From Myxococcota bacterium (lineage in GTDB: Bacteria; Myxococcota_A; UBA9160; UBA4427): a stretch of 64,000 bases of DNA. The position numbers and the translations under genes were made by a program. The notes beneath the pieces are model-generated. The model was given only the letters and a program-made list of their open reading frames with translations. It was not told where the DNA came from and did no database searches. Position 1 is the stretch's first letter. Each line of letters begins with the position of its first letter. The stretch is taken from positions 21,098-85,097 of the forward strand of contig JANQEL010000048.1 of assembly GCA_028278345.1 (NCBI GenBank). Direction: 5' to 3'. Shown in pieces: positions 1-64,000 of this stretch.

Positions 1-2
1 GC

Positions 3-425
3 GCGGCCACCCACGACGGCAATCCCCGCTTCATCCGCCACGGCGCCCAGGTGGGGCGCTTCATGGTCGCCAACGCCTGCATGCACTGCGTCGACCCGGT
101 CTGCATGATCGGTTGCCCCACCGGCGCGATCCATCGCTCGCCCCACGGCGGCGAAGTCGCGATCAACGATCCGACCTGCATCGGGTGTGCGACCTGCGCG
201 ACCAACTGCCCGTACCACAACATCCGCATGGTCGAGATCCGCAAGGCGGATGGCCGTCTCGTGCGCGACGTCGAAACCCGCGCGCCCATCGCCAAGGCGA
301 CGAAGTGCGATCTCTGCGTCGACCAGGCCGTCAGCCCGTCATGCCAGAACGCGTGCCCCCACGACGCCCTGCATCGTGTGGACATGCGCGAGACCCCGAA
401 ACTTCTGGAGCTGCTCGAACGGTGA
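3..425 (+). CDS. 4Fe-4S dicluster ferredoxin-type protein, C-terminal part (5' end beyond window)
   Basis: Frame is open to the left edge. Cys motifs CMHCVDPVCMIGCPTGA, CIGCATCATNCPY and CDLCVDQAVSPSCQNACP are typical of electron-transfer Fe-S subunits. Confidence 0.85.
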   Translation, partial: AATHDGNPRFIRHGAQVGRFMVANACMHCVDPVCMIGCPTGAIHRSPHGGEVAINDPTCIGCATCATNCPYHNIRMVEIRKADGRLVRDVETRAPIAKATKCDLCVDQAVSPSCQNACPHDALHRVDMRETPKLLELLER

Positions 426-1246
426 ACGCCTTCGCGAAACGCAGAGCGGTGAATACCGGGGTGACGGCCCTCGCCATCCTGCTCGGCGCCCTGGCTCTCC
501 AGATCCTCCACACCGCGATTCGACCCATCGCCTTCTGGTCGGGCTGGGTGCTCTTCGCGGTGATCCTGAGCCTCTCCCTCTTCAACGCGCGCAAGAAGCT
601 CCCCTTCCTGCCCATCGGTAACGCTTCGACCTGGTTGCAGTTCCACATCTACGCCGGGCTGTTCTCGATCGTGGCGTTCTTCGCGCATGCGGGTTTCGCG
701 CTGCCGACGGGGCGCCTCGAATCCCTTCTCTTCCTTCTCTTTGCTGGGATCGCGATCTCCGGCTTGTTCGGGACGGCGATCTCCCGCGTGATTCCGGTCG
801 GCCTCACGTCGAAGGGCGAAGCGGTGCTCTACGAGCGCATCCCGGCCCTGCGTGAAGCGCTGCGACGCGAAGTCGAAGATATCGTGGTCGAGTCGGCACG
901 CGCACATCAGAAGACCACCATCTCCGACTTCCATCGCGAACAACTGGCGCCCTACTTCCGGGGGCCGCGCAACTTCATCTATCACGCGATGGGGTGGTCG
1001 CGTCCCCTGCGCGAGCTCGAACGGGAGCTCGGTGTCCTCGATCGCTATCTCAACGACGATGAGCGCGAAGCCCTGCGCGAGATCACCGAGCGGGTTCGCG
1101 CCAAGGACGACCTCGACTACCAATGGGCGCGTCAGCTGCTGCTCAAGGCCTGGTTGTTCATCCACATCCCCCTGACCTTCAGCTTGTTGATCCTGATCGG
1201 GATTCACATCTTCGTGGTCTACGGCTTCCGGGGGAATCTCCCGTGA
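422..1246 (+). CDS. Membrane-bound cytochrome b-like subunit
   Basis: GTG start overlaps the stop of the upstream Fe-S gene (GTGA). Several TM segments, with His residues in or near TM helices (LQFHIYAGLFSIVAFFAHAGF, LFIHIPLTFSLLILIGIHIFVVYGF). Confidence 0.7.
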   Translation: MNAFAKRRAVNTGVTALAILLGALALQILHTAIRPIAFWSGWVLFAVILSLSLFNARKKLPFLPIGNASTWLQFHIYAGLFSIVAFFAHAGFALPTGRLESLLFLLFAGIAISGLFGTAISRVIPVGLTSKGEAVLYERIPALREALRREVEDIVVESARAHQKTTISDFHREQLAPYFRGPRNFIYHAMGWSRPLRELERELGVLDRYLNDDEREALREITERVRAKDDLDYQWARQLLLKAWLFIHIPLTFSLLILIGIHIFVVYGFRGNLP

Positions 1247-3468
1247 CACGCCGGCTGCAGCAGACGGACTTCGACCAGAGCATCTACGAACGGCCCGACC
1301 GCGAGTGGATCTGCGGGCACACGGGTCGGCCGTGTGCGCTGGGCCCCGACGTGAAGGGTCACTGCAACACCACCCACGAGTGCGTTCCCGCGCGTGAAGG
1401 CGACCGTTGGCGCTGTACGCGAACGGCCCCCTTCGGCGGTGAGTGCGAGCGCGGCCCCCTGCCCGACGGCAGCTGCTGCAACCCGATCGCGACCTGCCAG
1501 CCCCGGCGCAACCTGCGCGCGAAACGCGGGCGCACGGTGCGCGTCGTGGTGGCCCTCACGGTGGGTGTACTCGCGATCTTCCTCGGCGGAGACGGCGCCC
1601 TCGATTTCGTCCATCCCGGGCCGGTGACGAAGCACCACGGCACGATCGAGGGCGATTGCGTTCGCTGCCACGCGGCGGGGGCCGGCGGATTCTCCCACTG
1701 GATCGGCATGGCCTTCGCCGAGACCGAACGCGCGAGTGACAGCGAACGTTGCCTCGAATGCCACGACCTCGGCGCTTCGAACCTCCTGCCCCACAGCCTG
1801 CCCGCCGTAGAGCTGGCCGAAACCACCGCCCGCTTTCGCGAACGTGAGATCGAGGGATCCGCCCCTCTTCGCGTCACCCTGGCGAGTCTCGGGCCGGCGC
1901 GCAGCGTACGGGCCGGCGCCGAACTCACGTGCGCGGTCTGCCACCAGGAACACCAGGGCGTCGACCATGAGCTCACGTCGCTGTCGAACGATCAGTGCCA
2001 GGTATGTCACGCGATCCAGTTCGATCGTTTCGAAGAGGACCACCCCGCCCTCGGCCTCTACCCACACGGCCGTCGCACCCGCATCGCCTTCGATCACGCG
2101 ACCCACATCGAGGAGTACTTCCCCGGCGAAGAGCGCGAAGACATCAGCTGCGTGACCTGCCACGCCCCCGACGCCACGGGCCGCACGATGGATGTGAACG
2201 AGTTCGCGACGAGTTGTGCCGACTGCCACGACGGTGATGTGCGCAGCGCCGGTTCGACCGGAATCGCCTTCTTGAACCTGCCCGCGATCGACGCACGCGG
2301 ACTGCGCAGGTCGGGCATCGATCCGGGTCAATGGCCCGCGATCGAGCGGGCCCGCCCGCCCAGCCCCTTCATCGGCCTGCTCCTCGCAGGCGACAGCCGT
2401 TGGCAAAGCGACGATCCCGCCGCGACGAGCGACGCGATGACGCGGGCCGACAATGCGGCGAGCCTCGATCCGGAAGAGCGCCAACAGGTCGGCCGCTGGG
2501 TGTGGGCCTACAAGTCGCTGCTGCTGGAATTGCGCAACGACGGTCATCGCACGATTGCGAATCGCATCGCCTCGGATGCGATCACCGCCGACGCACTCGG
2601 CCCCGGCGACCGCGCAAACCTGCTGAGCGGGATCGATCGCGCACTCGTAGCCAGCACGGTCGACACCTGGTTCCCCGACCTCGAACGCGAGATGTCGGTC
2701 TTCGATCGGGTGACCGGCGAGCTCGAAGACCTCGGCCAGATGGAACGACGCCACTGGGAAGCCATCGGGGCCGGCATGCGCGACCTCGCCGGCGCGCGCG
2801 GCGGACGCGGACGCGCCTCGAGCGGCGACGCCAAGGGGGGAGATCGCTGGGTGCGCGAAGGCGGTTGGTATCGCAGCGGGAAGGACGCTTCGATCCGCTA
2901 CCGCTCACGCGGACACGCCGACCCCTTCCTTCGCACCTGGTTCGACGTCGCGGCCGCGGTCGCACAGACCGGCGACGCCGGCAGTGAAGCCACCTTCGCC
3001 GCGAACGCGCTCTTCGCGGGATTGCGTCGCGAGAGCACCACCGGCTCGTGCACCCTCTGCCACAGCATCGACACGGGTGAGACCGAAGACGGTGTCGCGG
3101 GATCGTTCAATCAGGTGGCGTGGCGTCCCCACCGCCCCGACCCGCATCGCAAGCGCGCGACGGAGTTCCGTCACATGCCGCACTTCAGCCTCGACAACGC
3201 CGGCACCTGCGACACCTGTCACACGTTGCGCGAATCCGACCCCGACGCGTTCGCCGAAGCCTACGAAGCCGACGCTTCGACCTGGGGCCATGCCCTCAAC
3301 TTCGAACCGGTGGGGCGCGAGACCTGCGGCGATTGCCATACCCGCGAAGCCGCGGGGGACGATTGCGTGGCGTGCCACAACTACCACCTGGGCGACACCA
3401 GGCCGATCCATCTCACCGCGACGCTCAGCGCCGCAGAAGAGGCCCAAGAAGAGGCGGGAGACGAATAG
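1243..3468 (+). CDS. Decaheme c-type cytochrome with a Cys-rich N-terminal domain
   Basis: GTG start overlaps the upstream stop. Ten CxxCH motifs (CVRCH, CLECH, CAVCH, CQVCH, CVTCH, CADCH, CTLCH, CDTCH, CGDCH, CVACH). One TM segment follows a 9-Cys N-terminal region. Confidence 0.9.
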   Translation: MTRRLQQTDFDQSIYERPDREWICGHTGRPCALGPDVKGHCNTTHECVPAREGDRWRCTRTAPFGGECERGPLPDGSCCNPIATCQPRRNLRAKRGRTVRVVVALTVGVLAIFLGGDGALDFVHPGPVTKHHGTIEGDCVRCHAAGAGGFSHWIGMAFAETERASDSERCLECHDLGASNLLPHSLPAVELAETTARFREREIEGSAPLRVTLASLGPARSVRAGAELTCAVCHQEHQGVDHELTSLSNDQCQVCHAIQFDRFEEDHPALGLYPHGRRTRIAFDHATHIEEYFPGEEREDISCVTCHAPDATGRTMDVNEFATSCADCHDGDVRSAGSTGIAFLNLPAIDARGLRRSGIDPGQWPAIERARPPSPFIGLLLAGDSRWQSDDPAATSDAMTRADNAASLDPEERQQVGRWVWAYKSLLLELRNDGHRTIANRIASDAITADALGPGDRANLLSGIDRALVASTVDTWFPDLEREMSVFDRVTGELEDLGQMERRHWEAIGAGMRDLAGARGGRGRASSGDAKGGDRWVREGGWYRSGKDASIRYRSRGHADPFLRTWFDVAAAVAQTGDAGSEATFAANALFAGLRRESTTGSCTLCHSIDTGETEDGVAGSFNQVAWRPHRPDPHRKRATEFRHMPHFSLDNAGTCDTCHTLRESDPDAFAEAYEADASTWGHALNFEPVGRETCGDCHTREAAGDDCVACHNYHLGDTRPIHLTATLSAAEEAQEEAGDE

Positions 3469-3471
3469 CCG

Positions 3472-4380
3472 CTAGTCCTCGAAGCGGAATTCTTCGCTTC
3501 CGATGCGGATCACGTCGCCGAACTTGAGCTCGACGTTCTCGATGCGCTGCTCGTTCACCCAGGTGCCGTTCACCGAACGCAGATCCCAGATGTGGGCGCG
3601 CCCGGAACGGATCCGCAGCTCGGCGTGGTTGCGCGAGGCGTCGTGGCCGTGGATCACGATGTCGTTGTCGTTCAGGCCGCCGATGCGCACGCGGGGCCGA
3701 TCGAGATCGATGCGCTCACCAGCTCTCGGCCCCTTGGTGAATACGAGGGAGGGCACCGGCTTCTGCCAGAAGAGCCAGAAAGGTCGCTTGCGCCGACCGG
3801 TGGCGGGCGCGTCGGGAGTGGCCTTCTCGCCCGTCTGCTCCTCGGCGTCTTCTACCACCGGTGCCGGGGCGGCTCCGACCGAGGTGCTTCCCGTACCCTC
3901 GGTGATGACGGGAATCGCGCTTCCACCCATCTCGCCCGTGCCCGTCACCATGCGCAGCATGAAGACCGTCGTGCCGAGGCGGATGCGATCGCCGTCCTGC
4001 AGCGAATCCTCGCTGATGAGGCTTTCGTTGACGTAGACGTCCTTGCCTTCGGCGGCACGCAACAGGAAGCGCCCCTGGTCGCACTCGATGTGGGCATGGG
4101 AGCGCGAGATCCAACGACTGTTCAACACGGGCGAACAGGTCGATCCCCGACCGAGGTGATTGTCGCCGTTTCGTAGGATGAAGGCTTCGCCCTGGAGATC
4201 ACCTTCGATGGCGACCAGGGTGGCCGCCACGCCGACCGCATCGGTCGCGGTCGGTGTCGCCACGGTAGGCGGGATGGCTTCCGCGACCGAGGGCTCTGCC
4301 GCCGGCTCTTCGGCCGCCGAGGAAACCTGGCTCGATACCACCGTAGGTTGGGCAATGCTGCGCTTGTCTCGCGATGCCAA
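3472..4380 (-). CDS. Protein with two FHA domains
   Basis: Two FHA-like repeats: HLGRGSTCSPVLNSRWISRSHAHIE...DVYVNESLI and VRIGGLNDNDIVIHGHDASRNHAELR...DLRSVNGTWVNEQRI. Confidence 0.85.
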   Translation of the reverse strand: MASRDKRSIAQPTVVSSQVSSAAEEPAAEPSVAEAIPPTVATPTATDAVGVAATLVAIEGDLQGEAFILRNGDNHLGRGSTCSPVLNSRWISRSHAHIECDQGRFLLRAAEGKDVYVNESLISEDSLQDGDRIRLGTTVFMLRMVTGTGEMGGSAIPVITEGTGSTSVGAAPAPVVEDAEEQTGEKATPDAPATGRRKRPFWLFWQKPVPSLVFTKGPRAGERIDLDRPRVRIGGLNDNDIVIHGHDASRNHAELRIRSGRAHIWDLRSVNGTWVNEQRIENVELKFGDVIRIGSEEFRFED

Positions 4381-4436
4381 CGCCGACCTCCCGAAGCCGC
4401 GAGTCTATCATGCGCCTTCGGCTATGCTGCCCCGCG

Positions 4437-5609
4437 ATGCCGGATCAATCCGCTGCACAGCGACGTCGCGGCGCCCCCGTGGATCTGGCCTTGATCAGTC
4501 TGCTGATCCTGCAGGTCGTAGTGATCGTTCATCTGGGACTCACCCCCTTCATGTTCTCCCTCGACAATCAGGTCGAGGCGATCGCGGACGGGCCGGGGGT
4601 CGCGTTCGACGCAGTTGGCATGGCGACCAGCGACGGCGCGATCGACGGCCCGGGCGACTTCCCCGACGAGCAGATCAGCCTGCTCTTCGAGATCGAGCCC
4701 GCCGACGAACCCAATACCGGGTTGGGCACCATCTTCTCCATCGAGTCGGCGGGTGGCGATACGCCCCTGATCGTGGCGCAGTGGAAGGATTGGCTCGTGG
4801 TGCGGGTGCGCGATCCCGATCACCGCAGTCTCGGCTACTGGGAGATCGACGCCGCCGGCTTCACGCGGGACGTTCGCCGCTTCGTAACGATCACCTCGAG
4901 CCCGAAGCACGGCACGATCATCTACGTCGACGGCAAGGCCACGGGCGATACCCGGACCCGCTCGGTCGTTCTCAACGAGCAGGGCTTCGACGGGCAGCTA
5001 CTGCTCGGCTGCCTCGGCAACGGCTCGGCGGGTTGGCGGGGCATGCTCTCCGGCCTCGCCATCAGCAACACCGTCTATGCGCCCGAGGAGGTGGCGGCCC
5101 TCCACGCAACGCTCAGCGAGGGCGGCTTCGCGGCGCTTTCGAGCGCCAGGAAGCTGGTGGCGTTCTACGACTTCGGTCGACTCGAGGGTGGGGGCGTAGG
5201 CGATCTCTACGCGCTCGCGAACGCGGCGGGCAAGAGCGATCTCGGGAGCCTGCGCTTTCCCGAGGTCTTCGCTCCCCTGCGCCCCGCCGTCTTCGGCGTC
5301 CCCGAGCTACGAGACATGAAGGCCGATTGGTTCCTCGCCGACATGATGCGCAACATCGCGGGCTTCGTTCCCCTCGGGCTGTTCGCCGCGCTGATCCTGA
5401 TCCGTCACAGCAACCGGCGCGGGGTGGCGATCGCCTTTCAGGTGGCCGCCATCGGGGCGCTCCTCAGCTTCGGCATCGAGGCCGTGCAGATCGCGCTCCC
5501 GATGCGGAGTTCATCGCTCAGCGATCTGCTGCTCAACACGATCGGCGCGATGACGGGGGCGGTGATCGGCCTGGCGTTCCGCCACACCCGGCTCGCGCAG
5601 ACTCGGTAG
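4437..5609 (+). CDS. LamG/concanavalin-like domain fused to a C-terminal VanZ-like membrane domain
   Basis: N-terminal TM, then beta-rich lectin-like region (GTIIYVDGKATGDT, GMLSGLAISNTVYAPEEV), then VanZ-like TM region (DMMRNIAGFVPLGLFAALIL...FGIEAVQIALPMRSSSLSDLLLNTIGAMTGAVIG). Confidence 0.75.
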   Translation: MPDQSAAQRRRGAPVDLALISLLILQVVVIVHLGLTPFMFSLDNQVEAIADGPGVAFDAVGMATSDGAIDGPGDFPDEQISLLFEIEPADEPNTGLGTIFSIESAGGDTPLIVAQWKDWLVVRVRDPDHRSLGYWEIDAAGFTRDVRRFVTITSSPKHGTIIYVDGKATGDTRTRSVVLNEQGFDGQLLLGCLGNGSAGWRGMLSGLAISNTVYAPEEVAALHATLSEGGFAALSSARKLVAFYDFGRLEGGGVGDLYALANAAGKSDLGSLRFPEVFAPLRPAVFGVPELRDMKADWFLADMMRNIAGFVPLGLFAALILIRHSNRRGVAIAFQVAAIGALLSFGIEAVQIALPMRSSSLSDLLLNTIGAMTGAVIGLAFRHTRLAQTR

Positions 5610-5629
5610 GTCGCGACGAGACGTCGGGT

Positions 5630-6379
5630 TCAGCCGCTTCGCTTCGAGTGGGCGAGTTCGCGCGCCGCACCTCGTTGCAGCGTACCCACGTCGCTCATCA
5701 CGGTGATCATGCGAAACCCGTTCGCGACGTGCTTGGGTGCGAGTTCGGCGTTCGCGTGGATCCCCACTGCAACGCCCTGCGCCGCGCACGCCTTGGCGAC
5801 GCCTTCGTACGCGTGCGCGTACGGACCCTCGTTGTCCATGCCAGGCGCTTGCCCGAGGGAGAGACTCAGATCGTTGGGTCCGATGTAGACCGCATCGACA
5901 CCCGGTAGCGAAACGATGGCCTCCACTTCTTCGGCGGCCTCGCGGGTCTCGATCATCGGCACACAGGCGATCTCGTCGTTTGCGCGGGCGAAGTAGTCGG
6001 CGTGCGTCACCGCGGCGCGGACGGGACCGTAGCTGCGGGTTCCGGCAGGCGGATAGCGGCAGGCGGAGAGCGCAGCCTCGACATCGCCGACGCTGTAGAT
6101 GAGGGGAATCACGATGCCGAGAGCGCCGGCGTCGAGGGCGCGATTGATCGCGGCGAAGTCGTTGGCGGGTACGCGCACAAAGGGTGTCGCTTCCGTCGCA
6201 CTGATGGCGACGAGCATCTCCGAACACGAGGCGTCGTCGATCAGGCCGTGCTGCAGGTCGATGCAGATATAGTCGTAGCCCGCGCGTGCGATCGCTTCGG
6301 CCGAGAGCGAACTCGGAATCGAGAGCCAGGCCCCATACGCGGGCTCGCCACGCTGCCAGAGGCGCTTGGTGCTGTTCAT
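5630..6379 (-). CDS. HpcH/HpaI family aldolase
   Basis: GAWLSIPSSLSAEAIARAGYDYICIDLQHGLID, VPMIETREAAEEVEAIVSLPGVDAVYIGPNDLSLSLG. Confidence 0.9.
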   Translation of the reverse strand: MNSTKRLWQRGEPAYGAWLSIPSSLSAEAIARAGYDYICIDLQHGLIDDASCSEMLVAISATEATPFVRVPANDFAAINRALDAGALGIVIPLIYSVGDVEAALSACRYPPAGTRSYGPVRAAVTHADYFARANDEIACVPMIETREAAEEVEAIVSLPGVDAVYIGPNDLSLSLGQAPGMDNEGPYAHAYEGVAKACAAQGVAVGIHANAELAPKHVANGFRMITVMSDVGTLQRGAARELAHSKRSG

Positions 6380-6600
6380 CTTCGAACTCCTCCTCGCAGA
6401 TTGCGGCGAAGGGTACCCGAGCCGGGCGCCCGCGAACGGCACCTCTCCACCGCCCGGTCTCTGCACCGCGCAGGACTCGCAATTCCCTCGCAGGCGATTG
6501 GCAGGGGCTATCCTCGCTCGTGCGTAACGGGCTTCGAAGCGCGCGTACGTCGTTCGAGCGCCGCACTTCGGGGTTGTGCAGCAGGGAGGCAGGAAGCGTC

Positions 6601-7800
6601 ATGGCGGAATCCGAACCCGGCGACATCAACCTGATGACCCCCGAAACGATGCGCGCACCGCAGAAGACCTACGCGGAACTTCGCAGCCGCTGCCCCGTGG
6701 TCCACAGCGGTTCGGGCGTCGGGAGATTCGGCGGCGCCATGCTCACGCGCTTCGAAGACGTGATGTGGGCCCTGCGACATCCCGAGATCTTCTCCTCTGC
6801 AATGGACGTACAGCTCGCCCTCGGCACCGAGCGGCCGATGATTCCGCAACAGATCGACCCGCCGGAGCAGACGCGCTTTCGCAAACTCCTCGACCCCCAC
6901 TTCTCGCGCAAGCGCATGATGAAACTCGCCCCTGCGATCCGAGCCCACGCGAACGAGTTGATCGATCGTTTCTACGACGAGGGCGAGTGCGAATTCGATT
7001 CGGCCTTCGCCATCCCGCTGCCCTGCACTGCATTCCTCGCCTTGATGGGTCTGCCGCTTTCCGACCTCGATCTCTTCCTCGGCTTCAAGGACGACATCAT
7101 CCGACCCCAGAAGAATCATCCCGATGCCACCGACCCCACCGCGGTCCGCGCCGAAGCGGGCAAGAGGATCTACGCCTACTTCGAGGACGTCCTCGAAGAA
7201 CGTCGCAAGAACCCGACCGAAGACTTCCTCGGATACCTCGTACAAGCGGAAATCCAGGGCGATCGCCTGACGCATGAGGAGATGCTCGACATCTGCTTCC
7301 TGCAGATCCTGGCCGGCCTCGACACGGTGACGGCCACCCTCGGCTGCAACATCGCCTATCTCGCCGAAAACCCCGATCAACGGCAGAAGCTCCTCGACGG
7401 ACCGGAACTCCTGGACGGCGCCATCGAAGAGCTGCTGCGCTGGGAGTCTCCCGTGACGGCGGTCCCGCGGGTCCTCACCCGGGACGTAACCGTCCGCGGT
7501 GTCACCTTGAAGAAGGGCGAACTCGTCACCCTGCTCCTGGGCTCGGCGAATACCGACGACGACGAGTTCGAAGACGCCCAGAAGGTCGACTTCGAGCGCC
7601 GCGCCAATCGACACATCGCCTTCGGTGCGGGGGCCCATCGCTGCCTGGGCTCGCACCTCGCGCGGATGGAACTGATGGTCGCCCTCGAGGAGTGGCACAA
7701 GCGCATTCCCCACTACCGCATCAAGGAAGGTGAGACGCCGACCTTCAGCCCGGGTATCCGCGAAGCCCTCTATCTACCCCTCGTCTGGGATCCGGCTTAG
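6601..7800 (+). CDS. Cytochrome P450
   Basis: Heme-binding FGAGAHRCLGSHLARMEL; ExxR region ELLRWESPV; I-helix-like AGLDTVTATLG. Confidence 0.95.
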   Translation: MAESEPGDINLMTPETMRAPQKTYAELRSRCPVVHSGSGVGRFGGAMLTRFEDVMWALRHPEIFSSAMDVQLALGTERPMIPQQIDPPEQTRFRKLLDPHFSRKRMMKLAPAIRAHANELIDRFYDEGECEFDSAFAIPLPCTAFLALMGLPLSDLDLFLGFKDDIIRPQKNHPDATDPTAVRAEAGKRIYAYFEDVLEERRKNPTEDFLGYLVQAEIQGDRLTHEEMLDICFLQILAGLDTVTATLGCNIAYLAENPDQRQKLLDGPELLDGAIEELLRWESPVTAVPRVLTRDVTVRGVTLKKGELVTLLLGSANTDDDEFEDAQKVDFERRANRHIAFGAGAHRCLGSHLARMELMVALEEWHKRIPHYRIKEGETPTFSPGIREALYLPLVWDPA

Positions 7801-7860
7801 ACTTCCCATCGATCGCGCCCACGACCACGCGCCCCAACGCGTTCGATTCGGGAGGCTTCG

Positions 7861-9141
7861 ATGGTTCTTCGGACCCTGCAGTGGATCGTGAGACAGGAAT
7901 GGCTGCTTCGACTCCTGGGGTGGCTGTTCGGGCCCTTCAACCCCTTTCTCGAGTCGTACCGGCGCGACCCCCATCGCGTCTATCGCAAGCTTCGGGAGGA
8001 GGATCCGCTCTACCGCAGCCGTGTCTTCCAGGCCTTCGTCGCGACGCGCTATGACGACGTCCAGCACGTGCTGCGAAGCCCGAGCTTCAGCGCGGATCGC
8101 ATGCTGACCCCCGCCTTCCAGGCGATGGCGAAGCGCACGCGTCGCTATCCCCAGCTCCACGCCCTGATCGAACGCAACCTGCTGATGCTCGAAGGCCCCG
8201 AGCATCGACGCCTGCGAGGCCTCGTGGGCAAGGCCTTCACGCCCCGTCGCGTGCAGGAGTTGCGGCCGCGCATCGAAAGTCTGGTCGAGGAGCTGCTCGA
8301 CGAGATGGAGAAGCGCGGCGATGTCGAATTGATCCGCGACTTCGCGCACCCGCTGCCCATCAACGTGATCCTCGAGATGCTCGGGCTTCCCGCGAAGGAT
8401 CGTCACCTCTTCGCGGAATGGTCGAAGCCCCTCGCCACCCTCGTCGACCCCCTCGAAGCCGAGGGCGGAGACGGCAGCATCCGCCAGGCGGTCGAGGAGC
8501 TGAACGCCTACCTGCGGCCCATCATCGAGGATCGCCGTCGCGAACCGAAGGACGATCTGCTCACGGCAATGCTGCAGGCGGAGGAAGACGGCGAGCGCCT
8601 CGACGAGAAGGACCTGCTCGCCCTCGTCTCCCTGATCATGGTCGCCGGACACGAAACGACGACCAGTCTGATCAGCAACTCGGTCATCGAACTGTTGCGC
8701 AACCCGAGTGAGCGAAAACGCCTAACGGAAGATCCCGAGCTGATCGAGAGCGCCGTCGACGAGTTCGTTCGCTACGCAGGCACCGTGGTGCTCACCGATC
8801 GCGTCGCGATCGAGGACACGGAGCTGCGCGGCAAGCGGATCAAGAAGGGTCAGGTCGTCATCTGCGTGATCGCAGCAGCGAATCGCGATCCCGAGCAGTT
8901 CGAAGATCCCGAGCGCCTCGATCTCGGCAGAGAGAACAACCATCACCTCGGCTTCGGTCTCGGCAGTCATTTCTGCCTCGGCGCGCAGCTCGCACGGCTC
9001 GAGACCCAGATCGCGCTCTCCGCCCTGCTCCGTCGCTTCCCCGACTTCACCGGACCCGCCGAACCCGAAGCCTGGAAGCGCTCGACCGTATTGCGGGGGC
9101 CGACACGACTCGACATCTCGGTCGGAGGCCCTGCCGACTAG
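7861..9141 (+). CDS. Cytochrome P450
   Basis: Heme-binding FGLGSHFCLGAQLARLE; I-helix VAGHETTTSLISN. Confidence 0.95.
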   Translation: MVLRTLQWIVRQEWLLRLLGWLFGPFNPFLESYRRDPHRVYRKLREEDPLYRSRVFQAFVATRYDDVQHVLRSPSFSADRMLTPAFQAMAKRTRRYPQLHALIERNLLMLEGPEHRRLRGLVGKAFTPRRVQELRPRIESLVEELLDEMEKRGDVELIRDFAHPLPINVILEMLGLPAKDRHLFAEWSKPLATLVDPLEAEGGDGSIRQAVEELNAYLRPIIEDRRREPKDDLLTAMLQAEEDGERLDEKDLLALVSLIMVAGHETTTSLISNSVIELLRNPSERKRLTEDPELIESAVDEFVRYAGTVVLTDRVAIEDTELRGKRIKKGQVVICVIAAANRDPEQFEDPERLDLGRENNHHLGFGLGSHFCLGAQLARLETQIALSALLRRFPDFTGPAEPEAWKRSTVLRGPTRLDISVGGPAD

Positions 9142-9156
9142 CTTCGCCACGCGCCC

Positions 9157-9924
9157 ATGCAGATCATCATCTTTTGCTTCATCGCCGCGATCGCGACGCT
9201 GGCGGAGCGCCTCGCGCCCGCGCGTCCGCAGCCCCTGTTTCGAACGGGGTTCTTCCCGGACGTCATCCACACCGGGGTGAACATCCTGCTCCGCTTCGTG
9301 CTCACGGGGACCCTCGCGGTCGTGATCACCGAGACCGCGAAGCAGGTCCTGCCGCCTTCGATGGTCGGAATGGTGAGCGAGGCGAGCTACGTCGTGCAGC
9401 TCGTGGCCGTCGTGCTGGTGCTCGACTTCTTCTTCTACTGGATGCACCGCGCCAAACACCACTACGACTGGTGGTGGCGACTGCACGAGACCCATCACAG
9501 CTCGGATCAGCTCGATTGGTTCTCGAGCGTGCGCTTCCACCCGCTCGAAAAGATCCTCGATCGCGTGATCTATCTACTGCCGCTTGCGGTACTCGGTCCT
9601 TCGCAGGACGTCCTGCTCGGGCTCGCGGCGATCGATGCCAGCATCGCGACCCTGGCCCACGCCAACCTGAACGTTCGCATCGGCCCGCTCATCTACGTCT
9701 TCGTCGGGCCCGAGATGCACGCGTGGCACCACGCGTCCGACCCCGAGCATCAGCGCACCAACTTCGGCAACAACCTCTCGATCTTCGATTGGCTCTTCGG
9801 AACGGCGTCGCTTCCCGGAGGCCGCCCCGCCGCGTTCGGCACCGGCGACGCCGACTACCCCCAGAGCAATTGGTGGCGTCAGGTCGCCTATGCCTTTCGG
9901 CCGTTCTCGGCACCGGGGAGCTGA
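9157..9924 (+). CDS. Sterol desaturase / fatty acid hydroxylase family membrane protein
   Basis: Histidine boxes HRAKHH, HETHHSS and HAWHH among TM segments. Confidence 0.9.
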   Translation: MQIIIFCFIAAIATLAERLAPARPQPLFRTGFFPDVIHTGVNILLRFVLTGTLAVVITETAKQVLPPSMVGMVSEASYVVQLVAVVLVLDFFFYWMHRAKHHYDWWWRLHETHHSSDQLDWFSSVRFHPLEKILDRVIYLLPLAVLGPSQDVLLGLAAIDASIATLAHANLNVRIGPLIYVFVGPEMHAWHHASDPEHQRTNFGNNLSIFDWLFGTASLPGGRPAAFGTGDADYPQSNWWRQVAYAFRPFSAPGS

Positions 9925-9930
9925 GCGCCG

Positions 9931-11475
9931 TTGGTGACTTCGCGTTCCGACGCTTCGCGCCACTCGATCGCACTCGCCTATTCCCTCGCCTACGCCTTCG
10001 TCTTCATCCTCGGCGTCGTTCACCGCTGGCCCCTCCTCGACCCGCCCTCCCTCTGGCTCGACGATCAGTGGGTCGCGACCCTGGTGCGTTTCGCGGGGCT
10101 CGAGGAACTCTTCGGCTATCGCGCCTCGGCCCCCATGGGCTTCGTTGCGTTCTCGAAGATCGCGCCGATCTGGGTGTCGGATGTCGAGATCGGGTTGCAG
10201 CTCTTCCCGATGGCTTGCGGACTCGCGATGCCCATCGCGCTGGGCCTCTTCGTCGCGCGGATGACCGGACATGCGAGCCTCGGCCTGCTCGCCGCCGCGA
10301 TCGCCACCGCGAACCCGATCACAGCGGGTTACTCGATGCGCGTGAAGCAGTTCTCCTTCGACGCCTTGATTTCGACCGGGATGCTCGCGGTCGGACTCCC
10401 CCTGCTGATGGGTCGCGCGAGGCTTCCGTGGTGGCCGGTGCTCACGAGCATCGCGGCCGGTTGGCTCACCTACGTTTCAGCCCTCATCTCCCTGCCCCTG
10501 CTCCACGTCGCGGCCCTGCGCGTCTGGCTGCGCGATGCAGCTGCACGCACCCGCGCGCTGGTTTCGATCGCGGTTCTCGATCTCTCGTTCTTCCTTCTCT
10601 ACTGGCTGCGGGTTCGGCATCAGTCGCGAACGGGCACGGTCGAGTTCTGGATGGAACGCGGCGGACTCCCCCACGACAAGTCGTTCGGCGCCCTCCTCGA
10701 TTACTACCTGCTCGACGGAATCTTCCTGCGCGGGATCGCCGGGGCCCTGCCCGTTCTGCCCAAGATCGTCGCGGCCGCCATCGCCGGGCTCGCCCTGCTG
10801 TGGCTGCTCCGCGAAGCGAGGACCCGCTTCATCGGGCTCTTCTTCCTGGGCTTCTATGCGCAGCTCGCCGTGGCGGCGGGCCTGCGCCTGTACCCCTTTG
10901 GCGGCGATCGCACGGACATCTTCAGCTACCCGGTGACGATCTCGCTCGTGATGCTCGTCGCGGGCCACGCACTCAACACCCTGCGCACGAGCAACCCGAT
11001 GCGATTGCGGAACACGACGCGCGGGATCGCAGCTCTGGCCCTGGCCCTTCCCATCGCGGCCTTCGCCTTCGCGCGCTTCGACCCCGTGGGCCAGGTCATC
11101 ACCGACGACGCCGAGATGGTCCGCATCCTCGAAGCCGAACGGCGCGAAGGCGACGTGGTCGTGGTCTCCTACCAATCACGCTACGCCGTCGCGACCTACG
11201 GCTCCTGGCCCATGACCTACGTCCAGCCCGAGGTCGGCAAGTTCTACGTACGGGTCGATCGACCGGACACCCACGTCATGCGCGATCACGACGCGTTCGA
11301 AGGCTCCTGGATCGAGAACGCCCAGCGCGTGCTCTACCTGCACGTGAATCTCACCGAGAGGAACGCCCCCTATCGCGAGGAGATCGAAGGGCGGATCGAT
11401 TCCAGCGGCTTCGAACGGGTCGATCGCATCGAACGGCGACGCGGCTCGCTCTCGATCTTCGAAGCAGAGAGCTAG
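9931..11475 (+). CDS. Polytopic membrane protein, glycosyltransferase family 39-like
   Basis: Many TM segments with an N-terminal WLDDQWVATLVRF acidic motif. TTG or GTG start (9931 or 9934). Confidence 0.6.
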   Translation: MVTSRSDASRHSIALAYSLAYAFVFILGVVHRWPLLDPPSLWLDDQWVATLVRFAGLEELFGYRASAPMGFVAFSKIAPIWVSDVEIGLQLFPMACGLAMPIALGLFVARMTGHASLGLLAAAIATANPITAGYSMRVKQFSFDALISTGMLAVGLPLLMGRARLPWWPVLTSIAAGWLTYVSALISLPLLHVAALRVWLRDAAARTRALVSIAVLDLSFFLLYWLRVRHQSRTGTVEFWMERGGLPHDKSFGALLDYYLLDGIFLRGIAGALPVLPKIVAAAIAGLALLWLLREARTRFIGLFFLGFYAQLAVAAGLRLYPFGGDRTDIFSYPVTISLVMLVAGHALNTLRTSNPMRLRNTTRGIAALALALPIAAFAFARFDPVGQVITDDAEMVRILEAERREGDVVVVSYQSRYAVATYGSWPMTYVQPEVGKFYVRVDRPDTHVMRDHDAFEGSWIENAQRVLYLHVNLTERNAPYREEIEGRIDSSGFERVDRIERRRGSLSIFEAES

Positions 11476-14237
11476 TCGTCCACGCGCGGCAGGGTCACGC
11501 GGAAGATCGTGCCGCCGTTCTCGGGGCAGTCGACTTCGAGGGCCCCGGCGTGGTTCTCGATGATCTTGCGCGAGATCGAGAGGCCGAGGCCCGTGCCCTG
11601 CCCCGCCGACTTCGTCGTGAAGAAGGGATCGAAGATCTGTCTGCGGACGTCGTGGGGGATACCCGGGCCGTCGTCTTGGACTTCGACTCGAATGCTGCTC
11701 GCGTCGTGCAGCACGCGAATGTCGATGTGACCACCCTGCCCTTCGAAGGCGTCGGCCGCGTTCTTGATCAGGTTGAGGAAGACCTGGTTGAGCGCGCCCG
11801 GATCTCCCTTGATGAGCGGGAGCCCCGGCAACACGTCGAGTTGCACCTCGGCGTTCGCTTCGGAGAGCCCCGGGCGCAGCAATTGCAGCGTCGAGCGGAT
11901 CCCGGTTTCGACGCTGATGTTCGGGGCGTGATTGCTCTTGCGTCCGGGAGCAGCGAAGTCGCGTAGATCCGCGACCAGGGTCTTCGTGCGCTCGAGACCC
12001 GAGCGGATGATGTCGGATAGCTCGCGAATCGTCTGCGCCAGGGTCGCGAGGTTTTCGGGGTCGGCGAGAGGAAAGGGGGCGTCGCGACGCGCTGCATCCA
12101 TGACGTCCTCGCGAATGCCCTCGAACTCGGCGTCGAGCGCTCGCGAGGCGTTGAGCGCGAAGTTCACGGGGTTGTTGACCTCGTGGGCGATGCCCGCCGC
12201 CAGTTCGCCGACCGCGGCAAGCCGCTCGTTGTGGATGATCTGGACCTCCGCCTGCTTGAGATCGTCGAGGGTCGCCTGCAGGCGTTCGTTCTTCTGCGCG
12301 AGTTCGCGCTGCAGCCCGCGCACACGCACCAGCGTCCGAACCCGGGCCATGAGTTCGCGCGGATGGAAGGGCTTGGTGATGTAGTCGTCGGCACCGAGCT
12401 CGAGCCCCTCGACCTGCATCTCATGTTCGGCCTTGGAAGTGACGAGCACGACGGGGATCGCGTTCGTCTCCTCGCAGGTCTTGATCTCGCGGCAGAGTTC
12501 GATGCCCGACATCTCGGGCATCATGACGTCCGAGAGCACGAGATCGGGCGCCTTCAGGCGAACCTGTTCGAGGGCTTCGAGACCATTGCGCGTGGTGCGG
12601 ACGCGGAACTCGCGACCGAGCAGGGTGGCGAGCAGGCGTCGCATGTCGGGATTGTCTTCGGCGATCAACACCTCGCCGGAAAGGGCTCCATCGGGAGCCC
12701 CCGCGACGGCGACGGTTTCGTTCGCCGCTTCGCGATCCTCCCAGCGCTCTACCAGGCTTTCGATCTCGACGAGATCCCCCGCCGCCTGCGCTGCGACGGA
12801 AGCGCCTTCGGGCACGTCCGAATCGCGCTCGATGTTCAGCTCCGCTTCGACGGCTTCGATCGAATGGCCGAGGCCGAGGGCCTGCTGTGCGTCGGTGCGC
12901 AGCACGTCTTCGACGTCGCCGGCATCGGCTTCGCCGATCGGCAGGAAGACGGTCATGGTCGTGCCATGCCCCCGCCCGTCGCTGTGGGCGCGAACGTCTC
13001 CGCCGTGGAGCTGCGCGAGTTCGAAGGCCAGCGAGAGCCCGATCCCGGTGCCTTCGTGGGAACGCGTCGCCGAACCGTCCACCTGGGCAAAGCGATCGAA
13101 CACCGCATCGAGCTTGTCGGGCGGTATGCCGACCCCCGAATCCTTCACGTGCATCCGCACACCGCCGTCGACCGCTTCGCCGATCAACTCGATCGTGCCA
13201 CCCGCCGGGGTGAACTTGAGCGCGTTGCCCACGAGGTTCATCAGGATCTTCTCGACCGCGGTCGCATCGGCGTTGATGCCCGGCAGGCCGTCGAAGCCCG
13301 ACATCTCGAGGCGGATCTCCTTGCGTTCCGCCATGCCGCGCGCCGCCGTGACGAGATCGGTCGCGAGTTCTTCGAGGTCGACGGGGGCGCGATGGATCTC
13401 GAAGAGCTTGCTCTCGAGCTTCGAGAGGTCGAGCAGGTTCGAGATCAGCTTGAACAGACGGCGCCCATTGGCGTGCATGGTCTCGACGGTGTCGCGCAGC
13501 ATTGGAGAGATCTCTCCGAAATCTCCCGAGCGGATCGCATCGAGGGGCGCGAGGATCAGCGTGAGTGGCGTGCGCAGTTCGTGGTGCACGTTCGCACTGA
13601 AACGCGACTTCGCCTGGTCGAGTTCGGCGAGTTCGTCGCGCGCGGTCTGGATCTCGCGACGCTGCATGAAGTCGGCGATGCGCATGCCCTCGAGCACGGC
13701 ACAGCTCGCCACGCATTCGATGGCCGCCGCCGCCGGGAAGAAGATGTTCATCGCATAGGCGCGAAAGGTGAGATCCGCTCCCATGACGAAGGGCTCGATC
13801 GCAAGTGCGCCGAGCGAGACCGAGACCACCTGCGCGGCTTGCCCCGCGGACATCGGGATCAAGACCGGGAGCCCGAGGAAGAGCAGCATCAGCCCCGGGG
13901 CGTAACCGCTCGGCAGTCCGCCGGCCGCGCTGATCACGACCACGAGCCCGAGACCCGTGCAATGACACGCGGTGATCGCCCGCGAAGCCCCGTCGGCGGG
14001 CCAGCGACTGAAGTACATCCCCGCCATGACGGCCGTCCACGCGATCCTCACCGCGAGCAGCTCGTAGAAGCGCTCGGGAAAGACCCAGAGATCAAGGGTC
14101 ACGAAGAGCAGATTGAGACAGACGACCACCACGATGCCCGAACGCATCGCGTCGATCATTCGCTCACTGCTTACGACCTCGCGATACTCGCGATACAGCG
14201 CGTCGTCGATGTCGCGGCGGAAGAACACGTGCCGCAC
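11472..14237 (-). CDS. Hybrid histidine kinase: TM sensor, HisKA-HATPase, receiver, second HisKA-HATPase
   Basis: H-boxes VHHELRTPL and GIAHEVNNP; ATP-binding GVGIPPDKLDAVFDRF/GTGIGLSL and DDGPGIPHDVRRQIFDPFFTTK/GTGLGLSIS; REC VLIAEDNPDMRR...LVLSDVMMPEMSG...DDYITKPF. Confidence 0.93.
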   Translation of the reverse strand: MRHVFFRRDIDDALYREYREVVSSERMIDAMRSGIVVVVCLNLLFVTLDLWVFPERFYELLAVRIAWTAVMAGMYFSRWPADGASRAITACHCTGLGLVVVISAAGGLPSGYAPGLMLLFLGLPVLIPMSAGQAAQVVSVSLGALAIEPFVMGADLTFRAYAMNIFFPAAAAIECVASCAVLEGMRIADFMQRREIQTARDELAELDQAKSRFSANVHHELRTPLTLILAPLDAIRSGDFGEISPMLRDTVETMHANGRRLFKLISNLLDLSKLESKLFEIHRAPVDLEELATDLVTAARGMAERKEIRLEMSGFDGLPGINADATAVEKILMNLVGNALKFTPAGGTIELIGEAVDGGVRMHVKDSGVGIPPDKLDAVFDRFAQVDGSATRSHEGTGIGLSLAFELAQLHGGDVRAHSDGRGHGTTMTVFLPIGEADAGDVEDVLRTDAQQALGLGHSIEAVEAELNIERDSDVPEGASVAAQAAGDLVEIESLVERWEDREAANETVAVAGAPDGALSGEVLIAEDNPDMRRLLATLLGREFRVRTTRNGLEALEQVRLKAPDLVLSDVMMPEMSGIELCREIKTCEETNAIPVVLVTSKAEHEMQVEGLELGADDYITKPFHPRELMARVRTLVRVRGLQRELAQKNERLQATLDDLKQAEVQIIHNERLAAVGELAAGIAHEVNNPVNFALNASRALDAEFEGIREDVMDAARRDAPFPLADPENLATLAQTIRELSDIIRSGLERTKTLVADLRDFAAPGRKSNHAPNISVETGIRSTLQLLRPGLSEANAEVQLDVLPGLPLIKGDPGALNQVFLNLIKNAADAFEGQGGHIDIRVLHDASSIRVEVQDDGPGIPHDVRRQIFDPFFTTKSAGQGTGLGLSISRKIIENHAGALEVDCPENGGTIFRVTLPRVDD

Positions 14238-14308
14238 ATCGACATCGCATTCGAGGGACTTGACGAAGCAAGCCAGCGACGGCGCTCGTCAGCTCGGCGT
14301 TGCAGCAT

Positions 14309-16579
14309 TCATGAAGACTTGCGATCGGCCAGCAACAAGAGTGGTGGCAGGAGGAACATGTCGGCCAACAGGCAGAGGAAGACGAGGCCCGAAGTCACCA
14401 GGCCGAGGTTCCGGATCAACGTGAACTGCGAGAGGGCGAGCACCGCGAAGCCCACGATGATCGACACCGTGGTGAAGACGAGGGCCGGAAGCACGTGTTC
14501 CATGCAACCGTCGAGGGCCATCAAGGGCTTCTCTCCCGCCTTCCGGCGATCGGTATAGCCCGTCATCACGTGAATCGTGTCGTCGACCGCGATCCCGAGC
14601 GCAAGCGAGCCCAGACAGACGGTCGCCGCGTCGAGGGGGATCCCGGCCAGGCCCATTGCGCCGAAGGTGATCACCAGCGGCACGGCGTTCGGAACCAGCG
14701 CCACCAACGCGCTCTTCGGTACGCGCAGGATCAGCAGCAGGACGACGCCGATCGAGATCAAGGCGATCGAGAGGCCCGCCGCCTGCCCCCACGCAATCTG
14801 CTCTTCCGAGCGACCGAACTCGTACATCAGGCCCGTGGTTTCGACGCCGAAGTCTTCGGGGCGGTTCTGCGCCCACCAGCGATCGATGCGCTCGCCCAGG
14901 GCTACGAGTCGATCGCTGCCGTTGTCGTTCGCGCGCAGCAGCATGTTCGCGCCACTGCGATCACCCGTGATCACGTCGTCCATGTACTCGACGCTCTCGA
15001 GCAACACGAGGTATTGCTCGTTCAACTGCCGCGAACCCGGCAGCATGCCGGCTTCTTCTGCAGCGAATACCCCGTGAACGCTTCGCAAGGGGTCGGCCAC
15101 CGAGAGCGCCTTGCCGATCTCGGGTTGGGCCTCGAGGTATCGCGCGAGGGAGTCGAGGGCTTCGATCGCGCGGGGTTCGGTCACCACCGCGTCCCCCAGC
15201 GCGTGGACGACGACGTTGACGGGAGAGATCCCCGAAAGCTCTTCGCGCAACACCTCATAGTCGTCGCGAATCTCGCTTCCCTTCGGAAACCACACGATGA
15301 TGTCGGTCGAGACCCGCAGGGCGAAGACACCGAACAGGAACAGCGAGAGCCCCACCGCCCAGATGCCCAGGGCCGGCGTTCGATGGCGATTCGTCACGTG
15401 CACGACCAGGGGCCGCAGACGCGCCCGGATCCAATCGCCGAAGATCGAGCGCCGCTCCGGAATCGGGCGCAGCACAATCAGCGCCGGGGCAAGCGAGAGC
15501 GACGCCGCCGTCAGGACCAGAACCCCGAGCGCGCCGAACACGGCGAGCTGTTGGATCGCCACGATTCGCACCGAAGCCATCGCGAGGAAGCCGATCGCCG
15601 TCGTCATCCCCGAGAGTGCAACGGGTTTCGCAACGCGGCCGATGGCGAGGCCGAGGGGGCCGCGTTCGGAGATTCCCTGCCCTGCGGTGAGCACGTGCAT
15701 CGAGTACGCGCAGCCCAGCGCGAGCAGGATCGAAGGCAGCACCATCGTCGAGAGCGAAAGCGCGACCCCCGACACGCTCATGCCGCCGACCGCCGCGAGG
15801 CTCCCCGCCGCGCCGACCGCGAGGGGAATCGAGATTGGTCGCAAGCTCGCGAACGCGAAGCCCACCACGATGGCGACCAGCAAGAGGGTGATCGGCACGA
15901 AGATCAACACCTCGATGTAGGTGCGCGAATTTACCTTCGTGCGAAACAGCGGGACCCCGGAGGCGTACGACTCGCGGTCGTGCATGAGGTTCTCGATCGC
16001 CGCCACGATCTGGGTTCGATCCCCGTAGATGGTCTCGTCGAGCACGACGTTGATGGCGAAGAGACGACCGTCCTGCGAGAACAGGCTGTCCTTTGCGATG
16101 GGATCACGCTCGAGGTCGCGCACCAGGCGGTCGAGCTCGGCGGCGCTTTCCGGAACGCCATCCTCGAGGGCCGCGTCGAGGATGAGTTCGCCCTCGGGCC
16201 CGGCGCGGATCAACGGCACCGTCGAGAGGCTATCGACGCGACGCACCCCGGGAAGCGACTCCATCGCCGAAGTCAGGCTCTCGATCTCGACCAGGGTCTC
16301 GCGCGCGAAGGGCTCGGACGCTTCGAGAGCGACGACGATGAACTCGTCGCCCCCGTATTGGTCGAGGCTGTGCTGATAGACCGCCCACGCGGGACTCGAT
16401 TGATCGAGAAACGTCGAGGTCGAGGTATCGAGATCGAGGCGCAGCAGCGTCGAAGCCAGGGTGATCGACACCGCGATCCAACTCCACATGGTGAGGCGCG
16501 GAGCATCGATCGCCGCAAGCACGAGCCCGCGCGGCACCCCGAACACCGCCTCGCGAAGGCGAACGATCGCCGCCCTCAT
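14309..16579 (-). CDS. RND/MMPL-family transporter
   Basis: 757 codons, twin-repeat RND topology (LPSILLALGCAYSMHVLTA and CLGSLALGIAVDDTIHVMTGYTDRR). Start overlaps the stop of the upstream gene (ATGA). Confidence 0.88.
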   Translation of the reverse strand: MRAAIVRLREAVFGVPRGLVLAAIDAPRLTMWSWIAVSITLASTLLRLDLDTSTSTFLDQSSPAWAVYQHSLDQYGGDEFIVVALEASEPFARETLVEIESLTSAMESLPGVRRVDSLSTVPLIRAGPEGELILDAALEDGVPESAAELDRLVRDLERDPIAKDSLFSQDGRLFAINVVLDETIYGDRTQIVAAIENLMHDRESYASGVPLFRTKVNSRTYIEVLIFVPITLLLVAIVVGFAFASLRPISIPLAVGAAGSLAAVGGMSVSGVALSLSTMVLPSILLALGCAYSMHVLTAGQGISERGPLGLAIGRVAKPVALSGMTTAIGFLAMASVRIVAIQQLAVFGALGVLVLTAASLSLAPALIVLRPIPERRSIFGDWIRARLRPLVVHVTNRHRTPALGIWAVGLSLFLFGVFALRVSTDIIVWFPKGSEIRDDYEVLREELSGISPVNVVVHALGDAVVTEPRAIEALDSLARYLEAQPEIGKALSVADPLRSVHGVFAAEEAGMLPGSRQLNEQYLVLLESVEYMDDVITGDRSGANMLLRANDNGSDRLVALGERIDRWWAQNRPEDFGVETTGLMYEFGRSEEQIAWGQAAGLSIALISIGVVLLLILRVPKSALVALVPNAVPLVITFGAMGLAGIPLDAATVCLGSLALGIAVDDTIHVMTGYTDRRKAGEKPLMALDGCMEHVLPALVFTTVSIIVGFAVLALSQFTLIRNLGLVTSGLVFLCLLADMFLLPPLLLLADRKSS

Positions 16580-19098
16580 CCGCGGCGGCGGGCCGAGATC
16601 ACGACGGCCTGCGGGGGATCGCCGAAGGCCGTTTCGCTCCTCACAGCTTCGAAGCCGGCGGCGGTCACGAGCTTCTCGAGTTCGTCGGCGTCCCAGAAGC
16701 GGAAGCGTCCCTCTTCTTCGAGATCGAGCAGCCGTGCCGCATCGCTCAGGAACCACCGCTGCAGTTCAGCGAACTCGCGCACCCCATCCTCTCCGAAGAG
16801 GCTGCGCACGCGATCGGGTGGCAGTTCGGCGATGCCGTCCACGTAGATCTTCGAGATGTCGGCATCGCGCGCGAGGCTCGAGAGCACGAGACGCCCGCCC
16901 GGGCGCATCACCCGCGCCACCTCGTGGATCAAGCGCTCGGCGTCGGGCAGGTAACTGATCAGCAGCGAGAGCAAAGCGGCATCCGCGCAACCCGTCGCAA
17001 GCGGTACCCCGCGCCCATCCGAGAGATCGAGGTTCGCCGCCACTGAGTCGTTCGAAGCGAAGACCGCTGGCGCATGGGTGTGTTCTTCGAGGCGAACGCG
17101 TCCCCGCGCGAGGGCCTCGGTGACGAAGTCCATTTCCGTCACGTGGAAACCCGCCTCCTCGGGCGCGTTCTCCGCGAGGTGCAGCGGGAAATCGCCGGCG
17201 CCCGAACCGAAGTCGACGACGTGATCCCCCGGTGCGAGTGCGAGCCGCTCGACCTGCAGCGCCATCAAGCGGCGATAGGCCGAAGTCGCCGTCATCAGCT
17301 CGATCCCGAGCTTGCGATCGCGGCCGAGCAGATAGTCGGACCAGAAGGCCCGCAGGTCGAAGGCGTGCTTCGGCATCCGGGCCCGCTCGGCGTTCGAGTG
17401 GGCTTCTAGGAGAGTCAGATCCGGAAGCGCGGGCTCGATCTCGCGTCCGAGCAACATGGTCGACACTTCGCGCGTGGCGAGCTGGAAGGTCTCGAGGGCC
17501 TGTCGACTGCTGCGAAGTTGATGTCCGGTCGGCACTTCGATGAGACGCCGACGGCTCGTGTCGCCGGCCGAGAGCAGACGGCGAACGCGACCGAGCTCCA
17601 TCCAGGCGTCGTAGCGTCCGTGCAGCCAGGTGATGGGAACCTTGATGTGTTCCATGTCGCGCTTGGCGTCTTCGAAGAGCACCATGCGGTGATCGAGGGC
17701 GTCGTGGCCCGTCGCATCCATGTCGGCTTTCACGCCGACGAGTTCGTGTCGGCCGAAGTGGACGCCTCGCGCGAGGCCGAACGCGTAGTCGACGCCACCC
17801 GACACGGTGCGCAGCCCCGATTGCAGATCCACCATGCCCACGAGGGAGAGCCAGCCCTTGATGCGCCCGCTCACGTCCTGCGCGATCGCGCGCCGCCCTT
17901 CGACGGCTCCCATGCTGATCGTCAGCATGGCGAACTCGCGCGTCTGGAAGCGCTCGTCCTGTTCGAGGAAATCCAGGGTGGCCACGATGTCCGCCACGGC
18001 CTGCGAAAAGCGGAAACCGAGGTATTCGTCTCCAGCCGCGCGATACGGCGGATCGATGTGGCTCTCGCCGCGACGATTCGTTCCATCGAAGCGGAGCACC
18101 ACCAGCGGCTCACCCGCCTTCTCGAACGTGCGCACCAATGTGGCCGCCAGGGGCAGCATGGTTTCCTTCGTGCGTCCCCAGGCCGGCGGAATCACGACGG
18201 CGGGTGCACCGCGTGGATCGCCGGTCGTGTTCACGATCGCAGACATGCGCTGGCCGCGATCGTTCTCGTATTCGACGACGTCGATCTCTGCGTTCGCCGA
18301 ACGTCCGGTGAACTTGCGGACCAGGCGCGACGAGCCTCCGCGAGCCATGGCGCCCACCATGGAGATGCGGCGCCACGTGTTCATGCGGCGTCCGCCTCCG
18401 AGCATCGAGTCGTGTCGCTCGACCGGAATCATCTCGCGAGTGGGTACGCGACTGATCGCCATCCCGAGGCGCACCCAATCGCGTTCGATCTCGTCGGCGC
18501 GTTTGTGCTTGAGATCGCCGTAGACCGATTCGCCGGCGCGCGAACCGTCGAGGAACTTGAGCTGCAGCGGAAACGAAACGCGCTCGGCGACGTCGCGTGG
18601 CACCGCGAGGGACAGGCCTTGATAGGAAACGTCGCGAAGCTTCGCGGTCAGCACGTTTCCGCGTTGATCGTGGAACTCGACCCGCGCGTCGCTGGCCCTT
18701 CGCTCCGTCTCGACCGGCTCGCGCACCATGTCGCGACGCTCGGATTGATAGATTGCACGGGGAAATCGGATCTCGATGCGACCGTTGCCGCACTCGGCGC
18801 GCGGTGCCGCCACGAGGAAGTAGCCAACCCCTTCGAACTCGAAGTCGAAGTAGATCTGTTCGTGGGGATGGAAGCGGATGTTCTCGACGTCGAGTTCGAC
18901 GTGATCCTTCGCCACCAGGGCGACGCGCGCGGTACGCGTTCGACTCTTGTAGTCGACGCCGTTCGAGAGCCGGACCTGTTCGCGTGCGAGGGCTTCGAGG
19001 AACGTGCGCAGCTCTTGCGGGGACTGGATCGCTCCCCGATGCAGGTGCTTCAGGCTGTCACCCGAAAGCGGCTTCAACCGGCTCTGCGCGCTCAGCAT
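16576..19098 (-). CDS. Triple-domain protein: YcgR/PilZ-like, alpha/beta hydrolase (acyltransferase-like), SAM methyltransferase
   Basis: PilZ signature RRDMVR (RxxxR) plus DVSYQG (DxSxxG); hydrolase region with ISMGA, HGRYDAW and GHQL; MTase motif I VVDFGSGAGDFP. Confidence 0.85.
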   Translation of the reverse strand: MLSAQSRLKPLSGDSLKHLHRGAIQSPQELRTFLEALAREQVRLSNGVDYKSRTRTARVALVAKDHVELDVENIRFHPHEQIYFDFEFEGVGYFLVAAPRAECGNGRIEIRFPRAIYQSERRDMVREPVETERRASDARVEFHDQRGNVLTAKLRDVSYQGLSLAVPRDVAERVSFPLQLKFLDGSRAGESVYGDLKHKRADEIERDWVRLGMAISRVPTREMIPVERHDSMLGGGRRMNTWRRISMVGAMARGGSSRLVRKFTGRSANAEIDVVEYENDRGQRMSAIVNTTGDPRGAPAVVIPPAWGRTKETMLPLAATLVRTFEKAGEPLVVLRFDGTNRRGESHIDPPYRAAGDEYLGFRFSQAVADIVATLDFLEQDERFQTREFAMLTISMGAVEGRRAIAQDVSGRIKGWLSLVGMVDLQSGLRTVSGGVDYAFGLARGVHFGRHELVGVKADMDATGHDALDHRMVLFEDAKRDMEHIKVPITWLHGRYDAWMELGRVRRLLSAGDTSRRRLIEVPTGHQLRSSRQALETFQLATREVSTMLLGREIEPALPDLTLLEAHSNAERARMPKHAFDLRAFWSDYLLGRDRKLGIELMTATSAYRRLMALQVERLALAPGDHVVDFGSGAGDFPLHLAENAPEEAGFHVTEMDFVTEALARGRVRLEEHTHAPAVFASNDSVAANLDLSDGRGVPLATGCADAALLSLLISYLPDAERLIHEVARVMRPGGRLVLSSLARDADISKIYVDGIAELPPDRVRSLFGEDGVREFAELQRWFLSDAARLLDLEEEGRFRFWDADELEKLVTAAGFEAVRSETAFGDPPQAVVISARRRG

Positions 19099-19651
19099 TC
19101 ATGCGCTCCGAAAATTCGAACGATTCGTGGTGTTTTCAACGCGAGTGCACCGTATCAAAAACCCAACAACGGGAGAAGTCGCCGTTGAATTCCATTTGAA
19201 TTCACAGGGCGAGATGCCAGCCGATCGCGAAGCCGGCCCGCACCCGCTTGGGCCGCGCCGACCCGAGCCCGGACGGCGAGTGCCCGGCCGAAGCAGCGCA
19301 CTCGAACTGCGCGACTCACCCCCCTGGTCACCCCCGACGCCACGCCCACTCCCAGCCGAACCCACAACCAAAGAACGCCCGCAAAACGCTGTTGCGCCTT
19401 CGCGGGTCCGCAACTCGTGCAGGCAAGAGTCCAGAATAGAATGATATTTTAAGGGAGATGCAACTCGGGTATAAGCCTGAGGGCGTTTGCTCCCGCCGCC
19501 TCGGCACACGCCCACTCCGGCCGCGTTCGGAGGGCGGGAAGAAAACCCCTTGAATTGCGGGGGGCTAGCGGGGCGCGGTCGCGCACACCACGACAATGCG
19601 ACCGAAGTCGCATTGCGCAAAGCGTCGATTTCGAGAATTCAAGATCGCTCA

Positions 19652-19675
19652 CGAACCGGCAGCGAAGCCGGTTCG
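19652..19675. terminator. Perfect 9-bp inverted repeat downstream of the thiolase gene; possible terminator
   Basis: CGAACCGGC-AGCGAA-GCCGGTTCG, just 3' of the minus-strand CDS ending at 19695. No obvious T-tract. Confidence 0.4.
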
Positions 19676-19694
19676 CTCCAGATGGGCCCGATCT

Positions 19695-20873
<1,179 letters not shown>

Positions 20874-20891
20874 CTATTGAATGTCTTCTTT

Positions 20892-21665
20892 CTAGAGAAG
20901 ATGGGAATTGACGTTGATGCCACCGTCGGCGAGCACACACGCCCCGGTGACGAATGACGCTCGATCGGAGGCGAGCCAGATGACGGGTTGCGCGATCTCG
21001 TCGGGCTCGGCGATGCGACGCATCGCGTGCTGCGCGATGGTGCGCTCCCTGTCTTCGGGGAATCGTTCGAAGTAGCGCGCGATGGCGGGCGTATTGAACC
21101 CTCCTGGCGCAACCGAATTGACGCGAATGCCGCGCGCCGAGTACTCGGCGGCCCCCGTCCGCGTCAACGCATCGACGCCCCCTTTGGCGGCGATGTACGA
21201 GCCGAGCATCGCCTCGCCCTTCGAAACACTCGCCGTGATGATGTTGATGATGGAACCGCCGCCGCGTTCGAGCATCGCGGGGATCTCTTCGCGCATGCAG
21301 TAGAAGACGCCGTCGAGGGTGACGTCCATCGTGCGACGCCAGGTGTGGTCTTCGGTCTCGTGCAGGGCATGGAAGCCTCCGGCTCCGCCCACGGCATTGT
21401 TCGACGCCCAGTCGAGCCCACCGAATTGCGACAAAGTCGCTGCGACCATGGCCTTGACCTGCTCGGGATCCGCCACGTCGGTCGACACGAAGGCCGCCTC
21501 ACCTCCCACGGCTTCGACTTCGGCCACTGTCTGCTTGCCGCCGGCCTCGTCGATGTCGGCGACGATCACCTTCGAGCCCTCGCGCGCCGCGAGCACGCAG
21601 GTGGCCCGGCCCAATCCACTTCCACCACCGGTCACGAGACCGACCTTGCCTTCGAGTAGACCCAT
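20892..21665 (-). CDS. Short-chain dehydrogenase/reductase
   Basis: GKVGLVTGGGSGLGRA; Ser/Tyr-K region YIAAKGGVDALTR; RVNSVAPGGFNTP. Confidence 0.93.
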   Translation of the reverse strand: MGLLEGKVGLVTGGGSGLGRATCVLAAREGSKVIVADIDEAGGKQTVAEVEAVGGEAAFVSTDVADPEQVKAMVAATLSQFGGLDWASNNAVGGAGGFHALHETEDHTWRRTMDVTLDGVFYCMREEIPAMLERGGGSIINIITASVSKGEAMLGSYIAAKGGVDALTRTGAAEYSARGIRVNSVAPGGFNTPAIARYFERFPEDRERTIAQHAMRRIAEPDEIAQPVIWLASDRASFVTGACVLADGGINVNSHLL

Positions 21666-21767
21666 CGCCTTCTCCTCTGGGGTTGCTCCCGCTCCCCACA
21701 CCTCGCAAGATTGCTCCAGAGGGCGCCGCGCGCACGCAAAAGCGAGCGAGTGACGCTCTAGATCAGG

Positions 21768-23594
21768 GTGTCTGGAACCGGAGGCGAAGTGGGGCTGCTA
21801 CGAGATCGACGCTTCGCACCCTTCTTCTGGACCCAGTTCCTCGGTGCCTTCACCGACAACGCCTTCAAGCAGGCGTTGATCCTGATGATCACCTTTCGCG
21901 CCACGATGGGCGAAGCCGAGACGGGCGTGTTGATCGCCGTCGCCTCGGGGCTGTTCATTCTGCCCTACTTCCTGTTCAGCCCGCTGGCCGGGCAGATCGC
22001 CGACAAGTACGACAAGGCGACGGTGATGCGCCACGTGAAGGCCCTCGAGATCGCCATCATGGTGCTCGCCGCCGTGGGCTTCGCGATGGCCGCGATCGGC
22101 ATCACCTGGGCCGAGGCCTACCTGATCGCGATCCTCTTCTTGATGGGCACCCAGTCGACCTTCTTCGGGCCCGCGAAGTACTCGATCATTCCGCAGCACC
22201 TTCGCGAAGAAGAGCTGATGGAAGGCACGGCCTTCGTCGAGATGGGCACCTTCGTCGCGATCCTCACGGGCACGATCGTCGGCGGCATCCTGATCATGCA
22301 GAGCGAGTTCCTGGTCGGGGGGAGCCTGATCGCGTTGGCCGCTACCGGCTGGCTGGCGAGTCGCCGCATCCCGGCCGCCGCCCCGAGCAACCCCGATCAA
22401 CCGCTCCGACTGAATTGGCTTTCGGAGTACGGCCAGCTCTATCGCGTTTCGAAGCAGAAGCAGTCGGTCTTCCTCGCGATCCTCGGCATCTCCTGGTTCT
22501 GGTTCCTCGGCGCGATGGTGATGGCGCAGCTGCCCAACTACGTGAAGCTGTTCATCCGCGGAGACGAGCCCGTCTATATCTTCTTTCTCTCGCTCTTCAC
22601 GATTAGCATCGCGCTCGGGTCCGTGCTGACGAACCGGCTGACGAACGCCACTGTCGAGTTGGGCATGGTGCCCTGCGGTGCGATCGGTCTCTCCCTCTTT
22701 CCCCTCGACATCGGTTGGCTCGACTACTCGCAACTCTCGGAGACGACCCTCACCCTCGGCGCCATGCTCAGCCTGCAGGCCGACCCGCTCATCTATCGCG
22801 TGGTCTTCGACGTCTTCGGGATGGGGATCGCTTCGAGCTTCTTCATCGTGCCGCTGTACGCGCTGCTGCAACACCGCACCGACGAGAAGACCCGCTCGCA
22901 GGTGATCGCCGCGAACAACGTGGCCGGCGCGGCCTACATGGTGGCTTCCGCGGCCGTCGTCTCCCTGCTCTACACCCTCGGCTTCGACACAGCACAGCTC
23001 TTCGTCTTCCTCGCCACCTTCAACGCGCTCAACACGGTGTATCTCGTCGCGGGCCACCCCGAGTTCGTGCTGCGCTTCGGCAGCTGGTTGCTCGGGCTCC
23101 TGCGCTACCGCGTCGAGTACCACGGTCGCAGGAACATCCCGCGCGACGGCGCGTGCCTCCTGCTCGCGAATCGCGGGAGCTGGCTCGATTGGCCGGTGAT
23201 CACGGCGGCGTGCGAACGGCCCGTGCGTTTCGTGATCGACCGCAACCGCGGCGGTTCATCGGGGTACGGATTGCTGGCGCGCTGGCTCGGCGCGATCGTG
23301 CTGCACCCCGATCGTGAGGCGGCCGATACCCCGAGCGACGTCGTGGACGCCCTCGAACGCGGCGAGGTCGTCTGCTTCTTCGAAGATGGTGAGACCCTGG
23401 GTGCGATCCTCGAACGCACCGACGTTCGCGGAGTGCCGGTGGCGCTACACGGCTTCTCCGCAACCTCGATCGAAGTCGGCCCCGATGGATGGTTGCGACG
23501 CAGCGTCGCGGTCACGATTGGCGAGGCCCACCCGGCTCCGTGCGCGCCGGAAGCGCTGGCCGTATCGGCTTCGCAACTCCACGCAAGCGCCTGA
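21768..23594 (+). CDS. MFS transporter fused to a PlsC-like acyltransferase domain (LplT-Aas-like, no ligase domain)
   Basis: GTG start. N-terminal MFS (FWTQFLGAFTDNAFKQALILM) followed by a cytosolic LPLAT-like domain (CLLLANRGSWLDWPVI...GEVVCFFEDGE). Confidence 0.85.
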   Translation: MSGTGGEVGLLRDRRFAPFFWTQFLGAFTDNAFKQALILMITFRATMGEAETGVLIAVASGLFILPYFLFSPLAGQIADKYDKATVMRHVKALEIAIMVLAAVGFAMAAIGITWAEAYLIAILFLMGTQSTFFGPAKYSIIPQHLREEELMEGTAFVEMGTFVAILTGTIVGGILIMQSEFLVGGSLIALAATGWLASRRIPAAAPSNPDQPLRLNWLSEYGQLYRVSKQKQSVFLAILGISWFWFLGAMVMAQLPNYVKLFIRGDEPVYIFFLSLFTISIALGSVLTNRLTNATVELGMVPCGAIGLSLFPLDIGWLDYSQLSETTLTLGAMLSLQADPLIYRVVFDVFGMGIASSFFIVPLYALLQHRTDEKTRSQVIAANNVAGAAYMVASAAVVSLLYTLGFDTAQLFVFLATFNALNTVYLVAGHPEFVLRFGSWLLGLLRYRVEYHGRRNIPRDGACLLLANRGSWLDWPVITAACERPVRFVIDRNRGGSSGYGLLARWLGAIVLHPDREAADTPSDVVDALERGEVVCFFEDGETLGAILERTDVRGVPVALHGFSATSIEVGPDGWLRRSVAVTIGEAHPAPCAPEALAVSASQLHASA

Positions 23595-23614
23595 ACGACC
23601 GCCAGCTCGCTGGG

Positions 23615-24352
23615 CTACTCGAAGGCCTTCGCGGGCGCGAGCAGGCGCTTGCAACTCGAGCAGTCGTGGATCTCCTCGAGGGCGAGGATCTCCGATACGC
23701 GCATGCGCGGCAGCACGATCTTGCACTGGGGACAAGAGTTGGTCTCGAGCACCGCGATTGCCGGGCGCTTGCGCGCCCGCACCGTTTCGAAGCGCTTCAT
23801 CACCTTCGCCTCGATGCTTTCGGCGAGCTTCGCGCGCTTGGCGAGTTCGCCTTCGCGCTCCCCCTCGACCCCGCTGCGGCGTTCCGCGATGTCCGCGAGC
23901 TTGCCCGGCGCTTCCCCTTCGACCCGCGCGAGTTCGGCCTCGGCCTTCGCGACGACTTCCTTGGCTGCGTCGATCGCCTCCATGTGCTCGAGGGCCTGGG
24001 TCTCGAAATCCGTCTTCGCCGCCTCCGCGGCGTCGAGTTCGTTCTGCAGCGCGGTATAGGCTTCGTTCGAGGCGACCTGGGCGCTCTGGTGATTGAGCTT
24101 CAGGATCAACGCCTCCTGGTCCTTCATCGCCGACTCGAGCCGGCGTTCCTCGAGTTCTTCGTGCTCGAGGGTCGCGCGCGCGGCTTCGAGGGCGCCCTGG
24201 GCATCGCGCACCCCCGCGGCGACGACTTCTTCTTCTGCGGGGAACTCAGCGAGCAACCCGTCGAGGCGGTCGATCTCCGCGCAGACGGCTTCGATCGCGA
24301 CGAGTTGCTTGAAGGTGGCTTCCAATGCGCTCTCCTCGTGCCGGGACCGCAT
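23615..24352 (-). CDS. Coiled-coil zinc-ribbon protein (DUF164 / zf-RING_7 type)
   Basis: Long coiled coil, then CPQCKIVLPRMRVSEI...IHDCSSCKRLL. Confidence 0.85.
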   Translation of the reverse strand: MRSRHEESALEATFKQLVAIEAVCAEIDRLDGLLAEFPAEEEVVAAGVRDAQGALEAARATLEHEELEERRLESAMKDQEALILKLNHQSAQVASNEAYTALQNELDAAEAAKTDFETQALEHMEAIDAAKEVVAKAEAELARVEGEAPGKLADIAERRSGVEGEREGELAKRAKLAESIEAKVMKRFETVRARKRPAIAVLETNSCPQCKIVLPRMRVSEILALEEIHDCSSCKRLLAPAKAFE

Positions 24353-24492
24353 CGGTAGGACGGCCCGGCCAATGGAGCGGCAGTGTAACCCGGGCCGAGA
24401 GACAGTTCGGTGACGATTTCGATTGCCAAGGGGGGTGTCCTCGTGGTTTTCTGCGCTCGGAAGCGTTCCGAGAATCCGCCAAGAGGTTGCCG

Positions 24493-25410
24493 ATGCAGCG
24501 ACGCCAGATCGGACACACCCGGGGCGGTGTTCCCATCAACGCGTTCTATCTCGACAGCCCGAGCGGCGTGCGGGTGGTGCTCGCCGAGTACGGCGCGCGA
24601 GTCGTGTGCATCGAAGCGCCCGACCGCTTCGGCAAGACGGCGCGGATCTTCGGCGCTCGCGGTGAAGTCGACGGCGTCGAGGCGATCGCCGCCAACGCCG
24701 GATGGGGCGCGACCCACTGCGCGATCGCAGGGCTCGCAGGCCAGGGGCCGGCGCAATCGGTCTGGTGGGGCGAAGCGCTCGGCGACGGGGTGCGCTTCCA
24801 CTACCGCAGCCCCGCCGGCGAAGACGGCCGCGAAGCCGAAGTCGGATGCAGTGTGGAGTACCGCCTGAACTCACACGGCACACTTCGCGTGGTCCACGGT
24901 GCCGCGATCGCCGCGGGCCACGCGAGCGGGCGCGCCGTGGCGATCGACCTGATCACACCCCTCGCCTTCCATCTCCAGGATCCCAACGCATCGTCGCGTC
25001 CGGTACACGAAGTGCAGATCGAGAGTCGCGAGATCGTCGAGTGCGATGCGGCTGGCACAGCGACCGGGCACCTGCGTCGCATCGAGGGAACCCCCGTCGA
25101 TCGATCCACCCGCGCCCGGGTCTCGACGAGCGCGAATGCGCTGCATCACTACGTGCTCGGAAGCCACGACGGCCCGGCGAGGCGGGTCGCGCGCTTGTGG
25201 GACAAGGCCTCGGGTCGCCGCGTCGAGATCGCGACCACCCGCCCCGCCCTGCAATTCGAATCGACGAAGCGCCCCGACGACGGCGCGCCCGCGGTGGCAC
25301 TCACCCCCCGCAACTTCCCGGCCGCCGATTGCCATGCACACTTTCCTTCGCCATGGCTCGAGGGTGACACGCAAGCGACCACTTTCTATCGATTCGGACT
25401 CGACGTCTGA
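24493..25410 (+). CDS. Aldose 1-epimerase-like protein
   Basis: VVLAEYGARVVCIEAPDRFGKTARIFGAR and overall length/order typical of galactose mutarotase-like proteins. Confidence 0.55.
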   Translation: MQRRQIGHTRGGVPINAFYLDSPSGVRVVLAEYGARVVCIEAPDRFGKTARIFGARGEVDGVEAIAANAGWGATHCAIAGLAGQGPAQSVWWGEALGDGVRFHYRSPAGEDGREAEVGCSVEYRLNSHGTLRVVHGAAIAAGHASGRAVAIDLITPLAFHLQDPNASSRPVHEVQIESREIVECDAAGTATGHLRRIEGTPVDRSTRARVSTSANALHHYVLGSHDGPARRVARLWDKASGRRVEIATTRPALQFESTKRPDDGAPAVALTPRNFPAADCHAHFPSPWLEGDTQATTFYRFGLDV

Positions 25411-25495
25411 ACCCGCGGCGCAGCCTCGCTGCAGCGCTAAGCTGGGCCGCGCTTCAGCTCGCAAGAAGCGCCCGTCGTGCGAAGGAACCGTTGAA

Positions 25496-25978
25496 ATGCC
25501 CTCACGCTCTGCCATCCACCCCCTCATCGCTCTCGCGCTCGCTTCGTCGATCGCGTGTTTCGCCATCGCCTGCGGCGGCGAGGAGCCCGCCGCGAAGCCC
25601 GACCCGGGCAAACAGACCGACGAACCGACCGCCGGCACCGGCAACGAGCCCAGCGAACCCGCCGACCCGGGAAATGGCGAACCCGAAGAACCCGCGAGCG
25701 AAGAGCCGCAGGCTCCCGACCCCGAGGCCCTGGCTGCGCGAGGCAAGGCGGTCTACGTCGCGAACTGCATCGCGTGCCACCACACCGAACCCGGCCTCGA
25801 CGGCGCCATCGGCCCCGCGGTGGCGGGGGCGTCGGCGGATCTCCTCGAATCGCGCATCATGCGCGCCGAATACCCCGAAGGCTACATACCCAAGCGCGAC
25901 ACCCAGCTGATGATCGCGATGCCCTACCTCGAATCCGACCTCGCGGCTCTCGCCGCGTTTCTGGCGCCCGGTTCGTAG
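25496..25978 (+). CDS. Class I c-type cytochrome, predicted lipoprotein
   Basis: Signal plus lipobox-like FAIACGG, P/E-rich linker, NCIACHHTEPG heme site and distal LMIAMPYL Met. Confidence 0.88.
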   Translation: MPSRSAIHPLIALALASSIACFAIACGGEEPAAKPDPGKQTDEPTAGTGNEPSEPADPGNGEPEEPASEEPQAPDPEALAARGKAVYVANCIACHHTEPGLDGAIGPAVAGASADLLESRIMRAEYPEGYIPKRDTQLMIAMPYLESDLAALAAFLAPGS

Positions 25979-26020
25979 CCAGCGCACGATCATCACGACG
26001 ACACCCGAGCGATTGGGAGG

Positions 26021-26440
26021 ATGACCATGACCGCCGCCCTCACTCACGTCGCCCTCCACGTCAGCGCCTTCGATGCCTGCATCGGCTTCTACCAGGAGTA
26101 TTGCGGCATGCAGATCTGCCATCGCCGCAGTGACGATCACTCGAAGGTCGCCTGGCTCGCCGAACCGGGACGCGAGAAGGAGTTCATCATCGTCGTGATC
26201 GACGGTGGCAAGCCCGGCCAACTGCAGGCCGAGGACGACTTCTCCCATCTCGGCTTTGCAGTCGCGAGTGAGAACGAAGTCGACGCCCTCGCAGCCCGCG
26301 CCGAGAGCGAGGGCTGCCTCGTCTGGCCGCCGCGCAGGGAGCCCTACCCGGTTGGATACTATTGTGGCATTCGCGACCCCGACGGAAACATCGTCGAGTT
26401 CAGCTACGGTCAGCCGCTCGGTCCCGGCGCCCAGGACTGA
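26021..26440 (+). CDS. Glyoxalase/VOC family protein
   Basis: LTHVALHVSAFDACIGFYQEYCGM ... YYCGIRDPDGNIVEFSYGQP. Confidence 0.92.
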   Translation: MTMTAALTHVALHVSAFDACIGFYQEYCGMQICHRRSDDHSKVAWLAEPGREKEFIIVVIDGGKPGQLQAEDDFSHLGFAVASENEVDALAARAESEGCLVWPPRREPYPVGYYCGIRDPDGNIVEFSYGQPLGPGAQD

Positions 26441-26482
26441 ACCCCGTCGCGTCTTTTTTCCCGTCGCAACGCCGGAGTCTCC

Positions 26483-26917
26483 ATGCCCAAGACCTATTGG
26501 CTCGTGAAGTCCGAACCCTTCAAGTATTCGTGGGACGAGTTCGTGAAGGACGGTTGGACCTATTGGGATGGCGTGCGCAACTACGAGGCGCGCAACAACC
26601 TCGCCGCCATGAAGAGGGGTGAACTCGCCCTCTACTACCACTCGAACGAGGGCAAGGAAGTCGTGGGTGTCGCGCGCGTGATCGGCGAGTCCTATCAGGA
26701 CCCGACCACCGACGACGACCGCTGGGTGGTCGTCGATTTCGAACCCGTCGTGGCGTTCGAAGAACCCGTGACCCTCAAGACCATCAAGGGTGACGACGCA
26801 CTTTCGGAGATCTCTCTCATCAAGCGCTCGCGGCTTTCGGTCGTGCCGATCGAGAAGAAGGAATTCGATCGCATCCTGAAACTCGGCAAGACGAAGCTCC
26901 CGAAAGGCGCTGCGTGA
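26483..26917 (+). CDS. EVE domain protein
   Basis: YWLVKSEPFKYSWDEF...WDGVRNYEARNNLAAMKRGELALYYHSNEGKEVVGVARVIGESYQDPT. Confidence 0.93.
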   Translation: MPKTYWLVKSEPFKYSWDEFVKDGWTYWDGVRNYEARNNLAAMKRGELALYYHSNEGKEVVGVARVIGESYQDPTTDDDRWVVVDFEPVVAFEEPVTLKTIKGDDALSEISLIKRSRLSVVPIEKKEFDRILKLGKTKLPKGAA

Positions 26918-27270
26918 GCGAAGCCGAACTCATCCTCTGGGACGGCGACTGCGGTTTCTGACGGCGCCTCGCCGCCTGGATCAGGCGGAAGGACGCAGCC
27001 GGGCGCTTCGACCCCCAGCCCTACCAGTCGGTCGCGAGCCCGCCGATGACACCCGAGCTCGCCGCCGCCTGCGCCGACGCCTTCCACGTGCTCTGCACTG
27101 ACGGCCGTACGCTCCGTGCGGGACGCGCCGTGCTCTACGTGTTCGCCGGCCTCGGCTGGCGAAAAACCTCCGCCATCCTCTCGATTCCGCCGCTCATCTG
27201 GCTGGTCGAGATCGGCTACTGGGTCGTCGCCAACAACCGCCCGCTCTTCAATCGCCTGCTTTTTCGCTGA
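26914..27270 (+). CDS. DCC-family thiol-disulfide oxidoreductase (DUF393) with in-frame TGA; candidate selenoprotein
   Basis: GTG overlaps the EVE stop. Reads VSEAELILWDGDCGF-(TGA 26959-26961)-RRLAAWIRRKDAAGRFDPQPYQSVASPPMTPELAAACADAFHVLCTDGRTLRAGRAVLYVFAGLGW...LFR*. TGA replaces the second Cys of DxxCxxC; high GC3 is kept on both sides. Confidence 0.7.
26964..26996 (+). promoter_or_regulatory. SECIS-like hairpin immediately 3' of the in-frame TGA
   Basis: CCGCCTG(26972-26978)-GAT-CAGGCGG(26982-26988) perfect stem. An outer GCG/CGC helix with interrupted pairing extends it. The loop starts with G, and 17 nt separate the TGA from the loop. Confidence 0.55.
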
Positions 27271-27308
27271 TTTCGACCGTAAGTCAGCGGCAAAACGGGA
27301 GGTTTTCA

Positions 27309-27374
27309 GCCCAAAATTGGGCAAAGCCTTTCCGCGACGGAAAACTCGTTCCTATATGGAGAACAGGTTTTCCG
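27309..27374. repeat. Cluster of short inverted repeats; possible terminator or attenuator
   Basis: GCCCAA-AA-TTGGGC (27309-27322); TTTCCG-CGA-CGGAAA overlapping CGGAAAAC (27338-27345)/GTTTTCCG (27367-27374). Confidence 0.45.
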
Positions 27375-27599
27375 GGCATTTGGAAAGAGTTTTCTTGCCC
27401 CGTTGAAACCCGCTCTGACGCCGAATTGATGCCGCTTTCGGGATGGCACGCGTCTTGCTCTAAGGAAGGTCATGAAGGGAGGGAAACAGAGCGGGCAGAG
27501 AGCCAGCCAACTCCCCTCTTCGTTTGTCTGAATCCAAGTCGTAGAGCCAGTGGTTGCTTCCCAGATTGCAACCCGATTGGAGGGTCTGGAAGGTCAAGG

Positions 27600-28255
27600 G
27601 CAGAGCCATCCGAAATAGCAACGCTTCAACGTGTGGTGATCCCGAGCAAGGCTTCGCGAACTTCATGCGAGTGGCACACGCAACGAACGCTTCCCAGACG
27701 TTCACGCGGTGACTGAAGTCCGGAGCCGGACAGGGATGTAGGTGGTAAGTGAAGCGAGCTTCCGTACGAATGGCGTGACATGGATTGTCGAAAGCAGTCG
27801 ACGCAATCCCGCCAGGTATGGAACACGCTGATGACGAATACGCTGCCGATGCACCGAGCTGACCAGCCGCAATTCAAGCCGAAGCAGCACAAGCAGAAGC
27901 AGAAGCGGTCGACGCAGTAGAAGCAGCCATCGCCAACCACCACAGCAAGGGTTCACCCGGAGTGCTCGAAAGACTTCGCGTTCGCTGACTACGCGAAGTG
28001 AGACGGGCACCCGCCGATGAAGGAGATCCGCCGATGTGGGCGGCGGATCGCCAGGCCGAGCCGGAGAGCCAGTCGCAAGACCGGGCCATGACTCGGCGAA
28101 GCCAAGGAAGGGCACGTTGACCAGGGGCGGTGCGATGAGGTCGGAAGGCACCGAACGCTGCCTGGGGAGGACGGTTTCATCATTGCGAGTGCACGACGAA
28201 ACCGTCGTTCATGGATAACGAGGAGTACACACCTCGTGAGCCGTCCTCCCCCCTT
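27600..28255 (+). ncRNA. Highly structured non-coding region; candidate large ncRNA or ORF-less group II intron-like remnant
   Basis: No credible ORF. Many perfect inverted repeats: 27630-27635/27675-27680, 27718-27722/27727-27731, 27782-27791/27798-27809, 27973-27980/27992-27999, 28025-28033/28041-28049, 28164-28174/28241-28251. Confidence 0.35.
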
Positions 28256-28615
28256 CCTTTCCTTTCAAACCCAGACGGATTCAAAGGCCCGGACGAGCAC
28301 GACGTGTGCGCGGGCGCGGCGACTCCTACTCGACGCCACTGCCACAGTCACTTCCATCCGCTCCGCGATCCGCTCAGCTCAACACGCTCGCGGCCCACGC
28401 ACATGTGCAGGGTTCGGTGAAGACGCCCATGGGCTTTAGGGATTTCCACCGAGGCCCGGAGAAAACGCCGGGCGCGGCCGTGGGGGGAATATCCCGGCAG
28501 ACGCGAACACCGGTGTTGTTCACGCCGTCGAAACCTGCCGATACGGCGAGGGGACGATCCTGTAGAGTCCGCCGCCCCGAATTTCCCTGCTGAATCGCTC
28601 GCGGAGAGAGAATCC

Positions 28616-29830
28616 ATGCACGACACCAGAGCACGCCGAACCCGGTCGATCCGACGCCCTGCCCCGGCCTTCTCTTCTTTCGTCTATCTGGTAGTCGCAT
28701 GGCTCGGCGGCACCGCGCCAGACGTGGCTCTCGCCTCGGATGCCCTCTCGGGAAAGCCCTCCGAAGGCCTCGTCTTCTCGGTGCAGAGCGGCGACGAAGG
28801 ACAGGGCCTCGATCTGTGGCGCGCGCGCATCTCGGACGGCGCTCTGCAACGCCTGTCGATCACGGACGAACTCGACGAACGCTGGCCACGCTGGTCGCAA
28901 GAGGCAGGGCTGATCGCCTTCCTGCAACGCAACCTCACGGGTTTGATGAGCAGCACCATCATGCTGCTCGATCCCGAATCCGGAGAGCGCCGCAACGTAC
29001 GAGCCAACCCCGACCTGTCCCAGCGCTCCCACGCCTGGTCTCCCGATGGGAGATTCGTCGCTCACACCTTCCGCGTGCCGCCCACCAGCGCCAAGGAGAA
29101 GACCAACGCCGGAACCGCGGTGGTCGACATCGCGAAGGGCGAACGCGAGATCGTTTCCGAATCGGAAGAAGTCGGCTACCGCATGCAGAGTCTCGCCTAC
29201 GCGCACGATGGCACCCGCATCGTCGGCCACGGGCGCAACCCGACGCTTTCGACCGACGACAAGATGTGGTTGCTCACCCCGGGAAAGAGACCGAAGGCCG
29301 TTCCGGGCATTCCGCGCGGCGTCTACGACTCCCCGACCTTCACCCCCGACAACAAGGCGATCCTCTTCGACTACCGACAGGTTCGGGGAAATCCGCGCGA
29401 TCTCATGCGCATCGAGTTGGGCCCGGGCAAACGCGCGAAGCGCATCGCGAGCACTGCGCGTTCCGACGATCACTCGGCGGTGGTCTCCCCCGCGCGCAAC
29501 GAGATGGTGATCGTGACCGACATCGTGGGCAACGACAATCTCGCGCTCGTCGATCTCGAGACCGGCAAGAAGAAGTACCTCACGAAAGACCTCGTACGCG
29601 TCGCGACGAGCCCCGTGTGGTCGCCTGATGGCGAACGCATCGCCTACGTCTCGATCCCGAACCGGCTCCACGAGAAGTCGGAGAAGAAGTTCGACCAGTA
29701 CCGGGTGCACGTGATCGATCGCACGGGCAAGCAGCTCTTCGAGGCCACGGGCACGATGCCGAGCTTCATGCCGCCGTGGAAGGGCAACCAGCCGGTCGCA
29801 TCCTTCGCGAAGTCGGAAGGCCAGAAGTAG
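28616..29830 (+). CDS. TolB/PD40-type beta-propeller protein, predicted exported
   Basis: Repeats DELDERWPRWSQEAGLIAF, SHAWSPDGRFVAH, YDSPTFTPDNKAILF, TSPVWSPDGERIAYVS after an N-terminal hydrophobic segment. Confidence 0.85.
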   Translation: MHDTRARRTRSIRRPAPAFSSFVYLVVAWLGGTAPDVALASDALSGKPSEGLVFSVQSGDEGQGLDLWRARISDGALQRLSITDELDERWPRWSQEAGLIAFLQRNLTGLMSSTIMLLDPESGERRNVRANPDLSQRSHAWSPDGRFVAHTFRVPPTSAKEKTNAGTAVVDIAKGEREIVSESEEVGYRMQSLAYAHDGTRIVGHGRNPTLSTDDKMWLLTPGKRPKAVPGIPRGVYDSPTFTPDNKAILFDYRQVRGNPRDLMRIELGPGKRAKRIASTARSDDHSAVVSPARNEMVIVTDIVGNDNLALVDLETGKKKYLTKDLVRVATSPVWSPDGERIAYVSIPNRLHEKSEKKFDQYRVHVIDRTGKQLFEATGTMPSFMPPWKGNQPVASFAKSEGQK

Positions 29831-29840
29831 GTCGAGGGGG

Positions 29841-31334
29841 CTAGCTCGCCGTGAGGATGTTCACCGTCCCGCGGCCGGTGTCTTCGCCCACGCTGACCTT
29901 CACGCTTCGCCCCACCCACTCCTCGCGTTGCATGGCGGCGAGGAGTTCGGGATCGATCGCGTTCGCGTAGCAGCGCGCGCCATTCGGCAGATCGCAGATC
30001 GCCAGGGCGCGCACCGGCCCTTCGCGATTCCAAAGCACGCTGTAGGCCGCGATCGTGGCCGGCCCGTTCGCCTGGGACTCGATCTCTCGCACCCCGTCGG
30101 CGTCGACCCGCGCCTGGGCGGCCGCTTCGTCGGGCAGCTCGAACGCACCCGGCGTGGCGGAGTAGATGCCGTAGACGTGCTTCTCCATGTGCATGCCGAC
30201 ACCGCTCACCATGCCGACATCTTCGGGGCGCTCGCGCAGTCGCTCGACCATCGTTGCGATCGAGTGGGTGACGTAGCCATTGCCCGGTCCGCCGAAGAAG
30301 GGGAGCCCCCCGGTCACCGTGAGCGGTCGCGTATCGTCCGCGCTCAGGCCCAGGGCGTCGAGGGCAAAGTTCACGCTGCTCGCGAAGCAGCTGTAGAGAT
30401 CGAAGTGGGTGATGCCGTCGATGTCGATCCCCGCGCAGCGCATCGCCTCCCGCGATGCCTCCTCCATACCGCGCGAGCGCCACAGATCGTGGCGTGCCGC
30501 GATCCAGGCGGGGTCGTTCGCCGAGCAGAACCCGCGCAGGGTGACGCGACGATCCTTCGGTATTCCCAGCGCATCCGCCTTGCCATGGCTCGTGAGCAGC
30601 AGGGCCGCCCCCATGTCGACGTCCATGATCGCCACCATGTTCTTCGTATAGGGGTCGGAGATCATGCGGTTGCGCGGCGTCACCTCGATGAGTTCGCGCG
30701 TGGTGTGGGCGATCGGGAACCAGGACCTCTCGTTGTTCGCCGCGACCCCGGTGAGCCGCGCCAGGAGCTCGCCGTCGCGCTGGCGGTTCTCCTGGGGGGT
30801 GAGGCCGAGGTGGGCGCGCCGCGCCACGTCGAAGATCGCGAAGCTGAGATACGCCTGGAAGATGTCGTGGGCGACCTCGGTGGGATGCAGATCCATCTTC
30901 ACCCGACTGTGCGGGTGGCCCTCCATCGGATGGCTCCAGGCGGGCTTGCTGCCGCGCTTGCGCATGCGCTTCGCGGTGGCGAGGACTTCGGCGCTCACGA
31001 CCAGCGCCATCTCGCGGCGGCCTTCGAAGATGTCGCGCGCGGCCGTGTTCACCATGCGCTGGGGCGTCGTACCGCTGATGCCCGAGTAGGCGCGATCGCC
31101 GTCCTTCAGCTCCAGGAGCTTGGCCAAGCGCGCCGGCGGGTCGTCGTACTGCCAGGCCATCGGATAGACGACCTGAAGCGAATCGACGGCGTCGAGTACC
31201 TCGCGGCCGCCACTGTCGCGCGCGGCCTCGCGCGCCATGGCGGCCCACACCTGAAGGGGTTCGGGGGCGTCTCCGTCGGCCTCGCGCCAGGTCTTCTGTG
31301 CAACGCCCACGATGCACGGCGTGTTCGGATTCAT
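29841..31334 (-). CDS. Thiolase-fold protein (SCP-x / lipid-transfer acetyltransferase-like)
   Basis: MNPNTPCIVGVAQKTWRE, DIDGITHFDLYSCFASSVNFALDALGL, TVTGGLPFFGGPGNGYVTHSIATMVERLR. ATG overlaps the upstream TGA by one base. Confidence 0.85.
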   Translation of the reverse strand: MNPNTPCIVGVAQKTWREADGDAPEPLQVWAAMAREAARDSGGREVLDAVDSLQVVYPMAWQYDDPPARLAKLLELKDGDRAYSGISGTTPQRMVNTAARDIFEGRREMALVVSAEVLATAKRMRKRGSKPAWSHPMEGHPHSRVKMDLHPTEVAHDIFQAYLSFAIFDVARRAHLGLTPQENRQRDGELLARLTGVAANNERSWFPIAHTTRELIEVTPRNRMISDPYTKNMVAIMDVDMGAALLLTSHGKADALGIPKDRRVTLRGFCSANDPAWIAARHDLWRSRGMEEASREAMRCAGIDIDGITHFDLYSCFASSVNFALDALGLSADDTRPLTVTGGLPFFGGPGNGYVTHSIATMVERLRERPEDVGMVSGVGMHMEKHVYGIYSATPGAFELPDEAAAQARVDADGVREIESQANGPATIAAYSVLWNREGPVRALAICDLPNGARCYANAIDPELLAAMQREEWVGRSVKVSVGEDTGRGTVNILTAS

Positions 31335-32143
31335 CAGCGGGCCTGCCATTTCGGTTCGCGCTTCTCGGCGAACGCCTTGGGTCCTTCCTTCGCGTCTTCG
31401 GTCTGGAAGACCTTGCTCGCGATCTTGCTCTCGAGCTTGAGCGCCTCGTCGTATTCGAGGGCGAGTCCGCGCAACACGCTCTCCTTCGTCGCCTGCACGG
31501 CGAGCGGCGCGTTCGCGCTGATGCGATCCGCCCACTCGAAGGCGCGATCCATCAACTGCTCTTCGGCCACGATTTCGTTCAAGAGCCCCAGTTCGAGGGC
31601 ACGCTCGGCCGGGAAGCGTTCGGCCGTGAGCAGGAACTCCATCGCAGCGGGAAAGGGAAGCTGGCGCGGCAGGCGCACTGTCGTGCCCCCGCCGGCGAAC
31701 AAGCCGCGCTTCGGCTCCATCACCCCGAAGCTCGCGTTGGGAGTGGCGATGCGGATGTCGACTCCGCCGAGCATCTCCATGCCGCCGGCCACGCACGGCC
31801 CGTTCACCGCGGCGATGATCGGCTTGTAGAGCTTCGTTCCGCGCAACACCGCGTGAAGGCTATCGCTGAGGCGACAGCCGTCGATCTCGTCGACGCCACC
31901 GGCGGCGATCTCCTTCTGGAGCTTCGTCACCTGGGGAATGAAGGTCTTGAGATCGGCGCCGCTCATGAAGTTGCGGTCGACGCCGGTCACCACGGCGACC
32001 CACAACTCGTCGTCTTCGTCGAAGCGCCGCCACGCCGCCGCGAGATCGCGGAAGTGGATCATGTCGAGGGCGTTCTTCGTCTCGGGCCGATCGATCGTGA
32101 TCAACGCCGTATGACGATGCTCGGTCGCGAAGTGGATGGGCAT
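31334..32143 (-). CDS. Enoyl-CoA hydratase/isomerase family protein
   Basis: ALITIDRPETKNALD, NFMSGADLKTF, PIIAAVNGPCVAGGMEMLGGVDIRIATPNASFGVMEPKRGLFAGGGTT. Confidence 0.93.
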   Translation of the reverse strand: MPIHFATEHRHTALITIDRPETKNALDMIHFRDLAAAWRRFDEDDELWVAVVTGVDRNFMSGADLKTFIPQVTKLQKEIAAGGVDEIDGCRLSDSLHAVLRGTKLYKPIIAAVNGPCVAGGMEMLGGVDIRIATPNASFGVMEPKRGLFAGGGTTVRLPRQLPFPAAMEFLLTAERFPAERALELGLLNEIVAEEQLMDRAFEWADRISANAPLAVQATKESVLRGLALEYDEALKLESKIASKVFQTEDAKEGPKAFAEKREPKWQAR

Positions 32144-32217
32144 GCTCTCGGGATCTCCTCGAAGCGCGAAGCTTAGGAGATTTCGGGAGCGGCCAGAGAA
32201 TCGCGAGCTTGCGCCAG

Positions 32218-33561
32218 CTACCGCCAGCTGAAGGCGTTCAAGCGATCGAAGGTGTCGCGCAGCTTGTCGAGGCTCTCGCCGAAGTTCAGCGGGATCGCGT
32301 TCACCGGAACGCCATCGCGCTTCGCCGCGGCCGCCAGCGCCGCGCCGCCGAGGCGGACGATCCGCAGATCGCCGAAGGGCGTACCCGTGCCGCAGTTCAC
32401 CACGAAGGCCACCGCGAGCCCGCGATCGGGATCCGCCCAGGCCCCCGAGCCGCCGAAACCGAAGTGCCCGAAAGCGCGCCGCGGAATGCCGCGCGAGGTG
32501 GGCGCCGCGTGGTATCCGAGCCGCCAGGCCATGTCGAAGGGCAGCACCTTCAGGGCCTCCGTGCGCTCCTGCCGCTCGATCGCACGCTCGAAGGTCGACT
32601 TCGACATCAGTCGCACCCCGTCGAGTTCGCCGCCCATCGCCAGGCAGCCGTACATGCGGGCGAGGGATCGCGCGGTGAAGAGCCCGTTGGCGGCGGGGAT
32701 GGCCGCCCGCAGGGTCTCGGGAGAATCGAATTCGAAGCCGGCGATGCCGCGCGGGACGAGAGCCTCGAGCAGGCTCTTCACATCCAGGTCGATCCCGATC
32801 CCGCCCAGCCGTTGCGTGAGCCATTCGGACGAGGAATCGCCGAGGTTCTCGACCCACTTCGGAACCTGCGCTCCCGGCCCGTACCGCTGCAACAGCAGAC
32901 TCGGGCGCGACCAGACCAGCTCGGCCGCCCGGTGGATCTCGCTTTCCGGCGCCCCGATGAACATGCCGTCGAGCTCGAGGGGCTCGGCGATCTCGCGCTG
33001 CACGAGGTCGGGAAAGCGCTCCCCGGTCACGCGCTGCAGGATCTCGCCCACCAGGTAGCCGTACGTGAGACCGTGATAGCCCGTGCGCGTGCCCGGCTCG
33101 TGGCTCGGCTCGGCGCGCTCGATGGCGTCGATCATGTAGTCCCAATCGCGCATGCGCGAGGCGTCGTCGACCATCTGGCGGATGTGGTAGAGGCCCGACT
33201 GGTGGGTCAGCACCTGGCGAACGGTGATGTCTTCCTTGCCGTGCTGGGCGAACTCGGGCCAGTACTCGGCCACCAGCGCGTCGTAATCGATCAACCCGCG
33301 GTCGGCCATGATGTGCACGAGGGTGCTCGCCACGCCCTTGGTGGTCGAAAAGCTGGGCGCCATCGTGTCTTCGCGCCAGGCGGTGCGGCCCCGGTCGAGG
33401 GAGCCTCCCCAGAGATCGACCACGCACTCGCCGTGGTGATAGACCGCGAAGGCGGCACCCCCGGCCTGGCGTTCGAGGATGCCCTCGAGGACATCCGCGA
33501 CCCGCTGGAAATCGGGGTGGAGTCGCCCTTCGAGTTGGATCTTGCGGCTGCTCCGGCGCAT
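32218..33561 (-). CDS. Serine hydrolase, beta-lactamase (class C)/EstB-like
   Basis: SxxK motif PSFSTTKGVAST; VRQVLTHQSGLYH; YHGLTYGYLVGEILQRVTG. Confidence 0.93.
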   Translation of the reverse strand: MRRSSRKIQLEGRLHPDFQRVADVLEGILERQAGGAAFAVYHHGECVVDLWGGSLDRGRTAWREDTMAPSFSTTKGVASTLVHIMADRGLIDYDALVAEYWPEFAQHGKEDITVRQVLTHQSGLYHIRQMVDDASRMRDWDYMIDAIERAEPSHEPGTRTGYHGLTYGYLVGEILQRVTGERFPDLVQREIAEPLELDGMFIGAPESEIHRAAELVWSRPSLLLQRYGPGAQVPKWVENLGDSSSEWLTQRLGGIGIDLDVKSLLEALVPRGIAGFEFDSPETLRAAIPAANGLFTARSLARMYGCLAMGGELDGVRLMSKSTFERAIERQERTEALKVLPFDMAWRLGYHAAPTSRGIPRRAFGHFGFGGSGAWADPDRGLAVAFVVNCGTGTPFGDLRIVRLGGAALAAAAKRDGVPVNAIPLNFGESLDKLRDTFDRLNAFSWR

Positions 33562-33809
33562 GAGCCTGCCTCCCGTCCGGTCTCTTCGTTGGATCGACGC
33601 AACGCGTCGAAGACTCGAGAGCGAAGACGGTAGCGCGAGACCGGGCGGAAAAGGGCCCAGACGCCAATTTGGACGAATTTCTCGCGACATTTGGAGCGGT
33701 CCGCTTTGACGCGCCACGGCAAGCGGCCCCGGGTTCGCAATAGCGAAGCAACTCCGGGCAGATGGACGCTCTTCCGGTAGGGTGTCGCGGCTCTGGAGGC
33801 GCACAAAGC

Positions 33810-34694
33810 ATGAGAATCGGGATCGCCCTCGGGATGCTGCACCCGGCTGTCTTCGAGGCGGTGACCGCCGAAGCGGATCGCCTAGGCTTCGCGAACGTCT
33901 GGATGCCCGAGCACCTGGTCTTCCCGATCGACATGTCGGGCTCGCCGCATCCGGGGGAGGACACGCCTCCCGTGCCGCCCTCGACGCCGGTGTTCGACGT
34001 GTTCGCGATGCTCTCCTTCCTGGCGGGGCGCAGCCGGCAGATTCGCCTGGGCACGAACGTCTATCTCCTCGCGCTTCGTCATCCCTTCGTGGCCGCGCGC
34101 GCGATCCTCACCCTCGACTCGGTTTCGAACGGGCGCGCCGACGTCGGCGTCGGTGCGGGTTGGCTGCGGACGGAGTGGGAAGCCGCGGGCCTCGACCCGG
34201 CCACGCGCGGGCGTCGCCTCGACGAAGCCCTCGCCGTTTGCCGGCGCCTGTGGAGCGAAGAAACCGTCGAATACCACGGGCGCTTCTACGACTTCGAGAA
34301 GGTGATGTTCGAACCGAAGCCCGTGCAGCGACCGCACCCGCCGATCCTGATCGGCGGCGAATCCGATGCCGCCCTCGAACGCGCGGCGCGAGCCGGGAAT
34401 GGGTGGATCGGCATGTCCCACACTCCCGAGAGCGCCGCGGCCTCGATCGAGAAACTCGAAGCGCTGCGCTCGAGCGTCGAACTCGCCCCCGGTGTCGAAC
34501 GCGATCGACCGTTTCGCGTGATCACCGGCGCCACGATCACGCGCCGCGAAGAGCTCGAAGGCTTCGCGGCCGTCGGAGTGACGGACCTGATCGTGCGCCC
34601 CTTCAAGGGTTCGCGCGATGCCGTCGAAGCCGTCAAGCGCTTCGCCGGAGAGTGCGGCACGGGCGACCCCAACCCCGACGCCACTTCGACCTGA
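33810..34694 (+). CDS. LLM-class (luciferase-like) flavin-dependent oxidoreductase
   Basis: GIALGMLHPAVFEAVTAEADRLGFANVWMPEHLVFP, RLGTNVYLLALRHPFVAARAILTLDSVSNGRADVGVGAGWLRTEWEAAG. Confidence 0.94.
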   Translation: MRIGIALGMLHPAVFEAVTAEADRLGFANVWMPEHLVFPIDMSGSPHPGEDTPPVPPSTPVFDVFAMLSFLAGRSRQIRLGTNVYLLALRHPFVAARAILTLDSVSNGRADVGVGAGWLRTEWEAAGLDPATRGRRLDEALAVCRRLWSEETVEYHGRFYDFEKVMFEPKPVQRPHPPILIGGESDAALERAARAGNGWIGMSHTPESAAASIEKLEALRSSVELAPGVERDRPFRVITGATITRREELEGFAAVGVTDLIVRPFKGSRDAVEAVKRFAGECGTGDPNPDATST

Positions 34695-34727
34695 ACCGAC
34701 GCACTTCCCCGCGTCAGGAGCCCCCCC

Positions 34728-37196
34728 ATGAGCGAACGAACCGAGAAGCTACTCGCCGAACTCTCCCTCGAAGAGAAGGTCGGCTTGATGAGCGGACGCG
34801 ACATGTGGACCAATCACGCCGTCGAGCGCCTCGGCATCGCGGCGATGAAGGTGAGCGACGGCCCCAACGGCGTGCGCGGGCGTCACTTCGAGGGTTTCAC
34901 GACGGCAGCCAGCTTCCCCTGCGGTTCGGCCCTCGGTGCGACTTTCGACCCGGCCCTGGTCGAAGAAGTCGGCCGGGCGATCGGACGGGAACTCGAGAGC
35001 AAGGGCGCGCAGCTCCTGCTCGCGCCGACGATCAACATCCATCGCTCGCCGCTCGCTGGGCGCAACTTCGAGTGTTACTCAGAGGATCCCCATCTTTCGG
35101 GGCGCATCGCGGTGGCGTACGTGAAGGGCGTCCAGAGCCAGGGCGTGGGCGCCACGCTGAAGCACTACGTGTGCAACGACTCGGAGTTCGAGCGCCACAC
35201 GATCAGCAGCGAGGTCGACGAGCGGACGCTTCGCGAGATCTATCTCGCGCCCTTCGAGGTGGCGATCAAGGAGGCTTCGCCCTGGTCGGTGATGACCGCC
35301 TACAACAAGCTCGATGGAACCTACTGCGCGGAACACACGCGGCTGTTGCAGGAGATCCTGCGCGACGAGTGGGGCTTCGAAGGCTTCGTGATCTCCGATT
35401 GGTTCGGCGCGCAGAGCACCGAGGCTTCGGTGAACGCGGGCCTCGATTTCGAGATGCCGGGACCCGTTCGGCACTACGGTGAGAAGCTGGTGGCCGCGGT
35501 GAAGGCCGGAGAGGTGGCGCAGGAGGTCGTCGATGCGCGCGCACGTCGCATGCTCGAAGCGCACGAACGCGCGGGCCTGCTCGATCGCGTGATCGCCGAT
35601 GAGGAGCACGCGAACGATCTCCCCGAGGATCGCGCCTTGATCCGGCGAGCGGCGTCGTGTGCGATGGTGCTGCTCTGCAACGCCGGTGAACTGCTTCCAC
35701 TCGATGCCGCGAAGCTCTCGCGCGTCGCCGTGATCGGCCCGAACGCGTCGGTGGCGGTGATGCAGGGGGGAGGCAGTGCGCAGCTCGCACCGCATCGCTG
35801 CGTCTCACCCCTCGATGGTATTCGCGCAGCGCTCGGTTCGGATGTCGAGGTGTTGAACGAGCGAGGCTGCGAAAACCAGCGCGGGACGCATCCCACCCTC
35901 GACACGAGTCATCTCGAAGCGGGTGAGGATTTCGCGACCCCCGAACTGAGCGTCGAGTACTACGCGGGGCTCGAACTCGAAGGCGAAGTGCTGCATCGCG
36001 AGGCGCGGCGACGCGCCGAATGCGTTTGGCTGGGCGATCTCGCTCCCGGGCTCGATGCGCACTCCTTCTCGGCGCGCATGCGCGGGCGCTTCGTCGCGCC
36101 GGTGAGTGGCTCATTCACCTTTTCGCTCAAGAGCAAGGGGCGCAGCCGGGTGTTCATCGACGGCAACCTCGTGCTCGATCAATGGGAGGATCCAGGGGTC
36201 GGCGAGGCCTTCTACGGCGGTGGCACCGACATCGCCGAAGCGCCGATCGCGATGGAGGCCGGGCGCGCGTACGAAATCGTCGTCGAGTACAGCGCCCCGG
36301 GCGAAGACGGCTGGATCGGCTTCAACGTGGGCTGCCTCGTGCCCGATCCGGCGGACGGCATGGATCGCGCGATCTCCGCCGCCGAAGCGGCCGACTGCGC
36401 GATCGTCATCGTGGGCCTCAACAACCACTGGGAAACCGAGGGCAGCGATCGCGTCGACATGGAGCTTCCCGGTCGACAGGTGGAGTTGATCGAGAGGGTG
36501 AGCGCCGCGAACGCGAATACGATCGTGGTGGTGAACGCGGGCTCGCCGATCGCGATGGAGTTTGCGGATCGCGTCCCCGCGATCCTGCAGCTCTGGTATC
36601 CAGGCCAGGAGATGGGCCACGCCCTGGCCGATGTGCTCTTCGGTGCGGCCTCACCCGGTGGTCGACTGCCCTGCACCTTCCCGATGGAGTACGCGGACCA
36701 TCCGGCCTTCGCCCACTACCCCGGCAAGGACGGCCGCGTGGAGTACGGCGAGGGCTTGATGGTGGGCTACCGCCACTACGACACGCGCGGCGTCGAACCG
36801 CGCTTCGCCTTCGGCCATGGGCTTTCGTACAGCCGCTTCGAGTACGGCGACATTCGCCTCGCGCGCGAAACGGTCGCGCGAGGGGAAACGGTCGAGTTCG
36901 AGATCGACGTACGCAACAGCGGCGAGCGACGCAGCAGCGATGTCGCGCAGGTGTACGTGCACGACTTCGAGTCGCGCCTGCCACGCCCCGAGCAGGAGCT
37001 GCGCGCGTTCGAGAAGTTCGAACTCGATCCCGGCGAGAGCGCGACCCTTCGCTTCAGACTCGACGAACGTGCTCTTGCCTTCTACGACCCGGCGATTCGC
37101 GATTGGGAAGTCGAAGCGGGACGCTTCGAGGTTCGCGTCGGGGCTTCTTCGCGCGACATCCGGGCACGCGCGAGCTTCGACGTGGTGGCGGATTAG
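34728..37196 (+). CDS. GH3 beta-glucosidase with inserted PA14-like domain
   Basis: KVGLMSGRDMWT, CYSEDPHLSGRIAVAYVKGVQSQGVGATLKHYVCNDSE, GFVISDWFGAQST, PA14-like FTFSLKSKGRSRVFIDGNLVLDQW, C-terminal Fn3-like domain. Confidence 0.95.
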   Translation: MSERTEKLLAELSLEEKVGLMSGRDMWTNHAVERLGIAAMKVSDGPNGVRGRHFEGFTTAASFPCGSALGATFDPALVEEVGRAIGRELESKGAQLLLAPTINIHRSPLAGRNFECYSEDPHLSGRIAVAYVKGVQSQGVGATLKHYVCNDSEFERHTISSEVDERTLREIYLAPFEVAIKEASPWSVMTAYNKLDGTYCAEHTRLLQEILRDEWGFEGFVISDWFGAQSTEASVNAGLDFEMPGPVRHYGEKLVAAVKAGEVAQEVVDARARRMLEAHERAGLLDRVIADEEHANDLPEDRALIRRAASCAMVLLCNAGELLPLDAAKLSRVAVIGPNASVAVMQGGGSAQLAPHRCVSPLDGIRAALGSDVEVLNERGCENQRGTHPTLDTSHLEAGEDFATPELSVEYYAGLELEGEVLHREARRRAECVWLGDLAPGLDAHSFSARMRGRFVAPVSGSFTFSLKSKGRSRVFIDGNLVLDQWEDPGVGEAFYGGGTDIAEAPIAMEAGRAYEIVVEYSAPGEDGWIGFNVGCLVPDPADGMDRAISAAEAADCAIVIVGLNNHWETEGSDRVDMELPGRQVELIERVSAANANTIVVVNAGSPIAMEFADRVPAILQLWYPGQEMGHALADVLFGAASPGGRLPCTFPMEYADHPAFAHYPGKDGRVEYGEGLMVGYRHYDTRGVEPRFAFGHGLSYSRFEYGDIRLARETVARGETVEFEIDVRNSGERRSSDVAQVYVHDFESRLPRPEQELRAFEKFELDPGESATLRFRLDERALAFYDPAIRDWEVEAGRFEVRVGASSRDIRARASFDVVAD

Positions 37197-37225
37197 CGCA
37201 CGAAAGAAGAAGAAGGAGTTCTTCC

Positions 37226-38932
37226 ATGTTCGGTCGCCTGTTGCGGTGGCTCGTCGTTCTCATCGTAGTGCTCGTCGCCTCGTTCCTGGTGGCCACCTAC
37301 GAGTCCCCGCCGCCCGAGAGCCAGGCCTTCGTGAACGCAAACGTGCTCACGATGGACCGGAACGACCGCGTCGCAGAGGCGATCTATCTCGAGGGCGATC
37401 GCATCGTCGCCGTGGGGACGCGCGCACAGATCGAGAAGAAGATCACCCGTTCGACCGAGGTACACGATCTCGAGGGGCGCACGGTGATCCCGGGCGTCAT
37501 CGATGCCCACGGGCACTTTCCCGGTTCGGGATTCGTCGTCGTGGGGGTGAACCTCGCGAGTCCACCGGTGGGCACCATCACCTCGATCGAAGGGCAGGTG
37601 GAAGCCCTTGGCGCGCGCGCCGAAGAAACGCCGGCCGGCGAGATGATCTTCGGTTTCCAGTACGACGACACCCTGGTGAATGAGAAGCGCCACCCGACGC
37701 GTCACGATCTCGATCGCGCGTCGACCGAGCATCCGGTCATCGCGATGCACGTCTCGGGTCACCTCGCCGCGGCGAACACGCTGGCCCTCGAACTGCTCGG
37801 CTTCGACCGCGATACACCCAACCCCGAAGGCGGCGTGATCCGCCGCGAAGCCGACGGCACGCCCGACGGCGTACTCGAGGAAACCGCCGCGACGATGGCG
37901 AGCCAGATGGCGATGGACTTCTCGATCGGCCAGGGCATCGCGATGATCGATCACGCCTCGGCGGAGTACGCCTCCGTGGGCGTCACCACGGCGCAGAGCG
38001 GCCTCACGCCGAAGCCGATGATCGATGCGCTTTGGTTCGCTTCGTGGCTCGGTCGCGTACCGATCCGCCTCGAAGTGTGGGCCGATGCCGAACTCGGCAA
38101 ACAATGGGCGCGCGGCGAGTTCGACGCCGCGTCCTACGAGACCGATCGCTTTCGCGTGGGCGCGGTCAAGATCGTCCAGGACGGATCGATCCAGGGGTAT
38201 ACGGGCTACCTGAGCGAGCCCTACCACGTCCCCTTCAAGGGCGACGAGAGCTATCGCGGCTATCCGATCATGAAGCGCGAAGATCTCACCGCCCTGGTGA
38301 AGGAGCTCCATGCGGCGGATCTCCACATGGCGATCCACGGAAACGGCGACGCGGCAATCGACGACATCATCCACGCCCTGGGTCAAGCGCAGAAGGAGCA
38401 CCACCGCCCCGATCCGCGAACGATCGTGATCCACTCGCAGATGGCTCGCGAGGACCAACTCGATCGCATGCTCGAAGTCGGCCTCACGCCGAGCTACTTC
38501 GTCGCCCACACCTACTACTGGGGCGATCGCCACCGCGACATCTTCATGGGGCCCGAGCGCGCCTATCGCATGAGCCCGACCGCGACTTCGATCGCGAAGG
38601 GACTGCGTTTCAGCATCCATCTCGACACACCCGTGGTTCCCATGGAACCGATGTTGCTGGTCTGGAGTGCGGTGAATCGCCGCTCGACTTCGGGGGACAT
38701 CATCGGTCCGGCGGAGCGCATCTCACCTCTCGCAGCGCTTCGTGCGGTGACGATCGACGCCGCGTGGCAGATCGAACGCGATGGCGTTGTCGGCTCCCTC
38801 GAAGCCGGCAAGCTCGCCGACCTCGTGGTGCTCTCGGCGAATCCCCTCGAGGTGGAACCGAACGCGATCCGCGACATCGAAGTGGAACGCACCCTCGTGG
38901 GTGGTCGCACGATCTTCCAGCGCGCGGAATAG
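37226..38932 (+). CDS. YtcJ-like amidohydrolase, membrane-anchored or exported
   Basis: N-terminal TM; TVIPGVIDAHGHFPGSG, HMAIHGNGDAAIDDIIHAL, FSIHLDTPVVPMEPMLLVWSAVNRRS, LEAGKLADLVVLSANPLEV. Confidence 0.93.
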   Translation: MFGRLLRWLVVLIVVLVASFLVATYESPPPESQAFVNANVLTMDRNDRVAEAIYLEGDRIVAVGTRAQIEKKITRSTEVHDLEGRTVIPGVIDAHGHFPGSGFVVVGVNLASPPVGTITSIEGQVEALGARAEETPAGEMIFGFQYDDTLVNEKRHPTRHDLDRASTEHPVIAMHVSGHLAAANTLALELLGFDRDTPNPEGGVIRREADGTPDGVLEETAATMASQMAMDFSIGQGIAMIDHASAEYASVGVTTAQSGLTPKPMIDALWFASWLGRVPIRLEVWADAELGKQWARGEFDAASYETDRFRVGAVKIVQDGSIQGYTGYLSEPYHVPFKGDESYRGYPIMKREDLTALVKELHAADLHMAIHGNGDAAIDDIIHALGQAQKEHHRPDPRTIVIHSQMAREDQLDRMLEVGLTPSYFVAHTYYWGDRHRDIFMGPERAYRMSPTATSIAKGLRFSIHLDTPVVPMEPMLLVWSAVNRRSTSGDIIGPAERISPLAALRAVTIDAAWQIERDGVVGSLEAGKLADLVVLSANPLEVEPNAIRDIEVERTLVGGRTIFQRAE

Positions 38933-39110
38933 AGGGCGCTTTCAGGAGTCGGAACTCGCCCCGCAACGCGCCACCTCGGGCGAGCAGATCGCGTGCGGGT
39001 CGGTTGCAACACCTTGATATGACGCGGGTTTCCGTGCATCAGGCCGATAGCGCACTACCCTATTCCTTTCGCGCCGGGCACCGAATGCCCGTGCGCCCGG
39101 AGCCCCGTGC

Positions 39111-39827
39111 ATGTCGCGCGTCATCGTCATCATTCCGACCTACAACGAGGTCGAGAACCTTCCCTTGATCGTGAAGGAAGTGCTGGCGCAGGACGAGCGC
39201 ATCTCGGTGCTGGTGGTGGACGACAACTCCCCCGACGGCACGGGCAAGGTGGCCGACCAACTGGCGGAGGAGACCGGGCGGGTTCACGTGCTGCACCGCC
39301 CGGGCAAGGCGGGGCTCGGTGCCGCCTACCGTGCGGGGCTCGCCGAAGCGCTGCGCCTCGGCGCCGACGTCGTGATCCAGATGGATGCCGATTTCTCGCA
39401 CCCTCCGTCGACCATCCCCGAGATGCTGCGCGAGATCGAAACTCACGACCTCGTGACGGGCTCGCGCTACGTGCAGGGCATCACGGTGGTGAACTGGCCG
39501 ATCGAACGCATCCTGATCAGCTGGGCCGCCAATGTCTATGCGCGCTTCGTGACGCGCCTGACGCTGACCGACGCGACGGGGGGCTTTCGCTGTGTGCGAC
39601 GCGAGCTGCTCGAACGTATCGGCTTCGAGCGCATCAAGAGCGACGGCTACGCGTTCCAGATCGAGATGAACTACCGCTTCGACAAGTACGGGGCGCGCAT
39701 CAAGGAGCTGCCCTTCTTCTTCGTCGATCGCGAGCGCGGGCAATCGAAGCTCTCCCTCGGCATCGCCTTCGAGGGGCTGTGGATCGTGTGGTGGCTGCGC
39801 ATCGCCGACGCCCTGGGTCGAATCTAG
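39111..39827 (+). CDS. Polyprenol monophosphomannose synthase-like GT2
   Basis: VIIPTYNEVENLPLIVKEVL, VVDDNSPDGTG, QMDADFSHPP, GSRYVQGITVVNWPIERILIS. Confidence 0.93.
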   Translation: MSRVIVIIPTYNEVENLPLIVKEVLAQDERISVLVVDDNSPDGTGKVADQLAEETGRVHVLHRPGKAGLGAAYRAGLAEALRLGADVVIQMDADFSHPPSTIPEMLREIETHDLVTGSRYVQGITVVNWPIERILISWAANVYARFVTRLTLTDATGGFRCVRRELLERIGFERIKSDGYAFQIEMNYRFDKYGARIKELPFFFVDRERGQSKLSLGIAFEGLWIVWWLRIADALGRI

Positions 39828-39866
39828 CCTCGCAATGAACCGAGCAGGCACTGGAATGCACGGGCC

Positions 39867-40976
39867 GTGAAGATCCTGGTGCTGAACGAGCGCGACCCGC
39901 TCCACCCAAAGGCCGGCGGCGCGGAGATCCATGTCGCCGAGATCTTTCGCAGGTTGGCTGCGGGCGGCGACGAAGTGACCCTCGCGGCCACGAGTTACGC
40001 GGGTTGCGAACCCGAACACGAACTCGACGGCATGCGGGTCTGGCATCTCGGGCCGATCCCCATCTACTACCCGCGCGTGGCCTTCGAGACCCTGCGCACG
40101 ACCTGGCGGGGCGAGTACGACGTGGTCGTCGAGTGCCTCAACAAGGTGCCTTTCTATTCCCCGGTGTATTCGCGCGTGCCGGTGCTGGCGATCTGTCATC
40201 ACCTCTTCGGTGAGGTCGCCTTCCAGCAGGTGTCGTGGCCGGTGGCCGCAACGGTGTGGCTATCGGAGCAGCTGATCCCGCCGCTCTATCGCGCGCCGGA
40301 GTTCATCACGATCTCCGAGAGCAGTCGCAACGACCTCGTCCATCGCGGCATCCCCGAATCGCGCATCGAGGTGAGCCACTGCGGCATCGATCGCCCCGCG
40401 ATCGAGGTCGATACGAAGAAGTTGCGACCGATGCGAGTCTCCTATGTGGGGCGCCTCGAAGCCTACAAGCACGTCGACGTGATGCTGCGCGCGTGCGCGG
40501 CGCTCTCCTCGCGCTTCCCCGAACTCGAGATCTATGTGATCGGGCGAGGCGTCGAGCGCGAACCCCTCGAAGCCCTCGCCCGCGAGCTCGGCATCGACGA
40601 TCGCACGACCTTCACCGGCTTCGTGAGCGACGAGGAGCGCGACCGGATCCTCGCCGAGACCCGCGTCTGCGTCTGCCCCTCGGAGAAGGAGGGATGGGGC
40701 CTCACCATCATCGAGAGCAATGCGCTGGGCACCCCCGTGGTGGCGACCGACGCCGACGGCCTGCGCGATTCGGTGCGCGACGGCGAGACGGGTTATCTCG
40801 TACCCTTGCGCGACGTCGACGGGTTTCGTGAAAAGATCGCGATGCTGCTGGAGGACGACACGCTTTCGACCGAAATGAGTGAGCGGGCGCTGGCCTGGTC
40901 GCGCACCTTCGATTGGGATGTGGCGGCCGACGAGATGCGCGCCGCCCTCGAACGCACCCTGGGAATCCTCACGTGA
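39867..40976 (+). CDS. GT4-family glycosyltransferase
   Basis: GTG start; KAGGAEIHVAEIFRRLAAGGDEVTL, VSYVGRLEAYKHVDVMLRA, CVCPSEKEGWGLTIIESNALGTPVVATDADGLRDSV. Confidence 0.94.
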   Translation: MKILVLNERDPLHPKAGGAEIHVAEIFRRLAAGGDEVTLAATSYAGCEPEHELDGMRVWHLGPIPIYYPRVAFETLRTTWRGEYDVVVECLNKVPFYSPVYSRVPVLAICHHLFGEVAFQQVSWPVAATVWLSEQLIPPLYRAPEFITISESSRNDLVHRGIPESRIEVSHCGIDRPAIEVDTKKLRPMRVSYVGRLEAYKHVDVMLRACAALSSRFPELEIYVIGRGVEREPLEALARELGIDDRTTFTGFVSDEERDRILAETRVCVCPSEKEGWGLTIIESNALGTPVVATDADGLRDSVRDGETGYLVPLRDVDGFREKIAMLLEDDTLSTEMSERALAWSRTFDWDVAADEMRAALERTLGILT

Positions 40977-41947
40977 GCAGCGAGCCCGAAACGAAGCGCC
41001 CCGCCAACCCGCTCTTGAAGTGGGTGCTTCCCGCGGTCTTCACGTGCGCCGCCATCGCGTATCTGGTGAACACCCTCGACTTCGCGCAGATCTCGCAGTA
41101 CATCACGCCGCGTTCGGCATCGATCCTGATTCCCTCGATGCTTGGCTTCGGCGTCGTGAGCATCGTGATCGAGGCCATCACACTGCGAAGGCTGCTGCAT
41201 TCGACGCGCAGCGACTTCACCCTGATGACGGCGGCCCGGGTGAAGTCGGCGAGCTACCTGCTCGCGATCGTCCACTACGCCCTCGGCGCAGCGACGTTGA
41301 CCATTCTGGTTTCGCGGCAGGCCGGGGTGACCCTCCAGCGCGCGGCCGGGGTCGTGGGGCTCGTGATGATGTTCGATCTCGCCATGGTGCTCTCGATGGT
41401 GGTGATCGGGGCCACCCTCGTCTCGACCAGCGCGATCGAACTCCAGTTCGGCGCGGGGCTCGCCATCATAGGCGTGATCGCCGGCGGCCTCGCGCTCTTG
41501 CGCGCTCCGTTCTCGCTGGGGCCCCTCGACACCGTGCGCAACCTCGAGTTGTTCGAACGCGCGCGTACCGCGCCGGTGCGCGATCTCCTGGAACTCGCGG
41601 CCCTGCGCTGCCTCTTCGTGATCGCCTTCATGAGCATGGGTTATGGCGCCCTCACGGCCTTCGACATCAACGCGCCGATCCCCGCGGTGATGTTGAACTT
41701 CTCCGGCGTGGTGCTGGCCTCGATGCTTCCCGCGGTGGCCGGGCTGGGGCCCAGTCAGGTCGCGATGGTCGAATTCTTCGCCGCCTACGGGGCGAAAGAA
41801 CAGTTGCTGGCCTGTAGCGTCTCCCTCGCCGCGACGATGATCACCATGCGAGCGCTGATGGGGATCGCCTTCGCGGGTGAGTTCAGTCGCGAGGCGTTGG
41901 CGATCACGCGCGAAGTCGAAGCGGCGAACATGGGGGACAGGGTTTGA
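40973..41947 (+). CDS. Flippase-like / LPG-synthase-TM family membrane protein
   Basis: GTG overlaps the GT4 stop. Polytopic; PAVAGLGPSQVAMVEFFAAYGA resembles the family C-terminal motif. Confidence 0.7.
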   Translation: MSSEPETKRPANPLLKWVLPAVFTCAAIAYLVNTLDFAQISQYITPRSASILIPSMLGFGVVSIVIEAITLRRLLHSTRSDFTLMTAARVKSASYLLAIVHYALGAATLTILVSRQAGVTLQRAAGVVGLVMMFDLAMVLSMVVIGATLVSTSAIELQFGAGLAIIGVIAGGLALLRAPFSLGPLDTVRNLELFERARTAPVRDLLELAALRCLFVIAFMSMGYGALTAFDINAPIPAVMLNFSGVVLASMLPAVAGLGPSQVAMVEFFAAYGAKEQLLACSVSLAATMITMRALMGIAFAGEFSREALAITREVEAANMGDRV

Positions 41948-42723
41948 GTCAGGTGACGTTCACCGGGGAACGCCTGCACGCGGGGAGTTCGCTCTTCGGC
42001 GTCGACCTCGCGCGCCATCGTGCACCCTATGTGTATGCCCTCGACTACGCGCAAGGGGGGCGCGTGCTCGATCTCGGTTGTGGGTCGGGCTACGGCACGG
42101 CGGAGCTCGCCGATGCCCTGCCCCGCATCGTCGGCCTCGATCGCATTCCCCCCGATGCCAAGAACGAGCGCAACAACATCGATTGGGTGCGCGCGGATCT
42201 GCGCGGCAATCCCCTGGCCAGGGGTTCGTTCCACCTGATCGTGAGCTTCCAGGTGATCGAGCACCTCGAAGATCCGAGCATCTACCTCGAATCGATCTCG
42301 CGTCTGCTCGCACCCGGTGGCACGGCGATCATCACCACCCCCAACCTGCTCACCTCGGACAAGATCAACCCCTTCCACGTACACGAGTACGAGGCCGAAG
42401 AGCTTCGAGAGTGCCTCGCGCCCTACTTCGACGAGGTGGTGATGCAGGGGGTCGGGGTCTCGGCCAACGTGAAGCCCTACTTTGATCAGCGCCTCGAACG
42501 CATCGAGAAGATCATGAAGATCGATCCGCTCGGGTTGCGCAATCTGCTGCCGGCTTCGTGGATCACGTGGCTCTTCGCGAAGGGGGCCCTGCTGGTGCGC
42601 CGCGGTATCCAGTCGAGCGACACGGGCATGCCGGAAGCGACGCTGCAGGACTTTCCGATCGGGCCCGCGGACCCCGCGGACATCGACCTGTTGGCGATCT
42701 GTCGCAAGAACGCTTCCGCCTAG
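41944..42723 (+). CDS. Class I SAM-dependent methyltransferase
   Basis: TTG start overlapping the upstream stop; RVLDLGCGSGYGTAELA, FHLIVSFQVIEHLEDPSIYLESISRLLAPGGTAIITTPN. Confidence 0.9.
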   Translation: MSQVTFTGERLHAGSSLFGVDLARHRAPYVYALDYAQGGRVLDLGCGSGYGTAELADALPRIVGLDRIPPDAKNERNNIDWVRADLRGNPLARGSFHLIVSFQVIEHLEDPSIYLESISRLLAPGGTAIITTPNLLTSDKINPFHVHEYEAEELRECLAPYFDEVVMQGVGVSANVKPYFDQRLERIEKIMKIDPLGLRNLLPASWITWLFAKGALLVRRGIQSSDTGMPEATLQDFPIGPADPADIDLLAICRKNASA

Positions 42724-43601
42724 CGACGAGCGAGAGGCGGTGCGCGCACGCGGCTGATGCGCACGCCCAGCGGGCCGCGCGCCACGCTCAGGCGATGGGT
42801 CACGCCATCGCGTACGACTTCGAGTTCGACGGTTTCGCCGCGAGTGCCCGCGGCGGTGGCCGCCTGGAACTCGCCGTGGTGGAACATGCGCTCGCCCGCG
42901 TAGCGGATCACGATGTCGCCGTCTTCGACGCCGGCGTCTGCTGCGGGTGAGTCGCTGAGCACCTGTTTGATGAGCACCCGGTTTTCCCGGCCGGTGGCGT
43001 AGAGGTAGGCGTCGTAGCCGGCAGGGCCGAGGTCGTCGCGAAGTTCCTGCGTCAACTCCTGGACGGCGCGGTTGTAGGGGCCGCTGCGAAAGGTGCCCTC
43101 GCGCTTCGCTTCGTCCATCCGGTAGAGCTTCTCCATCTCGAAGCGCTCGAAGCGCTCTTCGACTTCGCTGATCTCCGAACTCGAAAGGCCAGCGGCTTCG
43201 AGGGCACCGCGATCGAACCACGGCCTCTGATTCGGACCGACCGGCGCGCGCTGCGCTGGCTGGGGCGCCGCGGGCGGTGGCGCAGGCACGGGATCGGGTT
43301 CAGCGGCATCGGGTTCGAATGCACGAGCCAGCCGGGTGCGCATGCGATCCAACTCCGATTCGAGTTCGAGCCGAGCGCTGCGCTCTTCTTCGAGTTCGCT
43401 GCGCAGGAGCGCGATTTCCCGATCGAGGTTCCGCCGCTCGGGTTCGCCGGGTACGGCATCGGTGGTTGCCGGCGTCTCGCGTGTTCCAGATGGCGAATCG
43501 AACACAACGGCTGCGGCATAGCCGATGCCGATCCCCAGCAGCGTCATCACGAGCATGAGCCCGAATCTTCGATCTGTGCTCGGTTCGCCCGATCCCATCA
43601 T
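42720..43601 (-). CDS. Membrane-anchored coiled-coil protein with C-terminal PDZ domain
   Basis: N-terminal TM, coiled coil, PDZ-like VLSDSPAADAGVEDGDIVIRYAGERMFHHGEFQAATAAGTRGETVELEVVRDG. Confidence 0.85.
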   Translation of the reverse strand: MMGSGEPSTDRRFGLMLVMTLLGIGIGYAAAVVFDSPSGTRETPATTDAVPGEPERRNLDREIALLRSELEEERSARLELESELDRMRTRLARAFEPDAAEPDPVPAPPPAAPQPAQRAPVGPNQRPWFDRGALEAAGLSSSEISEVEERFERFEMEKLYRMDEAKREGTFRSGPYNRAVQELTQELRDDLGPAGYDAYLYATGRENRVLIKQVLSDSPAADAGVEDGDIVIRYAGERMFHHGEFQAATAAGTRGETVELEVVRDGVTHRLSVARGPLGVRISRVRAPPLARR

Positions 43602-43693
43602 GGCGACAAACGTACGGGATCACCGAGAGCGCGACCAAGCCCCGCGCATGCGGCTAAGCTCTCGCCGCAACGAGTCGGGAGCGCCACCCACGA

Positions 43694-45343
43694 ATGCAGG
43701 CACTGACTGCCAACGAATCGAGAGCCGCGTTCGTCGTCTTCCTCGTGGCCGCCCTGGCACAGCTCCCCACCTTCGATCGCTCCATCGTGCCGATGGACGA
43801 AGGCCACCTCGCCTTCGTCGCGATGGGGCTCGGCGATGGCCTCGCGCTGTATCGCGACCTCCACACGGGGATCTTCCCCGCGTACTACCAGCTCACCGCC
43901 CTCTTGTTCGCCTTGTTCGGCGAAGACCTGATCGTGGCGCGCATCGCGCAGGTGCTCGTGAACGGCGGGGTGTGTGCGTGCCTGTGGGTGGCCGGCCTGA
44001 GAGTGATGTCGGCCGCGTGGGCCGCTCTCGCCCCTGTGCTCTATCTGGCCGTGGTCGTGATGAGCTTCCCCGTGCTCTCGATGTTCAACTACTCATCACT
44101 CGCGCTGCTGCTCGGGATGATCTCCCTCGTGCTCTCGCTAAAGCTGCTCGAAGACGGGAAGCGCGGCGTGGCGGTCGCGCTCGGTGCAACGCTGGCACTC
44201 GGCGTCTTCGCCAAGCAGAACTTCGGGGCGCTGGCCTTCGCGGCGGCGGCGATCACGGTATTCGGAAGCCGACGCGATTCCGCACTGGCGGATCAGCCAT
44301 GGCTTTCGTTTCTGGTTCCGATCGCGGGAGCTGGCCTCGCGGTGACCGCGGCCTTCCTGCTCTACTTCGTCGCGACGGGAACCTACAGTGACTTCCTCTT
44401 TTCGACCGTGATCCAGCTCGGCGGTGATCAGTTCGAATCGTTCAACAACCCGATCCCGCCGATCTTTGGCGCCCACCCCCTCGACGACGGCCGGTTCGTC
44501 TTCCTCTACAGCCCGCCCTACATCTTCAACGCGATGCTGCGTGGGGAGAGCGTGCTCGGCCTGACGGCGAACCCGGGGCTGGCGAGTGTAGGCATGCGCC
44601 TCGCCTACGGGCTTTCGCTGTTGACCCTGATCGCCGCGCCGGCGATCTGGCTCACGGGAACGGGGCGGTCGGACGCGGGAAGCGATCGCAACGCACGTCT
44701 GGTCGTCGTGTTCGCCCTGCTCTTCTTCCTCGGGATCTTCCCCTCGGCGATCTTCTCGCATCTCGTCTTCGTGCTGGCACCGGTGCTGCTCGCGCTGGCG
44801 TTCTGTCTATCGCGCGTGGATCGCGCGCTTTCGAACCTGCAACGCGGTGCGTCCCTCGGGCTTCGTGGAGCAACGGCTGTGGTCGCACTCGTGGCGATCG
44901 TCTTCGTTGGCGTGGGATCCGCTTCGATCGCGCGCTGGTTCCCCGAACCCCTCGGCCTCGAACACGCACGCCTCAAGGTGACCCCCGGCCAGGCCCGGAT
45001 CTACCGCGAAGCCGTGGCCTTCATCGACAGCTGCGCGGATCCGGGCGAAGCCATCTTCGTCGCCCCCACCATGCCCGTCGTCTACTTCCTCACCCAACGC
45101 CCGAACGTGCACAAGTACGACCTCACCATCCCGGGCAACGTCGATGGCCAGGCGATCGTGAACGCGATGGAGAGCCGGGGAACCCGCTGCGTCGTCTACA
45201 ACCCGACGATGTATCCCGAGTTCCCACCCTTCGCGACGATGTTCCCCGAACTCGATCGCTACCTGAGGACGGAGTTCACACTCCGCCGTCGCATCCAGGG
45301 AGGTGGGGAGACGTGGCACGCGCTCGCTAGACGCGACCGTTGA
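43694..45343 (+). CDS. Polytopic membrane glycosyltransferase-like protein (GT39/PMT-like)
   Basis: About 10-12 TM segments with an early acidic motif (VPMDEGHLAFVAMGL); C-terminal periplasmic region. Confidence 0.65.
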   Translation: MQALTANESRAAFVVFLVAALAQLPTFDRSIVPMDEGHLAFVAMGLGDGLALYRDLHTGIFPAYYQLTALLFALFGEDLIVARIAQVLVNGGVCACLWVAGLRVMSAAWAALAPVLYLAVVVMSFPVLSMFNYSSLALLLGMISLVLSLKLLEDGKRGVAVALGATLALGVFAKQNFGALAFAAAAITVFGSRRDSALADQPWLSFLVPIAGAGLAVTAAFLLYFVATGTYSDFLFSTVIQLGGDQFESFNNPIPPIFGAHPLDDGRFVFLYSPPYIFNAMLRGESVLGLTANPGLASVGMRLAYGLSLLTLIAAPAIWLTGTGRSDAGSDRNARLVVVFALLFFLGIFPSAIFSHLVFVLAPVLLALAFCLSRVDRALSNLQRGASLGLRGATAVVALVAIVFVGVGSASIARWFPEPLGLEHARLKVTPGQARIYREAVAFIDSCADPGEAIFVAPTMPVVYFLTQRPNVHKYDLTIPGNVDGQAIVNAMESRGTRCVVYNPTMYPEFPPFATMFPELDRYLRTEFTLRRRIQGGGETWHALARRDR

Positions 45344-45392
45344 GCTTATCCTCGCGCGATCGCGCTCCTTTCCAGTGGGATACACTCGAAAG

Positions 45393-46679
45393 ATGTTAGG
45401 CCCGGAAGCAGCAGGTCGTTCTCGTCCCACCTTCATTGCACTCTCTCTGTTCACTTCGCTGTTGCTCGCGACAACCGCGGGCGCCTACACCGAAGCCGAG
45501 CTCCAGGCTGCCGAAGTCACGGCCTCCGAGATGCAGGCCGCGACCACCTATCTCGCGGATCCCTCCCTCGATGGGCGGGAACCGGGCACTCCAGGTTCGC
45601 TCCTCGCGCAGGACTACCTGATCAGCGAGCTCTCGCCGGTCGCGGGCGGGGCCTTCCCAGGCACCGGCGACGACGCCTACAAGCAGATCTTCGACAGCGG
45701 CAGCAAGGCGAACATCGCGGGCATCATCCAGGGCCGCGAGCTTCCCGGCGAGTCCATCATCGTCGGCGCGCACTACGACCATTTCGGGAACGGACGTCTC
45801 GGTGCGACTGACAATGCAGCGGGTGTCGCAATCGTCCTCGCGATCGCGAAGGCGATCGACAGCCTCCCGCACCCCCCCAGGCGTTCGGTGGTGTTTGCAT
45901 TCTGGGATGCCGAGGAATTCGGTTTTCAGGGATCGCAACACTTCGCGAATTGGGCCGCCCCGGTGCTGCATCTCGTCAGGGCGTACGTGAACTACGACAT
46001 CCAGGGCGCGAATCTCCTGCCCAGTGTTCACGATATGAGCTTCGCCATCGGTGCGGAATCGGGCGGGGCCGTGCTCGAGGAGGCCGTCGATGACGCAATC
46101 GCCACGCAGGGGCTCGATACGCGTCAGCTCTCGATGATCTTTGGCCAGGACCGCAGCGACCACACGCAATTCTACTACCGCGACGTCCCCAGCGTGTTCT
46201 TCTCGGACGGCACGACCAGCTGCTACCACACGACGGGCGACAACGTGGATGTCGTCGACTTCGTGAAACTGGCGGAGCAGAGCAGGACCGGTTTCCGCCT
46301 CGTGGTCGACCTCGCTGAACAGACGGCGACACCGAGCTTCGTCTCGTCTCCAGGAGTGGTGTATGACGATGCCGTCGTCGTGTCAGATGTCCTGATGGGC
46401 GCGGTGGAAGACCTGAGTCTGTTCCATCACTCGGCGCACGGCTTCATCACGACCCAGAACGCTCAGCTCGCCCAACGCGTGGTAGAAGGGCCGGCCGCCT
46501 TCGACACCCTCGACCAGATCGCCACGGCGGCCAGCGCCGAAGCTCTGCTCGAGGACATCACCGCGGTGGACTGCGATGGATTCATCCCGCTACCGGAGCC
46601 GGACGTGACCGTGCAATACACGGCGCTTGCGCTTCTCACGGTCTGGCTTCGAGGTCGGAAGTCGAGAACGGGTGCATAA
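45393..46679 (+). CDS. M28-family metallopeptidase with a PEP-CTERM-like C-terminus
   Basis: IIVGAHYDHFG, ATDNAAGVAIVLAIAKAI, FAFWDAEEFGFQGSQHFA, C-terminal PLPEPDVTVQYTALALLTVWLRGRKSR. Confidence 0.88.
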   Translation: MLGPEAAGRSRPTFIALSLFTSLLLATTAGAYTEAELQAAEVTASEMQAATTYLADPSLDGREPGTPGSLLAQDYLISELSPVAGGAFPGTGDDAYKQIFDSGSKANIAGIIQGRELPGESIIVGAHYDHFGNGRLGATDNAAGVAIVLAIAKAIDSLPHPPRRSVVFAFWDAEEFGFQGSQHFANWAAPVLHLVRAYVNYDIQGANLLPSVHDMSFAIGAESGGAVLEEAVDDAIATQGLDTRQLSMIFGQDRSDHTQFYYRDVPSVFFSDGTTSCYHTTGDNVDVVDFVKLAEQSRTGFRLVVDLAEQTATPSFVSSPGVVYDDAVVVSDVLMGAVEDLSLFHHSAHGFITTQNAQLAQRVVEGPAAFDTLDQIATAASAEALLEDITAVDCDGFIPLPEPDVTVQYTALALLTVWLRGRKSRTGA

Positions 46680-46710
46680 GACTTGCTCCGCGAATCAGAG
46701 CGCAGCTGGC

Positions 46711-47073
46711 TCACACGTCCCTACAGGCCGCGAACGCAGCATTGATCTCGGGGTCGCAGGCCGTGCCGGCCTCGATATCGACACAGGTCGCGGCCTCGCG
46801 ACAGTTGAATTGAGTCATCAATGCGGCGTCACATGCGGCATCCAAGCCGATCGTTTCCCCATAGACGAGACCACAGAAGTCTTCGCAATCCGGAATGATC
46901 ACGGCGGGACATAGATTGAGACGGTCACACATGCTCAGACAAGCGTCCGAAACGGGGTGGTCGGGGAGAAAGTGCGGCTCGTCGTCACTCCCGCTGTTGC
47001 TCTTGCCGCAGCTGATGAGCGCCAACGCCACGAGCAGGATCTGGACCAAATGAATTCGCTTGAAGACCCGCAT
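46711..47073 (-). CDS. Small Cys-rich lipoprotein
   Basis: Lipobox ALISCGK, then ten Cys residues in about 100 aa (CLSMC, LC, DCEDFC, CD, NC, TC, CD, CRDV). Confidence 0.7.
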   Translation of the reverse strand: MRVFKRIHLVQILLVALALISCGKSNSGSDDEPHFLPDHPVSDACLSMCDRLNLCPAVIIPDCEDFCGLVYGETIGLDAACDAALMTQFNCREAATCVDIEAGTACDPEINAAFAACRDV

Positions 47074-47208
47074 ATCAACTCCAGATGGTAGCGAAAATCG
47101 GCTGACTCCCGAATCCGGCTCACCGGTCACGGCGGACAGACTGACCGGTACGCCCATTCGATATGCAACTTCGGCCACTCCCGACTGGATTCGGATCCAG
47201 TTGGCGAG

Positions 47209-47946
47209 CTACCCACCCTTCCGCCCCACCCTGGGCGGCGCGAGCGCCGTCATCAGCACCCGGAACGCGGCGACGTAGATTTCGGATGAGTTGATCTTGC
47301 TCTGGCCGGCGACGCGTTGCTCGAAGACGATCGGAACCTCGCCGACGGTGTAGCCCGCGCGGTGGACGCGGAAGACCATTTCGTAGAGGAAGGAGTAGCC
47401 GGAGGACTTCACCGCGAAGGCGTCGACGGTTTCGAGCACCTCGCGCCGATAACCGCGATAGCCCGAGGTGCAGTCGCGCACCGACAGGCGGAGCAGGGTC
47501 CGTGCGTAGAAGTTCGCGAAGCTCGAGAGCAGTTGGCGATGGACGGGCCAGTTCTCGATGCCGCCCCCCGGTACGTAGCGTGAGCCGATCACCATGTCGC
47601 GGGTTTCGAGTTGCTCGAGCATCGCAGGCAGATAGCGCGGGTTGTGGCTGCGGTCGGCGTCCATCGTGAAGAGGAGATCGAAGCCATTGTCGAGCCCGTA
47701 GCGAAAGCCCGCGAGGTAGGCCATGCCGAGGCCGAGCTTTCCCTCGCGCTCCAATAGATGAAGACGCGGCTCGCTCTTCGCGGCCTCGGCGACGACGGCG
47801 CCCGTGCCGTCGGGGCTCGCGTCGTCGACCACGAGGATCTCGAGGTCCGGGGAAGCGGCCAGGATGTCGCGCGAGAGCGGCAGCACGTTGTCGCGCTCGT
47901 CGTAGGTCGGAAGGATGACGAGGGCGCGGCGCCCGCGGTCAGCCAT
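47209..47946 (-). CDS. Polyprenol monophosphomannose synthase-like GT2 (second copy)
   Basis: VILPTYDERDNVLPLSRDIL, VVDDASPDGTG, TMDADRSHNPRYLP, GSRYVPGGGIENWPVHRQLLS. Confidence 0.93.
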   Translation of the reverse strand: MADRGRRALVILPTYDERDNVLPLSRDILAASPDLEILVVDDASPDGTGAVVAEAAKSEPRLHLLEREGKLGLGMAYLAGFRYGLDNGFDLLFTMDADRSHNPRYLPAMLEQLETRDMVIGSRYVPGGGIENWPVHRQLLSSFANFYARTLLRLSVRDCTSGYRGYRREVLETVDAFAVKSSGYSFLYEMVFRVHRAGYTVGEVPIVFEQRVAGQSKINSSEIYVAAFRVLMTALAPPRVGRKGG

Positions 47947-48829
47947 CGCGCCCGGCCATGGCGAAGATGCGGTTCTCGAGCCCGGTGAGGCGCGAAACGA
48001 AGAACATCCCATACAGGATGCCGCGCATCACGGGATTCAGCGTCAGGCGACGAAGATCCGTCACCTCGGCTTCCATCACCGTGGTCTTCAAGCCCGCACG
48101 TTCGAAGGCCTGCGCCAGGGTAATCTGCGTGAAATAGAGGAAGTGCTGTTCGATGTAGAACTTCTCGAGGGCCGCCGTCATGCGTCCGCCGCTCAGCCGA
48201 TAGAAGGCGCCGGCGATCACGTCGAGGATGCTGTGTTGATCGGGCGTCGAGAGCACGATGCTGCCACCTGGCGCGAGGCATTCGCGCATCGTTTCGAGCA
48301 GCGCGACCGGCGTGCGCGAGTGTTCGATGATGTCCCAACCCGTGATCACATCGAAGCGCATACCGCGCGATTTGAAGTCGGCGAAATCACCGACCCAGAG
48401 ATCGAGATCGAAGCGGTCGCGGGCGAAGTCGATGGCGGCCCGGCTGTCGTCGATACCGAAGACCTCCCAACCGCGACGGCGCGCACAGGTGAGAAAGAGA
48501 CCCGTGCCGCTGCCGACGTCGAGGATGCTTCCACGAGGGTGCACCTCTTCGATGCGATCCAGCCAGTGTTCGTAGAGCTGCACGAGGGGGTTGCTGGGTT
48601 CGTCGTCGAAGCAGAAGCCGTAGTAGCTCTTGAGTTCAGGAACCGAGCCGCCACCGGTCGCGTACAACTCGGCGAAGAGTTCCTGGATCTCGAGTTCGCT
48701 CGGGAGCGGATCGAGGAAGACCTGATCGCAGGCGGTGCACTGCAGCACCCGGAACCGCGTGATGCGATAACGCACGCGCGGCGCCGGATCGCCACACACC
48801 AGACACGCTGCGCGAACGGGTTCCGTCAT
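47939..48829 (-). CDS. SAM-dependent methyltransferase with N-terminal Zn-ribbon-like Cys pairs
   Basis: CLVCGD...CTACDQ; SILDVGSGTGLFLTCARRRGWEVFGID; DVITGWDIIEHSRTPVALLETMRECLAPGGSIVLSTPD. Confidence 0.93.
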   Translation of the reverse strand: MTEPVRAACLVCGDPAPRVRYRITRFRVLQCTACDQVFLDPLPSELEIQELFAELYATGGGSVPELKSYYGFCFDDEPSNPLVQLYEHWLDRIEEVHPRGSILDVGSGTGLFLTCARRRGWEVFGIDDSRAAIDFARDRFDLDLWVGDFADFKSRGMRFDVITGWDIIEHSRTPVALLETMRECLAPGGSIVLSTPDQHSILDVIAGAFYRLSGGRMTAALEKFYIEQHFLYFTQITLAQAFERAGLKTTVMEAEVTDLRRLTLNPVMRGILYGMFFVSRLTGLENRIFAMAGRDG

Positions 48830-49142
48830 CGGGCCGCCGAGTCTGCCACAGCGCCAAGTAGCCAACCAAGCAGGGTTTTTTCGTCACCCCCCGGGGCCGC
48901 AGGCGGCCTCCGCGCACCGGCAGGCCCACTCGCGAGCGGGCCCTTGGCGCGCTGCCCCGCGACGCCGGACCCCACCGCGCTCGCTACGCAACGGCGCAGC
49001 CCACACGCACTGTTTCGCGAGGGACATCGCATTTTCCACACGCGCGTATCGTCCAACGGCCTCTCATGTCTCCCACACCCGCCACCCCCGCGAACACCAG
49101 ACCCCGATTGCTCGCCTTGGACATGCCCAGATAGCGGGTCTG

Positions 49143-49174
49143 GCAAACCGAACCCTGCCAAGGAGCCGGTTTGC
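49143..49174. repeat. 8-bp inverted repeat in the leader of the hpnN-like gene
   Basis: GCAAACCG (49143-49150) / CGGTTTGC (49167-49174). Confidence 0.35.
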
Positions 49175-49269
49175 TATGCCATGCCCGCCCGCGAACCCGG
49201 CCGCACCCTCCGCGCGGCACCCCGAGACCCCGCGTGAGCGACATCCACTCCACACCACCCCGTGAAACG

Positions 49270-51921
49270 ATGAGCACCCAGGATCGCATCGAGGCGTACC
49301 TGGCCGAGAAGACCACGGCCTGGGTGTCCCTGGTGATGCGGCACGCGAAGCTCTTCGCGGCCTTCATCGCGGTGCTCACCGTCGCGCTCTTCGCCTACGC
49401 GGTGCAGAACCTCCTCATCAATTCCGACGCCCTCGGTCTGATTTCGAAAGACCTGCCCGCGCGCCAGAATCACGATCGCTTCGCGGCGCTCTTTCCGAAC
49501 CTCGACAACGCCCTCTTCATCGTGATCGATGCCGAGACCCCCGAACTCGCTCGCTCCGCGGCAGTCAAGATCGGACACCAGATGAGGCGCCGCCCCGAAG
49601 CCTTCGTCGATGTCTACATGCCGGGGGGCGGCAGCTTCTTCGAGAAGAACGGCCTGCTCTATCAAAGCCCCGATCAACTCGACGAGTTCGCGGACCAGAT
49701 GGCCGAGGTGCAGCCGTTGATCGCCTCCCTGGAAGCCGATCCGAGCCTGGCCAGTGTCACTGAATTGATCACCCAGGGGCTGGAGGCCGCGCAGGATGAA
49801 GGCATCGGGGTCGATACCTGGCCTTCGGTCCTCGAGCGTTTCGGCAGCGCGACCCTCGCCGTGTTCACCGAGTTTCCCGTCGCGATCTCGTGGGAAGAGA
49901 TGCTGCTCGACGGCTCGGCGATTCAATCCGTCACGCGCAGGGTGCTGGTCGTCCATCCGGTGCTCGACTTCAGGAACGTGTTCTCGGCCAGAAAGCCCAT
50001 GGCGGAGATCCACGACATCGCCGAGGAGCTGGGTTTCACCGAAGAGACGGGCGTCACGCTCCGCATCACCGGCAACCCGGCACTCAACTACGAAGAGATG
50101 ATCGGCATCGTCTGGGAAATCGGCATGGGCGGCGTCGTCTGCTTCTTCGTCGTCTGCATCGTCCTCTACTACGCGTTCCACTCCTTCAAGCTGATGTTGG
50201 TGTGCGTGATCGCCCTGCTCACCGGCCTGATCTGGACGGGGGCGTTCGCGGCGGCGGCGATCGGACACCTCAACATCGTCTCGATGGCCTTCGCCGTGCT
50301 CTTCATCGGCCTGGGCGTCGACTTCGGCATCCACCTGGGCATGCGATACGGCGACCTGCTGCAGCAGGGCATGACCCACGAAGAGGCGATGCGGGGTTCG
50401 GCGAATAGCGTCGGGAGCTCGCTCCTGATCTGTGCCGTCACCACGGCGATCGGCTTCTTCGTCTTCGTCCCGACGAAGTACCTCGGCGTGGCCGAACTCG
50501 GGCTGATCGCCGGGGCGGGGATGTTCATCATCCTCTTCCAGACGCTGACGCTCTTTCCGGCGCTTCTGACCAACGGCCTGCACGTGAACCGCGATTCGAT
50601 CCAGAACGTCTGGTATGTCTTCAAGCACCACTGGTGGCGGCCGCTGGAACGCGTTCCGGGCAAGGTGACCGGGGCCGGGTTCGCGCTGGGTGCCGTTTCG
50701 CTGCTTGCGTTTCCCTATCTGCGCTTCGACCCGAACGTGATCAACATGCGCAACCCCGCGACGACCTCGGTGCAGGCCTTCGACGATCTCCTCGCCGAGG
50801 CGGGTACGGCGTCGCCCTGGTTCATCAACTCGGTCGCCAAGGATCTCGAAGCCGCCGAGGCGCGCTCGCAGGCCTTCGAAGCGCTTCCCGAGGTGAACCA
50901 GACCCTCACCCTCGCCGACTACATCCCGAAGGATCAGGAAGAGAAGCTCGAGATCCTGGCCGACATCCGCTTCCTGCTCGAGACCCCGGGCAGCGAGGAC
51001 GCCGCCGACAAGGAAGTGCCGATCGAAAAGCAGGTCGAGGCCGTGCGCAAGCTGCACGAGTTCTTGATGACCGCCCACGACCAGCCCGATTCGCCGTTGA
51101 CCGTCGCCATGCGTGAACTCGACGCCGAGCTCGAACTCTTCCTCGCGCGCGTCGAACAAGACGAAACGCCCCACGACGCCCTCGAGAGCCTCGAAGAGAT
51201 CCTGCTCAGCAACCTGCCCGATCAGATCGATCGGTTATATGCCTCGCTTGCGACCGAGGGCGTGAGCCAGCGCGATCTTCCCAAGGGCCTGGTGAGTCGC
51301 ATGTTGACCGCCGACGGCCAGGCACGCATCCAGGTCTTCCCGACGGAGACGATGCAGACCGAAGAGTCGTTCGAACGCTTCGTGAAGGCCGCGCAGTCGG
51401 TGGATCCCCACGTGGCGGGGGTCGCGGTGAACCTCGTCGGCTTCGCCGAAGCGATTCGCGACTCGTTCCGCCAGGCGCTGCTCTCGTCGATCGTCGTGAT
51501 CTGGACGCTGCTGTGGATCCTGTGGCGACGCCCGGCCCCGGTGATGCTCGCGACTGCGCCGCTGCTGCTCAGCTCGCTGATGATCTGCGCCATGATGGCG
51601 ATCCTCGACCTTCCCTTTCAGTTCGCCAACGTGGTCGTGATCCCGCTGCTCCTCGGGATCGGTGTCGACAGCGGCATCCACCTCGTGCACCGCGCGGAGA
51701 ACCTGAAGAGCGCGGCCGACGAGCTGATGGGGACCACGACGGCGCGTGCGGTCTTCTTCAGCGCGCTGACCACGACGATCAGCTTCGGCACCCTCTCCTT
51801 TTCGGGACACCGCGGGCTTTCGAGCCTGGGCATCCTGCTGGCCGGCGGCATGGTGCTCACGGTGTTCACGAACCTCGTGATCCTTCCGGCCATGCTCAAG
51901 CTCCGAAGTCTGCGACACTGA
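49270..51921 (+). CDS. hpnN: RND-superfamily transporter, HpnN-like (hopanoid-associated)
   Basis: VSLVMRHAKLFAAFIAVLTVALFAYAVQNLLINSDALGLISKDLPARQNHDRFAALFP; FIGLGVDFGIHLGMRYGD; LLLGIGVDSGIHLVHR. An upstream in-frame GTG at 49234 is an alternative start. Confidence 0.85.
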   Translation: MSTQDRIEAYLAEKTTAWVSLVMRHAKLFAAFIAVLTVALFAYAVQNLLINSDALGLISKDLPARQNHDRFAALFPNLDNALFIVIDAETPELARSAAVKIGHQMRRRPEAFVDVYMPGGGSFFEKNGLLYQSPDQLDEFADQMAEVQPLIASLEADPSLASVTELITQGLEAAQDEGIGVDTWPSVLERFGSATLAVFTEFPVAISWEEMLLDGSAIQSVTRRVLVVHPVLDFRNVFSARKPMAEIHDIAEELGFTEETGVTLRITGNPALNYEEMIGIVWEIGMGGVVCFFVVCIVLYYAFHSFKLMLVCVIALLTGLIWTGAFAAAAIGHLNIVSMAFAVLFIGLGVDFGIHLGMRYGDLLQQGMTHEEAMRGSANSVGSSLLICAVTTAIGFFVFVPTKYLGVAELGLIAGAGMFIILFQTLTLFPALLTNGLHVNRDSIQNVWYVFKHHWWRPLERVPGKVTGAGFALGAVSLLAFPYLRFDPNVINMRNPATTSVQAFDDLLAEAGTASPWFINSVAKDLEAAEARSQAFEALPEVNQTLTLADYIPKDQEEKLEILADIRFLLETPGSEDAADKEVPIEKQVEAVRKLHEFLMTAHDQPDSPLTVAMRELDAELELFLARVEQDETPHDALESLEEILLSNLPDQIDRLYASLATEGVSQRDLPKGLVSRMLTADGQARIQVFPTETMQTEESFERFVKAAQSVDPHVAGVAVNLVGFAEAIRDSFRQALLSSIVVIWTLLWILWRRPAPVMLATAPLLLSSLMICAMMAILDLPFQFANVVVIPLLLGIGVDSGIHLVHRAENLKSAADELMGTTTARAVFFSALTTTISFGTLSFSGHRGLSSLGILLAGGMVLTVFTNLVILPAMLKLRSLRH

Positions 51922-51943
51922 TCACGAGCTTCGGAGGTAGCGC

Positions 51944-52906
51944 GTGAAGGCACTCGTGTGGGATGGACACGAGGCGAAGGTGTGCGAGCACCCTGAGCCG
52001 GTGGCAACGGCCTCCGATGAGGCGATCGTCGAGGTCTCTCTGGCGGGGGTGTGCGCGACCGATCTCGAGATCACGCGCGGCTACATGGACTACCGCGGCG
52101 TGCTCGGGCACGAGTTCGTGGGGCGGGTAGAGTGGGGACCGGAAGAGTGGGTCGGCTCGCGGGTGGTGGGGGAGATCAACGCCGCATGTGGTGCGTGCGA
52201 GGTCTGCGCCGAGGGAAACCCGCGGCACTGCCCGAACCGCAGCGTGCTCGGCATCCAGGATCGCGACGGAGTGTTTGCGGAACGCGTGGTGCTTCCGATC
52301 GCGAATCTGCATCGGGTACCGGACGAGGTCCTGGACGAAGCCGCGGTGTTCGCCGAACCTCTAGCCGCCGCCTTCGAGATCCTCGAACAGGTCGATGTCG
52401 GCGCGTGCGATCACTGCCTCGTCTTCGGTGATGGTCGACTGGGACTATTGATCGCTCAGGTCCTCGCCACGACGGGCGCCAGCGTGCATGCCGTCGGGCG
52501 GCATCGCGAGAAGCTGGCGCTCCTCGAAGCGCGAGGCGTGCGGACCGTGACAGCCGATGATTTCGAAGCGGCGCCCTTCCAGGCGGACATCGTCGTCGAA
52601 GCCACGGGGAGCGCAGACGGGTTCGCGCGAGCCATCGCGGCAACCCGCCCGCGCGGAACCCTCGTGCTGAAGAGCACCGTCGCCGATGCCCCCTCCGTGG
52701 ATCTCGCACCGCTGGTCATCCACGAGATCACGGTCGTGGGTTCGCGCTGCGGGCCCTTCGGGCCCGCCCTCGAAGCCCTCGCGAACTCGAGCGTCGATGT
52801 CGCACCGCTGATCGCCGAGCGCTTCCCTCTATCGCGCGGCGTCGAAGCCCTGGATCGCGCGCGTCAGAAGGGTGTGCTCAAGGTGTTGATCGACCCGAAG
52901 GCCTAA
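51944..52906 (+). CDS. Zinc-type alcohol dehydrogenase (MDR family)
   Basis: GHEFVGRVEWGPEEWVGSRVVGEINAACGACEVCAEGNPRHCPNRSVLGIQDRDGVFAERV. Confidence 0.94.
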   Translation: MKALVWDGHEAKVCEHPEPVATASDEAIVEVSLAGVCATDLEITRGYMDYRGVLGHEFVGRVEWGPEEWVGSRVVGEINAACGACEVCAEGNPRHCPNRSVLGIQDRDGVFAERVVLPIANLHRVPDEVLDEAAVFAEPLAAAFEILEQVDVGACDHCLVFGDGRLGLLIAQVLATTGASVHAVGRHREKLALLEARGVRTVTADDFEAAPFQADIVVEATGSADGFARAIAATRPRGTLVLKSTVADAPSVDLAPLVIHEITVVGSRCGPFGPALEALANSSVDVAPLIAERFPLSRGVEALDRARQKGVLKVLIDPKA

Positions 52907-53322
52907 CCTTCGCTCGAGAGATGCTCGTGCATCGCGGCGAGCAATGCCTCGGCATCCTGCGCCTGCAGGCTCCCCGGCTTCCAACCCACCCCGAGCCCCG
53001 CATCGTTGAACTTCGGAATGATGTGGAAGTGCACGTGGAAGACCGCCTGGTGGGCGGGCGCCCCGTTGTTCTGGAGGATGTTGTAGTCCTCGGCGCCGGT
53101 GGCCTTCAGGACGGCGCGACAGATGCGAGGCAGCGCACGGCCGATCGCCGCGCAGCTCTCGTCGCTGAGTTCGTGCACCCGCGCCTTCGCTTCGCGCGGA
53201 ATCACGAGCGTATGCCCTCGCGAGAGCGGGTTGATATCGAGGAAGCTGTAGACGAGATCGTCTTCGTAGACCTTGTGGGACGGAATCTCGCCGGAGAGGA
53301 TCTTGTCGAAAATCGTGGCCAT
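52903..53322 (-). CDS. HIT-family (histidine triad) protein
   Basis: FDKILSGEIPSHKVYEDDLVYSFLDINPLSRGHTLVIPRE; HVHFHIIPKF triad. Confidence 0.96.
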   Translation of the reverse strand: MATIFDKILSGEIPSHKVYEDDLVYSFLDINPLSRGHTLVIPREAKARVHELSDESCAAIGRALPRICRAVLKATGAEDYNILQNNGAPAHQAVFHVHFHIIPKFNDAGLGVGWKPGSLQAQDAEALLAAMHEHLSSEG

Positions 53323-53442
53323 CCTGAATCACCTTCGCGCGGGTTCGTGTTCGAAGCGGGAGATAAGGAAGTGATGCCGTCTGCGCAACACCTGGGGATC
53401 ACAGGCGCTCCAGTGACGACGAATGCGAGGTATTCTGTGGGT

Positions 53443-53688
53443 ATGCATTCCCGCGACACGTCTCAGGATGCCCGCAAGGCGCAGCTCGATGCGTTGAGGT
53501 CGCTCGGCGGCGCCGGGCGAATCGCGCAAGTCGTCGACATGTCCGAACGAGCGCGAGAGATCGCGATCCAGGGCTGGCTCGATCGCCACCCCAATGCGAC
53601 CCGGGCGGAAGCCGTCGCGGACGTGCGTCGCAGGATCCTGGGCGACGAGTTGTTCAACGCCGCCTACCCCGACGGCCGTGTCGAGTAA
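53443..53688 (+). CDS. Small helical protein upstream of a nucleotidyltransferase
   Basis: 81 aa, MHSRDTSQDARKAQLDALRSLGGAGRIAQVVDMSERAREIAIQGWLDRHPNATRAEAVADVRRRILGDELFNAAYPDGRVE. Overlaps the next gene. Confidence 0.7.
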   Translation: MHSRDTSQDARKAQLDALRSLGGAGRIAQVVDMSERAREIAIQGWLDRHPNATRAEAVADVRRRILGDELFNAAYPDGRVE

Positions 53689-54226
53689 CCCCCTCGCCCA
53701 GATCATCGGTGAACTCGATCGCTGCGGTATCCCGCATATGCTCGCGGGCTCGTTCGCGAGCTCGTACCACGGAGACCCGCGCACAACCAACGACATCGAT
53801 CTCGTAATTGCGCCCACCGGGCGCTCGCTCGAAGAGCTGGTCCGTTCGCTCGACCCGGCGGTCTACTACGTCAGTCGGGAAGCTGCGATCGATGCTCTCC
53901 GCCGCGAAGGCCAGTTCAACGTCATTCTACTCGAGTCGGGATGGAAGGCGGACCTGATCATCCGCAAGAGCAGGCCTTTCAGCCAATCGGAATTCGATCG
54001 GCGTACGCGCGCTTCGATCGACGACACCGACGTCTACATCGCGACGGCCGAGGACACGGTGATCGCCAAGCTCGAGTGGGCCCGTGCGGGGGAGTCCGAG
54101 CGACAACTCCGTGACGTCTCGGGAATCCTCGAGCTTCGAGGTACCGATCTCGATCTCGACTACATCGAATCGTGGGTGAGCGAACTTGGACTCGCTGCCC
54201 AGTGGAAGCGTGTCCGAGGCGAATGA
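53678..54226 (+). CDS. Nucleotidyltransferase-fold protein (AbiEii-like)
   Basis: MLAGSFASSYHGDPRTTNDIDLVI (GSx-DxD type), DVYIATAEDTVIAKLEWA. GTG start overlaps the upstream gene. Confidence 0.8.
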   Translation: MSSNPLAQIIGELDRCGIPHMLAGSFASSYHGDPRTTNDIDLVIAPTGRSLEELVRSLDPAVYYVSREAAIDALRREGQFNVILLESGWKADLIIRKSRPFSQSEFDRRTRASIDDTDVYIATAEDTVIAKLEWARAGESERQLRDVSGILELRGTDLDLDYIESWVSELGLAAQWKRVRGE

Positions 54227-54248
54227 AACATCCATGCGGCGGTGTGCT

Positions 54249-55859
54249 TCATGAGATTGGACGCGGGATCTCGACCTCGCGGAAGGGTTCGAGGCGCTCG
54301 ATAGCCTCCTCGCCCTGCTCGGGGGTCCAGCGGAAGAACGAGAAGCGGACGGCGTCGCGGGTGAAGTCGGCGAGGGTGAAGCCGTTCTCTTCGATCGGTT
54401 CGACCTCGACTTCGGTTTCGAGCACGCCGGAAGGAAGGGGAGGAGTGCCGCGGAATTGCGAGGGCCAACCCAGGGCCCCCGTGCCGATTGCCCCGGTGAG
54501 CACGCTCGTCACCGGGTTTCGTTCGAGAGATTTCCCGCGGTTTGCCACGATGCGACCGATCGCGGTCGCGTGGAGATCGCCGCTCAGTACGAGCGGCGTG
54601 CGGTCGGTCCGTGCGGTGAGGGAAAGGAGCAGGCGGTCGTGTTGCTTCGCCCAACCGTCGGGCCACCACGGCTTCTCCACCTCGGCACGCAACACGCCGC
54701 TTTCGTCGCGGAAGTCGGGATACCACTCGCCCCACTTCCCCGCGGTCCATAGCACCGGCGTAGACGGCATGTGCGCCAGGTGCAGTGCGGGAGATCGCGC
54801 CGTTCGCTCGTTCAACCAATGCTCGATGGCCGGTGAAACGAAGCTCGACACGGATTTGGGCGCGTTCGATTCGAGGCTGTTCACCAACTCGCGACGACAG
54901 TCGTAGAGCAGCGCCTCGAAGAGATCGCCGTAGCGAAACGCGCCGAAGCTCTCGCTCGTGCCATCGGCGCGCACGTACTCGGCGGGCAGGCCCTCTCCGC
55001 CGAGCAGCTCCGGGTAGTAGAGGGCCTGGGTGGTCCGCGCGAGGTCGAGCATGAAGCGGTCGGCGGGAAAGGTTCGCAGCTCGTCGCTGGCCTCGTCGTT
55101 CTCGCCGTAGTCGTGATCGTCCTGCAGGAAGAACATCGGCGTCGAGCGAAAGTGCACGCCGTAGAGATCGGCGATCTGCGGCCCGAATGCGCGCTTCAGC
55201 ACACCTCGGTTGTGCGGATCGCTGAGTGGTCGCTCGCGCTCGAACCAACCCGCGGCGAACCACGCCGGCCACGACTCTCCCATCGCCCAGCCGAAGCGAC
55301 TCTTCATGTCCCAGTAGACGTGATCACCGTTCGCCACTGCGGCATCGGGCGAGAACGACAGAGCCCGCGCGAACAGGCGTTGTCGATGGGCGATCGGGAG
55401 ATAGGCGTTGAAGAACCCGTAGTTGTAGAGATCGTCCGGACCGCCCGCGCAGGTAAAGAGAAGCAGACGCAGCCTCTCGGGGCGGGCCGTTGGCGCGGGA
55501 AGGGTAGAGAGCGGCCAATCCCCGCAGAGCCTTCCACCCACCGCGTCCCGAAGCTCGAGCTTGTAGCGGGTATCCGGCTCGAGCCCGCTGACGTCGAAGG
55601 TGAAGAACTGCCGCGATGGATCGGTCGACGTTCCTTCGATTCGAAGATCGCCAACCATCAACCTGGGCGCGCCGTCGAGGGCGCGGCGGAACGAAACCTT
55701 GATGCGAATACGTTCGTGGTTGGCCGTCGGAATCAGATGAACGACATCACCCACCTCGAAGCCGTCGTCGGGTGGTGGATTCGCGGCGGGGCCGCACGCC
55801 GCCGCGAGCGGCGAGAGGGCCGCGGCCGCTGCGCCCTTGACGAAGCTGCGGCGCTTCAC
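54249..55859 (-). CDS. PhoD-like alkaline phosphatase / metallophosphatase, Tat signal
   Basis: KRRSFVKGAAAAALSPLAAACG twin-Arg leader; FTCAGG, ANGDHVYWDMK, FLQDDHDYGENDEASDE, LVLSGDLHATAIGRI. Confidence 0.9.
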   Translation of the reverse strand: MKRRSFVKGAAAAALSPLAAACGPAANPPPDDGFEVGDVVHLIPTANHERIRIKVSFRRALDGAPRLMVGDLRIEGTSTDPSRQFFTFDVSGLEPDTRYKLELRDAVGGRLCGDWPLSTLPAPTARPERLRLLLFTCAGGPDDLYNYGFFNAYLPIAHRQRLFARALSFSPDAAVANGDHVYWDMKSRFGWAMGESWPAWFAAGWFERERPLSDPHNRGVLKRAFGPQIADLYGVHFRSTPMFFLQDDHDYGENDEASDELRTFPADRFMLDLARTTQALYYPELLGGEGLPAEYVRADGTSESFGAFRYGDLFEALLYDCRRELVNSLESNAPKSVSSFVSPAIEHWLNERTARSPALHLAHMPSTPVLWTAGKWGEWYPDFRDESGVLRAEVEKPWWPDGWAKQHDRLLLSLTARTDRTPLVLSGDLHATAIGRIVANRGKSLERNPVTSVLTGAIGTGALGWPSQFRGTPPLPSGVLETEVEVEPIEENGFTLADFTRDAVRFSFFRWTPEQGEEAIERLEPFREVEIPRPIS

Positions 55860-55976
55860 GAGGGAGACCCTGCGCCTTCTGCCTGCATGGCTTTCGAGTT
55901 CAACCGCTTTGACCCCACGTGTCAATTGCTCGACAATCTCGCGCCCCACACCGCAAGGATGCACACGAGGACCCTC

Positions 55977-56969
55977 ATGCCCGATCACTACTACGAAGCC
56001 GACGCCAACCCCGCCCTGCTCGAAGGCGCTTCGATCGCGGTCGTGGGTTACGGAAACCAGGGACGCTCGTGGGCGCTCAACCTGCGCGACTCGGGGCTCG
56101 CTCCACGCGTATGCGTTCGTGCCGACGCTTCGCGGGAAGAGGCGCACGAGGATGGCTTCGAAACCCTCGATCTCGCCGCCGCGAGCGAGGCCGACATCGT
56201 CTGCGTCCTCGTGCCCGACGACGCGATCCCGAAGCTCCCCCTCGCTCGCAAGCCGACGGGTCTCACCATCGTGGCGAGCGGCTACGCCCCGGCCTTCGAT
56301 CGCTTCGCCCCGCCAGGCGATCTCGGCATGATCGCACCGCGCATGCTCGGCCCCGAGGTGCGACGCTGCTACGAAGAGGGCGTCGGCTTCATCAGCGCCA
56401 TCGGCGTGCAGATCGACGCGACCGAGCAGGCCCTCGAACGCACGCTGGCCGTGGCCCAGGCCATCGGCGCACTGCGCCAGGGCGCCCTCGCCCTCACACC
56501 GAAACAGGAAGCCGTGCTCGACCTCGCCGTCGAGCAGGTGCTCTCGCCGGCGCTCACCCTGGTGAACAGCGCCTTCGTCCAGACCATGCTCCAGCACGGC
56601 ATCCCGATGGACGCGATCATGACCGAACTCGTGCTCTCGGGAGAAGTGGAGCGCAACTACCGCCTGCTGCGCGAAGAGGGCTTCGCCTCGCAGATGGAAT
56701 ACCACTCGCCGACTTCACAGTACGGACAGCTCTCACGCCGAGGTCGCTACGACGCCCTCGACTTCGGACCGATCATGAAGGCCATAACCGAAGAGATCGA
56801 GTCCGGGGCATTCGCCAACGAGTGGGATCGCGAAGCCGAAGGCGGCTACGCGAAACTCGAAGAGTTGAAGGCGCTGCACTGCGGCCCGGGCATTCGCGAC
56901 TTCGAGGCCCAGATGCGCGCGCGACTCGGCCCCGCGGTGCTACGAGCGAGCGACAAGTCGAGCGCGTAG
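55977..56969 (+). CDS. Divergent ketol-acid reductoisomerase-like protein
   Basis: Rossmann VGYGNQGRSWALNLRDSG; KARI-like DLAVEQ and TELVLSGEVERNYRLLREEG; MIAPRMLGPEVRRCYEEG. Alternative ATG at 55959. Confidence 0.8.
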   Translation: MPDHYYEADANPALLEGASIAVVGYGNQGRSWALNLRDSGLAPRVCVRADASREEAHEDGFETLDLAAASEADIVCVLVPDDAIPKLPLARKPTGLTIVASGYAPAFDRFAPPGDLGMIAPRMLGPEVRRCYEEGVGFISAIGVQIDATEQALERTLAVAQAIGALRQGALALTPKQEAVLDLAVEQVLSPALTLVNSAFVQTMLQHGIPMDAIMTELVLSGEVERNYRLLREEGFASQMEYHSPTSQYGQLSRRGRYDALDFGPIMKAITEEIESGAFANEWDREAEGGYAKLEELKALHCGPGIRDFEAQMRARLGPAVLRASDKSSA

Positions 56970-57977
56970 GGCTTCGCGACGCGAAGGCGTCATGCCGAGG
57001 GCTTCGTCGAAGTAGCGATCGAAGCCGCCGAACTCGTCGCGTATGCCGTCGAAGGCGCTCTGCAGGAACTCCCGGCGCACGCTCATCATGGGGCGAACCT
57101 CGTCGAGGTCGATATCGAACCCCTGCCTCACCCGCGTCGACACCAGCATGCGCTCGACCCAATCGTGGGTATAGGTGGCGGTGAGGAGATAGTCCTTCAT
57201 CGCCACCTCCTCCGAGACGCCAAGGGCGATCAGGATGAGGGCCGCTGCGAGCCCGGTGCGATCTTTGCCCGCCGTGCAGTGGAAGAGCAGCGGCACGTGA
57301 TCGTCGTGCTCGAGGTGTTCGAACAAGGCGCCGAATTGTTCGCGGGCGCGGAGTGCCATCGTCCGATTGCCATCGATCAGCAGCGTGCGGAAGTCGAGAC
57401 CTTCGGGGTTGCCGCTCATGATTGCGTTGCGGATCTCTCCCGGCATGACGGCAGTGCCGTGGATCGCGGGGTTGATCTGCTTCGGGGGCGCGCTGCTCGG
57501 GAGGCGGTTCGGATACTCGCTCGTTTCCTCTTCGCTGCGGAAGTCGACGACAAGTCGGATGCCGAGACCGCCCATGTAGCTGAGATCATCAGCAGAGAGC
57601 TCGGCGAGGTGATCCGAGCGAAACAGGTGTCCCCAGCGCACGCGGCCCCCATCCCGCGTGGGATAACCGCCGAGATCGCGAAAGTTGTTCGCCCCTTCGA
57701 AGGGCAGCAACCGCTCCCCCACCACGCATCCGGGCGCGCCATCGGCGGGGACCAGCTCGTAGAAGTGGCGGGAAGGATCGCGAGAGGCCTCCACGTGGGC
57801 GACGCCACCCTCGAGGCGCGCGACGGGTTCGTCGCGCTCGATGTGATGGGGATCGCTACCGCGATAGACGTGCGCATCGGGGTGCGCGGCCCATTCGATT
57901 CGCACGTGGCCGCGCGCGTCGCGCTCGACGGTCGGTTCTCGCCCTTCTTCGACTTCCGCTTCGACTTCGGATCCCAA
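56940..57977 (-). CDS. Tyrosine-specific protein phosphatase (Y_phosphatase3-like)
   Basis: EGANNFRDLGGYPTRDGGRVRWGHLFRSDHLAEL, HCTAGKDRTG P-loop. Start codon uncertain. Confidence 0.88.
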   Translation of the reverse strand: MGSEVEAEVEEGREPTVERDARGHVRIEWAAHPDAHVYRGSDPHHIERDEPVARLEGGVAHVEASRDPSRHFYELVPADGAPGCVVGERLLPFEGANNFRDLGGYPTRDGGRVRWGHLFRSDHLAELSADDLSYMGGLGIRLVVDFRSEEETSEYPNRLPSSAPPKQINPAIHGTAVMPGEIRNAIMSGNPEGLDFRTLLIDGNRTMALRAREQFGALFEHLEHDDHVPLLFHCTAGKDRTGLAAALILIALGVSEEVAMKDYLLTATYTHDWVERMLVSTRVRQGFDIDLDEVRPMMSVRREFLQSAFDGIRDEFGGFDRYFDEALGMTPSRREALRARLVARS

Positions 57978-57981
57978 CGGT

Positions 57982-59349
57982 GTGATTCTCCTCGGGCGCG
58001 AGTGTACCTTCCGCGCCGACGCCGAGAACGCGGGGGTTGGATTGCACGGGCGCAGCGATGGATTCTCGACGAGCGGCACACGACTTGCGTGCCTGCTCGC
58101 ATTGCTCGCGTTCGGCTTCGCGGGCTGCGGCGATCGCGACGACGCCCCCGTCGCGACCGATACGGCCGCCGATGTCGAGCCTGCAGCCGATGAAGTCGAG
58201 ACCGCCGATGACCTGATCGAGCAGCTGAAAGCCATCGGTTACCTGCGCGGCTCTCGCGAAGAGTTGCAGAGCGGCGTCACGATTCACGACCCTGCGCGCG
58301 CCTTCCCGGGCTACAACCTCTACAGCTCGGGGCACGCTCCCGAGGCCGTGTTGATGGACATGCAGGGCGGCGTCGTCCACCGCTGGCGCTTCGCCTACGA
58401 AGACGCCTTCCGCCCTCTCGAGACGCCGAACGAGAACGCGGCCTGGTGGCGCCGCGTCGTCGCCTATCCGAATGGCGACCTGCTGGCCATCTACGAAGGG
58501 CTGGGGCTGATCAAGCTCGACAAGAACTCGAAGCTCCTGTGGAAGAGCAACCTCGATGCCCACCACGACCTCGAGGTCCAACCGCACGGCGAGATCTACG
58601 TCCTGACCCGCAAGGCCCACGTGGTGCCCCGCATCGATCGCGAGCGACCGATCCTGGAAGACTTCATCACCGTGCTCGACCACCGCGGAAGGTTCCGAAA
58701 CGAATGGTCCCTGCTCGAAGCCTTCGAGGGGACCCGCTTCGCGGATGTAATCGATCCGAAGCTCGCGAGCGCCAACGGCGATCTCTTCCATACCAACACG
58801 ATCGCGGTGCTCCCGGGTTTCGGCTCGCAACACGACCTGGCATTTCGCAGGGACAACCTGCTCGTGTCGATGAATCGCCTCGGTGTCGTCGCCGTGGTGA
58901 GCCCGCGCAACGGCAAGGTGGTGTGGGCGCGGCGCACGGCGCCCGTGGGCCAGCACGACCCGAAGCTCCTCCCGAACGGCAACATGTTGCTCTTCACCAA
59001 CCACATGGATGGAGTGGAATCGGTGGTGGAGGAGTTCCACCCGAAGACGGGCGAGGTCGTCTGGTCGTATCGCGGGAGCGCCGAGAACCCCTTCTATTCG
59101 AAGTACCTCGGGGCCGCGGAACGGTTGCCGAACGGCAATACGCTGATCACGGAATCCGAAGGCGGTCGCGCCTTCGAGGTCACGAGCACCGGCGAGATCG
59201 TCTGGGAGTTCTACAACCCCCACCGAGCGGGGAGCGAGGGGCCAGGTGCGGAGTTCATCGCCACCCTTCCCGAAGTGGTGCGGCTGCCCGAAGGCATCCC
59301 CCTGCGCTGGGCCACGGGCCCCGCGGCACCGGCGAACCGCGAGGAGTGA
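57982..59349 (+). CDS. Arylsulfotransferase/PQQ-like beta-propeller lipoprotein
   Basis: Lipobox FGFAGCG; repeats VLMDMQGGVVHRWRF, DAHHDLEVQPHGEIYVLTRK, HTNTIAVLPGFG, NPHRAGSEGPG. Start codon uncertain (GTG 57982 or downstream TTG). Confidence 0.75.
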   Translation: MILLGRECTFRADAENAGVGLHGRSDGFSTSGTRLACLLALLAFGFAGCGDRDDAPVATDTAADVEPAADEVETADDLIEQLKAIGYLRGSREELQSGVTIHDPARAFPGYNLYSSGHAPEAVLMDMQGGVVHRWRFAYEDAFRPLETPNENAAWWRRVVAYPNGDLLAIYEGLGLIKLDKNSKLLWKSNLDAHHDLEVQPHGEIYVLTRKAHVVPRIDRERPILEDFITVLDHRGRFRNEWSLLEAFEGTRFADVIDPKLASANGDLFHTNTIAVLPGFGSQHDLAFRRDNLLVSMNRLGVVAVVSPRNGKVVWARRTAPVGQHDPKLLPNGNMLLFTNHMDGVESVVEEFHPKTGEVVWSYRGSAENPFYSKYLGAAERLPNGNTLITESEGGRAFEVTSTGEIVWEFYNPHRAGSEGPGAEFIATLPEVVRLPEGIPLRWATGPAAPANREE

Positions 59350-59352
59350 GCC

Positions 59353-60273
59353 TCAGCGAAGTTCGGAGACGACGTCCGGCCCGAAGCTCACCCCGAAGTC
59401 GGCGGGGCGACGCCCGAGGAGTTCGGCTGCGGCCTTGACCTTTTCACGCTTGCCCTCGAACTCGATCTGTTCGCGACCGATCTCGCCGAGCACGCTCTCG
59501 AGCTGGCTTCGCACCGCCGAGCGCAGCTCGCCGCGCAGGAGCGAGTGCACCTCGCGAATCGTCTCGACGTCCTCGCTCAAGAGCGCCGCACCGAGCTCGT
59601 AGCGGCGGAGCGGCCCTTCGTCGTCGGGATCCTCGGCCTGCAACAAGGCGAGAAAACGGATCGCGGACGATTCGGTCTTGACCGCGGGGATGCGCGCTTC
59701 GGCGTCGAGCAGCGCCTTCACGCCGGGGTCGACGCTCGCAACGTCCTGCCAGGCCTGGAGCAGATCGCTGCGAATCCGCTGGGTCGCCGCGGCCAGGGCA
59801 AAGGCTTCGCCCCCGGTGCGCAATGCGCTCCAGGTGTTCTCGTCGAAGCGGAGCAGGGCTTCGCCCATCTCGCTCGCCACCTCGTAGCGCGCCATGCGGT
59901 CCTTGTCGTTGGCAAGGGAGATGTAGTCCTCGAGCACCTGCCACATTCGCTCGGCGTCGCGACGACGGGCTTCCATCACGTCGGCTTCCAGAATCTCCTG
60001 GCGCGACTCGACGAAGAGCGGGTTCTGGTGGCGACGGCGCAGTTCGTTCTCGTAGACCCCCGGCTTCTCCGACCACTCGAGAAGGGGCAGGGGCTCGGGC
60101 TCTTCGGTGGGCGGGCCCTCGAGGTCCTCGTTCGTGAAGACGGGGACCTTCGCGTCGCGTGCGGCCATCGGCTGCGCGGCCGCGAGCCCGGCGGTTCCAA
60201 TGGCGAACGCGACGGCGAGTGCGACGAGAAGGCGTCGAAAGAGAGAGGTATCGAGGACGAGCGTGCGAAACAT
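59353..60273 (-). CDS. Exported protein of unknown function
   Basis: Signal peptide LLVALAVAFAIGTAGLAAAQP, then a helical charged region; good GC3. Confidence 0.75.
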   Translation of the reverse strand: MFRTLVLDTSLFRRLLVALAVAFAIGTAGLAAAQPMAARDAKVPVFTNEDLEGPPTEEPEPLPLLEWSEKPGVYENELRRRHQNPLFVESRQEILEADVMEARRRDAERMWQVLEDYISLANDKDRMARYEVASEMGEALLRFDENTWSALRTGGEAFALAAATQRIRSDLLQAWQDVASVDPGVKALLDAEARIPAVKTESSAIRFLALLQAEDPDDEGPLRRYELGAALLSEDVETIREVHSLLRGELRSAVRSQLESVLGEIGREQIEFEGKREKVKAAAELLGRRPADFGVSFGPDVVSELR

Positions 60274-60327
60274 CGGCGGGACCTTAGCACGGGGGGTCGC
60301 GTTGAAGAGCGGCTTGCCGTGCAGGAC

Positions 60328-61377
60328 TCAACGCGAGACCAGGAAGTTTCCCATGATGCTCTGGTAGGCCTCGCACGGCGTCCAGCATTGGGGACAGTTC
60401 CCCTGCCAGACCTCGCGTTGGACGTCGGCCGTTTCGTCGCGGTTCCAGATCGCCCCGAGGTCGTAGTCGAAGTCACGCAGGTTGCCGACCTTCTTGTCCC
60501 AGATCGTGCACGGCATCACGTTGCCCCACGAATCGACGAAGCACGAAGAACGAAGCGCGTGGCACTTCATCGGCGTCTTCCCGGTTTCGAGGTACTTCCG
60601 GACGTGACCGAGGTAGGTGCGTTCGAGGTAGTTCACCGGCCCGATGCCGAAACCGCGCAGCGCCGCGTAGGCTTCGCTCGCGTCGGCGAGGGCCTTCGTA
60701 TCGACCGCCTCGCGCAGCGCGTTCTCTTCGTTGTGGAGATAGGCACCCTCGTGGATGATGTTCACGTGGTAGTCGCGGTACTCGAGATCCGGCACCTCGC
60801 GCTTCGCCGCCGCGAAGGCTTCGGGAAAATGGTCGACGTTGCGCTCCGAGAGCGTCATCCCGAGAACGACCTCGACACCCGGGATCTCGCGCAGGCGCTT
60901 GAAGGTCTCGAGCTGTCGGTCGTAGCCGCCTTCCACACCGCGAATGCGATCGTTCATCTCGCGATCGCCATCGCAGCTCACGGTGATGATGAGCTTCTCG
61001 AGACCCATCTTCGCGATCGCTCGCGTGTTCTCGACGATTTGGTCGCTGAGGTAGCCGTTGGTGGGGAAGTGGAGCATGAGCAGGCTCTTGCAGTTCTTCA
61101 CCACGGCTTCGGCCACGCCGACGAAGTCCTTGCGTAGCGTCACCTCGCCACCCGTGAGATCGACCCAGCTGAACCGGTTCGACTTCTCGAAGAAGCGCTC
61201 GATCTCGTCCAGGGTGAGCTCGTCGGTCGGCTTCATCTTCCAGATGTTGCACGTCTCACATTTGTAGTTGCACCAGTAGGTGATGCAGAAGGTGAGCTTC
61301 ATCGGAAACGCGAGGCGGGTCGCGTTCGCGCGCAGGCAGTTCTTCGCCAGGGCGACATAGGGACGAACGCGGGTCAC
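60328..61377 (-). CDS. Radical SAM protein, SPASM-like C-terminus
   Basis: CNYKCETCNIW (CxxxCxxC); CHALRSSCFVDSWGNVMPCTIWD; CPQCWTPCEAY. GTG start overlaps the upstream stop. Confidence 0.94.
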   Translation of the reverse strand: MTRVRPYVALAKNCLRANATRLAFPMKLTFCITYWCNYKCETCNIWKMKPTDELTLDEIERFFEKSNRFSWVDLTGGEVTLRKDFVGVAEAVVKNCKSLLMLHFPTNGYLSDQIVENTRAIAKMGLEKLIITVSCDGDREMNDRIRGVEGGYDRQLETFKRLREIPGVEVVLGMTLSERNVDHFPEAFAAAKREVPDLEYRDYHVNIIHEGAYLHNEENALREAVDTKALADASEAYAALRGFGIGPVNYLERTYLGHVRKYLETGKTPMKCHALRSSCFVDSWGNVMPCTIWDKKVGNLRDFDYDLGAIWNRDETADVQREVWQGNCPQCWTPCEAYQSIMGNFLVSR

Positions 61378-62681
61378 GAAACCGAACCTTCGAGCACCTC
61401 GAGGCGGCGCTTGGGATCCGCCTGGGGATGCCCGGCCGCGGCGGCCTGTTCGCCTTCGGCGTCGAGGTAGCGCGCCTCGATGCGCGCGAGTACGTCTTCG
61501 ACCGCGATCGAGCGGATGCAGATCGGGTCCGCGCAATAGCTCACCTTCAGGTTGTAGTTGGTGAGGCAGGGCCCGCAGTAGAGATCCTTGTAGATCACCA
61601 GGTCGTGGGCGTTGCCGGGCCCGTATTGCTCGGGATTGGTGGGACCGAAGAAGGCGACCACGGGTGTGTGGATCGCCGCGGCGAGGTGGACGATCGAGGT
61701 GTCGTTCGACACCACGAGGTTGCAGCGCTCGAGGAGCACGAGGAGCTCGACGATCGAGAGTGCGTCGCAGGCGTTGACCGCAGCATCGGCCTGCCGCATC
61801 TGCGCGAGGGTCTCGCGCACCAGTTCGGCCTCGTCCTCGCCCTTGCCCGTGAACGCGATGCGAGCGCCGTGGCGGATGATGAGCTCGTCGCAGAGTCTTG
61901 CGAAGTACTCCGTCGGCCAGCGCTTGAGGGGAACGCGGTAGTAGTTGGGGCCGCTTCCCACGTGAACGCCGATCACGGGGAAGTGCACTTTGCCCGAGCC
62001 TTGGTCCCCGAGCCCCAGCATGTCGTCGACCTTCGCCCGCGCTTCGACGGGATGTTCGAAGACGACGGGCCGCTTGCGCGTGTCGATCCCGAGCGGGCGC
62101 AGCAGGCGCATGAAGGTGCGCGACATGTGATCGGCGTCGTTGTAGACGACACGGGTCGTGAAGAGCCAACCGCGGCGCTGGCCATCGGTGTTGAAACCGA
62201 TGCGCTCCTTCGCGCCGGAGACGTAGGCGAAGATCGTCGAGAGCTTGATGAACTGCTCGAAGTCGAGCACGAGGTCGTAGCGCCCGCGGCGAACTTCGAA
62301 GAAGGCGCGAGCGAGGGAGCCGAAGAGGCGAAGCGGGCCGCCCATCGAGAGCGGGATCACTCTTTCGACCTGACCCGAGTGCTCGAGCAGGCTCTTGTTC
62401 TCCTCGAGGGTCAGGAAGTCGACCTCCACGCCGGGAAAGCCTCGGTGCAGGGCGCCCAGGGCGGGCAGGATCATCGCGATGTTGCCGAGGCCGTAGGTCT
62501 TGATGCACAGCACGCGCGCGGGGACGAAGGGGGCGCGACCGCGCTGGGGTGGCGTGGTGGCATACATCGAGGGTTGGCGACGCGAGCCGAGGGCCGCGCG
62601 CAGGCGCGAGTGCGCAAAGAGCACCGCGCAAATCGCGAGCCCCACCCAACCGTCGATCTTGCGTGTGAGGTTTCCGTCCAT
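61374..62681 (-). CDS. Glycosyltransferase family 9 (heptosyltransferase-like)
   Basis: VLCIKTYGLGNIAMILPALGALHRGFPGVEVDFLT; GVHVGSGPNYYRVPLKRWPTEYFARL; VSNDTSIVHLAAAIHTPVVAFFGPTNPEQYGP. Confidence 0.93.
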   Translation of the reverse strand: MDGNLTRKIDGWVGLAICAVLFAHSRLRAALGSRRQPSMYATTPPQRGRAPFVPARVLCIKTYGLGNIAMILPALGALHRGFPGVEVDFLTLEENKSLLEHSGQVERVIPLSMGGPLRLFGSLARAFFEVRRGRYDLVLDFEQFIKLSTIFAYVSGAKERIGFNTDGQRRGWLFTTRVVYNDADHMSRTFMRLLRPLGIDTRKRPVVFEHPVEARAKVDDMLGLGDQGSGKVHFPVIGVHVGSGPNYYRVPLKRWPTEYFARLCDELIIRHGARIAFTGKGEDEAELVRETLAQMRQADAAVNACDALSIVELLVLLERCNLVVSNDTSIVHLAAAIHTPVVAFFGPTNPEQYGPGNAHDLVIYKDLYCGPCLTNYNLKVSYCADPICIRSIAVEDVLARIEARYLDAEGEQAAAAGHPQADPKRRLEVLEGSVS

Positions 62682-62881
62682 GGGGCCGCCCAGCCGCAAC
62701 TATATCATGCGGCTCGTGTCGGATCGGCCGATCTCGAGTGCGAGGCGACGCCTCTCTTTCGCGCATGCGGGGAGCACCGGAGCCGCAACTGAAGGTCTTC
62801 TCCGCACCCACGGCCATGCATCGAGCCCGAAGGCGTGATGTATCCTGCGCGCTCCAACCCCGGCGCGGAGATGCACGCTTC

Positions 62882-64000
62882 ATGACCGAAGCCCAGGTCG
62901 ATCCCCCCTCCCCGTCGGACGGGTCTGCGACCCGCAGTGCACTCGCGATGAGCGACCGCAGCTATCGGGTTCTGGTGGGCGCGACCCTCGTCGCCGCAGC
63001 CCTCTTGCGACTCTGGGCGATCGACTTCGGGCTTCCCCACCCGCGTACGCGCCCGGACGAACTCGTCGTGGTGGATCTCAGCGCCATCCCCCTCGACGGC
63101 CAGGCCGACATCGGTTGGCCGATCTACCCCCACACCTACATCTACCTGCTCGCCGCCTGGGGAGGGACACTCACGAGTGTCGGTCAGGCAATCGGCCTGC
63201 TCGAGGGCGACAGCTATCGCGAACTGCTCGAAAGCGATCCCGCTCGGATCTACCTGATCCTGCGACTGCTCTCGCCACTGCTCGGAACCCTGGCGGTGTG
63301 GCTCGCGATCCGACTCGGTGCCTCGGCCTTCTCGCGTCCGGTGGGGCTCGGCGCGGGTTGGATCGTCGCCACCAACTTCCTCCACGTACGCGACAGTCAT
63401 ACGATCAAACCCGATGTCGTGCTCTCGCTTGCGATCTTGATCGCGCTCGCGGGCGCGGTTCCCCTGGCGAGACAAGCGACGCCGAAGCGGGGCATCGCGG
63501 CAGGAGCCGCCATCGCTGCGGCGATCGGTGCGAAGTACCCGGGGGTCATGGTCGCTCCCGCCATCTACTGGGCGGCCATCATGGGAAGCGCGGGCGCGGC
63601 GGGGCGGCTCTTTAGAAGCTGGCGCAGCCTCTTCCCACCCGCCGGCCTCGCAGCGGCGGGAGCGACGATCGCGATCTTCTTCGTCACCAATCCATTCGTG
63701 TTCTTGAGCGAAGCGTCGGTGGCGGTCTGGCAGGACCTCGCACGCGCCAACCTGCCGATGTTCTTCGAGCAGGCCGAACCAGAAGAAGACGATCTGATCG
63801 GCTCGGGTCACGAGCAGTTCGAAAAGCTCGCCCGCCTCGGCAACCTGCCCGACTACGCCGACAAGCCCTGGTGGAGCGGCCTCGCGTTCCACACGGGGTT
63901 CAGCCTGCGCGAGGGGTGCGGACTCCTCTTTCTATTGATGACGCCCTTCGCACTCCTCTGGGGCGCGCCGGACACCTTTGACGAGAGCGATCCCTTATGG
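62882..64000 (+). CDS. GT39/PMT-like polytopic membrane protein, 3' end beyond window
   Basis: ATG frame stays open to the window edge (373 codons), so it is missing from the ORF track. MTEAQVDPPSPSDGSATRSALAMSDRSYRVLVGATLVAAALLRLWAIDFGLPHPRTRPDE...; the Rxx(D/E)E acidic motif and many TMs fit GT39. Confidence 0.8.
   Translation, partial: MTEAQVDPPSPSDGSATRSALAMSDRSYRVLVGATLVAAALLRLWAIDFGLPHPRTRPDELVVVDLSAIPLDGQADIGWPIYPHTYIYLLAAWGGTLTSVGQAIGLLEGDSYRELLESDPARIYLILRLLSPLLGTLAVWLAIRLGASAFSRPVGLGAGWIVATNFLHVRDSHTIKPDVVLSLAILIALAGAVPLARQATPKRGIAAGAAIAAAIGAKYPGVMVAPAIYWAAIMGSAGAAGRLFRSWRSLFPPAGLAAAGATIAIFFVTNPFVFLSEASVAVWQDLARANLPMFFEQAEPEEDDLIGSGHEQFEKLARLGNLPDYADKPWWSGLAFHTGFSLREGCGLLFLLMTPFALLWGAPDTFDESDPLW

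Follow-up and report, generated by a model that had tools for sequence, protein, structure and literature searches.

The window analysed here, a 64,000-nucleotide stretch of a Myxococcota contig, contains an apparent operon on the minus strand in which a three-domain fusion gene is followed by genes for an MMPL exporter and a membrane hybrid histidine kinase (Table 1), the kinase gene beginning about 70 bases past the exporter gene. The initial annotation had reported the fusion as a single 840-aa open reading frame without stating a strand; the frame is uninterrupted at 16576-19098 and is read on the minus strand (19098 to 16576), and the plus strand across the same interval contains stops in that frame. 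About 600 bases upstream on the same strand lie genes that by eye encode a thiolase (19695-20858) and a short-chain dehydrogenase (20892-21701), a pair that is not part of the conserved neighbourhood of the fusion loci of relatives. Further on, a 608-aa ORF (21768-23594, plus strand) appears by eye to be a major facilitator-type transporter fused to a lipid acyltransferase (LplT/Aas-like). An Rfam search over the window gave no match, so no known c-di-GMP riboswitch is present there.

Table 1. Features of the fusion locus in window coordinates. Fractions count family members (29 full-length members where the denominator is 29, otherwise the 47-sequence set or those of its members that align).
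Feature	Position	Strand	Basis
Fusion gene, 840 aa: YcgR-N/PilZ - LuxD-like alpha/beta hydrolase - class I methyltransferase	16576..19098	-	ORF, conservation, model
YcgR-type N-terminal domain, about residues 12-118	18745..19065	-	Profile match to PP4397 and YcgR 5y6f; all-beta in model
PilZ domain, about residues 119-230	18409..18744	-	Pfam, profile, model
RxxxR c-di-GMP motif, R122-R126	18721..18735	-	Invariant 29/29, 37/37; R126 aligns with PP4397 R127
DxSxxG c-di-GMP motif, D156-G161	18616..18633	-	Position 156 D/N 38/38, 158 S/T 37/38, G161 38/38; G161 aligns with PP4397 G162
Long helical linker, residues 237-264	18307..18390	-	Model secondary structure
LuxD-like alpha/beta hydrolase domain, about residues 266-566	17401..18303	-	1tht by profile and Foldseek; Pfam Acyl_transf_2 in 28/47
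Nucleophile S395	17914..17916	-	47/47; aligns with LuxD Ser114
Catalytic D497 (predicted)	17608..17610	-	47/47; aligns with LuxD Asp211
Catalytic H526 (predicted)	17521..17523	-	47/47
Class I SAM methyltransferase domain, residues 567-840	16579..17400	-	Pfam Methyltransf_23 E 1e-12; MitM/RebM/Coq5-like fold
SAM motif I, DFGSGAG region, residues 627-635	17194..17220	-	D629, G631, G633 47/47
MMPL/HAE3-type RND exporter, 756 aa	14309..16579	-	Pfam MMPL E 3e-29; ATG overlaps fusion stop codon (ATGA); conserved adjacency
Membrane hybrid histidine kinase, 921 aa: multi-TM sensor - HisKA - HATPase - REC - second kinase module	11472..14237	-	Pfam; conserved adjacency; sensor conserved between phyla

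Domains and motifs of the fusion protein

Every motif on which the initial annotation had relied is present in the protein, i.e. RRDMVR (R122-x3-R126), DVSYQG (D156-x-S158-x2-G161), TISMGA (with S395), HGRYDAW (D497), GHQLRSS (H526) and VVDFGSGAGDFP (D629xG631xG633). E120, R121, R122, R126, G161, S395, D497, H526, D629, G631 and G633 are invariant among 29 full-length family members, so the motifs are more than chance occurrences, and both c-di-GMP motifs, the Ser/Asp/His triad and SAM motif I remain essentially invariant in a set of 47 sequences that includes Aminicenantes. A Pfam search with the fusion protein alone recognised the methyltransferase, but Hydrolase_4 (E 0.001) and PilZ (E 0.04) stayed under the curated cut-offs and were recovered only via relatives (PilZ at E 1.5e-16 in one of them, Acyl_transf_2/LuxD at a best E of 3.5e-10); the earlier motif reading was thus ahead of a plain domain scan. 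The order PilZ, hydrolase, methyltransferase was upheld by profile and structure searches, and the full-length predicted model (pLDDT 88.7) has 1tht as its top fold match.

The N-terminus is modelled as two beta domains with the YcgR-N plus PilZ fold. Its profile matched PP4397 in the PDB over residues 19-225 with E 9e-5 (2gjg and 3kyf, the latter the c-di-GMP complex) and, weakly, YcgR (5y6f, E 0.014). Most of the 29 members are otherwise only 16-32% identical to the window protein in this region, and the two c-di-GMP signature elements that had been read from the sequence are near-invariant and also hold in the profile alignment. An arginine just before RxxxR, which goes with binding of a c-di-GMP dimer, is conserved in YcgR/PP4397 (FlgZ) and in the Myxococcota branch of the fusion. 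The two-domain arrangement and both motifs are likewise shared with YcgR/PP4397, but those proteins act on the flagellar motor with no attached enzyme, whereas the fusion carries enzyme domains. In PP4397, R127A or G162A abolish c-di-GMP binding (PMC6093933), and a related YcgR protein has two c-di-GMP bound per monomer (PMC11800159). Residue invariance and homology together make it very probable that the YcgR-type module binds c-di-GMP at RRxxxR...DxSxxG. The genome itself contains 24 GGDEF and 26 PilZ matches, so the source organism likely makes c-di-GMP.

Among solved structures, the nearest to the hydrolase domain is LuxD. The sole PDB match of the hydrolase profile was 1tht (E 6e-7), LuxD, the myristoyl-ACP thioesterase of Vibrio harveyi (Pfam PF02273); S395 and D497 align onto the LuxD triad residues Ser114 and Asp211, the histidine alignment lying outside the printed match. 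An AlphaFold2 model of the domain (pLDDT 93.9) retrieved 1tht first in Foldseek (E 1e-16, TM 0.77); esterases and monoglyceride lipases scored only slightly lower. PF02273 was matched at E <= 0.05 by 28 of the 47 members, of which one full-length Aminicenantes protein scored just above the gathering score, and was not matched by the window protein itself. A genome search with PF02273 gave no match anywhere, controls included, and so carries no information. Both the fold and the Ser/Asp/His triad of a LuxD-type thioesterase are found here; of the LuxD/FrsA-like assignment made initially, the resemblance to LuxD stands in profile and fold searches, LuxD rather than FrsA being the closest structure. 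Acyl (thio)esterase chemistry is probable for this domain, on the strength of the LuxD homology and the invariant triad. LuxD stands alone in the luciferase operon, whereas the domain described here, about 16% identical to it, is fused to PilZ and methyltransferase domains, and no LuxC partner is encoded in the fusion operon. Elsewhere in the same genome there are LuxC-family (PF05893) acyl-reductase-like genes (G000:C28:9306-10535 and G000:C70:30041-31144, in frames of 714 and 552 aa, E about 1e-41), and LuxC-family matches occur in the nine relatives tested, two of them weak; none adjoins the LuxD-like fusion.

The C-terminal third is, as had been proposed, a class I methyltransferase, complete and with an invariant Rossmann-type motif I (DxGxG). 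NCBIfam matches of the window domain all fell far below cut-offs, giving no substrate-defined family; UbiE, BioC, ArsM and other models matched weakly, UbiE and BioC doing so in all members. With weak matches to many families and none that exceeds its cut-off, methylation of a carboxyl group is guesswork.

The family and its operon in two phyla

The same domain order recurs across the order at 34-71% identity, with about thirty genomes among 98 relatives containing full-length or long homologues, mostly of about 795-850 aa. Within the phylum, 55 of 379 genomes carry the hydrolase domain at E <= 1e-20, nearly always in frames of 800-1300 aa; the few shorter frames are at contig ends, as read from their coordinates, or in masked sequence. 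A scan of genome contigs with a single sequence returned nothing, and an alignment-based scan of GTDB genomes returned 50 loci, roughly half of which bear the label Candidatus Aminicenantes or Acidobacteriota; the labels Spirochaeta and Thermoanaerobaculia, each from a single draft, may reflect misbinning. Most carriers are draft genomes from metagenomes, and gene calls in relatives are ORF-based with uncertain start sites. The search for the same architecture in other genomes, which the initial annotation had suggested, thus places it in dozens of genomes from two phyla. A search for plasmid homologues of the fusion found only unrelated methyltransferases, the one Paraburkholderia match inspected proved to be a stand-alone methyltransferase of about 290 aa, and the hydrolase-based scan of GTDB genomes contained no Burkholderiales.

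In the Aminicenantes/Acidobacteriota branch the protein is longer, about 1180 aa, and reads receiver, PilZ, YcgR-N, second PilZ, hydrolase and a methyltransferase with an insert. The phosphorylation site of the receiver is Asn or Gly in most readable copies, and it may therefore often be a pseudo-receiver.

The operon is conserved in both phyla. Among the Myxococcota-type loci, 26 extend at least 3.2 kb past the fusion. A histidine-kinase H-box lies on the same strand within 4.2 kb downstream in 25 of these, the remaining one (L052) having a kinase-cluster ORF there, and the exporter, either downstream or divergent, lies within 400 bp in 21, with one more seen separately. At all 19 Aminicenantes-type loci with enough sequence the kinase comes directly after the fusion, its ORF overlapping the end of the fusion gene, and carries a receiver plus HD-GYP, a c-di-GMP phosphodiesterase domain; the exporter is absent at the Aminicenantes-type loci examined, and the kinase in the window lacks HD-GYP. 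At L103:11597-14176, L096:11640-14198 and 17 other such loci, membrane sensor, histidine kinase, receiver and HD-GYP thus form one protein. The membrane sensor domains of the two kinase types are homologous (E 4e-37), with invariant residues in 42 sequences; against curated families the sensor had no match over cut-off and matched no named autoinducer receptor family, MASE8 being matched weakly (E 0.002). That a sensor-preserving kinase stays beside the enzyme in two phyla, while the exporter and the output half of the kinase change, argues that enzyme and sensor probably act together. This conserved exporter and kinase operon, which the initial annotation had missed, offers the best indication of function. 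Several Myxococcota loci have a second REC-GAF-kinase next in line (L042:16336-18009) and, at the opposite end, a DNA-binding AAA ATPase regulator with a Trans_reg_C domain (L042:5753-8713); neither is beside the fusion in the window, and both are candidates for the output of the system.

A proposed function and its alternatives

The fusion is tentatively proposed, with slightly less than even confidence, to be a c-di-GMP-responsive acyl-releasing and methylating enzyme heading a signalling operon, for which we infer the gating, substrate, product, export and sensing. Binding of c-di-GMP by the YcgR-type module would alter the activity of the attached LuxD-type hydrolase, which would release a fatty-acyl chain from acyl-ACP or acyl-CoA. 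The fused methyltransferase might then methylate the released product, most simply the carboxylate to give a fatty-acid methyl ester, this being the least certain step. Where present, the co-translated MMPL transporter would export the product, and the membrane hybrid kinase would respond to the product, or to what it does to the membrane, and feed back; in the Aminicenantes branch feedback could act partly via the c-di-GMP phosphodiesterase domain of the kinase itself, which can lower c-di-GMP.

In Ralstonia, a methyltransferase gene shares the phcBSR(Q) operon with genes for a membrane sensor kinase and a receiver-kinase, and a 3-hydroxy fatty-acid methyl ester serves as the signal (PMC11960443, PMC6580516, PMC6989110). 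PhcB/PhcS are thus the precedent from which a fatty-acid methyl ester sensed by an operon-encoded kinase is proposed by analogy: a methyltransferase is linked in an operon to a membrane sensor kinase in both cases, a likeness drawn from the operon descriptions. PhcB is described only as a SAM methyltransferase, and no PilZ, hydrolase or exporter is reported in the Ralstonia phc operon. A methyl-ester-type signal is possible but somewhat less likely than not, and is put forward with more reserve than c-di-GMP binding or acyl (thio)esterase chemistry.

Direct gating of the enzyme by c-di-GMP would fit the invariant ligand motifs, the HD-GYP domain in the partner kinase of Aminicenantes and the number of GGDEF matches in the genome. 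Alternatively, c-di-GMP may bind but serve only to bring the enzyme, or proteins that work with it, to a site such as the membrane or the kinase, or the enzyme may be a constitutive biosynthetic one with its expression set by the kinase. YcgR-type proteins do act via protein contacts at the flagellar motor (PMC6093933), and the adjacent kinase could regulate transcription; however, every carrier that offers enough sequence has PilZ and the catalytic domains in one protein, and a fixed domain arrangement would agree with the full-length model (pTM 0.88). An absence of direct catalytic gating is considered unlikely.

Membrane-lipid remodelling without any cell-cell signal is quite unlikely. A glycerolipid would then be the substrate of the hydrolase, as a lipase or acyltransferase, and a lipid head group that of the methyltransferase, with c-di-GMP tuning membrane composition, the MMPL protein moving lipid and the kinase sensing the state of the membrane. 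The best PDB profile matches of the methyltransferase are indeed phosphoethanolamine N-methyltransferases, with phosphatidylethanolamine N-methyltransferase lower, the fold search placed monoglyceride lipases near LuxD, and MMPL proteins often handle lipids. Yet cross-matches of class I methyltransferases are unspecific, as the BioC and UbiE models that fit all members illustrate, and the hydrolase sequence profile singles out LuxD only. The assembly is a 292-contig draft with 5.9% contamination, but an assembly join or chance fusion of neighbouring genes is ruled out, since dozens of independent genomes from two phyla encode the domains in this order at this length.

Relation to known systems and significance

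The Rpf/DSF locus of xanthomonads brings together an acyl-signal synthase with thioesterase activity (RpfF), a hybrid sensor kinase (RpfC) and an HD-GYP c-di-GMP phosphodiesterase (RpfG). The hybrid-sensor and HD-GYP functions are separate there but fused in the Aminicenantes kinase, and RpfF, unlike the fusion, is a crotonase-fold enzyme without methyltransferase or PilZ. Cellulose synthase BcsA, whose chains matched weakly in the PilZ profile search, is like the fusion a catalytic protein with a fused PilZ domain; it is a glycosyltransferase making a polymer, whereas the fusion is a predicted thioesterase/methyltransferase. In the open-access literature, the scope of the search, no paper was found that treats LuxD and PilZ together, and nothing relevant by title or abstract combines PilZ, a hydrolase or thioesterase and a methyltransferase; the initial annotation's remark that the domain order is not a described family agrees with this. 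The parts are known, while their combination in one protein and the pairing with a dedicated kinase appear to be undescribed. The system is kin to acyl-signal synthase/kinase operons and to PilZ-linked enzymes, and, taken as a whole, it has a fair chance of being a new signalling module.

In its most specific form, which is on balance somewhat unlikely, the proposal is that Myxococcota and Aminicenantes share an undescribed module for signalling between cells or at the membrane, in which a one-protein thioesterase-methyltransferase synthase of a fatty-acid methyl ester would be switched directly by c-di-GMP; one branch would have a dedicated exporter, and in the other a kinase/phosphodiesterase receptor would close the c-di-GMP loop. 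If the proposed function is correct, the output of this c-di-GMP effector would be a small molecule of its own making and neither a polymer nor a contact with the motor, and the second messenger would be coupled directly to the production of an acyl compound, perhaps one perceived extracellularly. Two large and mostly uncultured groups would gain a communication system open to experiment, and a second context would be added for LuxD, which is known from luminous bacteria. Even without a signalling role for its product, the conserved PilZ-thioesterase-methyltransferase and its dedicated kinase would represent a new type of c-di-GMP-linked enzyme.
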